Assembly (NCBI GenBank): GCA_034687125.1
Contig: JAQGBZ010000054.1
Location: 1-64,000, forward strand
Source of the DNA: Neelides folsomi
Lineage: Eukaryota > Arthropoda > Collembola > Neelipleona > Neelidae
Direction: 5' to 3'
DNA length: 64,000 bases
This document shows, piece by piece, positions 1 to 64,000 of this stretch; the stretch's first letter is position 1, and each line of letters starts with the position of its first letter. Both the position numbers and the translations under genes were made by a program. A model generated the notes under the pieces. It ran no database searches. It was not told where the DNA came from and saw only the letters and a program-made list of their open reading frames with translations.

Positions 1-727
1 TTGTTGATCCAATTATTGTCGATCCAGATTGTCTTGTTGATCCAATTATTGTCGATCCAGATTGTCTTGTTGATCCAATTATTGTCGATCCAGATTGTCT
101 TGTTGATCCACTAACTGTTGATCCTGGTTGAATTGTTGATACGCTGATTGTTGATCCTAACATTGTTGAACCACTAATTGTGGATCCAGTTGCTCTTGTT
201 GATCCACTAACTGTTGATCCGCTGATTGTGGATCCTATCATTGTTGAACCAATTATTGTGGATCCAGATTGTCTAATTGAAGACCCAATTGTCGATTCTG
301 ATTGTCTTGTCGATCCAGGTTGAATTGTCGAACCAATTATTGTAGATCCAGATTGTCTTGTTGATCCTATCGTTGAAGATCCAGGTTGAATTGTTGAACC
401 ACTTATTGTCGATCTCGGTTGTCTAGTTGATTCAGTAATAATTGAACGTGATGTGGACGATTCCGTTTGAATTGTTCTAGATGATCCAGTTGAGCTTACT
501 AATCTTTGGGTGGACGTAATATCTGGTGTTGATCCTACAGATTGCATTGTAGAACGTAATGTTGAACCACTTGAAATTGGAACCATCTGACTTGTTCTTG
601 TACTAATAGTTGTATCTGTAATATTTTGATTTGGGTATTTTACTATTTCTTTATTAGTCTTTATAGCCTGATTTCTATTTATTATACTTATACCTATACC
701 CAATTCAGCTTGAAGAAAATTTGGAGT
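1..727 (-). CDS. Mucin-like Ser/Thr/Gly repeat protein, partial exon
   Basis: An open frame runs on the minus strand from about 727 to the window edge with no stop. Its translation is dominated by Gly-Ser-Thr triplets separated by 2-5 residues (units such as QSGSTIIGSTR, 11 residues or 33 bp), nearly identical at 1-110 and degenerating towards 500. The upstream part (about 500-720) is less repetitive but still rich in Ser/Thr. Such Ser/Thr-dense repeats are typical of O-glycosylated extracellular mucin-like or cuticular proteins. The exon's 5' end is probably a splice acceptor near 700-727, and the gene continues left of the window. The frame stays open despite the repeats, which argues for a real coding exon rather than a satellite. 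No domain is recognisable. Confidence 0.5.
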
Positions 728-984
728 TTAAACGTTTCCGATAATTATCTACATTAGTAGCAATGGATATATTTTGGCGCAACTTTTAATCACACCATTT
801 TCATCTCAATGAATTGGATATAAGCACAATGATGGTCTTTTAATTCGAGACGAACGTGGCACCAAATAGTCATAATTTCGCATTTAGTCCCAAACGTTCA
901 TAATCTTTTATAGGTATATGATTCTAAAACCTTAGATTTAATGAAGATAAAATAATTTTGAATTAAAAATTTTTATTGTTCATT

Positions 985-1280
985 ATGGCATATTCACAAA
1001 CTCAGAAAATATTTATAATTGAAACCTACATTACAACTAAAAACTATGCTCAAACGGGACAATTATTTGAGCAAAGGTTTAAGATTTTTTATGAAGTTAT
1101 TTGAAGAATAATCATGCTTATGTCAATAATCCGCATGATCTTCAACAATTACGTCAGAATATACAAAATGGTGTTAATTCGATTACTGAGAATATGTTGA
1201 CCAATGTTTTTAATAACTTTAAAAAAAGGGTTGATTTGTGCATTGAAAGAAATGTGGAACATTTTGAGCAACTCCTATAG
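985..1280 (+). pseudogene. Internally deleted transposase relic (DUF4817-type mariner-like)
   Basis: ATG at 985 begins MAYSQTQKIFIIETYITTKN, the helix-turn-helix start typical of DUF4817-type transposases in arthropod genomes. After about 40 residues the frame shifts, and the sequence jumps straight to what looks like the C-terminus of the same family (NNPHDLQQLR ... NVEHFEQLL, then stop at 1280). The whole DDE catalytic core is missing, so this is a non-autonomous deletion derivative of a Tc1/mariner-superfamily DNA transposon. I did not find clear terminal inverted repeats around it. The family call rests on recalled motifs. Confidence 0.55.
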
Positions 1281-1428
1281 CTTTGTTTCGTCATCTAAAT
1301 CGGTCTCATGTCCCGCGTAGTTTGAATCTTCTACACTTTTACACTGTACGTTCATTTCGAATTAAAAGAATATCCCTGTATTTATCTTGTCTGTAATAAT
1401 TTTGTAAATCATTTACAATAAAAATTAA

Positions 1429-1607
1429 ACTTTATTTCATTTGAGAAGATTATTGAGAATTGAATCATGTTACTTGAAAAGTCATTAGAAATTCAAATAA
1501 ACCGATATTACTTCCTGTAGAAATTATTTGCGGGTGACATGACATTCGATGGCCCGGTCAAGTAACATGATTCAATTCTCAATATTCTTCTCAAATGGAA
1601 TAGAGTA
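1429..1607. repeat. Palindromic element with about 48-bp inverted arms
   Basis: The left arm (about 1429-1480) and the right arm (about 1558-1607) are near-perfect reverse complements; both contain the core GAGAATTGAATCATGTTACT. About 75 bp of unrelated sequence separates them. There is no coding capacity. The layout fits a small MITE, but I saw no convincing target-site duplication. It lies 150 bp downstream of the transposase relic; any link between the two is unproven. Confidence 0.6.
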
Positions 1608-3407
1608 TAAGCATCAATATCAATTTATTTTTGAAATAATCGTTTTTTAAGGTTAATAAATGCTAAATATTTTTAAGATTATTAATCTATTTAGTCTTTA
1701 GTATTAAGATTTCTATTTAGTAAACGTTGTTTGAATAATTTTTTATCAATAACCTATTAGTGGAATTGGTGGTGTTGCAGGTGATGTAGCTTGAAACCGA
1801 ACGATCCTGATTTGATTTCTAATTTCTGTTTGAAATTAAAATTTTATAATACTAAAAGAAAATTTAAAAATTATAAAAGTTCAGGATTACCAGTTAGATC
1901 CAAGTTGTTGAAAGATCCCTAATATAAATGTACACATTAATGTTAATTTTATTATTTATTTTTTGTATAATTAAATATTTTAAAAATATTTTAAAGTAAT
2001 TTTAGAATGATTAATTATAATATAAAGTACTTTGTTTATTTAAATTATAAATGATATGATGATAACATATTAATTCTATTCAAAAATTAATTGTATATAA
2101 TATTTTAATTCTATTCATATATAAGGAAACAATAAATTTTAAAAGAATATTTTATACCATTATTTGAGAATCCGAATATAAAACAAAAAATATTAAGAGG
2201 ATGTTCCAATTTAAATTGTTTAAATGCATTTTAATTTTTAAAATGTATATATTTTAGGATAATCGCTAATCAAAGTCACAAGCAATTAAATGCAACTCAC
2301 ATTATAATTTTATATAAAATAATCATATCATACAATATATATTTCACTATAAGCGTTTATGTTTTTTTTAGTATTGGGTCTATTAACTTTAGTTCTGTAG
2401 TCCAAATTCTAAAACTAAATTGAATGAGATCATCCCATTGAAAATTAATTTTTTATTTTTAATTCATTTATAATATTACAATACTTAAAGGTAAATTTGA
2501 AAAGATAAAAGTCATTCTCTACCATATTGTAATTCATAGCACCATATAACATACATAATGAATCTGAATTTATATCATCATTCATTTCACAAGAAACATT
2601 TGCTGATTTAATATTGGTATTACCTATTACCAATCTACATTGATTGGTATGCGATTTAAAATTCATTATAATTCGATGTTTTCAGATTCGAAAAATGATT
2701 GTGCATAAAATATTTACTTTATAATTTATTTATATATAAACTTGATCATGTACTTGTACTTGTCAGTGTCAAAATCTTAAATGAATATTCGAAAAGAATC
2801 ATTGGATTAAATTTTACAACTAGCTTGTGGTTCAGATTTCAAATATGTCAAGTATTTAAAAGCCCTTTTCTACATTAAATTTAAGTTAATTTATATAAAG
2901 TGCTATTCATAGTTTATACCTATTATTGCTTTATTAAAGGTAGTTTATAGATTTTAAGCTGGGTTATGCAAAACTATTTAAGTTATATTACTAATAAAAT
3001 AACATATTTCATCTCTTCAATATTAAAATTGATTTAATTTTTAACAATTTTGTTTAAGCGGAAATTGCAAATTATCAAAAATTGATTAAAATTTTATAAC
3101 CAGTTGATTTATTAGATTTATTTACAAATAGAAATTCCAAACACTCCCATATCATTTTTTTTAATTTAATTGTTAATTTTCTGTTACACAAATTACAATG
3201 ATTGTCATTAAAAATCCCGAAGATGCAGATGGGGAAATACAAAATGTTTTGTTAATTAAAATCAATACCAGATAGCTGATAACATTGAAGTGGTAAAATT
3301 GACATTAAACAATATGAGATACGGACTTGAGTATATTCCCAAATAATATCTGACTTGGTTAAATACTCAAATAGACCATTTATTTTCAGTCCTCATTTCA
3401 TCATTAG
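1608..3407. other. Intergenic, AT-rich, no gene seen
   Basis: About 1.8 kb of very AT-rich sequence. A 73-codon minus-strand frame at 2445-2666 has no flanking exons or family resemblance, and I do not regard it as a gene. The last 100 bp or so before 3408 must hold the 5' UTR and promoter of the oxygenase gene. Confidence 0.5.
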
Positions 3408-3449
3408 TTGTTTACCTCGACTTACTTAATTACACAGCTTCTAAACAAA

Positions 3450-4828
3450 ATGCCAGTTCGGTTTGAAGAAGTTTCCAATAGTCCTTTTCCATTTGTGGAT
3501 CTTTCAAAGATTGCAAATAATTCAAATGTTCCAACTAGCGAAAAGGATTGGGCTGAACTTGGGAATCAATTAGTGGAAGCGCTTAAGACCGATGGATTCG
3601 CATATTTGGTTAATCATGGAATTCCAGATGAAAAGGTTTGTAACATATTTAATTACACGAATAGATAATTCATAATAAATGAATAATATTTATATAATAA
3701 TTTTATTTAATAAATTCATAGGTGAACAATGTGTTTAAAATCTCCAGAGAATTTTTTGACCTTCCTCTCGAAACTAAATTGAAATACAAGAAGTCAAGCG
3801 AAAAGTTTGACTTTCAGGGATACATGCGAGGAGAAGAGCTGTAAGGACAAAATTGAACTAATAATGTTATATTTAACTAATTTTTAAATTTTTCCTATTT
3901 AATAGACCAACAAAGAAACACGAAATGCGTGAAATGTTTGATGTTTGGGGCACAAACACAAGATACCCCAACGCTGATCTTCCCGCATTCAAGCCCTTAA
4001 TGGATGAACTTGAAGTAGAGTTTAAGGCCATCGGAAAGAAATTGCTCAGAGCTCTTGGAAATGGGCTTAAATTGGAAGATGAAGAATATCTTGTCAAAAG
4101 TCACACTGGCATTGACGACATGTCAAAAGGATTTGTAAATTTCCGAACTCTTGGATATCCTCCTTTAGAAGAAGATTACGACGTGTCCAAATTTCCACCT
4201 GGAACACTCAGATGCCGAGAACATACAGATTATGGAACCATCACGCTCATTTTCCAAGATTCAATTGGAGGTCTTGAGGTAGATGAATTCTTTAAGATTA
4301 TATATGTTACATACACATGCACAGAGTGTCCACACTATTACAGAAACAGATTTACTATGTTTAACTTTTCATTCCTTAATTCTTCAGGTGAGGATGAAAG
4401 ATGGATCCTATGTTCAGGCTGAGCCTATCGAAGGAACCATTTTGTGTAACGTTTCGGATTTATTTGAATTGTGGACAGGTGGAAAACTACCAGCTTGTGT
4501 AAGATTTATCAATTTATGTACTTTTAATATTTGCCCAAAACATACTAACATGTATAGTAAATGTAAGTAAGTGTTAGATAGAAGAAGATAATAAACTTTA
4601 TTGTTTAAGCGTTCAACCGTTTTTTGATCATAGGTCCATAGAGTGCCAGTTCCTGACGACGAAAGAAAAAATGCTTTCCGCCAAAGCATCAGCTACTTCA
4701 TTTACCCAGATATGAACATTCAGGTTAAACCTCTTCTTCCTCCGCTTGACCCAGAAAACGGAAGATTTGCTTCTTATCCTGATGGAATCAACGCATCTGA
4801 ATATTTTGTTAGACCAGTTCAATATTAA
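3450..4828 (+). CDS. 2-oxoglutarate/Fe(II) oxygenase, isopenicillin N synthase-like
   Basis: Five exons (3450-3635, 3722-3840, 3906-4278, 4388-4498, 4634-4828) give 327 residues in a closed frame. The N-terminal half is the DIOX_N domain (FPFVDLSKI ... DGFAYLVNHGIP). The C-terminal half is the 2OG-FeII oxygenase barrel, with Fe ligands HTD in REHTDYGTITLIFQD, the distal His in VHRVPVP and the 2OG-binding RxS in RQSISYF, so it should be an active enzyme. The substrate cannot be read from sequence; the family spans IPNS, gibberellin oxidase-like and many unassigned arthropod enzymes. The family's usual Ser-Thr before the distal His is Ala-Cys here. An in-frame upstream ATG at 3408 adds 14 residues; I prefer 3450 because MPVRFEEV leads directly into the domain. 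Confidence 0.85.
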
Positions 4829-6667
4829 AAAATAACATACATATTTTATAGCAAAGATATACAAAATATGTATATGTGCGCATCGACGTTCTAAACAATA
4901 TGTGATAATTAAAGTGTAAGTTGGATTGTAATAAAATAAATATTGGTATAATATGAGATTCTTCATAATTATTTAAGGGATATTATTATTGTAGGTAACT
5001 ATACTACCTGTATATGTATCACTGGATATGTCACACTTATTTAACCCAAAATTCATACAACATATCCTACATACTGACTAACTATTATAAATACTAATAG
5101 TATTGAATTTATTATCTCTGATAATTAGGATAGGACCTGCTGATAAAAAATAGCCGAGTCCAATAAAAATGACTGAAAGGTATACCACTAGCTGACAATG
5201 ACAATTTTCACAGATACACATACTCGTAATAATTATAATGAAAATAATTATTACCCAAGTTCCCTATGTATTGGTGTAAAATAACATATTCTTGTCTTTC
5301 CTCAACTTGTAACAATTTATTTAGGTTTTGGCTTCAAGATTAAACAATGAATTTAAGAGTAGGGTGAAAATAAGTTAATGGAATAATTAAAGATTCAATG
5401 CATTTAATATACAGATAGAAAGCTTTTACTGTAAAAACATACAACTTTTTAAGTTGTTTTCAAGTGTCATTATTAAAGTATCACATTATTCAACAATTAA
5501 TGCGAACTAGAATTTGGGAAATCATAACATATTTATTAAAAAACAAGAGTTATCGAAATGTTGGCCTTTTGTGAAGGAAATATCCAAAAGATAAGAATGA
5601 AGAGGAAAATGTAATATACGAAACCCACACAAATCCATCAATATGTTTCGTAGCCTGAATTAAGTATCAAAATCAAATGTAATTGGTCGCTTTGTGGAAT
5701 TTACTAGAATTGCATCACAATAAATATTCCCAATCGATATTGGAACTTGTGTGAAAATCCCTACTGATTCATTGATGATAAATACAAAGTCCTAATCGTG
5801 AGTGTTATTCTATCCTTTGATAAAACAATTATTGTGGGGAGAAGATCTCATAACAAGGCCAATAATAAAAGAATAAACGAAATTACTTATAAAGCTAAAT
5901 TTTTAGTTACGAAACAATTCTCTATATACATATCTACATATAGCGCAGGCACTGGTCACCTGTGGATAAAAACCTTGCTAAATGGTATCTAAAATGTATT
6001 GAACATTACGGAGAAGAACTTGACTTAATGTTAATATGTACCTGTAGTATTTTCAATTCGAAACAATTAAAAATTGTCCCCCATTGTACTAATACAAAAT
6101 ACAACATACCTATATGTAGTTAAATGAAAGCCAATGAAAGATATTTTTTGTGGGGAAGTATTTATTTGCTTATTGTTATTAAATGACAATAATACAAAAC
6201 ATTAAGTATATTGATAATGAACAAATATATTTTCTACATACATAAACTTGGTTAACAAAAAATATTGATTATATATACTCAAAAATATTTAATTAAAGTG
6301 TACAATCTCTAATTAAAAGATTAAAATATTACGATATAAAGGAAGTGTATCAAGATATGAATAGGTTCAATATTAACAATCAATATTTAAATTCATTCAT
6401 TTGAACGACAACTTTACATTTTCAATAAAATGTAATATGCCAATTGAAAATTATCAAGTTACAATAAGCAACATTGCTTTAAAATAAGTATAAAAAAGGA
6501 TTTCACTTCCATTATACCTAAATAACACATACTTAAAATATTTAAATACTTGTATGTATACCATATACATATTATAGGTCGTATATTATTTAAAAAATTT
6601 AGTTTCCATTTAAAATAATTAATTGTAACTATTTGTACAATAAATTAAGATAAAGAAAACTTGGAAT
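4829..6667. other. Intergenic between two genes, no gene seen
   Basis: AT-rich sequence holding the 3' ends of the oxygenase (+) and SUDS3 (-), which converge here. The 64-codon frame at 5798-5992 has no family signal and poor composition. I see no repeats, RNA genes or further exons. Confidence 0.5.
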
Positions 6668-8415
6668 TCATGCCCTCCTCGTTATTGAATATTTTCCTTT
6701 CAGAAGGTGTGCTAAAGGAACTTTAAGTCTTGTCTGATCAATTGTCTTCCTGACCCATACCTAAAATAAAATTTTAAATGACAATTTATTAGAATAGTGG
6801 TAATAAGTAAGATATTAGAATAATAATATTATATATCTTTAGAGTAAAATACATTTCTAGAAATCGTAAGAAAATTTAATCAAATTACCGTGTCTTGATT
6901 GATCCCACTAATGACTCCACTGATTTTTTGTTGATCTTTTGCACTTTCAAGATATACTGGCTGGCCGCGATGAAACCTTTAAATTAAAAAATTAAGTTCC
7001 TTAATACACCATTTGATAATTGTTTAAACATCATATGAGTAAAACTGACCATTTCTTTTCATAAAACAGTTTCCCATCTTCAATTTTCGCGTCAGTATTG
7101 AAAAACAACCCAGAAGAATGAGCTCCAAGAGAAAAATTTAAAGTCCGGATAGTTTCGTCGATTGAGTTTGAATTGAGATTCATCGAGCCCATTCCACCTT
7201 CTGTTAAATTAAATAATATATGAGTACAAAAACCCGACATAAATTAACTATAAAAAAGTATTTTTTTCAATATTACAAATTAATTGGCAATTTAGATAAA
7301 AATGTATTAGTTATAAATTGTATTACTAGATTTTTTCGATGGCATGAATTTCCCTTTTAGAATAATTTTCAAGTCATCTTCCACATCGCGCTCTTCAAGT
7401 AAAAATGTAATTTGAGATTGTGGTGTCTTTCTCCGCTTTTCAGAAAGAGGAATTGGTTCATTGGGTCTTCTCCTTAAAGTTCTCTTGGATATTGGCTTTG
7501 TCTCTGACGCATCAATGGTTAATTCGAGTGTGTATCTCTCAAGTAGTGTGTTTTTTCTTTTGTCTTCCAAAACAATTGTTACATTTTCTCGCAATTCAAT
7601 TTTCTTATCCTCAAATTCCCTGAGAGCGGCTTTCTTCTCTTTCATATAATCTCGGTCGATACATTCGACTTCATAATCTCTCCATGCGTCATTGAGTTTT
7701 TTCCTATAGCATAATACAGAAATTGTAATTTCCTCAAAAATTAATTGCTAAATACTTATAAAAAATACTTAACAACATTTTATGTAGTATTTAATCAAAA
7801 ATTGACAAAACAAATAAAAAATGAATATAAGAAAAAAAATATCATTTATATTAATTATCATTATCATTATTAACTAAAATCATTATAAATATATATATAT
7901 AGGTATTCAAATATACATTTACTACATGTCACATACCTTTCTTTTAAGTTTCTCTCAATTTTCGCAAGTTTCCTTTTGTATTCAGGATGAGTCTCGGCCT
8001 CCAGAGCCGCAAGTTGACTTTTAAGGAAATTGAGTTTTTCCCTATACACTCTAAAAATAGTAAAAAATACAAAACATGTGAAATTCTTCAAATAAGGTCA
8101 GCAATCTAAGCATTAAAATAATTTTCCTTTAAATAATAATAGGATTCAAAAGAATAATTTTAATAGAAAAAGTGAAAGGTGTAAATAATATTTTACTTAC
8201 TGTTCTTTAATATTCTCAGGAACTTCTTCAAAATTATGTCTTCTTGAGTCTCCGTCTTCGCTTGCGTCCTCAGTGTCTTCATCGCTGTTGTCGGGATGGA
8301 TGAGTCCGCGTTCTTTGCTTCTCGAGTACTCATGGAGCTCTATTAGCTCATCATCGTAGTCCATAGGGTCACAGTGTGACTTCCGCGAACTTGGACTCGA
8401 ATTTCCTAACGACAT
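6668..8415 (-). CDS. Suds3: SUDS3, Sin3 histone deacetylase corepressor subunit
   Basis: Six exons (8415-8201, 8050-7937, 7703-7327, 7200-7050, 6976-6889, 6760-6668) give 345 residues. This is the metazoan Sds3 protein, which scaffolds the Sin3/HDAC complex on chromatin. The order is an acidic, Ser-rich N-terminus, a coiled coil (VYREKLNFLKSQLAALE through MKEKKAALREFEDKKIELRE), the Sin3-interaction and linker region (RTLRRRPNEPIPLSEKRRK), then the C-terminal capped-Tudor segment (FHRGQPVYLES ... VWVRKTIDQTRLKVPLAHL). The last segment aligns residue by residue with the vertebrate C-terminus as I remember it. Length is close to the vertebrate protein. The start at 8415 is the first ATG of an open exon. 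All introns have GT-AG ends and the phase closes. Confidence 0.93.
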
Positions 8416-9019
8416 TTTGATGGTAAATTTGGTAAAAGGAAGTTTAGAGATAATTCCTTGCTCTATTTATGCTGATGCTGTGGATGCTGCTGTTGACATC
8501 AGCAAAATCAGCAGGTGAAGATGGTTTGAAGTTTTTCCATCCTACTTTCATATTATATGATGCTGAGCGTGCTCTAGGCTCAAGTTTTGCCAATGTCGCA
8601 AATTAACCGCTGGCCAGCTTTTTATCGTTTCATGCATTTTGGGCCATAAAGAGAATAATTTTTAATTTATTAGACATTTTATACATAAAACCCGTTTACT
8701 TTGTAGTGTTCTATTTTAAATAAGAAAAACTTATCAAAAAGAACAGTTAATAGGCTGTACAGTTAATAAATACATAGGTGCACTTGAGACATGATATTTT
8801 TATATATTATTTAATACAAAAAATCAGATATACAATGAACATTTTTAATTAAAATTTATATATCAAAGATAGTTAAAATGGTAAGATTTTACAAAAATGA
8901 GTATAATTATCACGTAAAAAATCGAATGATAGACTCCAAACTTTGGTTTAATCTATCATTTTCATATCCGTGATAATTTTTAAAAGGGAGCATTATAAAA
9001 TATATTTTAAAAATATTTG
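8416..9019. other. SUDS3 upstream region with a short imperfect hairpin
   Basis: The first 220 bp should hold the SUDS3 promoter and 5' UTR. At about 8904-8985 there is an imperfect hairpin: AATTATCACG pairs with CGTGATAATT and GAATGATAGA with TCTATCATTT, around a short loop. No coding sequence was seen. Confidence 0.4.
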
Positions 9020-9548
9020 TCAAGATTTTTTGACTTTGAGATGATAGAAGCTTTTGCTCGTCTTAAACTTAATATCAATTTTTTCATTGTCAAAGGATAA
9101 AATTGGTTGGCTCAATCTCAGAATCCCAAGGTTTGCTGAACATTTTCCACAAGACACCTTCAAAATAAAATATTTAAATTTAATTAAATGCAATGATTTT
9201 ACACTTTTTGCATTAGTGAGAATAATAATTACATAGTGTATCATAATTTGTAATGAAAAAATATAAACCAATGATTTATTGGTTTAAGCGATTATTTATG
9301 TTAATACACGAACTTACTGTAAAAAGTGATCCTTTGTTTAGGAAATTAACGATTCTTCGAAACGAATCTGAGAAAGTGTCTTTATTAGAATTTATTACTT
9401 CTACAGCATTGTTTCCCGTCAATTCTATTATTTGATTTTTGACATCCTGGTTTATGATCTTTTTATTTAACAGTAGTGGATTAAATAACTCGTTTCCACA
9501 TTTCAAGCAAGAATAAATATCTTTAGTTAAACAATAAGAAGTAAACAT
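9020..9548 (-). CDS. Small two-CxxC zinc protein, beta-tent (Mis18/Yippee/MsrB-like) candidate
   Basis: Two exons (9548-9318, 9157-9020) splice in frame to a 122-residue protein. The first exon has IYSCLKCGNELFN and the second VSCGKCSANLGILRL. The spacing of the two CxxC pairs (about 65 residues), and the LF and NLG that follow them, are what the beta-tent fold families show: Yippee, Mis18, the CULT domain and MsrB. The MsrB active-site GWPSF segment is absent, so it should not be a methionine sulfoxide reductase. Among centromeric Mis18 proteins the second pair is typically CxxC followed by LG, which fits best, but the rest is too divergent for a firm call. There is no signal peptide. Exon 2 begins exactly at the second zinc knuckle. 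Confidence 0.6.
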
Positions 9549-10115
9549 TTTATTATTTATAAGCTGACCATGATGAAATTACAAAAAATGAGTCTTCTCC
9601 TAATTCTCACTGGTAGGGAAAAAGGACGGAAGAATAAAATTGAAGTTCTTATAGAAGGAGAATGAGAAGTAAAATGAATGATATGCAATAATGTAATATC
9701 TATACTACGTTCCTACTTATTTTATGTAGCATATAGTCAAAGAAATTAAGTACAAAAATCCTACAATTCCACTCGAGCACTCACTCGTGTGATCCGTTTT
9801 TTATTAACATTAAGCCTATGTGCTCTAGATAAGAAAAAATGTTTAAAACCGGTTGCGAGACCAATTTACAAATTTAAAATCTTAGCCATATCCAACAACA
9901 AACTGAAAAACATCTTTTAGTTTTTCAAAATTATGGAAAATTTACTAAATAGTGATTAGAGTTTAAGTACAAATAATAATAATTCATTTATTCGTTGTAA
10001 TAAGAAAAGCTTTTATTTTTAAAAATAATGTTGATGAATTTACTAAATAATGCATTTACTTTTATTGAAATTTTGGTATAAAATGGCATTTAATGGTTTT
10101 TTGAAAAGGTTTAAA
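9549..10115. other. Intergenic, no gene seen
   Basis: AT-rich spacer between two minus-strand genes. It contains the promoter of the two-CxxC gene and the 3' UTR of the secreted protein gene. No other structure was noticed. Confidence 0.4.
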
Positions 10116-12001
10116 TTATTTTCCATAAGTGTACATTTTGCTTTTCATTGTATCAAAAAGGGAAGTAATGGAAGTAGAAGCCGTTTTAAAATGATTTTGA
10201 ATATGTGAAACTGATAATTGTAATAATCCGGGAGTTTCTTCCTTAACTTCTTTCGGTTCTTCAATAGTTGATTTCTCAACTTCATCCTTCTTTGACACTT
10301 CTTTTTCAATTTTAGACGCTCCTTCAGAGATTTTATTTTCAGTCGTTTGATTTCTCATTTCTAATATTTCATCTCTCCTTTTGTCCACAATTTCTTGGTC
10401 TGTTGATAAGAGGAAATTGTCATATTGAAATGGTTCAATGTCTTCAGTTCCTTCGTTCCTTCCACTTCGAAGTTGGGTTTGCAAAGGCCAAATAGCTTGA
10501 GTTTTCTCAACTCGAACTCCACAGATTTCCAACGGCGCTTTGTTGCTAATGTTAAAAGATAAAGAGGAAACAAGAACTTCTGTGACATTTGTTCCCGGTG
10601 TGCTGGCATAACTTTTAATGCTCATTTCCTTTGGGTCCAATTTTAATGTCCACACAGCGAGGAAGGGGATTTGGAAGGGAAATGCAATTTTTTCTATTTT
10701 GGATTTATCTTTCGACCCAAAATGGAGAGAAATTGAGCTGAAAAACAAAATTTTATTGTCGATAGATTTATAAGAGAAAAGTTTGTATTCAATTGCACTT
10801 GTTTTTTCATCATCGTTGGTAGAATTTTCACAATTGAGCATTTGAACTTTAAAGACGCCGTAGTGAGCTGGATTTTCGGTTACATTGATGGATAATTGAA
10901 AGTAAATTGGAGTTTGAGTTAAATGAATCTGATATGAATTGCATTCTGATTTCTTGAATGGGTTTTGGTCGAAAAGTTTTCCTGATTCATAATCATATTT
11001 CCACGATCCGGAATTTTGATTCAAGCAGCTTTGTTTCTTTTCTACTTCTTTGTCTGCCCTCGATCTCTTGGAATCAGATTTCTAAATGATTTACAAAAGT
11101 AACTTGTATGAATAAATACGTATTTATATGCATATTTTGTGTAAAAAATAATAGTTTTAATTTTAATTAATTATGTCTGTCTTCCGTCTTCCTACATGTA
11201 TGTATAAATATCATTCTTTTAAAATTCTTAAAATGAGACTTATGACTTTCCCTTATTACCGTTTGATAATTTGTAGATCTTAAGTTATTTGGATCCATAA
11301 TTTGGAAAATAGTCAAAATGTTGTGGAAAGTTGTATTCAAATCTGAAAATTGCTGGTTAAATAAAATAATTAATAATTATTTTTACCACACAAAATATAA
11401 TTTTTAAAGTGTCTAAATATAATTTGGTTTTATAGTTTTATACCATTGTTAAATCTTCAATCTTTCTTTCATGACTTTTCACCAATGATTGGAGTTCTTT
11501 GTGAACTTTCGATTCCTATAATATAGGAAAAAATAACAACTTATCATACCAAACATAAAATTATATGTGTGTTGTTGTAATATAAGACTTTTTGCACAAG
11601 CAATAAATGATAATAATAATAGTAATCTCTCACTAGTTTATTTACCTTTTTAAATTCAGATTTTACAAGCTTTTTCAAATATAATCCCAAGTTTGGGTTG
11701 ATATCGTTGGAATTGAGATCATTGTTGAAGTTATACGCATCCTGTGGACGATTGCCACCAAATACTTCTACTACTTCTGACGGTCTAAAAAATAAATAAA
11801 AACTATTTTATAAGTTTTGTAATATAAAATTCACAAATATTTCAGTTGTAGTCTAAATAAATAAAATATGTATTAATATTGATTTATTCAATTTTTAAAA
11901 AGAAATTTATTAACATGAAATTAAACTTACATTTCATTTGAAGAAATTAGTTGAAAACAAAAAACGATTATGATGAGAAAAAAAGGAGCGTTTATCTTCA
12001 T
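10116..12001 (-). CDS. Secreted protein of unknown family
   Basis: ATG at 12001 starts a signal peptide (MKINAPFFLIIIVFCFQLIS). Exons read as 12001-11931, 11784-11646, 11515-11444, 11353-11260 and a long last exon from about 11070 to 10116. Splicing into the last exon is unsettled: the phase left by exon 4 fits an acceptor just before ACAAAGAAG near 11063, while the stronger-looking acceptor near 11082 does not. The body has a short coiled-coil-prone stretch (SKVHKELQSLVKSHERKIED), then about 180 residues with beta-rich character and several N-glycosylation sequons (NVT, NST, NIS, NQT). A low-complexity Glu/Lys region precedes a helical C-terminus. I recognise no domain. It lies head-to-tail with a CLIP protease. 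Confidence 0.65.
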
Positions 12002-12859
12002 TTCTTTATAGAGTTATGCGATTTATACTACTTACATAGGTATGTAAGTTAAAGTTTATAGCTTAAAAGATTAATACATCTCTACTATATGTTAAATCTA
12101 CAGATAAATTAATGTAATTTTTGCTTTCCCTTAAAGTTCGAGCTTCGACCTTGTTACTTGAGATATGAACCTTCGATGGCATTTGGAATGGTATTTATAC
12201 AAGGGCCAAGGGCTTAAATTGAAAACCCTGAACAACTCTCCGAAATCCATGAGCGTATGTTATCATATAACTTGTATGTAAGAATGTACTGGCATATGTA
12301 TGTACCACTTTGGTAATACCTTTGTTATCTTATTATATTTGTATCTCCTTCGTCAGCATAAGCCTACATGTTGAATTCTTGAAAACATTGCGGACAAGTA
12401 CCGTTAGACAAAAAACTGAAGGTAAATTAAGGGTACCTTGTAATGGTATTCATAAGACATAGCAATTGGTATATTCAACCAAGGTCTAATAAACAAAAGA
12501 ATACATATATGTAAACACAGGTAAGTTCAAATGCATAATACTTATATCTATTGTACTAATAGGTATTAGTAAGTAAAAGTATGTATGTAACTGTAGGCGA
12601 AAGAAGGGTATGGAAATTGGGACTGGGTGAAGGTTAAGTCACCAGGTACTTCGAATTCCACTCCCTTTACAGTTACAGTGAGAGATGATCAAAATGGCCA
12701 TGAACCCGTCCTAAAATGTGTCAATCATTGAATTTGTAATATTGTTATACAAATTCCCTTGTAGGTAATTATGATTCGGGATGAAAATGAAAATGAAAAT
12801 ATTTTAAAATGCAAACAAATGATTAATTTTAATAACAATTTAAATTGAAAGAATTAAAA
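12002..12859. other. Intergenic, no gene seen
   Basis: Contains the upstream region of the secreted-protein gene and, just before 12860, the 3' UTR of the CLIP protease. Slightly less AT-rich around 12590-12720 (a stretch with GGGACTGGGTGAAGG), but no open exon with splice sites could be supported. Confidence 0.4.
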
Positions 12860-15549
12860 CTATTGCTCGCTGCTTTCATATGGCCAAACAATGTTCTCAA
12901 TCCAATCCAGATAAGAATGGACGTTTGTGTAAACTCCCGGAGTTCCATGTCCGCATAATGTCGGACCAAATGAAGTAACTCCGATAACGTAGTATAAGCA
13001 AGTGTGATCCTTGTTAACTGTCAAAGGCTATTAAAAACAAAAGTTAGTTATATACCAAGAATAAGTTAAATTAATTAAAATTATAATAAACAATTAAAAT
13101 GAATCTTACCCCTCCAGAATCTCCCTATTAGATGAAATTAATATTCAATTATTATTAATCAAAACCATTCAATATAAAGTTGTAATAAATATCAGTATTT
13201 TATATAAATATTGAAAAAGTGTATTAAATTATTCAAATAAACCATGCTCACATTGCAAGTATCTTTATTATTCCCAGTTGAATCAATAGCACACATCATA
13301 TTTCTTGTTATCCCATTAGGAAATCTACATTTTATGCATAAAAATATTATTTGGATAATAAATATTAAAGTCTGATATAAATAATATGTAAATACCTGAA
13401 TGGTCGATCAGGAGCATCCTCATAATACTTATTGCATTCTTTTAACGACGTTCTTTCCAAGTTAACTCCTTGAAGAACATTACTCATGTCCTCTATTCAC
13501 AGGAATAATTAAGCATTAAATAAATATATCATTCTAAATTAAAGGATTTCATTCAAAAATGCGGGAAACAGAATTTTCTGTATAATAATTTTTAATAAAC
13601 TCACAAATCTTATTAAATTGACATATTTATGACCCCAGGTGAATATCATCTGAATTCTATTGACTAGAAAACAATTTTTAATTCCGAATCTCCCTACTTT
13701 TCGAAATATGCAAAGATTTTAAAGTTAAAAAACAGGCTATTTTTGACCATTTTTGGCCTTTTCCCATTTAAATTAATATAACACCAAAATTTAAAAGAAT
13801 AATTTGCTCGCATTATATTTTTCTGTATTCAGTGACTATTATTGATCTAAAACATATTTTTAATTCATGATCTCCTTATTTTTAAAAGATTTGTGTTAAC
13901 TTAAACGTTCATAAAACAGTCATATTTTGTTTTTACAATGTAAATTATTATATTGGACAATAGCGAGATTTAGTCTGAGTAGTGATTTATTTTCTTACAA
14001 CCCCTAAATTCATCAGTTATAATAATAATTTAATACTTTATCTCTTTAACTTATGACAGTTATAAAATCAATAATAAAAAAGTCTGCCAACCTCCGTATC
14101 CCAAAATTCCCCATCCAGTTGCATTAACAACTTTAATTTTGTCAAGTCGCAATGACGGCTGAGGAAGACAAGCTGGAAAAATTTCTCTTCTCAACTTCAA
14201 TTCCGTTTCTAGCTCAATGATGGCAATGTCGTTGTAAACTTGTTTTTTATTATAATCTGGATGATTAAAAATCTGAGAAACTTTGATTATTTTACGAAAT
14301 TTCTTTGCATTTGGATCTTCATTTTGATTTTTGAGATAAATGTCTCCCAAAAGCAAAACTGTTGGCGGCCCACTATTAAAACGAAAATAATCACCGTAAT
14401 ATTTTGTAACTATATTATAGCATATTGTATATTACTTGTTAACAAACTACAACATGTAATATGTATAAATTAAATTTATAACCATTATTCTTATCCTTGT
14501 TTATATATTTTATAATATACACTATTGTAATACATTAATATTGTACATTGCTATTATGTAATTCATTTGTATTTAATATTGCTTACAATTTCGTAATAGT
14601 ACAATGTGCTGCAGTTAAAACTATAATAAATATTATTATTATTTTATGATTAAACCAAATAAATATTTAAGTATGATAGGTAATTTACAAAAATATTTAA
14701 ATACCATATTTTGGACTTAAAAGAGTTCCACCACATCTCCATTGAGTTTCGTTCCGAGTTATCCACCCAAGAGCAACCTACCGAAACGATAGTTTAGTTA
14801 TATCAACTTCACTAATTCAATTTCGATATTTTACATATTTTCACACCTAAGAAGATATCAAGAAATACCATATGAGGAAATTCAACTGGTGAAGCAGGCC
14901 GTCCACCGATAATAAACCCTTCTCTGCTGTTAGGGCAAATGATTTCTCGGTTCACTTCATCTATTCCAATGAATGGCTTTGGTCCGTCAATAGTTTGCAA
15001 TACTTCCGAATACTTTTCACATTCTAAAGTAGTTTAAAATTGAATAAAGAGATTGATTAATAAATTAAGGAAAATTATTACTTTTATAAATTATGGAAAA
15101 ATATGGAATTATATTTTATATTGTTGTACATAGAGTATTGCTTGTTTATTTATGAAGATATTGAGCGACTATTATGAATATTTAAATATTGTTCAGTTAT
15201 AAGTTATAACTAATATCTTACTTTTCTCACTAATTCTTTTCCCAGTTTGACAGCATATTATATTTCTCTTTCTACTGGACCCCTGTTCAATTAAAATATC
15301 AATTAATCTTTTAAATACCCCCAAAAGATTAAATAATAATTATTATATATAATTATTAAATATTACACAAGATCTTTGGGGGTTGATTCCAGCACTATAG
15401 TCGGAAATGGCAGATGGACATTGAGAGAAATCTCTGCAAACTCCTTCAATATTTCTTCCAGCTTGATCGGTAATAGTGCATTTACTTTGTGGCTTTACTA
15501 ATTTTAATAATGAAAACAGTAAAATAACGATGAATGTAATTTTAACCAT
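12860..15549 (-). CDS. CLIP-domain serine protease (chymotrypsin family)
   Basis: Ten exons give 379 residues: 15549-15367, 15282-15222, 15023-14869, 14777-14705, 14620-14587, 14372-14092, 13492-13396, 13324-13252, 13124-13110, 13027-12860. A signal peptide (MVKITFIVILLFSLLKLVKP) is followed by a six-Cys CLIP domain (SKC ... GVC ... QC ... SC ... ICC), a linker and the activation site IIGGRPASP. The catalytic triad is complete: His in VLTAAHC (34-nt exon 5), Asp in YNDIAIIEL, Ser in GDSGG. The Ser motif is coded by a 15-nt exon of its own (13124-13110), flanked by AG and GTAAGA. Such proteases act as zymogen steps in prophenoloxidase, Toll and clotting cascades in haemolymph. The substrate is not readable. 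The start is the ATG that opens the signal peptide; an in-frame codon upstream at 15603 would bury it. Confidence 0.9.
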
Positions 15550-17340
15550 ATTAAATAACAAAATCTTTGATAGTCCAATTGCAGGTACAGATACAAGATA
15601 CAAGTACTAATGATTTTTTAAAGAGAATGACGCATTGGCAGCGCAATTATTATTCTATCGATAAGTTTTTTTCATTTTATTGATCATCTTGAGGCACAAA
15701 GAGATGCAAAAACGAGATTTTATTGACATTATATTAGTTATATTATAAGTATTATAATAATTAGAGAGTACATTGTTCATCTCATCCCATTTGTTGTATA
15801 CAGATGCCTGTATAGCCTTAAGTGTTCGCACATTCAGTACTCAACAATTGATGTATTGATGAGCAAAAAACGGTTTTATATAGTTAAAACGACTACAAAT
15901 AAATATTATGCAAATTATGTATAGAGAGTCATTATTAGATATTTGAATTAGCTTCTAAATGAACACTATATTATTTAAATCAGATTCATTAATTTTATGC
16001 ATAATCAGAGATTTACCTTTGTTTTGGGTCTGTACCTAGGTATGTTATATAATATTACTAATATACATACATATTCTTTATTATAACAACGCTTGGACTT
16101 TTGTTTGCACATATATTCCCTTGAACTTGAGGTTCAGAATAAAATAATTGGATATACAGGGTGGGTCTAAAGTCGCTTCAGACATTCAGAAACCAAGGAT
16201 TAAAAAATCTGAGGCGACTTTAGACCCACTCTGTATATGACATTTACATGTGTCTAAATTATTAAACATCACATAAAATAAATAAATAATGTTTAGTCAG
16301 TATGATAGGTATTTCTAAATATAAATAATAGGTATGATAGTAAATTGGTATATAATAATTATACCAATATTATATTGCATCAATATGCAATAAAGATAAT
16401 TATAAAAAATATTACCGCAGTATAATTCCTCTAACTTTTTTTGGTTAGGATAGAAAGACCATTCAAAGCAAAACATCTAATAGCATAATAGGTATGCAAC
16501 GTTCATTTCTTATTTGAAGACTTGAAAATAAAAAAGCCGTATTTAGGGGGATTATTAAAAAGTAATGTAATGTATCATTATTCCCTCTCGGTGAGTTTTA
16601 CGTTAAAAGAAGCGTGGAAATCAGGAAATGTTTAAAGTGCACGATTTTTTCGTTCATCTTCATTTCTTCATCGTTACTTCACTGTTCAGTGACACTTGTT
16701 TCAATTCTTTCATTCCCGGTCAGTCAGATTTTCAATTACTCTTAATTGATTCTTGTATAATTAGATTTCAACCGAATTAGGTTAGATCTTTTCGTTGTTA
16801 ATTCATTCAATTGATTGATATCATTTGCCCATTACGGCCTTTCCTTTGTTTGTAACTTCTTAAAAACACTCATTTGTTTTCTTCCTGGCGGCGATTGGCC
16901 GTAATAAGTCACTTGCTATTATGCATGTTATTTACTGTTTATAATTATAATATATTTGAATATAATTATTTGTATAAACTATATAGATAGTTCTTTGCGT
17001 TTACGTATTGCTCACAATATTACAATTTATGTGTATGTGTATTTATGTGTATTTGAAGCATCTTATTTTAGAGCTTTTATTCAAAATTGATATAAGGAAG
17101 AGGACGAACCGGCGAAGGACAAAGAAGTCACAATTTCATATTATGTTCTTTCTTCAACAGAAAGTAATTAAGGACTTGCCTATTGGTGTCGTCGACTTGT
17201 CGTTTGCCGATTCGTTATTTAATTTGGTAAGCATTGGATTATGTAAAACATTGTTTAGGATTTTTACGCTTTTGTAAATATCCAAAATAAACAGCACCTT
17301 TCATTATTTCATCCCCGATATATTTATAGGTGAAGTGAAG
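15550..17340. other. Upstream regions of two divergent genes, no further gene seen
   Basis: Separates the CLIP protease (-) from the helicase gene (+). It holds one palindromic MITE at 16155-16235. The segment about 16600-16900 is less AT-rich, with pyrimidine tracts and GGCGGCGATTGGCCG, and may be the helicase promoter or 5' UTR. A 89-codon frame at 17008-17277 shows no family signal. Confidence 0.4.
16155..16235. mobile_element. 81-bp palindromic MITE (copy 1)
   Basis: The arms TACAGGGTGGGTCTAAAGTC and its imperfect reverse complement (ending ACCCACTCTGTA) enclose about 25 bp. TA dinucleotides lie at the ends, as expected for Tc1/mariner-type insertion at TA. It shares its terminus with the elements at 21198-21277 and 62598-62710. 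Confidence 0.7.
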
Positions 17341-20300
17341 ATGTTTAGTTTAATTAAGTCGATTAAGGATTACATAATTTCAAATGGTAATGTTGAGGAA
17401 GTTGAAGTCGACGACTGTGAACCACCTATCACTGAACCAAAACTTAACAATGGAACTAATACGAACATCAAAATTGCAGTAAGAGTTTATTATATTTCTT
17501 ATATACCAATTGAATACTTTGTTTAATATTTGTATTGATAAATAATTTACTATTTTTACCGCAGAATGTTGAAGCAATTTCTGAAGATGAAGAGAAATTT
17601 TCCGGCGAGGGAGAAATCACATGTTTCGATACTTTAATGGAAAAGGGGATAATTGATGGAGAATATTATTTCAATAAATGTGATTTTGAAAATGAACCTT
17701 TAAAGGTCAAGGCAAAGGTTCGTTTCACTGCTTCCAAATCAATTTCAACTGGAGATCAATGGATAGTCCGAGAGCTTAAAGTTCTACCGAGCGAAAAGGA
17801 GAAGAAGATTATTGAATTGTGCAAACGACGAACTATAATTGGAAGAGCAGTTATCAATTCAAAGGATCTTTTAGAGGTTTATTGGAGCGCTCCAGGCAAA
17901 AATGACAGAGCTTTTTCAATTCCAATTCCTAAAAATCATCCCGATATTGTTCAAATGGATTACAAGTTTCATACTGGTAATTTTATATATTTATGTACAT
18001 ACTATATTATAGTTTATATCTTATTTATTATTTATACTCTTAATATCATTTTATTTTGATAACGATTTTTGTTGTTAATTAGAGTATGCAATAATATATT
18101 AATATATACTTGTAAATATAAATACTTTATTACAATAAAATATATTTAAATAGGTGACTATATAAGAGTCGAATTGGAAAACGAATTAATGAATAAGTTG
18201 GAACATGGGCACGCTCAGTTTGGAAATGGAAATATTCTGAGTATTTCTGCAAACAAGGAAAAATCACACATTGGCCGCATTACATGGGAATGCCCCGAGA
18301 AAGTCAAATTCATTGTCGATGGCACAATTTCTTTCACCAAATTTGATGTCAAAATAGCTAATTATATTCCACAACCGAGCGATTATGTTTACTGTAAATC
18401 AATCGAAACATTTCCTGAAACGAATTCGAACTTATCCTGGAGAGGAGTCATCGTCACAAAATCTGATCTTCTTAATTACACATCTAATTCACAGTAATAC
18501 CATTACATATTCTAATAGTATCATTTGCCAATTTTAAAATTTAGTGAATACAATTTAGTGAATTTTAATTTTTATCAATGAATTTTATTTTGTAGGGATG
18601 ATGAATGGATTGATCATTTAAATGAAGAAGAGTCTTACATGAGCGAAGCTCTCGACGATAAGAATGGAATTGTCGTGAAACCAAAGATATTCAAATTTTC
18701 TGGTCAAAAGATTAAAACCATTAAAATGAAAACAGTCAGCGTCGATAACACTTCAAGACAATTCTACACACTTCATTCAGTCAAAGTATCCGGAGATCAA
18801 ACAATCGCAAAATTTTGTGTTGATTTTGGAAACAATACTGCCAATTCATCATTTCCACACGAGTTGCCTCCAGGAATATCAATAACATTTAGAGTAAATC
18901 CATACTTTATAAATTAGCTTATTATCAAACACAAATACAAGCACAATGAGGAAGATCTATTTCAATTTGATATAGATTTCATGCGAACCACTATACCTCG
19001 GAAGTACAACCGGAATTCTAAATCTGAACTTTGGGAGTTTTCATATCTATCGTCACATTACGGTTACTGGACTTTGCCAAGATGCTGAATTACTTAAAGA
19101 TCTCCGTGGTTCGGATCGTGTGGTTGTTAGAAAATGGAAAAACTTTGACCAGAAAGCTGCCTTGGAGGATATGGTTGTCGACAGCAGTCGTAGAATTGTG
19201 AGAGGTTCGCAACCAGTTCGCGTTCCCTTCTTCGTTCCGAACCGAATTCCCACAGCTCCTGTTCCGAATTATCTTCGGTCGATTCTTGCAAGAGAGGACG
19301 AAGCGTCGTTTAGAGCCAAATTCCCTTGCTTGGACCAAGCATTCACATTTTCTTCTTACAAAGCAAAGTTCGAGCTCAGCCTTTGGCTCGAAGAAATTGA
19401 AAATGATAAATTGCGAAGGCAATATGATTTAAATGACATCATTATGTATAAAGCTGGAGAATGTTTAAAGTTCACAGTCATTGGGATAAAAGATTACGAA
19501 CCTCCAATTCTTGCCGGAGACCCAATATGCGTCTTTGACTGCAATAACAAAGAGAGTGTGAAATACGAAGGACACATTTCCGAAATTCGAAGTGATGAAG
19601 TTTTTGTCAAATTCAAGAAAATCTTTCATGACAAGTATGAGCAAACTGTTGTCAAAATTCAATTTCGTCTTGGACGGACGACTTACAAGAGATGGCATTA
19701 TGCAATTGACAACGCTGTTAATTTCCTCGGGAAATCTTGGCTTTTCCCTACTGAAATTGAATCCATCAAGCTTCCACGTATCCCATTTTATGAAAATGAA
19801 TCACAAGAGTTGGAAACACTAGCCTATGAAACAGAAGAAACATCAACTACGAAGGAAAAAGGCCCAAAGAAAAATAAATCTTTAAATAAACACACAAGTC
19901 AAGGTGGACTTTTGAGATCGAAGGATCGTCGAGCTCCATCGCTTCATAAACCTCAGAATTTCATTAGAGAGGAAAGGCCAATCAATGCAGTTTGTTTAAA
20001 ATGGTTTAATCGAAATTTGAACAAGGAACAAAAAGACGCAGTTCGTCGAATTCTTTGGGGCCAAGCAAGGCCACTTCCTTATATCATCTTTGGACCTCCT
20101 GGGACAGGAAAAACAATCACAATTGTCGAAGCTATTATGCAAGTCTACGCCCTTGACCCAACTTCAAGAATTCTTGTTACTGCTCCGTCCAATGCAGCTG
20201 CTGATATCATTACTGAGAGACTTGTAGGATCTGAAATTTTTAACCCAGGAGATTTGGTCCGACTTCTAGGGTTTATGCGATTTGATGCGAATACTGAAGG

Positions 20301-23300
20301 ATCATCCAACATTCCTGCAACCATTCTTCCATTTTGTGAAAATGGAGATAAATTGGATCTGGTGGCTCGTCATCGTCTTATCATTTCTACTTTGACAACT
20401 GCTGGACAATTCTTCCAACTTGGACTCGACATTGATCATTTTTCTCATGTTTTTATTGATGAAGCGGGATATTGTACAGAACCAGATGCAATTATTCCCT
20501 GTCTGTTGGTTACACTTGGAAAAGGTGGCCAAGTGATCATGGCTGGAGATCCGAACCAATTAGGACCTGTGATAAGGAATGATTCAAAAGCTAATATTTT
20601 GAGTCTTTCTCTTTTAGACAGACTGATGGCATTTCCATTGTACTCAAGAAATGTTGAAGAATTTCCTGAAGAAAAATACAACCCAAGTGTCTTGACAAAG
20701 CTTGTTAAGAATTATCGAGCACATCCACTTTTACTCAAAATCCCATCGAGATTGTTTTATGATGATGAATTGGAATCTTTTGCTGATCCAGAAGAGACCC
20801 AGAAATTGTCAAATTCACTTGACTTTCTTCCTGCGAGAGGAACACCGTTGCTCTTCCATGGAGTGAAAGGAAAAGAAGAAAGAGACGACGATTCACCTTC
20901 ATGTTACAATTTACAAGAAGTTATTGAAGTTTGTCGTTACGTCAAATACTTGACAAATGCTGGGATTAGTGTAGACGACATTGGAATTATCACACCTTAT
21001 AGGAAACAAGTTGAAAAATTGCGAAAAGCAATTCCAAGGTATTTGCTTGATTTTGATGAAAGCATGATGCCTAAGATTGGATCTGTTGAAGAATTTCAAG
21101 TAAGTCAATTTAAGCAAAAAGTTGATTTAAGAATAAAATAAATAATAGTTAACAATTCACAATTTAAATCTCATTTGTGACTACAAATAATTCTGGGTAC
21201 AGAGTGGGCCATAAGTATCATTCTTTTTTATACAATTGTTTATTTAAAAAAGAAAGATACTTATGGTCCACCCTGTACATTTATAATACAAAATAAATAC
21301 ATTACATTTTTTAATTTTTATGGTAGCTTCCCGTTTCCCCTTATACGTATAGCCCTTATGCCATTCTGATCGTATTTTTCTTACCTTTTTGTTTTCTTAC
21401 CTTTATACATTTTCATCGTTGGTTGTATAGACCTTATATCTTAATTACCTTATACACATCATACCTTTAGCCATTCTGATCGTAATGACTTCTTACCTTA
21501 TGCCCATTTGGTATGTAGAATTAGACCTTATATCCTATTGATCGTAATTTATATTTTTTCTTAAATTATAATATATTACTTATCTATTCCTTTTATACAA
21601 ATAAATTGAATTCAAACAAACATGCTCACATGAATTGAAGCTTCAGAGGTCAACTGGGTCCAAGAGGGGTCCAACATTTGAAACACGAAGGTCATCTTTA
21701 CGTGAAAGACTACAAATATCGAAACACACTTCAATGGAAATGTATATTGTACAAGAAATATTAATGCAAAACTTCTTTTGATTTCTTGGAGCTTGAGAAA
21801 AACTTTACGGATTTCAAATTTTCACAACCACGCACCAGACCCTGCCGAAAATGAAAATAGAGAATTCATGCAGTGTGTTAAAGAAATGGCCACAACGAGC
21901 ATGGAACCCCCAAGAAAGTTATTAGCTGCAGCATTGTCATCTCATCCAATACCAGCTGCAGTTACTAGAATTTTACCTCCGGCTCGACTCATTTCAAGAA
22001 CCATCAATTTAAAACGGAAATTACACTTAAAATTTCCGAAAAATCCGCAAAATTTGGCCGAATTAGTTCTTGACGAACAGTCAATAAGAATCAATCAAAT
22101 AAGAGAAGACGGAGGAGGAGAAAAATTTTACTTTATGATTCGGCTGATTATCCAGAATTCAAATTAGAAATTCGACTTCTAATTTTCGGAACAACGGCAT
22201 TGCTGGATTTGTTGGCAAAAACGCCGCATTGGTTTGCAGATGGAACATTTGGATCAACTCCACCCCTCTTCAAACAACTTTACACATTGCATGCCGTAAA
22301 ATGCAATGTTATTTATCCTTGTCTCTACGCACTAACCACGAATCAAAAGACTTCTACTTATCAACAAATTCTTCAATTCATAAAAAACAAACATCCTCAA
22401 ACCAAATTATACACTGTTCTCACCGACAAAATCTGCAATTAAGGCGTTTCAATTGGAATTTCCACATACTATCTCAAGAGGATGTTACTTTCACTATAAT
22501 CAGGCATTATGGAGAAAAACCTAAACATTACCAGAAATGTTAGAGATACAAGGACAATTCTGAATATGCTCACAAAATCAAAACTGTAGCTGCTCTTGTT
22601 TTTCTTCCTCCTGATGACATCATTGCTGGATTTTCTCATCTGCAAATGTCAGAATTCTTCAGGGAAAATGAGGAGACGCATCCATATTTAGATTATTTTG
22701 AGGCAACATTGATCGGCAAATTACCTGATGGCGATCGACGACAACCAAATTTTCCGATCGCTCTATGGAATTGTTACCAATCAACAATTGAAAATATTCC
22801 AAGAACAAAATAGTGAATGGAATCGTGGAATAACGGATTTAATAATCTCATTGGAAGAAAGCATTCTCACATATATTCGTTCATAGAATCACTGAAGAAG
22901 GATCATTTATTAACTTCGATGAAGCTTTCTCAACAAGGTGGAACAGATGTTGCATCACAAAAGTCATCATACAAAATTTCTAAATATTTTTCATTTAATT
23001 TTTGTTTATTATAATTTTTAATTTTAAATGGGATTCCAAATATTATTTACTATCGCATTTAACTTATCCTGTAATATACCTTAATACCTAATTCCTTCAT
23101 CCCCCTGTGTAATCTAGTATTTGCGCTGTTTATAATTAAAGTCATTTACTAGATTATACAGCGGAATTATAATTTTCTATTTTATTGTCCAAATATGGTA
23201 AGTTTTTATTTTTATACATTTTACGATCAAAATGTTATTACGAGCAGATTTACAGAGATATTTAGTAAATTACGATAAATACACATTAAGGTAAAATGGG

Positions 23301-23854
23301 TATAAGGTAAATAAGCATTACGATATGAAATAATTAAGGTAAGTAAATGTTAAGGTGTAAACGGCATTAAGGTGAGAAATATTACAATCGGAATGTTACG
23401 ATCAGAATGGCATAAGAGCAAAAAATTACGATCAGAATGGCATAAGAGCAAAAAATTACAATCAGAATGTATGGACCCATTTTTATAGGGCGGAGAGCGC
23501 AATGTTACCATTATCAGCACCGTCCGTTCAATATACGAAAGTAAGATGGATAAAGTTCACGAACGCCTCGAATTTATTTATTCACCCAAGAGGTTCAACG
23601 TTCAAATAACAAGGGCAAAGAGTCTCCTTATCATTGTTGGAAATCCGGATGTCTTGGCTTACAACGAGAATTGGAAGCAACTTCTTTTTTACGTCATTGA
23701 ACTGAAAGCTTACACTGGAACGAATCTTCCACTTTCACTCGACAACGTGACAAAAGATTTATACAAAAAGGCCTCAAGTGCAGCTCATGCTCATTCAAAT
23801 AAAGAGGAAGACTGGGATCCTGCTAATGAATCTTCAGATGATGAACTTAATTAG
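17341..23854 (+). CDS. armi: Armitage/MOV10L1-like SF1 RNA helicase
   Basis: Six exons (17341-17478, 17565-17976, 18154-18493, 18596-18893, 18976-21099, 23489-23854) give 1225 residues, the size of Armitage. The N-terminal half has the OB-like modules seen in MOV10L1/Armi (GEITCFDTLMEKGIIDGEYY). The helicase core starts near residue 700: Q-like LNKEQKDAV, Walker A GPPGTGKT (about residue 723), APSNAAAD, motif II IDEAG (about 845), GDPNQLGPV, LVKNYRAHP, IITPYRKQ, then across the last intron GGERNVTIIS and RFNVQITRAK. Family knowledge: Armi/MOV10L1 are 5'-3' helicases that load piRNA precursors at mitochondria; MOV10 acts in RNA silencing and retroelement restriction. I choose Armi because of the length and the MFSL start, with MOV10 as the alternative. 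The 2.4-kb last intron carries a decayed DNA transposon and a MITE. Confidence 0.88.
21198..21277. mobile_element. 80-bp palindromic MITE (copy 2), in helicase intron 5
   Basis: TACAGAGTGGGCCATAAGTA pairs with TACTTATGGTCCACCCTGTA. The loop is AT-rich. It has the same CAGGGTG-type terminus as copies 1 and 3, but the subterminal part (CCATAAGTATC) differs, so it may belong to a sister family. It lies about 100 bp after the exon 5 donor. Confidence 0.7.
21355..23470 (+). mobile_element. Decayed FLYWCH/MULE DNA transposon in helicase intron
   Basis: Both ends consist of repeated short motifs in opposite orientation: TGCCATTCTGATCGTA on the left (about 21357-21380 and 21470-21490), ATTACGATCAGAATGGCATA on the right (about 23395-23460, in tandem). 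Inside, in the same sense as the host gene, are pieces of a transposase: a FLYWCH-like zinc finger (LKHEGHLYVKDY ... LQWKC ... NFHNHAP, about 21630-21840), a linker to 22167, a MULE transposase core (WFADGTFGSTPPLFKQLY, about 22200-22442), and a C-terminal portion (about 22560-22990). The pieces lie in different frames, so the element is inactive, with at least three frame breaks. Its right end stops only about 20 bp before the acceptor of the last helicase exon. Confidence 0.75.
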
Positions 23855-24377
23855 TAATTAGTTTTTTTAAATCTCTACCTTTTAAATTAATACACATTTG
23901 TACTCAACATGAAAAACATGTTAATTATTTATGTTTTTAATCTTTATTGACTTTTGTAATTTAATTGTTTTATGTAGTTCCTATTATACAAACATTAATC
24001 TATAATATGCTAAATGCATATGATTGATTTATAATTGTTGTATTTTTATAAACATTTTGACATTTTTTGAATTGTACTATTTAATTTAAGCTACTGATTA
24101 CATGTACATATTTTATCGAATTTGGGATATTGTTTTCTAAAGATTAGTACCTTACAGAGTTTTTTTTATTTCTAGCTACATACTTTTATTAGTCATTGTG
24201 TCTAATCTCTTTTTGATAATTGTAAATTAAAACATTCTCTCATCTCACTTTGAAAAGTTACGTTACAGTTTATAATAAATGAAATTACTAACTAAAATAA
24301 GTATATTTTTATTCAAATTCTTATAAAAACAAATTTTAGTCTATTAAATTGTTACAATATATGCAATTGCCGTATAA
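23855..24377. other. 3' region between convergent genes, no gene seen
   Basis: AT-rich 3' flanks of the helicase (+) and the chitin-binding protein gene (-). Nothing else was seen. Confidence 0.4.
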
Positions 24378-25758
24378 TTATTTTTCATTTTCACAAAAAA
24401 CAAAAGGAGCGATTACAAGTTCACCAGTAATTTTATTTTGTTTGCATTTTGTAACATTTGGATAGTCACATTCTCCTTCCCCTTTAGCCCCTTTGTATGG
24501 ATTAAAATGGAGATGCCTTGGACAAGGCATATTGAACATTTTACCTTCTTTGCAAGCAACGTACATACCTAAAGATAAATGAATCATCTTTTTAGCTTTA
24601 TACAATATAAAGAAGTTTACTCCTACCATTATCATATAAATTATTTATAAATTTTAATTAAATATCGTACTGCAATTATAAGGGTTGACATAATTTCCAT
24701 TTTCGAGTCCATTGCAGTTGTTCACTTAAAAAATTAAGCAATTCACAAATTAAAAAAGTCTTAAAGAAGCTTAATTTTTGAATGTAAATTATATTTTGGT
24801 CTAACCTGCTTTGACTCCATTTGGAAGACAAAGGCGAACAATTTCTTTATTCATTGCCTCAACTTTATTGGGTCCAAAATTGTCCATCTCTTGATTGAAA
24901 TTTTCATTTTCTTCAATTTCAACTAAAGGTGATTTTATTTCTGAAATCCATTCACTAGAACTGAAAGGACATTTCTTATTGCTCATTTCTGCATTACAAA
25001 TGCATTTTGAGTTAATGCATTTTCCTCCCGTTGTAAAGTTGTTAAACATGCAGACGTCAGAACAAGCATTTTCTTCTGAACAAAGTCGATTTTGCTTAAA
25101 TCCCTAAAACAGGAGATTTATAAATTGTGATTAATTGATTTACGATTAAATAGTTAATTACCATGAATTATGCTACATATGTACATTAACATACATGGGT
25201 AATATATATTAATATAGGCTTTCAAGAGGTTTTCATATAAAAATGCTGTATTATACATTGATAGATACCATAATGAGTAAAATACTTACTGGTATATATA
25301 TTTATGTATAAGTACAGAGGAGTTAAAGAATGGAGATTAATGTTTTCTTTACACTTACCGGCACAGTGCAGAAGCACTGACAAGGAGGAACGTCGTAAAA
25401 AAGATCATAATTTAATCCTCCGGTTTTTCCAAGGATTTTGCATATTCTATCACACAAATTCAATTCAATAATGGCTCTTCCAAACTCAAAATTAAAATCC
25501 TCATTTGGTCTATTTTCTTGATTAGCTTTAAATTCTTCCAATGGTTTAACCTGGAATATTTCAATTTCTACAGATTAAATATAATGTGTAATGTTTATGC
25601 TAAATAACATAATTAATTCAAATGCAAATATAAAAATTATATTAACTCATATTATATTATTATCAATATTTTGTTATTAAAATGTTTTGAATAAATACCG
25701 ATGAAAAGACAAAAACCGGGATGATTAAAAAAATGATAAATACCAATAATTTAATCAT
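24378..25758 (-). CDS. Secreted CS-alpha-beta-like plus chitin-binding (CBM14) protein
   Basis: Five exons (25758-25699, 25550-25359, 25103-24806, 24724-24671, 24568-24378) give 264 residues. Exon 1 is exactly a signal peptide (MIKLLVFIIFLIIPVFVFSS). Exon 2 has a Cys cluster LCDRICKILGKTGG ... PPCQCFC. Exon 3 opens with six Cys spaced C-x5-C-x3-C-x10-C-x4-C-x-C, including GGKC and CIC, the defensin-type CS-alpha-beta signature. Exons 4-5 code a peritrophin-A (CBM14) domain: NNCNGLENGNYVNPYNC, MYVACKEGKMFNMPCP, LHFNPYKG, GECDYPNVTKC. The C-terminus adds two more Cys. CBM14 domains bind chitin in peritrophic matrix and cuticle; CS-alpha-beta folds are found in antimicrobial peptides. The combination suggests a chitin-directed or gut-lining protein, which is inference. 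Phase closes at every junction. Confidence 0.82.
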
Positions 25759-26152
25759 GTTTATTTAATGTTATTGTTTACTTATATCGGAGTGTTTTAA
25801 GTTTTCGTAATATATTGTACTTGATATGGAATATTTAAAATGTAAGAAGAGATGGACAATCTACGAAAGAGGAAAAAGAGTGAAACTAACCGAAATTATT
25901 TTAGTGGTAAACATTGAACTTGATGGCTAAAAATAAGACAATTCAATTTACAGTTACAATCATAAATATAGAAAGTAAAAGTTTATTGAATGCTCCATTT
26001 CCACTTTGACATTTCTTGGGCTTATTGGATATGAATGAATGTTTTGTGTATATGGTATATGAGGTATACGCTCATATTTAGTTAGTATTAATTATGTTTT
26101 TATTAATTTCAGTGATGGTAAACATTTAAAAGTTTTTTCATTTCATTTCGAC

Positions 26153-27337
26153 TTAATTCTTTTTACAAAATGCTAAAATTCTTGTAGGAGAACCAGTAGC
26201 TTCAGAAATACGCAAAGGAATAACATGAAGCCTCAAGTCACAGGAGGAGGGCTTGACTTGATCTTTCGCTTTCAACACGAATTTATTGATAAGATGCAAA
26301 TTAGCAACATTCTCTAAATTGTAAACTCCGAGTTGAGCTAAATAAACATGAACTGGTAGTTTCTGAAATAAAAAAATATGAAAATTTTATTACATAACTA
26401 AAAAATAGAAAACTAATATTAAAATTAATACAACGATTGATGTAATACATAATATGTTACAGATTACAGACATCATCTGACCTTTGAATTCCCATTATCA
26501 ACCGATGGAGTGTCAATTCCTAATCCAACAATTTGCCTTTCCGTATAGAGCCATTTAGCTGCTTCTTCAGAAACCCCTTTATTTTTTACAGCAAAGGACA
26601 ATTTTAGATTAAAAACATTATATTAAACAAATACCATATAATTGTATATTAAGTATTTATGTAAGATTATTTTGTATGTAGGATTGTATGTTAGCAATTT
26701 ATAATAAACCATCGATTAAAAATATGAAATCTTACCTGGGAAAGTTAAAGTGACGCTCCCAAATTTTTTCCCAAGATATTTTTCAGGATCTGGCCAAAAA
26801 TTGGACCATCCAGTGTAAACAATCACAACAGAACCCAACGGAATCATTGAAAACTTTTTTTCATAGTTGATTATGTCAGCGACTGACAATTCATAAGTTC
26901 CAGGTTCATCCAATTGATTCACTTCTTTCGTTACATCAATTACTGCTCCTGGGATATCAAGAAGATTTTGAGGAGGAATTTGCACAACTGTCATTCCATG
27001 TTGGTTAAAATGAAATGGGGCGTCTAAATGAGTCCCTCCGTGCTCTCCCATGCAAAAGGAAAATGAAGAATACCTTTTACATAAATATTTAAAACTTATA
27101 GTTTAAGATACATAGCTGTATACTATAGAATGTCTAATAAAGTTGATTTTTTGAATTTTACCAAATTGATTTTTCGTCGTTCCATCCCATCTTGTCTTTC
27201 GTAAGCTCAAATTTTCTGACTCCAGGAAAGAAAACCGTCTCATTGCTAATAACATAAGACAGGTCTAAATAATCTCGGTAATCTCCAAAACATTTTAAAA
27301 CTGACAGGAATAAAAGAATAAATTGGACACTCTTCAT
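26153..27337 (-). CDS. Secreted cyclase-family (kynurenine formamidase-like) hydrolase
   Basis: Four exons (27337-27162, 27073-26736, 26576-26482, 26362-26153) give 272 residues. A signal peptide (MKSVQFILLFLSVLKCFGDY) precedes the cyclase fold. The metal-binding motif HGGTHLDAPFHF is intact, with upstream LDLSYVISNETVFFPG and downstream GSVVIVYTGWSNFW, GLGIDTPSVD and VHVYLAQLGVYNLENV. Members of this fold include bacterial kynurenine formamidase and polyketide cyclase-like enzymes, which use a Zn or Mn site to open amide or ester rings. Arthropod secreted members have no assigned substrate that I know of. It lies within a run of secreted-protein genes. Confidence 0.88.
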
Positions 27338-28532
27338 AGTGCTTAGTTTATATAAAAGCTTGGGTCAAAATTCAAACTTGGAATGAAGTAAAAGTTTAAA
27401 ACTAAATCAATTTATCATTTTAAACTATAAGATAAATTTTTTTACAACAATTATAAGATTATAATAAAATTATATGTTATGGTATACAATTATATGCTAT
27501 ACTATTTATTATATATTCCTGTATATTTTTATGTAATTCAAGATTTATTCAACAACATAAATAAGATGCATAAATATTGACTGACACTGGACACTGACCA
27601 GACAACGACAAGAGATTAATAAGAGTAAGTTTATGTCTTGTAAGGTTACAAGTTTTCTATATGTCTATCCTACATATTATTATGCATAAAATGTACAAAT
27701 CAAATGTATGATAGATAAACTATAAAATCAGTACATTTATAGAGAAAAGCTTTAATACAATTATAAGGATAATTTAAGATGTTAGAGGTCATTTATTGTC
27801 ATCTGGTATTTCAAGGCGTATGATAAGTTATCAGTTCTTAATGTATTATCCATTATAAATATAAAAGACAATTACTTTAATACTTTTATATTATAGTCTT
27901 AAATTTTTTCTGTGAAAAGTGTTTATTTTATTTATAAATACGGTGGACTGAAATTACTCGGAAGGGATAGTCGAGGGATAAACTTTTCGAAGAAGGCTGT
28001 CATTTCAAAAACATTTCTCTCACATCCACTGAATATTAAAAAGTGACGTTTGATAATATCGGTAATTTAAAATCATTGGTTTTTGTTTCATTTCTCCATT
28101 ATGCATTACTTCTATCATTTCATTCTTTGGTTCTATATTCTATCTCATATTTTCTACAATTTATTCAGATCGTTGCTCTTGTTCATCTTATCGTAAGAAG
28201 TAGAAAATTTTAATATTTTACATCCCTCATATCTACAGATAGTTTGTTTAATGAAGGATGAAGTTCACTGAACATTTGTTAATACCAAGATGATAATCTT
28301 CTCACCTGTTTAACATTTTAGCATAAGGAGGCGAGCCAATGTACTTTAAAAATCAATCAGTATTCAGTAGCTGTTCAGAAATGCTCCTAATTTGATAAGA
28401 CTAAAGTAATAGAATATATTGTAAGGTTCTGATTTTTATTATACAACTTCATTTTATTTCGAGCAGCACTGAAGTGTAAAGTGAATCTGACATTACTGAC
28501 ATTGAAACTTTCAAGATTATCTCTGCTATAAA
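27338..28532. other. Intergenic between divergent genes, no gene seen
   Basis: About 1.2 kb separating the cyclase (-) from the UPF0462 gene (+). It contains both promoters. No repeats, RNA genes or supported exons were seen. Confidence 0.4.
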
Positions 28533-29513
28533 ATGATTTTGAATAAGTTGATTTTTTATATTCTATTTTTTATCTCAATGATTTTTAGCAATATCAGGTG
28601 GGTATGTTTTTGAATAGAATTGAATCGGAAGTATTATATCGCTAATATCTTTTTACTTTCAAAATTCTTAAAATTACATTTAATATATGAAAACTAGTGT
28701 GCAAATGGAAATTCGAGCATTCATACGAATAAAAATTATTTTAAATAGAATTTTGGATTTGGTTGTGTATATTTAATAGTAGTGTTTCTCTTTATTTATT
28801 TACAACATTTTATTCTAGCTAGCTCACTATGCTGTCTCTTCTTTACATGAGAGTTAGATAAATATAAGATAAAGCAATGTTGATTGATTGATCAAAACGG
28901 TTTATACACCAATGTTTATTTGATAATTTTTTATTCTTCTTCCAGAACTGCTTCAGCAACCAACGAAGTTAAAATGGACTTTATCATTAAAACAACATGG
29001 GATGGAGACGAAATTCCAAAGACTTCTCAAACAAAACTCACCTTTAACGAAACGAAGACCGAAAGGGAAGAAGGTCTTTCAATTTCAATTGAAGCTCCTT
29101 TCTACAACGATCCTGAAGTACCTCCTTCAATTCCACCTGGTTCAGTGGACAAACTCTGGGACTTTGAAGTTGTTGAAGTTTTCTTCTTGGCTGAGGATGG
29201 AACATATTTGGAAATTGAATTAGCTCCGCGTGGGCATTATCTGCTTCTTTTACTCAAAAACAAAGAAGTCCTTAAATATGAAATCCCACTTGAAAAATAT
29301 ACAACGATGATTGACGGCGACAAGTGGAAAGGAGTTGCGTTTATTCCCAAAAGTTACTTTCCATCTAATGTGACGAGATTTAATGCTTATGCAATTCGCG
29401 GATCTGGAGATGAAAGAGTTTACATGTCGTTGTTCCCTGTACCAAAGGGCGAATTTAAACACCCAGATTTTCACAGACTTCAGCCTTTTCAACCAATAAA
29501 AATTTTCAGCTAA
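28533..29513 (+). CDS. UPF0462 (C4orf33-like) protein with signal peptide
   Basis: Two exons (28533-28597, 28946-29513) give 210 residues. Exon 2 is a full UPF0462 domain: MDFIIKTTWDGDEIP, SIEAPFYNDPEVPPSIPPGS, KLWDFEVVEVFFL, YLEIELAPRGHYLLLLL, SYFPSNVTRFNAYAI, then VYMSLFPVP and HPDFHRLQPF. It matches the vertebrate C4orf33 protein along its length; the family's biochemical role is unknown. Exon 1 encodes a hydrophobic leader (MILNKLIFYILFFISMIFSN) that the vertebrate protein lacks, so this version is probably secreted or membrane-inserted. If exon 1 were not used, translation could start at the internal Met opening the domain. Confidence 0.85.
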
Positions 29514-29822
29514 TTAATACATTTTTGCTATACAATGAAGGATTGTAAACTTGTAGTTTTATTTCAAATTCATTCAAAAGTCTCCTTAGTGTATAAAATG
29601 TTTACTGATATATAACTTAATAAATATGTTAACGTATATTTAATCATAATATTATACCTGGTAGGTACCATGTTATGTAACTAATAATTATTGTATAGGT
29701 ACATACCGTAATATTTACTATACCATACATACTAAGAAATAAAGAGTAATTAATAAAATATATTTACAGTTTATATAAACAAATTAATTCAATAATCTGA
29801 TAAGCATTAAAAAGTAATGAGA
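29514..29822. other. 3' regions of convergent genes
   Basis: Short AT-rich spacer containing both 3' UTRs. Nothing else was seen. Confidence 0.4.
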
Positions 29823-31000
29823 TTAATGAGCATTTATAACACTCATATAAAAGTCCGTCATATAGCCAACATTTGCAAATACAGTGGGTTGATTTTCAAG
29901 AGCACATGGAATCATTCCCCAAGACACTGTAGCTGCTAGTCGATCCTCTCCATCTTGATTTTTGCAAATAAGTGGACCTCCTTCAAAAAATAAAAAACAA
30001 TTAAATTCAATACACATTTTCATTGTATGTATTAATCATATTGATTGATTTACCTGAATCACCGCTGCATGAACCCGATCCTCCTCCTCCAGCACAAACC
30101 ATTGAATCAGATATAAGATAACTAGGATAAAGATCCTTGCAAGTTGATCTTTTTACAATCGGGAGCTGTGCGTGTTGAAGCGGAGGAAACGTTCCATGAC
30201 CACTTCCATTATTGGCATTTCCCCATCCGATATTTGTACAAGAAACATCTGAAGGATCGAAATGAGAATCCACCAATTTAATAGGTTGCACAAAATTGTT
30301 AAAAATCAATGGCTCTTGTAACTCGATCACTGCTGCATCATTGTCAAATTGAGAACTACAAAACAATATGCAAAATTAATATCTTTAATTAATTGACAAA
30401 TGGCACCAACATGTAATGTAATAATCTTTTACTCGTCGTATTGAGGATGAAGAATGTATTTGGCAACTTTCACTACTTGTTTATTCGGTTCAGTTTCATT
30501 TGACCCATAAAATATATCGTGGACTCCAGCAACGACCGTAAGATTGTCGACGGCCAAATAAATCATACAATGAGCATTCGTAATCACAAACTTTTCATTG
30601 TAAATAACACCCGCACAAAAAGGATGTGATCCTATAAATTAAAAAAAATATTTATCAGTAAGCACTTGCTAATTTAAAAGCATTCTAATTCTATCCATGT
30701 TTCTTTTTATTCATTTACCTCCAAACCAGGAAAGAAATTGAAGTGATACAATGAAAGGAAATTGTCCACGAGTAGCTTCAGATCCGCCAATTACTCGACT
30801 TTTTCCAATTGTCTCTCTTGGGTTCGATTTTTTACCATTTTCCAATATTGCAGATTGTCCAAATCCTTAAATTTTTAAAAGTTGATCAAACATGAAAATT
30901 TTAAAACTTTGACTTTTCAAATTATTTATGATCTGTGAACAAAATTATTACCCAATAAAGTGAATATGAAAAACAGTGTTGATATTAAATATAACTTCAT
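29823..31000 (-). CDS. Chymotrypsin-like secreted serine protease
   Basis: Five exons (31000-30952, 30865-30719, 30631-30433, 30355-30054, 29980-29823) give 284 residues. A signal peptide (MKLYLISTLFFIFTLLG) is followed by a short propeptide, activation at SR/VIGGSEATRGQFPF, His in VITNAHC, Asp in FDNDAAVIEL and Ser in GDSGGP. The triad is complete, so it should be active. The usual TAAHC is NAHC here. The GDSGGP motif is split by the last intron after the Ser codon's neighbour. There is no CLIP domain, so a digestive or immune effector role is more likely than a cascade regulator. The residue at the specificity pocket lies in SGSCSGDSG (Ser six before the catalytic Ser), suggesting chymotrypsin or elastase-like cleavage, which is inference. 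Confidence 0.88.
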
Positions 31001-31869
31001 CTTGACTTTATATATTGTCGCTTTAATTAATAAATTGTATATGAATTATACTTGAATAATATTAATTCAATAATGTAAATGATCGTTAATTATGTGTTAT
31101 AGGTAAGAATAAATCTGTATTTTGATTGAAACTAACAAATTAACTTTCCATTTCTCCTTATATACGAATGCATTTTAATCTCATTTCCTCGTTAAAGATT
31201 AAACTTGAACCTGAATGAAATGGAGATAGTAGGTCTGGATCAACAATATAAGTCAAATTTGTATTTAGTATGTTTTACTTCCGGTGAGAATTTCAATGTT
31301 AAAAAATTCAATGAAAAGATTTTAAATGGGATTGAATTAAGGATCATTCATTATTATGTCTCATAATGTCATAATATAGGTAAGTGTGTACATTTAATCA
31401 GAACCACATTATATTTTATAAGCCGCATGTACATTGGGATTGGATTAATTATCTAATATAATTTATTTACAGCGAGTCTCGTGCGAAATAAATTTCATTC
31501 AAGTAATAAACCATTGTTCCCATTAATGGAAAGAATGAAGAGTTTGAACTCTTTATCTTTATTTGCATTTGCATAATGATCAGGAACTAAATAGAAATAA
31601 ACCGTATGTAAATAAACAAAGATGGTCACAATATTGCTTACAATCAATTACTATGATAAAACAAACTTATTTTCATTCAAATACACTAAATAAATCGGTT
31701 CAAATCAATCGAGTCAAATGTCTCCATTTGAGTCATTTGACAAACTCTGAGAATAAAACGTAATAAAAATTCTAGATATCTTGAGTACATAACAAATAAT
31801 AAGTAATGTAAATGTATATTAGATTTATTATTGAATAACTTAAAGGATAAAAAGGACTAGAATGTTTAT
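31001..31869. other. Intergenic, no gene seen
   Basis: AT-rich spacer. The 66-codon plus-strand frame at 31563-31763 shows no domain or splice context. Confidence 0.4.
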
Positions 31870-33989
31870 CTATCGTAATCCCAGAGTTCGTAAAGTATGA
31901 ATGAAATTCAAAGGTGGACGAGCATGAATGAAAATGACCCCTTCTCCAGTTTCATCGAGGTCCTCCGGAATTTCAAATTTGATATTACTACAATGAAGAT
32001 GCAAAGGTATATTTCGAACTTTGCTCTGCGTTATCTTGATCTTTCTTAACGTGTTTTCCGAAAGTCTCTAACAAAAAATATTAATAAAATTATATTAACA
32101 AATCATTATTTACAATTATAAATTCACTGAAGTAAATACTTATATTTTGTAAAGTTGATTATCGGAAATATTATGATTCCTTTTAAAGAAATTACTTGTG
32201 GAGCTAGTTTGTCACGATGAGAATATTTATGATCTCCAATTATTGGACATCCAAGCCCCATAGCCAAATGAACTCTAATTTGATGTTTTACTCCAGTAAT
32301 AGGTTGAATTTCCATATAGGAAGCTTCTTCTGAAGATCGAATAACCTACAATTAAATTAACAAGTTTATATTTCCAAATCCAATTACCTACATTGAATAA
32401 ACAGATTAAATAATAACTTACTCGAAACTTTGTGATTGCTTCTTTGCAATCATCTTGTTTTGTTGGTATATTGTATTTCCGTAAATTCGGTCGAAGAACT
32501 TGGCGAAGTTTTCCATTAGAATTTGGAATTTCACCTTCACCAATAGGTATTTCAATACTGCCTATATATAATATTAATGGAAAAGAATAAGACAATTCCA
32601 ATAATTAATAATATGGTCTTGATTCCCCCATGCAGACAAGTATATTGACACAAAGAACCATATGAAATATTCCATTAAATACTTAGGATATACTAATAAT
32701 TACCTTCGAGGACGTCTGGAATATTCTTTGTAATCGCCAAATAAGTCTTTTTGATTGTTCTATCTGCAAATTTTTTTTTAATTATCGCTGATGCTTGTTC
32801 AGTTTTGGCAAATATCATGACTCCTATGAATAAAATAAAACAAAATTAGGTTAACGAAACATGTGTAGAGCTTTTATGGCATAGGTTAGTTATAATTTAT
32901 AAAATTAATTTATTTGTTATATCTATACTACACGGTGACCTGTATCTTACCTGTCGTGTCTTTGTCAAGTCTATGGACTGGATAAACTTTTTCACAATTA
33001 CAATATTTTGCAAAATAATCCATAAACTGAATTAAGGTGTGATGACACTCTCTCGATGGACTATGCATTGGAAGCCCATAAGGCTTATTGAGACCAATAA
33101 GAAATTTGTTTTCAAAGAGGACTTGTTTCCTTAAAATATTCCATAAATCATATTGAGTCAAATTTTCATAATCATGGACGTTGTAGATGTATTTCATCCT
33201 TTCTTTTAAAGCTTCTCCAGAAGGTTTTTCTTTGACTATTTTAGCTTGCTTTAAAGCTTCGTCTAATTTTTTCTTCTGCTTATACCCAAGCTTCTCATTT
33301 GTTTCTTCTACTTCAGATTGAAATTCTTCTTTCTGCTTCAAAAAGTACTCGTTACGAATAGCTTGATTTTTCTCTCTCTGGCCTTCTTCAGTTTCGAAAT
33401 TTAGATCATCCAAGTTTTGTTCTTTTTTGATTTCTTTTACTGGCAGAGGATCGAATTGGCCATGGATAGTTACTAAATTTTCGGAATCGAACCTAATTCT
33501 TCCGAAGTTTGTATCATAAACTTTTTCAAAGGCATTTTTCTTCAATGCTTCACCATCACGTATCCAGGAATTGTATTTTTCATGCTTTGGATGTGCTTCT
33601 TCTAGGGTACTTCCAGGTTCTCCTTAAAAAATTAAATATTGATAGTTATACTAACTACACTCTCCATTAAAAGTTTAATTACACGAGAACACGAGCATTC
33701 TAATGATTTTAATTAGTTGCAATCATTGGAAAAATATTATAAAGTGAATGAATCTTTGGTTAAATGTTATGCTTTTGATAAATGCATTTTCTGTGTAACG
33801 GATAATTTTTAACTTACCATTTTCTTGTGAATTCGCTTTTAAATTTGAGTCGGGTGAATAAATTCCTTGGACAATCTTCTCGATATCTTCACCTTCAATT
33901 CCAAATGGATTCACTTGTGTTTGAATTGCTCTTATTTGAGTTCGATTAAGGAAGAAGATTGTATTTCTTAACATCTTCGTCACACTCAT
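31870..33989 (-). CDS. Rpusd4: RPUSD4-like mitochondrial rRNA/mRNA pseudouridine synthase
   Basis: Six or seven exons on the minus strand: start at 33989, a large exon about 33622-32940, then about 32823-32703, 32562-32423, 32346-32170 and 32069-31870. The N-terminus (MSVTKMLRNTIFFLNRTQIR) looks like a mitochondrial targeting sequence. A charged linker leads to the RluA-type catalytic domain: FLIGLNKPYGLPMHS, the catalytic motif VYPVHRLDKDTTG, MIFAKTEQASAIIKKKF, MEIQPITGVKHQIRVHLAMG, GCPIIGDHKYS. The catalytic Asp lies in HRLDKDTTG. This matches vertebrate RPUSD4, which modifies mitochondrial 16S rRNA and some mt-tRNA or mRNA uridines. Interesting beside the H/ACA RNAs 15 kb away, but RPUSD enzymes are stand-alone and need no guide. 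Confidence 0.9.
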
Positions 33990-34449
33990 CCTAGATCTAA
34001 GTTAATGAACGGGACAAAGTCACGTTTCATGAAAATTTAAAGTTAACTATATAATTTAATTAAAAAGCGAATTAAACATTAAACTCCTTAACTAAATGTT
34101 TGAATTAACTTAAAAATTGAAGAAGTCTTTAAAATCTTTTCCTTCGTATATTCGGCGCCTTGAACCGGCTTGATTTAAAGAAACATGTGTTTGGGGTGGA
34201 ATAAGAAAATGAAATGACCTTATACTAAAAGATGTTATACGGCATTCTCTGTTCATTTCATTTCTGTGCTGTGGTCCGGTTTGATTGTGGAAGCTCCAAA
34301 TTGTCGATTTGATTATTTTCGCTATAATTGCAATTTAAAGTGAAATTCGGCTCTTCGATCATTCATTGTCGATAAAAGCCAATTAGAGTGAAGGTTGTTG
34401 ATTTTTAAAAGGAGAACAATTGGTTGAGAGTGTAAAACAAATCATCAAG
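33990..34449. other. Bidirectional promoter region of RPUSD4 and CDC5L
   Basis: Only 460 bp separate two divergent housekeeping genes. The stretch about 34150-34330 is less AT-rich, and includes GGCGCCTTGAACCGGC and GTGGTCCGGTTTG, fitting a shared promoter. This is inference from position and composition. Confidence 0.4.
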
Positions 34450-37817
<3,368 letters not shown>

Positions 37818-38467
37818 TAAGTAATTTATACACCTAAGTAAGATTTATTCATAAAGCAAAGTCCTTAATTTCTTTAACCTTTTTTATCAAATAGATATTG
37901 ATGAATTTTTATAGTTCAATACATAATATTACTAAATACATTTTACCAACCCAGTTGAATCATAAAAATCATAATGATTATTTTACTTTTTATTAAATAT
38001 TCCCAAATTCAGCAAAATTACATGAAATGAATATAATGATACACGCTCTGGCGTATATTGTAAATATTCATTGCTTATTTATTTGTGATTTTAATAATTA
38101 TTTTGTACTGATTACTGATATGAATTTGTAGCATTTATTAGATTTTTTTAATTCAACTTAAAGAATGCGAGGTATAAATAATTGTGCGAATATTTAATTG
38201 TTGGAATTTCCTTTTAATGCTATTTATTGTTAATCTTAATACATTTAACACATCATAACATACAGTTAAAAATTATAGTAAATGTTTATTAAGTGTCAAA
38301 ATTACAATAGAAATTACAATATTTATCTTATAATTGAAATAATGTTAGAATCTTATCATTATTTGGTATAAAACATTTATTTTAAACAAGTGTTTTAACA
38401 ATATTATCGTGTATTATATGTACCAAATGAACTTTTACCTTATTAAAAATATGAGAATTTCCTATAT
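37818..38467. other. 3' regions of convergent genes
   Basis: AT-rich spacer between CDC5L (+) and the esterase-like gene (-), holding both 3' UTRs. No other structure was seen. Confidence 0.4.
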
Positions 38468-41400
38468 TCAATCGTTCTCATTGTACTTTCTTTGAAGATT
38501 GAATGAAGCCATGTATTCGGCTTCGTTTTTATAAATGACCGGAGCAATCACATCTGTCGTTCTCGTTTCATTTATTTCGGATTGGTTCCTTCTCATTGGT
38601 CTTTTTGAGTTTCTGTAGGTGTTTCGTCGTTTTGAGAATCCAATGTATTCATCAGGGCCAGAGTCAATAGCGAGGGTTGTGATTGGAAAATCATCCAATC
38701 TCCTCCTTTCACAACTTCTCTTCCCGATTTCTGGACCAATTTGAGTCCAAAGAACTTCTTCTCGGGCCTTAAATCCTTTTAGTTGTTGAATTCGATTGTC
38801 AAATAAAATGTAATTATCGGATCCTTCTCGATATCGAGGCCACTCGTATCCAGAATGAAGGGGTGATCTTTAAACAAAAAATATTTAATTACAATTTACA
38901 ATTTGATATAACTTTAATTCAATTTATAACTTTTACCCCTTATGAATGAAGTTGATCCAAAAATCAACCATGATGTCGGAAATCAACCGATCTTCACCAG
39001 ATGAACTTTTAAACCCATTCATCAAAAATTCCAAATCTTTCCCATGCGATGCTAGACCAGAAAAAATATTAATATATTCCATATAATCAAAAAATAAACG
39101 TAATATTTATAATACAAAGTATTAGTGTGTTACTTTGATAAGCGCCAAAGCCAATTTTATCATTTGGTTTCCTTTTCAATCTTCTCCCTTTTGTGTTCAC
39201 ACGATCTTCCAATTTTCTAGATGTATTTTCTTGTCCTTTTGGAACTCTGCTGGAGATTGGAGAATTTTCTTCATTTCTTTTTGGAACTTGTAGTACTTTA
39301 GAACCTTGTGAAATTGATTGCGAGTAACGATCTTCATGAGGCCTCTTTGGAATGGAACCCGAATACTCCAAATCCTTTTCATTTCTCTCATTGCTATCAT
39401 TACTGCTGCTAGAATCTGATGGTTCATGTAAACTCGATTCTTCATATTTAAGATGTCCGTTGTAAGAAGGTTTTACTAACTGAGGTTGATCATCTTCATA
39501 TTCAGCATTTAAAGGAGAAATGTAATCATACACATAAAAGTAAACTGGTGCATAGCGAGACCATTTCTTTGCCATTGAAACTGCAGGAATGTTGAAGAGG
39601 AAGTCAGAAACAACCTAAAATAAAAAACATGGATTTTGTACAAACACTTAAGTGACTTTAGATTGGCTCAACAGTATATTTCAATAGCAGCAGTATAAAA
39701 TATATATTATTGTATCATGAACCCTTTCAAGAGAATCAAAGGCTTGCTCTTCCCGTTCAGTAGCATTCAATCCAGCGAAATAATCAAAATTGACGAGTTC
39801 AGTTAGAAGATCGGGAGAAGCAGATTCGCTCAACGACATCATTTTTCTTATAAAGTTTTTTAATCCTTTTGAACTTGACAAAATATTCATTGCCACCTCA
39901 TTTTCGTTTAAAGCCGATAAACCTTTGTGTTAGAAATGTTATTATCTTTATAAAGAAATATAGCTTAAAAAATGAAGAGAGAATTTAAATATACAAAGAC
40001 TCGATTGCATTTTTAAACTTACTTGAGATAAATCCAGACATCTCCGAACTTGTAATTCCAACAATTAAAGGCACTTGTAAAAAGTTTCCTTCAGAAATTG
40101 CCACAAGAGGATCAGAACTCACAACAGGAGGAAGAAATCGATTATCTGGTGTTTTTTGAATGACACAGTTGGCCATTTGTGATTTTCCTATTTGGTTTTC
40201 TTTCTAAAAAGTCAATAATTTAAAACATCAATTAAAGGAAATTAAATAAATGATAATTGTGTTTAATCCTATAATTTTGTTATTTAAGAAAAACATACAT
40301 AAAGCTGATAATCAGAAAGAACAATATTTCCAACGGTTTGTTTCTGTAAACATCGGATTGCTCTTTGTACTGGAAACGTTGGGCAGGAATTTTTTACTGC
40401 AACTTCCCCAAAGGTTGTTTTAGGAGTCCTATCAATGGCAGTTGGAGAAACCGGAGATCCTCCCATCATTATAATCCGATGAATGAGACCTTTGGAAAGC
40501 TCCGAGGTGCTCAAAAGCCCCAATGTCATTGCGGATGATCCATGACCCATCACCGTTACTTGATTACGATCGCCACCAAAGAATGGAATAAACTTTTGCA
40601 CCCATTCAAGGGCTAGAATTTGATCATAAAGTCCCATGTTTCCACTCAATTCTTCATTATTTGCACTTAAAAATCCTATAAAAATTCAAGAAAGTAGTAA
40701 ACTTAGTTTTAGTTTTAATTAAATAACATAAATATAAAATACTAATTGATATCATTGATATGCATCTGCAATATATTAATTATACATTACCCAAAGAGCC
40801 AAGCCTAAACTGTGGAGTAACGACAATAATCTTTTTGGAAAGAAAAACTTCTGGTTGTAAATCAGATATAAGACCCGTCGACATTACTCTGAATATTCCT
40901 TCATTAATTGAATCAAGACTTTCGCCGGGGAACCAAACAAGAACAGGAAGATTGCTCAATCCTTCACCTTTCTTTCCCTGTAAAAACAATTAATATTAAT
41001 TGATCACTTTTGAGTGTTGATTTAACTTTTAATGATATTTTACACTCAATGGGACGTAAACGTTGAGAAATAAGCAGTTTTCATCTCCGATAATCTTTCC
41101 ATTGGATGAGATTTGTGGACACGGTGGACCAGATTCTGTTGCTTTAAAACTCTGGTTCAAAATCTTCATTTGTGGACGCTACATAAAGAACGGTTTTATA
41201 TGTACTCAATCAACTTTAACTATTAATTCTAACATTAATTTATACATTAAACATTAAAATATATGGAGTTATCAGTTTTACTTGAAACCGGAGATTTTTA
41301 GTTGGAGCAACTCCGAAAGGAATTCCTTGAAATTGGCCAAATCCACGAGTTTCTTGTCCAAATGAACTTGAGAGATTCATTCGCTTACCAAATATTCTGA

Positions 41401-41638
41401 TCGTAGTTTCTTCATTGGGATATATGGAACTGTATTTAATTTGTATTGAAACCAGTTTCTCCGAATTTGAAGTTGAAGGACCCTTTTCTTCAAAATGACC
41501 CTTCGGCTTTGAATTTTCCTCACTTGGATGAAATCTTGAATGTTCATAATCAAAATCTCTTTCTCCCAATGAGAAATAAAACAATGAAGAAGAAGCGAGT
41601 AAAAAGAATATACACGTGTTAGTCCGATGATAAATCAT
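38468..41638 (-). CDS. Carboxylesterase-like protein with lost nucleophile
   Basis: About nine exons between 41638 and 38468 give roughly 850-900 residues. A signal peptide (IFFLLASSSLFYFSLG) leads to a Ser/Glu-rich stretch, then an alpha/beta-hydrolase fold of the carboxylesterase/cholinesterase type: GFGQFQGIPFGVAP, SENCLFLNVYVP equivalent (GDENCLFLNVYVPL), VLVWFPGESL, VTPQFRLGSLGF, GNMGLYDQILALEWVQ. Where active members have GESAGG after VTVMG, this one reads GHGSSAM, so the Ser nucleophile is Gly. The later Glu (ITSSEMSG) and His (ASHGKDLEFL) regions are recognisable. About 100 residues of Ser/Glu/Lys-rich low complexity interrupt the fold around 39200-39480, and a basic tail (RRNTYRNSKRPMRRNQSE) ends it. 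Non-catalytic relatives (glutactin, neurotactin, neuroligins) are adhesion proteins; I see no clear C-terminal transmembrane segment. Confidence 0.78.
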
Positions 41639-43416
41639 TTTGATGAAATGATTCGAGTAAAAGAGTTAATAGGTGAGAATGACCATCACTTTTGGTGGAG
41701 GGATGGAAAATGAATCGTGACTTTCTTTCCCTAATTCTCTTTCATTACTAAAAGGAACCTTAAAACCAATCTCGTCTCCTACTACCAAAAGCAATTTAGA
41801 GCAATGATCATTTTAAACCATATCACAAGTTTTCTTTGTTTGCCTAAAGTCTCGCTTCTTTTCGTAGAATTCACGTTGGCTAAATATCCACAAAACCACC
41901 TTGTCATTTTTTCATCTCATTTTTAGCTATGCTATAAAACCTACCTGTGTATTAAGTATACCATCCATGTATAAAATCCATTTAAGTGATTTTAAAGATA
42001 AATACTAATGATAATTTAACTATTCCAAAACTCCAAACGTCTAAACTTCGATCAAGACTACCAATATAAACACAACATACCACAGTGTGGTGTATTGTAA
42101 TGAATGAAATATTTGTATTACAAACAAATAAATTCTAATAACTCGCTACTACCTAAATGGTCTCAAAATAAATAAATATTATTGTATTAAATCATATATT
42201 AATAAATGTTGGATTCAGCGGATTCAAAAAATATGAAATAACTTTTATTATGAGATTATGACAATGGCAATAAGATAGCCATTTGAAGTGTAAAATTGGT
42301 TTAAGGAAACGCTCTTGTTGAATTACTTCAAGAGGTAATTTAATTCGTGTAGGAAAACTTTGAACCGTAAAGCAGAGCGAATGACGCTCTTTCAGACTTG
42401 TCACTTCGTTGGCTTCAAAACCTTGAATTTTCACAAGAAAAACGATCGTTGTAATTTACCATAAAAGATTACTCTTACTCGTTTAAAACAAATTCATTGA
42501 TCATCATTTGTTTTCAAGTACAGGAAATTCCAACAATAGTCCAGGTCTGAATATCTAAACAATGCAAAAACGACCAAATGCGTAAATGATAAACGCAAGT
42601 AAATATCCCTCTATTTAAGTGCGGATGTCTAAAAATTAATTATGCACCAAAAGGAATTTCGGTAATTATGTCGAATCTTATGTCAAATGCCGTAAACAAT
42701 AAAGGTGTCCTTCATATTTTTTATGATGAATTCATTTGTCAATTATAAATTGTACCAATTAGTCGGGTTTAACATATTTTATATTTATCAAAAGATAAAT
42801 GTATAATATACATATTCTCTTGTACATGATACATTAAATAAAGAGTTTGAATGTGAACCTTTAAACAAATATTTAACCTAATTGTACACTAATTAACCAT
42901 TTTATAAATTTTAGATCATTTTTTTTATGATTTAAAGAATAACAATTGAAATAAATGATTAATGAATAATGAATTTAAGAATATCAATTCGCCATGCTAT
43001 TTAAACTATCTCTATTTACGTGTTGTATTCATTACAGTTTCAAAATTTGAAGATTATGAATACTTTTATATCTAACTAATGCACATAAATATTTGTAAAA
43101 GTATAAAAACAATTCAAGAAATGGTAATTTCTTAATGCTAATTTTACGAAACTTTCAAACCTACCTATTACTCATACAATGTATCAAAATTAAAATATCT
43201 GTAAATATAAAGAAACAGAAACCACAAACTGAAAGCAAAAAAAGAAATCAATTTAAGTATATTTAAAAAGCAAATGAATTGTTTTCGAATTTTCATACAA
43301 CAAATTTCAAAATTAAATAACTAATTATGTATAATATACTTAAATTATTTAAAAAATACTATACATTAACACTAAGAATTTATCATAAAAATTATGTATT
43401 TTGAATAATTACACAA
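41639..43416. other. Intergenic, no gene seen
   Basis: About 1.8 kb of AT-rich sequence. The 80-codon minus-strand frame at 42192-42434 lacks flanking exons and family resemblance. The first 200 bp should hold the promoter of the esterase-like gene. Confidence 0.4.
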
Positions 43417-43460
43417 TGTTAAGTATAACTGGTTATGTGTATAACCAGTTATACTTAACA
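43417..43460. repeat. Perfect 20-bp hairpin with 4-nt loop
   Basis: TGTTAAGTATAACTGGTTAT, GTGT, then the exact reverse complement of the first arm. It lies about 70 bp beyond the stop codon of the minus-strand TPR gene, so it is probably in that gene's 3' UTR or just past it. It could act as an mRNA 3'-end structure or be a tiny MITE remnant; nothing decides between them. Confidence 0.75.
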
Positions 43461-43527
43461 CTTATTACAAATTCACTATTATAGTAATAATTTAACTCTA
43501 GTTCTAAACGTATTGAAATAACAATAT

Positions 43528-45775
43528 TTAATTATCACCTTTATCTTCGGGTTCATCCCCAGAAACTCCTCCCTCTTCATCGTCTGAATCTTTTTCATTT
43601 TCAATGACAGTATTGTCAGCTTCATCCTCACTTGATGCAGAATCAGAATTTTCTTCTCCGTTATCTTCAAATTGCTCAGAATTAGAATCCGAATCCGGTT
43701 CTTGTTCATTATCCAAACGTGGGCGTCTTCTTGAAGACGAATCTTGAGAACTTGAATCAGAATCAGACCGAACACGTCTTTTACCACGTCTTTGGTCCGG
43801 ACATTCGCAGGATGCGCAATGGGCGCCTTGGGAGCGTGATGCTTTTGACCCGTGACCTTCATCAGCGTAAATTGCTTTTTCGTTTTCCTCGAAATCTCGG
43901 CATCCTTCCGCTTCATCAATATCAGATTCTTCAAACTCTTCATCGTTCTCCTCTTTATCAACTTCATTTGAAGTTTGTTCCTTCATATTGTCATTGCTCG
44001 TGGAAGGTTTGGCATCTGAATTCCCATTTTCTTTTTTCCCTTTCTTTTCTTTAATATCGTCACCTTTCTCTTTTTCGTCGTCATTGCTAAAATGAATGTC
44101 CTTAAGCGGTTCAAGCTTCATTGGAGTGATTTTGATCAAATCTTCGGAAAACTTTTTGTATGCAACATCGTCTTCTTCAATCTCGCAAGCCTTTTCTCGT
44201 CCTTTGATAAACTGAAAATCAATAAAATTTTAATTTTTAATTGATGGTTCATGATTAAAGTTTAAAAATAAGTAAATAAGATATAAAAACTTACATCAAT
44301 TGCTAAATTGGCGTAATAATGAGCCCCTGATAAATGATATTCTGCTCTGAGACGGTGCATTAATGCAAAATTCCCCAGAACCTTTGAAGAGTCGCTTCCA
44401 AGCCAAAGTTTAAATTCTTCCAGAGCTAACTTTGCCAAACGGAATTGATTGAGAGTCATACAAAGTTGAGCTGCCTTTTCAAGATTGTCAATGAGAGAAT
44501 CTTCGGGACCTTCAGATGATTTGCTTCTTATCAACAAATATTTAATCATCAGTTTAGAAGCATTAAAGGCGTCCTAAATAAAAAAGCATACAAGTATTAG
44601 TTGGAGTTTTATTAATGTAACAAATAAAAGACAGTATTTTATATGAATAATATTATTCATTCAATGCATCGAGTCAAAATCATTATATTTAGATAAATAA
44701 ATACTTTATGAATAAGTGTTTAGAATCACATACATAAGAAACATTCTTGAAAACAAATAATGTCTTTGATGAAACTAAAATGGAAGTAAGAAGCAGCCAC
44801 AGTTCAGAGGATTCGGGATTCTCTTTGAGTCCTTCTTTGAGTAATTTGAGTGCTTCTTCAAGCGATCCTTCCTCGTTATTCATATCGCACAAGTATACTT
44901 CGACCATTGCAGCGTAAATTGTTGAGATTTTCAAGCAAATTTTGTTCGAGTCTTCCAAAAAGCTTTCCTTAATTGAGTTAACAAAATATTAATATTTGAT
45001 AAAGAATTTAATACTAAATGGTTTAGTTAGGTTTTCATTTAAAAAATCAGTAAAAGGTTTCTAAATTTCATTAATGTTACATAATTGTTATATAATTTAA
45101 CTTACAATCAATTGATCTTTCATATTATTTGTTCTTGGATCAAGTAAAAGTTCAGTATGCTGCCTTTTCAACATTTCAAATTCAGTTTTCAAAATCTTCA
45201 GTCCAGTTTTATACAACTCGATTGCTTCATTTTTCTTGGAAATCTGTGCAAGGCCGAAATACTTGTCATAACCTTTATCAGGCTCCAAATCGATTGCTTT
45301 CTGATAAAGAATTCGTGCTTCTTCATCGCACTCCTGGAAGAAAATAAAAATATCATTAGGAATAAAAAAATTGGTTATATAATAATGTTAATTTTATAAT
45401 ATTCGTATATTAAGAAATAAGAATAGTCTTTATTCTGGTGTTCAACTTACTCCCATTGAAACAGTAGCAGACGCAGCCATGAGAAGAGCGTCGACTGAAG
45501 ATGCATTGATCGTAATGGCTTCATTGGCTTTTTTAAGAGCTTCAGGAAAATTGTATTGGTCTTCAAAATCCTGAGCTTCTTTTAACAATGCTTCCACACG
45601 CTCAGTGGTACTTGATGTCGCAGAACTACCAGGATCTTTAACAATGATTTTGTTCTCCTCCTCGACATCTTTGACAGTGGTGGAATTCTTGGAATCTAAA
45701 GGAAAAACAAGTTAATGAAAGCTAACTAAAAGTAAATAAATCCAAAATATGAACCAGTAAACAAATCTTACCCAT
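43528..45775 (-). CDS. TPR protein with long acidic C-terminal tail (possible Acl4-like chaperone)
   Basis: Translation appears to start in a tiny exon: ATGG at 45775-45772, followed by a GTAAGA donor. The next exon joins as M-DSKNSTTVKDVEEEN. Further exons about 45695-45453, 45333-45107, 44967-44735, 44573-44296 and 44211-43528 follow. TPR-like helices include EAQDFEDQYNFPEALKKANE, EEARILYQKAIDLEPDKGYD and EALKLLKEGLKENPESSELW. The last 180 residues are extremely acidic with Asp/Glu/Ser runs and a short basic patch (RRGKRRVRSD). TPR plus acidic tail resembles the ribosomal-protein chaperone Acl4 (chaperone of Rpl4), and the order EAL...A...PDKGYDKY with a following IYAAMVEVYLCDM is suggestive. 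NASP-type histone chaperones are the alternative. Likely nuclear or cytosolic. Confidence 0.72.
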
Positions 45776-47504
45776 AATAAATTTTTAATTGATTATCTGA
45801 AATTATGAGGGATATCGAGATTTAATTGCGATTTTAGTAATTAAACTTGTAGTTCCGTCCGTGCCTCGTGTTCTTTTCTTGGAAAATGCCGAAGACGAAA
45901 ATCAGCTTCTCTTTGCGCCAAATTAAAAACGTGCAAAAATAACGCATGATTTATAATGCTGCTAGGCTAAATCTCATATTATGGCATTTCATTTCATCTT
46001 ATCATTTTCATGCTCTAAAAGACTCTATTTATCATGATGATCAATCAATAGTTTATTAATCAATTAAATATTTAATTGACAATTAAGCAATAATTGTAAA
46101 ATTCTAGGTTTGTTATGAATTTGATAGACGAAATATTGAATGAACTGGATTTGGGGCATGATTGAACATTGATAATGAATGAGAGTATTGCGAAATGTGT
46201 TGAAGCTCCCTCTGGCCTGGCTGGGGAGGTTGCAAAATGAGCCACGGAGAAAGATCTGAAATGTCCATTTGATAATCGCACACGTCCTATATCTCTCTTC
46301 CTATCCCTCCCAGTGATCTCTTTTCCCAAATCCCCAATGGAATGAAGTTGGACTGAGGCAGAGCCAGAGTGATAGTTGGCAGTGGGGGAAGTGGAGGATC
46401 CCAAATTGCACATTTCCTTCCCAAGCGCCTTTGGATGTGATAAGAAGTCAAATTACTCAAGTGGTCGTCGAAACTCTCACGTCTCTCCATCTCCTCTCCC
46501 CGTTCTCATCCATTCTACTTGCCCACTCACCCGAGGAATCGAGACTTTGATCCTCAGACCCAAATTTACTCCGTTCATTTTGATTGTAATCCAAATCGAG
46601 ACTCAAATTTAACTACAGATTTGGAGGCTCCGTTTAAAACAATGTAAAAACAGCTGCGGCCTTTTAATTTCATTGAGTGTGTAAAATGGTCCATTCCCCC
46701 TTCACACTACGGGACAGGCTGTGAGTCAGGACTATCCCAATTAAAAAAGAGTTCATTTCAGTTATAACATTTATTCCGTCGAGCTTTTCTCTCACACTCG
46801 GAATTGGTAAGTGGAGTTCTGTTTTAACATCCATGGATGTGGATATCCAGTTAGTTCCATTACTTCCATTCAGTCAGTGAATTATACGTATGGTAAAATT
46901 TCGATTGTAACACGTCTTGTTTAGCAGTTTAGTGATTGCAATTAGGAAATATTAAATATTTCAAACTCTAGGAATTCATTGTTTTGTAATTTACATTTAT
47001 TTACTCGTAGGCTGATTACTCTGATTTATCAGTGGGAGGGTGTATAAACTCTAATCATGCTTTTATTGGTCATTTTGCTGGTGTTATCGTGAAACAATTT
47101 TTGTGGTATGGGACTTCTAACATGCCATTCGTATGATAAACAATTCATTTTGAATTCACTCAAGAGTTTGGTCAATTAATCATTAAATTATTCATCAGTA
47201 TTAGTAAATAGAGTTAATCAGACTTGAATACCAAATTATCTCAATCTTTGCTTATTGTTGAAGTCATTAGTTCTTACGTGAGTTCAGTAACAAATTCAAA
47301 ATAAAATTTTCTCGGTCGCGAATGACGAAATAATGTGAAAATTGATAATTTTCGAGACTCGAAGTTCTTGATCAAAGAGGTCAAAGGTCAATTCATACTG
47401 TTATTACAATTCATAATATTATTACCTATTAGACTTTTATTACAAATAAGAACATAATGGATAGTTAAATGCTTAAAATTGCATTTCATTTTTAATTGCG
47501 CAGG
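45776..47504. other. Divergent upstream region of the TPR gene and mind bomb 2
   Basis: The segment about 46190-46640 is clearly richer in G+C than its surroundings, with many overlapping spurious frames, and is likely a promoter or 5' UTR region. A donor-like GGTAAGTGG near 46806 could end a non-coding first exon of mind bomb 2 that splices to the acceptor at about 47504. No coding sequence could be supported here. Confidence 0.4.
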
Positions 47505-47560
47505 TGAATGGTGAAACTGGGAAGTATACGAAATTAAGAAGTGGAGAGATCGTGGCTGAT

Positions 47561-50500
47561 ATGCACGAAGTGGGAATCAGAGTTGTTCGTGGTCCAGATT
47601 GGAAGTGGGGAAATCAAGTTCGTAAATCCTTTTTTATCAACAACTAATCTCATCATCTAATATTAAACAAATTTCGGATATCTTCAAAGGCCTTCATTTA
47701 TCCTTGGTACAGGACAATGGGGAAGGGCATGTGGGGACAGTGGTCGAAGTTGGACGACCTGGTTCTTCTTCCTCTCCTGATAAAACCGTCGTTGTTCAAT
47801 GGGACATGGGATCCAGGACAAATTATAGAATTGGATACCAAGATGCGTTCGATTTGAGACTCTTCGACAATGCCCCTGCCGGTACTTAAAATTCACGAAT
47901 ACCTAATTTCATTTGCTTCAAATTATCAAATTTATCCCAGCACAAAACAATTTCCAAAGAAGGATTTATATTCATTTGGAGCCGAATTGTGCTTAGATTG
48001 AATCCTTTTGGGACGGCTTGGGTGCCATTTATGGCTCCAAGTATCAATATCGGAAGGGACAAAAAATATCGATTTAGATAAGCTAAAAGGAAGGTGAAAG
48101 ACTGAGGTGAATAATGAAATATTTATATTATGGTAATTTCAATCTTTCCAGGAGTCCGTCACCCTAATGTTATCTGCGATGGTTGCAAAGACCACGGGAT
48201 ATCAGGAATGCTTTGGAAATGTGGTCGTTGTTTCGATTTCGATCTCTGTACAATGTGCTACATGAATGATACTCATGATTTGAGTCATCCCTTTCGTCGC
48301 TTTGATATGACTTCGTCGGCTGGGTAAAAACAATAAGGACATGTTTCCTTTTATTACTTTTTTATCATCTATTTGTGAGTGTTGTAAGATTAAACTTGTT
48401 TTTTCCTTATCATTCAAATTACATTTTTACTGTCTGAATTCTCTGAATGTCTGAATGCTTCCCGTTTGTTAAAATCATATTTGAATTTTAAATCATATTA
48501 TTGTTGTTATTTAGTGTTGATCTTCCTCCGAGACTTGAAAGTCCAAAGATAGTCTCTCGAGGAATATTTGCTGGTGCACGAGTTCTACGTGGACCAGATT
48601 GGGATTGGGGGAATCAAGACGGAGGTATGGATTATAATATGATTTAATAAAAATTTGGCTCACGTCTTTGTGGGCACCATCGCAGGTTTAAAAGTTTGAA
48701 GAGTATTCGAATCTCACGTTTGTAATATTGAACTTCTCAGGTGAAGGGAAGATAGGACGGGTTCAGGATATACGTGGGTGGGATAACGAGTCAGGGCGGT
48801 CGGTGGCGAATGTGATTTGGAGCTCAGGGTCCACAAATGTTTATCGATTGGGCCATAAGGGGAAAGTTGACTTAAAGTGCGTGCAGGCTTCGTCTGCTGG
48901 ATCATACTACGTAAATCATCTAGCCATACTTGGTGAGTTCTACATTCATTTGATTTATATGTCAAAATGAGACATGAATGTCAATTTTACAACTTTTAAA
49001 ACGATTCATTTTAACATTCAGCTTTTGTAATTCAGCTTAGTCTTTTCAATTTAAAAAAGGCAAATTGATTTGGAACGATTTTGTATTTAAAAGGAATGCC
49101 GTCGTCAACAATAAATCGGTCATCGCTCGCTGCGAAAACTCCAACATGTTCGAGTAGCAGTACGAGTAGTGGGATTTCCCTCAAGGCATCAACTGGGCAA
49201 AACTTTAATTTTAATGTGGGAGATAAAGTACAAGTGGCAGAGGACATAGCGAGACTTAAGGAAATGCAAGAAGGCCATGGTGGTTGGAATCCTCGCATGG
49301 GAGACGTAATTCTTTTTTATATCTCAATTTACATATTAAGAATACTCTATTGATTTTTATGGCTTCCGCACAAATAAATTTCCAAAACAAGTCATTGATC
49401 TTGTTAGGAGCCGACTTGTGCGTAGATTAATTCTTTTGGGACGGCTTGGAATATTTTTATTGTTCCAAGTATCAATATCGAAAGATACAAATTTACAACA
49501 AATAATTATAATATTTGTAATTGTAATTATTTATATAATGAAATGATGTTCAACATTTTGATCTTGTTTTTAGTTTATTGGGAAAGTTGGAACTGTCCAC
49601 CGCGTAACGGACAAAGGTGATATCCGCGTTCAGTATGATTCTTCAATCCGTTGGACTTTCAATCCTCAAGCAGTAACGAAAATAACTGCCTTCTCAATCG
49701 GAGATCTCGTTCAAGTTCATTCGGATGGAGCAAAGGTGAAAGAGCTTCAGAAAGGTCATGGGGAATGGGTCGATGTCATGAAAGATGTCCTTGGGAGAAG
49801 TGGAACAATTGTGAAGATTTATCCAGATGAAGATCTTCGAATCAATTTTGGATCTTCATCGTGGACCATGAATCCGCTTGCAGTTCGTTTAGTTCCTTCG
49901 GATAGATTTGAAGCGAATAATTCTATGTATGCTAATTGCCGAGAAGATACTTCTGGTTAGTAATATAATTTATTTATATTCTGAACCAAGATATAAAATA
50001 GTGACATGATATAAAATGCTTGGTTTTATTCCAAATAAATAATTGAAACCCTAAATGGCTTTTAGGTCAGGACCCAATGTCTGCAATGCTGCCGCAACTT
50101 TTGGATGAAGTTTCATTAGAACCCACAGCTGTCACTGTTGTTCAATTTATAAAAGAAACCGTACAAGGAAGAATCGAAGTGGCGAAGAAAATGATCCCAA
50201 AAATGAAAGACAGGGTAAGGTTTCATTTATGAATGACATTTTTAAACATTTCATTTTTCATTGTTAAAAGCTAAAAATGATATTGTTGGACAGTTGAATC
50301 ACAAGGGTGGTGGTAAAACTCCATTGCAAGTGGCTGCCCACCAGGGTCAGCTTGAACTCGTTGTTCTCCTCATTGCTCATGGAGCAAATCTTGAGGTTCC
50401 TGATGACGACGGAGACACAGCGCTTCATTACTCAGCTTTTGGGTAATTAATTTTTAATTGAAATTGAAAATTCTTTCAGCACAAATACAATTTCCAAAGA

Positions 50501-53045
50501 ATTTTATATTCTATTGGAGCCGAATTGTGCTTAGATTAAATTCTTTTGGGACGGCTTGGTTTCTTTCATTTTAATAGGTCCAAGTATCAATATCGAAAGG
50601 AACAGTAACTCAAAGATAAATTATTAAATATCCGCATAATTGTATGAAGTTTTTACTTAATTTATGATTTTTGTTTTTAGCAACCAGAGCCCAGTGATTG
50701 AGCTATTGTTGAAAGCTGGAGCTCTTGTCAATGCTACCAATCGTGGCCAATGTACTCCACTCCATGTGGCAGTCAATAAGCAATTTCTCGACTGTGTTAA
50801 AATTCTGCTCAAATACAAATGCAACGTTAATATACAGGTAAGTTTAGAATTTTTCTGGTTACCCAAAGACTTTCCGTATTGAACCGATTTTTATCCCCGG
50901 GCTTAAATTAAAAATCAGGTTTGACCAGGGCCTATATTTCGGGCAGGGGATAATAATTGGTCACCTCAAAAAATGTTGGAAAAGTATTTAAATATTTAGA
51001 ATAATTTATATTAAAATAATGCATTTTTACATATTTTTGCATCATCATCAATATTATCATAGTTTTATAGTTTTAAAAGAAGAAGAATAGTGATGAAAAT
51101 AAGTCTATTATACACTCAAACAAATCCTAAAAATGAAAAAGTTTAAAGTTTTGCAAATCCTCTCTAAATAAACATTTGTCTCTTTATAGACGGCTGGGGG
51201 TCACCGTCTTGTAACACGGGTGCCCATAAGCGATTCAATGTTTAACAAAATGTGTTTTTAATATATCTAAGGGGGGGCTATAATTAGGGCAGGGGCTATC
51301 TTTTAAATCCTTAATGTGACCCAGGGGCTATAATTCGGGCAGGGGATAAAAATCGGTTCAATACGGTATCCAAAATTGATAGACAGAATAAGGATTGGGA
51401 AAAGAAGGAAAGAAATATTGTGGTTTGGTGGTAATGTGAAAATTGATCTGTCAACAGGACTCGTATGGGGACACGGCACTTCATGATGCGATAGGAAAGG
51501 ATAATAGAGAAATCATTGATTGCTTCCTCAACACCCCAGGAGTTGATTTTACTTTAAGGAACAATCGCGGTTTCAACGTGCTTCACCATGCCGCACTCAA
51601 AGGAAATGCATAGTAAGAAATACCAATATTGTCCTTTAACTTTCCATTTCTCTTTTAGCACATTGTGTCAAACATTTAATTAACGATCATTTGATAATAA
51701 TTTTTTATTTGCAGTGCAACTGAAAAGTTCTTGGGGAAAGCACGTCAATTAGTGGATGTGAAAAAAGACGATGGGTTTGCAGCTCTTCATCTTGCTGCTT
51801 TAAATGGTCACTATGAAGTATCGAAGGCTCTTTTAGAACAAGGACAAGCGGAAATTGATATACGAAATAATCGAAAGCAGACACCGTTATGTTTGGCTGT
51901 GAGTCAAGGCTATTGTAGCCTGGTTGAGCTTTTCATAACCAAAGGAGCCTCTGTTTCTCCGGAGGATGAAGACGGAGACACGCCGCTTCATATCAATCTT
52001 GTCAAGCACTTTGACGGCCAGTCTCAACAATTATCACAAGAAGGGACAACAAGTTCATTGGAGTTGAGGAAATACGAAAATGCACCATCCATTGCAAAGG
52101 TTTATAAATGTTTTCATATAAATTGTTATTAGATTAAGTTGTAGTCATTTAATCGTAGAATTGTTTCATAGTTTTGCTGATCTCATATAAATTGTTATTC
52201 ATGAGTCAGTCAAATCAAAAATATTTTTATTTATTTTACAGATATCTCTAAACTTGGTCACTTGTGGATGGAATGCATCTGATGAGGAACTTGGTGGAGC
52301 TGTCCTTGCATGCTTTATGGCCCAGTCAGGAGCTGATCTCAATAAGAAGAATCGTCGTGGAATTGCTCCTTTCGATTTAATTAAAAACGATCGTCTCAAA
52401 GAGATGCTTGTGTTTTACTCTGCTCAAACGAGGTAAACTTAAACAAAAACTTACAATTTTCAATATTGATATTAACAGATTAAACTATTTATATAAGGAA
52501 TAATTTATATAGTAAAATATTAATTTAAATGGGTTTTTGATTATTTCAGATTAAGACAAGGAAGACGCGAAGACGAGGATACAAGTCGTCGTTTGAGAGT
52601 TGATGCTACATCACCAGGAGGAACTTCAACCAAATCGCCTTCTGCTGGACCTCCAGCTGTCTCGGCTGAATGCGTCCTTTGCTCAGAAGTTGGTGAATTG
52701 ATCACATTTGAACCTTGTGGACATCGATGTGTTTGTGAAGAATGTTGCATTCGAATGAAGAAATGCCTCACTTGTCAAGAAACAGTTATAAAGAAAATTG
52801 GCAAAGGAGGTCGCACTGTTGGATCTGGCCGAGTCAGTCAAGGTAATCCAAATTCAGAACGCTTGAAATACCTCGAGAATAAATTTGCGGAAATTGAGGA
52901 AACCTACCTCTGTTCGATCTGCATGGAACGACGACGAAACATTGCGTTTCTTTGTGGACATGGAACTTGTGAAAGATGTGCGGATGTTCTTTCCAATTGT
53001 CACATGTGCAGAACTCCAATTACTCAGAAAATTAACCTTTATTAG
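47561..53045 (+). CDS. mib2: Mind bomb 2 E3 ubiquitin ligase
   Basis: Fourteen exons (47561-47617, 47713-47881, 48152-48323, 48515-48624, 48741-48932, 49094-49305, 49574-49955, 50066-50214, 50294-50442, 50681-50837, 51458-51612, 51715-52099, 52242-52432, 52550-53045) give 991 residues. Domain order: MIB/HERC2 ([15 protein letters not shown]), ZZ zinc finger ([19 protein letters not shown]), second MIB/HERC2 ([20 protein letters not shown]), two REP repeats ([26 protein letters not shown]), about eight ankyrin repeats (residues 480-800), and two RINGs (CVLC from about 867; [20 protein letters not shown]). Two rather than three RINGs, and the second RING's sequence, identify MIB2 rather than MIB1. 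It ubiquitinates Notch ligands and, in flies, is needed for muscle integrity. The start is the first in-frame ATG after an acceptor at 47504. Three introns host H/ACA RNAs. Confidence 0.95.
47939..48064 (+). ncRNA. H/ACA box snoRNA, copy A (mib2 intron 2)
   Basis: 5' hairpin: basal stem AGCACAA/TTGTGCT (47939-47945 with 47987-47993), apical stem TCCAAA/TTTGGA. The H box is AGATTGA from 47995. 3' hairpin: basal CCTTT/AAGGG (48004-48008 with 48054-48058), apical CTTGG ... CCAAG (48017-48041) continued by GCC/GGC. The ACA box is at 48059-48061, three bases before the end. The apical base to H box distance is 14 nt; to ACA about 16-17 nt, as the class requires. It is in the sense strand of its host intron, as for intron-processed snoRNAs. 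The H box departs from ANANNA at its last base. Confidence 0.85.
49367..49492 (+). ncRNA. H/ACA box snoRNA, copy B (mib2 intron 6)
   Basis: Same architecture as copy A. The basal stem is CGCACAA/TTGTGCG (49367-49373 with 49416-49422): the outer pair is C-G where A and C have A-U, a compensatory change. The apical stem of hairpin 1 is AACAAG/CTTGTT, also different but paired. H box AGATTA at 49424-49429. Hairpin 2 has basal TCTTT/AAAGA and apical CTTGGAA/TTCCAAG. ACA at 49487-49489. The 3' pocket strands GGGACGG and TATCAATATCG are identical to the other copies. Confidence 0.88.
50478..50607 (+). ncRNA. H/ACA box snoRNA, copy C (mib2 intron 9)
   Basis: Basal stem AGCACAA/TTGTGCT (50478-50484 with 50525-50531). 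Apical stem TCCAAAGAAT/ATTCTATTGGA, closed by a TTTAT loop. H box AGATTA (50533-50538). Hairpin 2 has basal TTCTTT/AAGGAA, with paired changes relative to copy A, and apical CTTGG/CCAAG around a longer loop. ACA at 50602-50604, followed by GTA. The intron is 238 nt and the RNA sits about 35 nt after the donor and 73 nt before the acceptor, a usual spacing for intronic H/ACA RNAs. Confidence 0.88.
50874..51366. mobile_element. 493-bp MITE with about 30-bp inverted ends, in mib2 intron 10
   Basis: The left end CCGTATTGAACCGATTTTTA followed by TCCCC matches, as reverse complement, the right end (GGGGATAAAAATCGGTTCAA followed by TACGG). Inside, the motif GGGCAGGGGAT occurs at both ends in the same orientation, with GGGGCTATAATT nearby. 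There is no coding capacity. I could not define a target-site duplication, so the superfamily is open. Confidence 0.7.
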
Positions 53046-55501
53046 AATCGAAAAACAATTTTGTACGATTCTTTGGATCAAGATACCTTAAACGACCTCG
53101 ATTCATTTTACGATTTAGTATATATCCTTTTAATTCAAAGTTTTAATTTTTATTTCGAACTTAAATTCCCCCTTTTTAATTTTTTATACAAATACAAATA
53201 AATACAAAATATGTTCGTGAGTTTTAAATCGGGTTGTTTATTTACAATGATGGGATAAAATTTTATATCAATTTAATTAGTTCAACTTGGGAGTATTGAA
53301 TTAGTCATTATGCTTTCTTTACATTGAACCAACAATAAAAACCTTTCCTTATTTCATTTGTGAAATATCTAGATATTTTACGATTATTTATCAATTATAC
53401 AGTGATTTATTTTATGAAATATTTGATAACCCTCCTTGAAAATTAAATGTTAATAATGCTCGTTTTATGGAGATTAATTGGAAATAGCTTAATTTCGAGA
53501 ATACTATTTGTTCAATTATGTATTGTGTTGAATAGTTCGAGAGTTAAGAGTTAGTTTTTTTAACTTTACTATTTTTTTCGTACACTTCTCAAGCAATGCA
53601 TCTACCTCAATTCCATTTTAGTCATTTTTCTTCATCATTACATATAAAACTAATACAAAGTTTGAGTTTCTATTTTTGAGGCAATCGAACTGATTGTGAG
53701 ACTTAACATTTTGAAGTTCAAATGCCTCGGTTTCAATTCTCCACTATTTGTTTACAACTTGAATTTAACTTATATTTCTTTTTAGCTTTTTAAAGGGTTG
53801 TTTATGGTGAGTGTGCATTATGAAACTCTTTGTTTTATTACGTTGTATTTATTATTGTTTAATGATTAATAATTTTATTGGGTATGTGGTATACATAGTA
53901 CCATACCCTTTCGACTTAATTCGCTAAAATGGAAATATTTAAGGGATTGTGATAATGCTTACAATTGTTAGTTGTACTGCTTATAAAAAGATAACATGAT
54001 AACTTTTCATTAATCAACTTAAATTGATCATTTATATTAAATTAGATCGAACAGCTATTTATAACTTGTTTTTAACTTTTCGATCAATTTACTTAAAGTG
54101 TGGTCGTTGTGGTCGACTCAATTGTAAATAAGTGTCTATCTACTGTAAAGTTTACGAAGAAGTAAATATAATACTTATAACTAGCGCATAAAAATTATAT
54201 ATTTTATTTTAAGAAGCTATAAAATTATTGTTACACATTTTGATTGGCAGATTGACGGTAAAAATAATCGGTACATACTTTAAGTAGTAGAGCCAGAAAT
54301 TAACAAGTCATTTATTTGTAATCATTTTTTTATCTTTTGGAAAGTTTTATACTTTGTCAATCAAACAAAGTGATACTCAATCATTAATTAATATTTGTAT
54401 GAATTAAATTTTGTTTCATTTATGCGAACAAGTTTATGAGAAAGTTTTATTACATCACAAGTAGCTGCAAATTAAAGATGAAAATGCCCTTTATAATTTA
54501 AAGTACTATTCATTATATATTAAAAAGGTAAAAGTAAATTGAATAGCTTTACTATAATAGAAAGTTTGTAGTTACTGGTTCATTCATAAAAAATGTATTT
54601 TTAATTAATTTGAAGATTTTTTACAATCAAATGGTGATTTAATAATTACATATAATAATTACGCATTGCCGAACGAAAGTAGCATATAATTACCTATAAT
54701 ATTTATCGCAGTTAAATGTAATTTTAAATGAATTTTAAATTGTAATTTACAAATGTAAAGAAAAAATTTGATTTACGGGCTCTTCTAATAAAAATTTTTA
54801 AACTTATTTGTTTATACATAGGTAATACTGTAAGTCATTTAAAAGGTAGTCTATTATTTATTAAGTTACAATTAAGTAAAATTGTTCTTTATTCTTACCT
54901 TTTAAATGGGTGATTAATACGTTAACGTTTTAATTTATCCTCGCAATTCTCATATATATGCTATACAAATAAGTATGTATGTAATAAATCATTTAACTAA
55001 AAAATTCTGCGAATCAAATAATGTGCATTAAAATGCTCTGCAATAAAGTACTTGTACTTGCGAAATTTGTTGTAATTTAAAATTTTATTCACATTAAAAA
55101 TATATCGGAATTGATATGATTTGAACTAATATAAATACTTCTTATATTTTCCAAAGACAAAAATTGGCATGTTTGAAAAATTCTAGTAGAATATAGAAAT
55201 ATATTTATTTAAGAATTACAAGTAGTTATATCATACAACCACAATTTTATTTTCTTTGGCCCCATTTAAATATTGTTAAAGCTTGAGTAGCATCAATGCT
55301 TCTAATTATAACTTTTTAACCCTTCACCATTACAGTATTTACTTATTTGTTGCAATGAAATAATATACATACCATAGATGGGTATGATGCTGCTCTTTAG
55401 AGATTCTAATTTTACATCGTGTTAACCGTGTGAATGAATTTCCTAACACTAATTAAGAATCAGGTCGAGTGGATTAATTATAAGTAATTAAATGGAATAT
55501 C
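53046..55501. other. Intergenic, AT-rich, no gene seen
   Basis: About 2.4 kb between mib2 (+) and CMPK2 (-), containing both 3' flanks; polyadenylation-like AATAAA motifs occur near 53190. I found no exon, RNA gene or ordered repeat. Confidence 0.45.
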
Positions 55502-56810
55502 TTAATTAGTCAGTAGTTGAGGAAAGGCTTTTATCACGGCTTTGAAAACTTTAACGGAACAAATTTCAATTTCCTCATCCACATTGATCTCATGATATGG
55601 AGGACCCTCAACTCGCTTGTAGCACTCCAAAAGACTATATAATCAAAATTATACAATTAATCTTAAATGTCATAGCCCATATAAATTCAAAAGTAGTTCA
55701 CTTAATGGCTCAAAAACATCAAAGTAAATTAATAATATCAATATGTGAACCATACTTTTGACGGAAGATTGAATCGTTGGCCAGCGTTTGTTCTTCTTTT
55801 GTATTGGTCGTAGCTCTCAGAGCATGACGATATTTTCTCACATCTTCACTAACGACAAGGAAAATGACTGCATCGGGACAGAGGAGATCTCGAGGCCAAT
55901 CAAGAATTTGAGACCTCATAAGTTCGTCTTTTGATTTCGGATTTGATATCATTTCGTGAGCAAGTGCATAACAACTCGTGCTGTGCCAATATCTACATAT
56001 ACGAAAAAGTACTATAATTTACTATTTAATATAATATAATTAATTTTATATAATATACATATTATATAAATATAATGCATTTTCTGTATTTATACTAACT
56101 ATTTTACAAGTAATACTAGATAAAAGTAACAGTAGTTCCACTATTCTCCCATCAATAATCATTTACCTAATAAGTTAGTCAACTTTACCTGTCCATGATA
56201 ACTCCAGAAGATTTCCCATTGTTAATTTCCTCATTTACTTTTTTCGCAGCAAGGTAATTTCCGAATGAATAAAATGCTCGACGAATTCCTTCAGGTTGTT
56301 CATCAAAAAATCCTTTAAATATTTTGATTTCTTCTGGTGGGGTTCGAAGGAGCGAAAGCCCACAATTTTGCGAAAGTGCAGTACTTATTTTCGTTTTACC
56401 TATTAAACATTTTTTATTTATACTAACTCTCAACTAATCAAGATTTATTGATATTTATTAATATACCACTGCCATCAAGTCCTTCGATAACAATAAATGG
56501 CTTTCTTGAAGAACGAGCCTTTTGAGCAGGAAACTCGGTGGTTCCATTGGAATTCAACAGTCCACTTTTTTGTGCGATTCTTAATAATGATTCAACTTCA
56601 AGGGTACTTCTGACCTGATATAAAAGAATTACTTTTTGATAAAAAAATATTATATCATTTAAATACTTGTATAGAGATAAATACTTGTAGTAATTTTTAG
56701 TCATAAAATGATCTTACTTCTGATGTTGCAAGGACTTTGCAAACTTGTTCTAAACTATGGTAGACAATTGGAACTACGTCAAGTTTCTTTAAGTTACTCA
56801 AAATCTTCAT
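55502..56810 (-). CDS. Cmpk2: UMP-CMP kinase 2 (CMPK2), thymidylate-kinase fold
   Basis: Five coding exons on the minus strand (about 56810-56719, 56615-56463, 56400-56190, 55992-55755, 55634-55502) give about 270 residues. The P-loop lies across an intron: VIEGLDGSG then KTKISTALS. Next come LLRTPPEEIKIFKGFFDEQP, the family hallmark RRAFYSFGNYLAA, VIMDRYWHSTSCYALAHE and LLCPDAVIFLVVSEDVR. The match is to CMPK2, which phosphorylates dCMP/dUMP (and UMP/CMP) in mitochondria for dNTP salvage; it is also interferon-induced in vertebrates. It lacks the extended N-terminal region of the vertebrate protein. A possible further 5' exon lies near 57340-57270, ending at GTATTT, but has no ATG, so it may be 5' UTR. 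Confidence 0.88.
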
Positions 56811-58879
56811 TGCTCTTATTGTGTTAAATCTGTTAAAAAATAAGTCGATCAATGACCATACAATTCATATAGGCATTGAGTGTTATAACATACCAATATT
56901 ATATTTAGTTATTATATGATATCTATGTAATTGACAATTTGAGAGAGACATAATTTATTTGATTTTATTATAATGTAAATGTCTTGTTAAAAACAAATGA
57001 CAATTGTTGTGTAAAAACTGTGTACATATTTAAGATAAAACCGATAAAAAAGTTATGTAATATTACAGATTACAAATTTAAGCTCGCCAAATGTTTTTTT
57101 TTATTTTGTAATAGAATAAAAATTATCATCAAATCAAAATTGTGAAACAATCAGAAAATATAAATGGAGAGTAAAAAGTATGATATATAGAGTACATGTA
57201 TTAATTATTTTAAATCTAACTTTAACTTATTTTACATTCATATTTACTAAAAAAAATACATAAAAATACCTTCTTTCCGTTGCGTAAAATATATTTTGGA
57301 CAAATTCGCACTTCGTACTTCACTCTTCGCACCACTCGCTCGATGAAATTTCTAAATATCCCACGCAATATTAATATTTATGCACACGTATTATTTTTTT
57401 ATTTCACAGTATCAAAGTTCACATTGTTCACAGTACACACTTATGAGGAGCAGACAATCTGTTGGCATTATAGGTTATTTTCCTCATCCCACTGTTTTCA
57501 GGGTCAAGTTCAAGAGCGCAATGGTTCATTGAGAGTAAAATGAAAGTTATTTTCCATGATTGTATCAGGCATTAAATAACATACATCTAGGATAAACGCA
57601 AGGTTTATTTGCATTTTGCCGACTTTCAATAAGGTTGCTAATTATCAAATATATGGCTTAAATATTGAAATGACTTAAAGTAGAGTATTAGAGTTGGCTA
57701 TTTATGTTAGATAATATTCTATAATTCTCGTATACTGATATATAACTAGGTAGATAGTACATATTCTAAATGTTCATTTACTCACATTAACAGTCAATCA
57801 GCCAATTCAATGAAATTTGCATACAAGGAAAAATCCTCAATCTCCTTTGCATACTTGTAAGTATATGTTTGAGTTATGTATTATAAGTATTTTATATGAG
57901 AAGATCAATGAGTGACTTTACACAAAATCTCAATTGAGATAAAATAATATTTCGTACTTTAATTTCAGTCTAATCATAATTTATTCCATGATCATCATCT
58001 TTAGTCATAATTTCGTTAATTCTAACCATAAATAAAAGATTTGCAAACAAAGATTTTCTTTATATAAATTGTAACTACAATACAATATGATCTATAGTTT
58101 AGATTGTCTCTTGTCATGTTACTCCCATTTAATAAAAACATGGAATAAAATGTAAATGTAAGAATGCATTTTTGTTTGTTTGAATGCATTGTTCCTTTAT
58201 TTTATTAAAATAAATCTGCGCTGTCATCCGCCTCTATTTGGGATTTTGAGATTTCATATCCGTCTTGAAGAACGAAGGGTTGGATGGGAAGTGTAGTTTT
58301 TAAGTAAAATAATATACAGAGGGCTTTCCCTTGGATTTCCATGCCCCATTTAAATTACGTAATCTCCTGCGCAGATTCAATGACCATTTATTCATTACGA
58401 TGTGACAAACTCACTCTCATAGCTGATTTATATTACATCTACAATACATTCAATTAAAAAAAACTTAAAAGCAGGGACAATACAACAACGTGCAATTTAC
58501 AAGTTGATAAATTCAAATCTATTCTCTACTTCAGCAAAGATTTCATTTCCTCTCTTTCTTTTCTCCTTCTTTGTGGACTGAAAATGGGAGAATCCTGCCA
58601 TCCAATTTGTATTTTACATATACGGCTATTAAATTAATTAAGAATAAAGCAATGTTAGGTTTATTTACAACAATTACAAATTGTGTTATTATTCAAATTT
58701 TATATAAATAATCATAAACAAAGCATAAATTGAAGCTCCAAAATGTAAACTCATCTGTTATATTGTGCAATAATAATTTAATAACATAATTTTAATAATA
58801 ATATAATATTTTGTTAATATTTACATTAAATATTTTCACGAGATAAACTTGAGAATTCTTTCAACCAATTGGGTATAAC
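56811..58879. other. Upstream regions of two divergent genes, no further gene seen
   Basis: Includes a probable 5' UTR exon of CMPK2 near 57340-57270 (minus strand, donor GTATTT). The 87-codon plus-strand frame at 57280-57543 covers that same stretch and looks spurious. The rest, to 58879, is AT-rich without recognisable structure. Confidence 0.4.
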
Positions 58880-61800
58880 ATGGGCCAAGGAGGGTCAAGG
58901 GAATCAACAAGAGTCAACCACTTGAGTGGATCTTCGAAAAACCAAGTTATTCAAATATCAGAGTCAACAAAGACGCAAATCAAACTCGTATTTTCCATGC
59001 TAAATGCGAATCCTAAAGTTTCACTTCAAAAACTTGATGGACTGCTTTCAAAGATTCCAAAGGTTTCAATTTTATATTTAACTTTAAGTGTATATATTAA
59101 TCATATAAAGAATCATTATTTTATTTTGATAAATCTTTACAGATCGAAAACATCTTTTTGATGAAAGTGGAAGGATATAACATCTTGCAGAAAATTGTTG
59201 GATGTGGTAAGTAATATACCAAATTACTGAAATTGTCTAATTCTTTTGAGAGTGAGAATTGTAATTAACTTATTTTTCCTAATAGAAAATGCTGAATTAC
59301 TTAAATGGATATTACAAAGAAATCCCGATCTGAACAAATATTCATGTTCTTTACCTCTTCACATCGCCTGCAAGAGCGGATTCAAAGAAGGAGTTGAATT
59401 GCTTTTAAAGCATGGTGCTCGAGCAGATCTCGAATCGAGACTTTGTTTTCCAGGATCACACAATTTTGTCTGCGACGAATATAATTGTAAGCAAAGTACA
59501 TTATATTAATTACTCATGTAATTTTATTTATTTGTATTCATAATATTATTTATGGTTGATGTGATATTTTATCCTTGCATGGAAAAGGTTTGGAGTTTCA
59601 CGGTACTGAAGTAAACCCTGAAAGTAACAAACTTCAAAATGCTGTTTATTATTGTTTGGACGTGGACCAACCTGAAGTTCTCGAGCTCTTAACCAAAACT
59701 TATACATACCAAATGGATTGGATTCCTTGGCATACTCCAAAAAGGTTTGGCCCAACTCATATTTTAATTCCACATATCAAAAACATAACAATTTGAACCA
59801 TTGATTTAATATTAAATACAATATGAATACTCATGTATGTACATTTGTGATAAGATATTATTTTATTACTTTATTAGACCTCTTCTGCATGCAGCATGCG
59901 AGCGAGGTGCTTGGAAATGTGTGGAATTTCTCGTCCAACATCGACCCTTTGAAATCAATGAGTGCTATGATGAGTTTTATCCAATTCACCAAGCGATGCT
60001 TCACGATACAAAATTCTCCGAGAAACTCCTGAAAAGTGGAGCGAATCACAATGTGCGAACGACAACTCAACAAATGACGGTTCTTCATGTGCTCTTTTTG
60101 CTCTCAAAGAAGAGTGCAGATATGACTTTAGCCAACACTAAAACATTAATGAGTCACAACGACTGTCTTCAAGATATCATTAACGAACCAGACTCCTTGG
60201 GAAACACACCTTTACATGCCCTCATAGTCAGGTATTGAATTTTTATTATTGCTTTTATCTTATTTATTATACTTATTCACATTATTAAGTTCGAAAGTAA
60301 TAAAATAATAATTTATTTAGATATGCATTGGAAGAGGCTTCTCTTTGTCGTGACCATCCACCATGGAGCAAATGGGATATGCTTTACATTGTTAGATTTC
60401 TTTTATTTCATGGGGGAAGAAATTCGATTAATCATCCTGGAAATTCAGCACTTGCTTATGTTCTTCGACATGTAAGATACACCATATAAATGCATACAAT
60501 ATTGATACTCACCGATACCATTTATTCAAATAGTAATTATATGTAAAATATGTATAAGCTTCATGAACTATTATGGCGAGAATTGACATATCTAACTTAC
60601 AAATAATTAGGTTCGCGATTGGGAATTTCGTTATGAACTTCTTTCAATGCTCCTTCAAGAAGGTGGAAATCCAAATATTGTTGGAAGGGACGGCACAGTC
60701 CCTTTGATGGTTTGCCTCGTCCCACTAATAAATAAAGATCTCTTGCTCAGTTTGACTCACACAATGAAAGTAATTCAACTTCATACAGATATTTTATTTA
60801 TTTTGAAAATAAATGCAATTATAATAATTAAATATTATGTAGTTTAATTCAACTTATCAATTAAAATAAATTTCTTTAGGTATTTTATGTCAATTGTGTC
60901 CGACTTTTACTTAAACATGGAGCAAACGCAAATTGCACTTCACGATCCAATTTGACTCCGCTTCATGTTCTCATTTTCGCTGCTGGTGAATATATGGGTC
61001 TCAATAATCCAGATGAAAAAGATGCTTGTTTTGGTATACAAAGATATTAGATTTACCATTTATAGTATTTTATTTTTAGATAATAGATAAAGTGATTTAT
61101 TCAGGTGAGTATGATTACATGAGTATAGGCTATCTCGTTGCAACCCTAAACAATAAGGGGTGTTACACATGAGATTTAAAGAGTTAAAAGTATTAAAGCA
61201 TTTTTATATTTTTTGTATATTAGTATTAATTTATTATGCATTTATTGTGTATAGAGTAATGTGTTAATTTTTCATTTATTTTCAGATTTCTTAAAACAAC
61301 TTTTAATTACACTTCTGACTCATGGACTTGATCCTAACCAACAATTTTCTAACCGAACTCAACACATTCTCCTTGGGATTCTCGAGCTCGTTCTGAGTGT
61401 GAGAGATCCAAGAGATCTCAATTACATTTACGACCTTTCACTTCTCCTCATTCGTCACGGAGCTAATCCTAATGTTGACATTATTTTCGATGAAACCCAA
61501 GCCTGTCACAATTCTCAAATATCATCATTCCCAAAATCAAACAAAGTAATGAAAAATATTATAGTTGAAATTCAAAGTAACAATATTCTATCTGTATTTT
61601 CTATATACGCAATTCTACTATTACTAAATATTATATAGTATTTAATTATTTGAAATGTATTTAAAACTAATGATAAGTATTGAATTATTTTAAAGGTAAT
61701 TTACCATTATATTCAATGGCTTTATCGGAAAGAAAATCTTCTTCTCGACCCTGATAAAAATTTTGCTTGTATTATTAAACTTTACGCAAACTGTATGGAT

Positions 61801-62130
61801 TACAAGTAAGTTCATCAAAATTAAATACATTAAAAGAACGTTTAAGAGGATATTTTAATAATTTTCATTATCGATTATATTTCATTTACTAAAGCTAATA
61901 TTTGGTTTAATTTTAGTGATCTCCAATCAACTTTCAAACTAGTCTATTCTCAGTCAACAACTGTTGAAAACCGGGCAAATCTATGTGTGGTTCTCAAGGA
62001 GCACGTTAATGAATTCCGGAGTTTAAAGAGGCTTTCGAGACACGTCGTCTACAAGAACTGCTCTGCCAAAAATTTCAACGTCCTCCCCGTTCCATCCGCA
62101 ATCCTCAAATACATCAACTCTTACGATTGA
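58880..62130 (+). CDS. Ankyrin-repeat SOCS-box (ASB-like) adaptor, putative N-myristoylated
   Basis: Eleven exons (58880-59062, 59143-59206, 59286-59486, 59588-59744, 59878-60231, 60321-60471, 60611-60769, 60880-61033, 61286-61545, 61696-61805, 61917-62130) give 668 residues. The N-terminus MGQGGSRES fits an N-myristoylation signal (Gly2, Ser6). Ankyrin repeats include SLPLHIACKSGFKEGVELLL, PLLHAACERGAWKCVEFLV, CVRLLLKHGANANCTSRSNL and LLIRHGANPNVD. The last 40 residues read as a SOCS box (SLKRLSRHVVYKNC ... VLPVPSAILKYINSYD). ASB proteins are substrate receptors of Cullin-5 or Cullin-2 ubiquitin ligases through Elongin B/C. The exact orthologue is not recognised, and the substrate is unknown. 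The exon 4 acceptor (AAAAG before GTTTGGAG) is weak but keeps the frame. Confidence 0.82.
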
Positions 62131-64000
62131 ATATCAAAGTAACTTCAAATCATTCAATACATAGACATACCTAGCTAGTATTCATTTTCATTACAATTTC
62201 GAGTATTTTTTCTTACTTTACAATATTTCTTTTTTGTTGTTAAACCCGATTTTTTGTGTATTAAAATTTAATATTTTGTACTGATATTTTGTTCTTATTG
62301 ATTCTTTAACGAAAATGTTGTCTGACTATTAAAATGATTATTATAATATCAATATTATATTAATGATGATTATTATATTGTATATAAACCATATTTTTTG
62401 TTATATCAATTATTAATTAGTTTTATTTATAAGACTTTCTATGTTTTTTAAGATTGTTTAAATGTTACTTTCTAGATTTATTTGCATTGGTTAATATTTA
62501 ACTCTTAAAATGAAATTAAAAATAATAAATGTGCTTAGATTATAGACAATGTGATTGATAACCAGAATATTGTGTAATATTATTTTTATCACATATGCAC
62601 AGGGTGAGTCTAAGTTATCTTGAGTATGAGTATGAATATGAGTCTAAAGTAGTTTTCGATTCCAAATCCAAAAGATTAGAAATCGGAAACGACTTTAGAC
62701 ACACCCTGTATTGTGACAAATATTTATATGTTATTGTTATCGTGTATTAGGCTATTAAAGTATGATACTCGTACGTACAGATAGTTTTACATTATTTATA
62801 ATTAATGTTTGGTAGTTATAATATTAAAATTCCTTTATTGCGTATTGTGTAAATAACAATAAAGGTAGAATTACCTATACAAGTAAATTTATATTAAATA
62901 TTAATAACTCAGAATTGGTAAATTCCAATAAAAGTTTTTAGCATTTTAGATGTTTGAAGATAAGTATTGATATAAATCAATATCTAATAACTTAGATTTA
63001 GCAATTACTAAAATTGGTGATTTGGAAAGCAGAATGAAACGACTGAAATCCTAAAAGAAAATAAAAATGAGAGGGATGAAGAAAAGTCTGACATGAAATG
63101 CAAATTTTGAAGGCTTTAACATTTATTGGAAAGTTTATACTGTTTAATCCAGATTATAACAATGTTATAATAATTTTAGATGTATCATACCAGTAACACC
63201 AATAAGGTATTGATTGTTCATGAACATTGCAGATATTATGTAAAGATTAGGTGTAGGTAGGTATATGCACAAAAGCTGATATTGTTACATGTATTAATAG
63301 CTATTAACATACAATAAACAATAATTACAATTTTAAAATATTGATTATTATATTGTTAAAATATGTTAAAAGAATTAATGTGATTTTCTTCGTATAAAAT
63401 ACAAATATTTTACGTAATGTACACACTACTTATATGTATTGTATAACTTATAATATATTTATATAATGACCAATATTAATGATTCTTTATTTACATGTGC
63501 TATCTTTATTGTAAGACCATATTATCGATATTATACTTTATACCACAATACCGCATTAATATATAAATATCAGTAGTATGTAGGTAATGTATTATAATTT
63601 TTATAATATTACTGTTTTATTAATTACTTATTCACACATTTATACCTTTGTAAGGCATCCAACTAATTAAATACAGATATATGAAATGTACTTTGTAAAT
63701 TATAATCTCTTAAAAATTTTCATGTTTTTGATGCAGGTTCTTTAGCAAAAATATTCTGCGTGCTTTTATACTATTTTAAAAACTAACGACTTTCTTGATA
63801 TTAATCACAATATATTTATATATATGGTAATAATATTAGTAGATATTCTTTATACACCCATAATACCTGTACTACCTTATACCGTGTTATATTTTCAAAA
63901 ACCCTAGTCAATGTTAATTACATGTGTTAGGTATATGACCAGATTATGCCTGCTAATTAAATAATACATTTACCAATATGGTGCTTAGAGAAATTCCTGA
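62131..64000. other. Intergenic, AT-rich, one MITE, no gene seen
   Basis: Very AT-rich to the window edge, with many short AT-only runs. It contains MITE copy 3 at 62598-62710. No frame with splice context or family signal was found. Confidence 0.45.
62598..62710. mobile_element. 113-bp palindromic MITE (copy 3)
   Basis: The left end CACAGGGTGAGTCTAAGTTA and the right end (ACTTTAGACACACCCTGTA) are imperfect inverted repeats. Internally, GTCTAAAGTAGTTTTCGATT pairs with the right arm better than the outer left arm does. This suggests a partial duplication of the left terminus. Same terminal family as 16155-16235. Confidence 0.65.

Follow-up and report, generated by a model that had tools for sequence, protein, structure and literature searches.

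Paralogous small RNAs lying in several introns of one host gene have been described in chicken and in Drosophila. Nearly all chicken snoRNA paralogues reportedly originate inside a gene, and the 18S rRNA position 1196, i.e., the site of yeast snR85, is assigned to GGgACA22, with two variants in introns 2 and 6 of TBRG4, and to GGgACA23 in TBRG4 intron 7 (PMC2653536, in the available part of the text). Like the copies that we describe here in a mind bomb 2 (mib2) gene, the vertebrate ACA5 family has multiple H/ACA paralogues, which occupy separate introns of a single protein-coding gene. This family (ACA5/5b/5c), which we take to be the one also named SNORA5, has as its 18S-1196/snR85 site the same site that is weakly predicted for hairpin 1 of the mib2 copies. 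SNORA5 is nevertheless absent from the five relaxed Rfam matches in the mib2 gene. The two sets also differ in their host, which is TBRG4 for the ACA5 family, and in the presence of a further chicken member, GGgACA21, in AP2B1, the last of four gene variants given against ACA5 for the snR85 site, while the 3' hairpin of chicken GGgACA22 is listed for 18S-1580 and not for the site predicted here for hairpin 2 (both in the accessible sections of PMC2653536).

Drosophila minifly/Nop60B (mfl) resembles the mib2 locus in that paralogous small RNAs are encoded within a single host gene, each in an intron of its own. Its introns contain four DmSnR60 C/D copies, two snm60 copies, and one H/ACA snoH1, and it differs from the mib2 case in that the multicopy snoRNA is of the C/D type and the host is the pseudouridine synthase itself (PMC1821038, as far as its available text extends). 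The chicken TBRG4 and Drosophila mfl cases thus show that the arrangement is already known; what is new here is which gene hosts the copies, in which species, and what hairpin 2 is predicted to target. Among springtails, a genome paper gives three H/ACA-associated loci, recognized by similarity to known families (PMC5644144, partial text). Our searches, limited to open-licence papers, brought up no description of a mib2-hosted snoRNA, in line with an earlier note on this DNA, whose author knew of none; the part of PMC11011815 available names mib2 only as a Notch-pathway gene.

The window, i.e., the whole stretch of 64,000 nucleotides (64 kb) analysed here from the springtail Neelides folsomi, contains a mib2-like gene with 14 modelled exons, and its product holds MIB_HERC2, ZZ, SH3_15, ankyrin, and C3HC4 domains (Pfam). 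The best protein match of the model is from the springtail Orchesella dallaii (72% identity), followed in score by a cricket protein (55%). Splice sites were placed by eye and frame in a model that starts at 47505, and the intron numbers 2, 6, and 9 depend on this start, so that an upstream exon would shift the numbering. One copy of the repeated unit lies within each of these three modelled introns, always in the sense of the gene, as the earlier note had claimed. The gene, the introns, and the parts of the three copies (A, B, and C) are as follows.

47505..53045, plus strand: mib2-like host gene, 14 modelled exons with a coding frame to the stop (exon model, translation)
47882..48151, plus strand: modelled intron 2, host of copy A (exon model)
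47939..48061, plus strand: copy A, H/ACA snoRNA body up to the ACA, with about 3 nt more expected at the 3' end (genome search, fold, descriptor)
47995..48000, plus strand: hinge of copy A, AGATTG, with the last letter off ANANNA (sequence, descriptor)
48010..48015, plus strand: left guide of hairpin 2 in copy A, GGGACG (target scan, guide pattern)
48043..48050, plus strand: right guide of hairpin 2 in copy A, ATCAATAT (target scan, guide pattern)
48059..48061, plus strand: ACA box of copy A (sequence, descriptor)
49306..49573, plus strand: modelled intron 6, host of copy B (exon model)
49367..49489, plus strand: copy B, H/ACA snoRNA body up to the ACA (genome search, fold, descriptor)
49424..49429, plus strand: H box of copy B, AGATTA (sequence, descriptor)
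49438..49443, plus strand: left guide of hairpin 2 in copy B, GGGACG (target scan, guide pattern)
49471..49478, plus strand: right guide of hairpin 2 in copy B, ATCAATAT (target scan, guide pattern)
49487..49489, plus strand: ACA box of copy B (sequence, descriptor)
50443..50680, plus strand: modelled intron 9, host of copy C (exon model)
50478..50604, plus strand: copy C, H/ACA snoRNA body up to the ACA (genome search, relaxed Rfam, fold, descriptor)
50533..50538, plus strand: H box of copy C, AGATTA (sequence, descriptor)
50548..50553, plus strand: left guide of hairpin 2 in copy C, GGGACG (target scan, guide pattern)
50586..50593, plus strand: right guide of hairpin 2 in copy C, ATCAATAT (target scan, guide pattern)
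50602..50604, plus strand: ACA box of copy C (sequence, descriptor)

The copies begin 35-61 nt downstream of the 5' splice site and end 76-90 nt upstream of the 3' splice site. Intron 10 of the same gene holds an element of another kind (50874-51366), which has a perfect inverted repeat of 25 bp, its arms separated by 443 nt, together with internal direct repeats, and which looks like a MITE.

Up to the ACA, copies A, B, and C measure 123, 123, and 127 nt, and with a 3-nt tail 126, 126, and 130 nt, in agreement with the unit of 126-130 nt reported earlier. In alignment A2, A and C are 88.4% identical, B and C 78.5%, and A and B 75.4%. Minimum free energy (MFE) folding gives a hairpin-hinge-hairpin-ACA structure in all three copies, as does a structural descriptor when the H box is written as ANANNR. 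Two structural details of the earlier note were also recovered, i.e., the outer basal pair, which the consensus pairing shows as C-G in B but as A-U in the other two copies, and the apical stems of hairpin 1, which appear in the folds as AACAAG/CTTGTT in B and AGAAT/ATTCT in C. The hinge given there as AGAUU(A/G) is present in every copy, but it conforms to the ANANNA consensus only as the AGATTA of B and C, the AGATTG of A departing from it at the last letter. The ACA is located at the end of hairpin 2, or no more than 1 nt from it, in 3/3 copies by both fold and descriptor. According to the descriptor, the pocket of hairpin 1 has 6-7 nt on the left and 5 nt on the right and lies 13 nt from the H box in all copies, and that of hairpin 2 has 4 nt on the left and 7 nt on the right and lies 16 nt from the ACA; in each copy, these distances fall within the range of about 13-16 nt before the H or ACA box by which H/ACA RNAs are recognized. 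Compared with dinucleotide shuffles, the MFE z-scores are -3.2 for A, -4.3 for B, and -2.4 for C, and in all three copies the fold is more stable for the sense strand than for the complementary one. The earlier reading of these units as H/ACA RNAs is thus borne out in architecture, boxes, and spacing for B and C, and for A with the sole exception of the final H box letter.

The earlier note had also proposed dedicated H/ACA searches. The descriptor ranks A, B, and C at the top once the H box is relaxed; Rfam yields no match at gathering score in the 64 kb window. The descriptor, which contains H/ACA anatomy only, was run on both strands of the window. Its strict form (H = ANANNA) returned three candidates, with B and C at the top and A missed, and its relaxed form (H = ANANNR), a relaxation chosen after inspecting copy A, returned four, with A, B, and C as the top three. 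The fourth relaxed candidate scores -28.1 versus -28.4 for copy C; it is an H/ACA-like structure on the minus strand at 164-298 (H-like box ACAATG), found at 197-316 (ACAATA) in the strict scan, and may be due to chance. Applied to 61,296 bases from 20 further loci of this genome, two of which overlap slightly, the relaxed descriptor returned no candidate. At relaxed Rfam thresholds, there are five matches in the mib2 gene, and the two snoRNA families among them are both H/ACA and both fall on copy C only, with weak E-values of 0.19 and 0.21. SNORA13 (RF00396) matches over both hairpins of copy C with 26.6 bits versus a gathering score of 53, and yeast snR85 (RF01240) over the first hairpin with 24.2 bits versus a gathering score of 37.

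Of the 133 alignment columns, 44 are variable, and these cluster in the upper part of hairpin 1 (15/30 columns invariant, partly through misalignment) and at the apex of hairpin 2 (6/20 invariant); the hairpin 2 pocket (11/11) and the stem above it (12/12) are invariant. When random letters were placed at the 44 variable columns, both hairpins were kept in 22 (A), 25 (B), and 19 (C) of 400 sequences, and an energy as low as the real one was reached in 0, 1, and 22 of 400, respectively. In a milder control, in which the observed letters were mixed among the copies, both hairpins were kept in 398-457 of 1000 sequences, and the real energy was reached in 10 (A), 13 (B), and 203 (C) of 1000. Both controls share alignment A2, which adds some falsely variable columns. 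Based on the two controls, structural constraint is clear for A and B and less so for C, and the earlier statement that the differences respect the structure therefore stands for A and B in both controls but for C in the harsher one only. The paired changes put forward in its support exist in 5 of the 36 consensus pairs, one of the five in the misaligned part, but 11/36 fail to pair or contain a gap in one of the copies. This is in part an effect of alignment A2, in which MAFFT places B wrongly within the upper hairpin 1, and pair counts for that part are not relied on. The RNAalifold covariation term is a penalty of +1.55 kcal/mol, and classical covariation among the copies is modest.

One copy might be the working snoRNA and one or two others decaying paralogues; in favour of this, the hinge of A is off ANANNA, hairpin 2 of C is weak (z -1.7), and C is unremarkable in the milder control. 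Nevertheless, none of the three copies has lost either pocket or the ACA, the hairpin 2 guide is the same throughout, and the lowest summed hairpin energy by the descriptor is that of A. We regard such decay as unlikely, though it deserves some weight, and favour the reading that A, B, and C are all H/ACA snoRNAs. Alternatively, the copies might be intronic RNA structures that influence how mib2 is spliced, e.g., if one intron pairs with another. Their location 76-90 nt upstream of the 3' splice site in each of three mib2 introns would suit such a role, as would the finding that intronic snoRNAs can affect host splicing (PMC10324135, from the portion available). Such a role is very improbable for elements with an H box, an ACA, H/ACA pocket spacing, and complementarity to 18S rRNA, all unneeded for splicing, and the folds suggest that copies of the same sense would favour local hairpins.

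A 138-nt query searched against the 75.1 Mb assembly to which the window belongs (840 contigs, possibly incomplete) matched exactly A, B, and C. The exact hairpin 2 pattern is likewise found in A, B, and C only, and nowhere on the other strand. A comparable search with the end region of the intron 10 element gave five places on five contigs, the query included. A looser hairpin 2 guide pattern had 14 matches, three of which are A, B, and C, distributed as 6 and 8 over the two strands versus 0 and 3 for the reversed pattern; 9 of the 11 other matches were scanned, and none of the nine holds a descriptor candidate. The compared flanks (33 nt on the 5' side and 57 nt on the 3' side) are 35-52% identical between copies at the best of 7 offsets. 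A dispersed or SINE-like repeat was rejected, with three matches in 75.1 Mb, all in mib2 introns; dozens of copies outside introns, which the earlier note had named as a result that would speak against its reading, were not returned by these searches. The simplest origin of the copies would be duplication within mib2. That they are functionless remnants of a SINE-like or snoRNA-derived retroposon, for which one could point to the sharp ends of the repeated unit, the five A's that follow the ACA of copy A, and the retroposition of H/ACA RNAs described in human (PMC8178906, part of the text), is hardly credible when the 3/3 matches sit in one gene and in one sense whereas the intron 10 element is spread over five contigs, when no target-site duplication above chance surrounds the copies, and when the differences gather in loops and leave the hairpin 2 guide invariant.

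Taken together, the features established by computation support that A, B, and C are H/ACA snoRNAs, to which we assign a probability of roughly 0.92. These features are the architecture and boxes, the spacing of the pockets, the location in introns, the number of copies in the assembly, the conserved guide, and the complementarity to 18S rRNA of other species.

The rDNA of the organism itself was not found in the assembly by DNA probe or pattern, and the targets were assessed on the 18S rRNA of other species, taken from eukaryotic rDNA in other records and confirmed with Rfam. These sequences (L016-L022, the confirmation excluding L020) come from records of bacterial genomes in GTDB and from a single IMG/VR record, where they are apparently contamination. 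The 18S loci were fetched with a pattern containing GATTACGTCCC, and the presence of GATTACGTCCC in them is thus by selection. The target scan covered four SSU sequences (one of them partial), 5.8S, LSU pieces, and U2. The genome itself yields U2 snRNA at four places above the Rfam cut-off (L012-L015), one match being clearly weaker (77.4 bits versus 143.1-162.5 bits). As a target, U2 (L012) reaches at best 16.6 among the rows listed, which is below the hairpin 2 scores on 18S.

The guide of hairpin 2 is identical in A, B, and C and fits 18S GUUGAU[U]ACGUCCC, a match first spotted by hand on 18S and scored afterwards. The bracketed U is the top site for hairpin 2 in all copies, with scores of 31.6 on L021, 28.8 on L019, 26 on L022, and 24 on L018, and the next different site reaches 18.2 with the pocket set in this way and 20.6 when all three settings are considered. 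Shuffled-rRNA controls reached the score in 4/300 cases for L019 and 1/300 for L021, and shuffled guides in 10/300 and 2/300, respectively; the scores on L022 and L018 are close to the mean of the shuffled controls (22.9, sd 2.4). Guide complementarity is above controls on the 18S of two other species for hairpin 2, and not for hairpin 1. Judged from complementarity, the contact between hairpin 2 and this 18S stretch is probably real.

The hairpin 2 site is position 1613 of the L019 SSU (1800 nt). By our own count on the human sequence, we take it to be approximately human U1677, presumably adjoining Am1678, upstream of the decoding site. As anchors for this count, we used Am1678, psi1692, and Cm1703, as listed in PMC6182160 (available in part). 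In the portions of the human (PMC6182160) and yeast tables available, the site is not listed as a pseudouridine, and the number 1677 does not appear in the available text of PMC6182160, nor 1613 in that of the yeast review. Any of five GATTACGTCCC-type strings occurs in 94 papers, and the matches listed include yeasts, algae, nematodes, and a leech, which suggests wide conservation of this stretch of 18S. That hairpin 2 of all copies guides an 18S pseudouridine at about human U1677, as a modification specific to the springtail lineage, with a triplicated guide hosted by a Notch-pathway ubiquitin ligase gene, is a tentative proposal that we hold as rather doubtful.

For hairpin 1, pairing is possible with GCGGC[U]UAAUUUG at position 1181 of L019, where A and C each form 4+4 pairs and B forms 4+6, and hairpin 1 differs from the snR85 case in that the left guide pairs only 4 in A and C and 6 in B. 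Shuffles reached the score in 223/300 cases for A and C and 86/300 for B, and other sites score equally high for hairpin 1 of A and C. Human psi1238 is, by our own count, presumably the same site as yeast psi1181. Yeast snR85 guides 18S psi1181 (PMC8307265, partial text), and human psi1238 is modified at 97% (PMC6182160, partial text). The snR85 Rfam match of copy C and the pairing of hairpin 1 are not independent of each other. With a match no better than chance, it is possible, though somewhat less than an even prospect, that hairpin 1 directs the yeast psi1181/human psi1238 site, which we offer as a lead.

We propose that three paralogous intron-encoded H/ACA snoRNA genes may have arisen by duplication inside mib2, and that selection would keep the three copies. 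Each snoRNA would be released from the spliced intron and would bind the dyskerin/NOP10/NHP2/GAR1 core, as is established for H/ACA RNAs as a class. The snoRNAs would then guide pseudouridylation of 18S rRNA, hairpin 2 being predicted to act on the bracketed U in 5'-GUUGAU[U]ACGUCCC-3', and hairpin 1 may guide the yeast psi1181/human psi1238 site.

As a mechanism, intronic snoRNAs in mib2 would be ordinary. From hairpin 2 follows a site-specific prediction that can be put to the test, namely a pseudouridine in 18S that the available parts of the human and yeast lists do not contain. SnoRNAs are thinly annotated in springtails, and the mib2 family, which lies below Rfam thresholds yet is clear from structure and paralogy, shows how such genes can be found.
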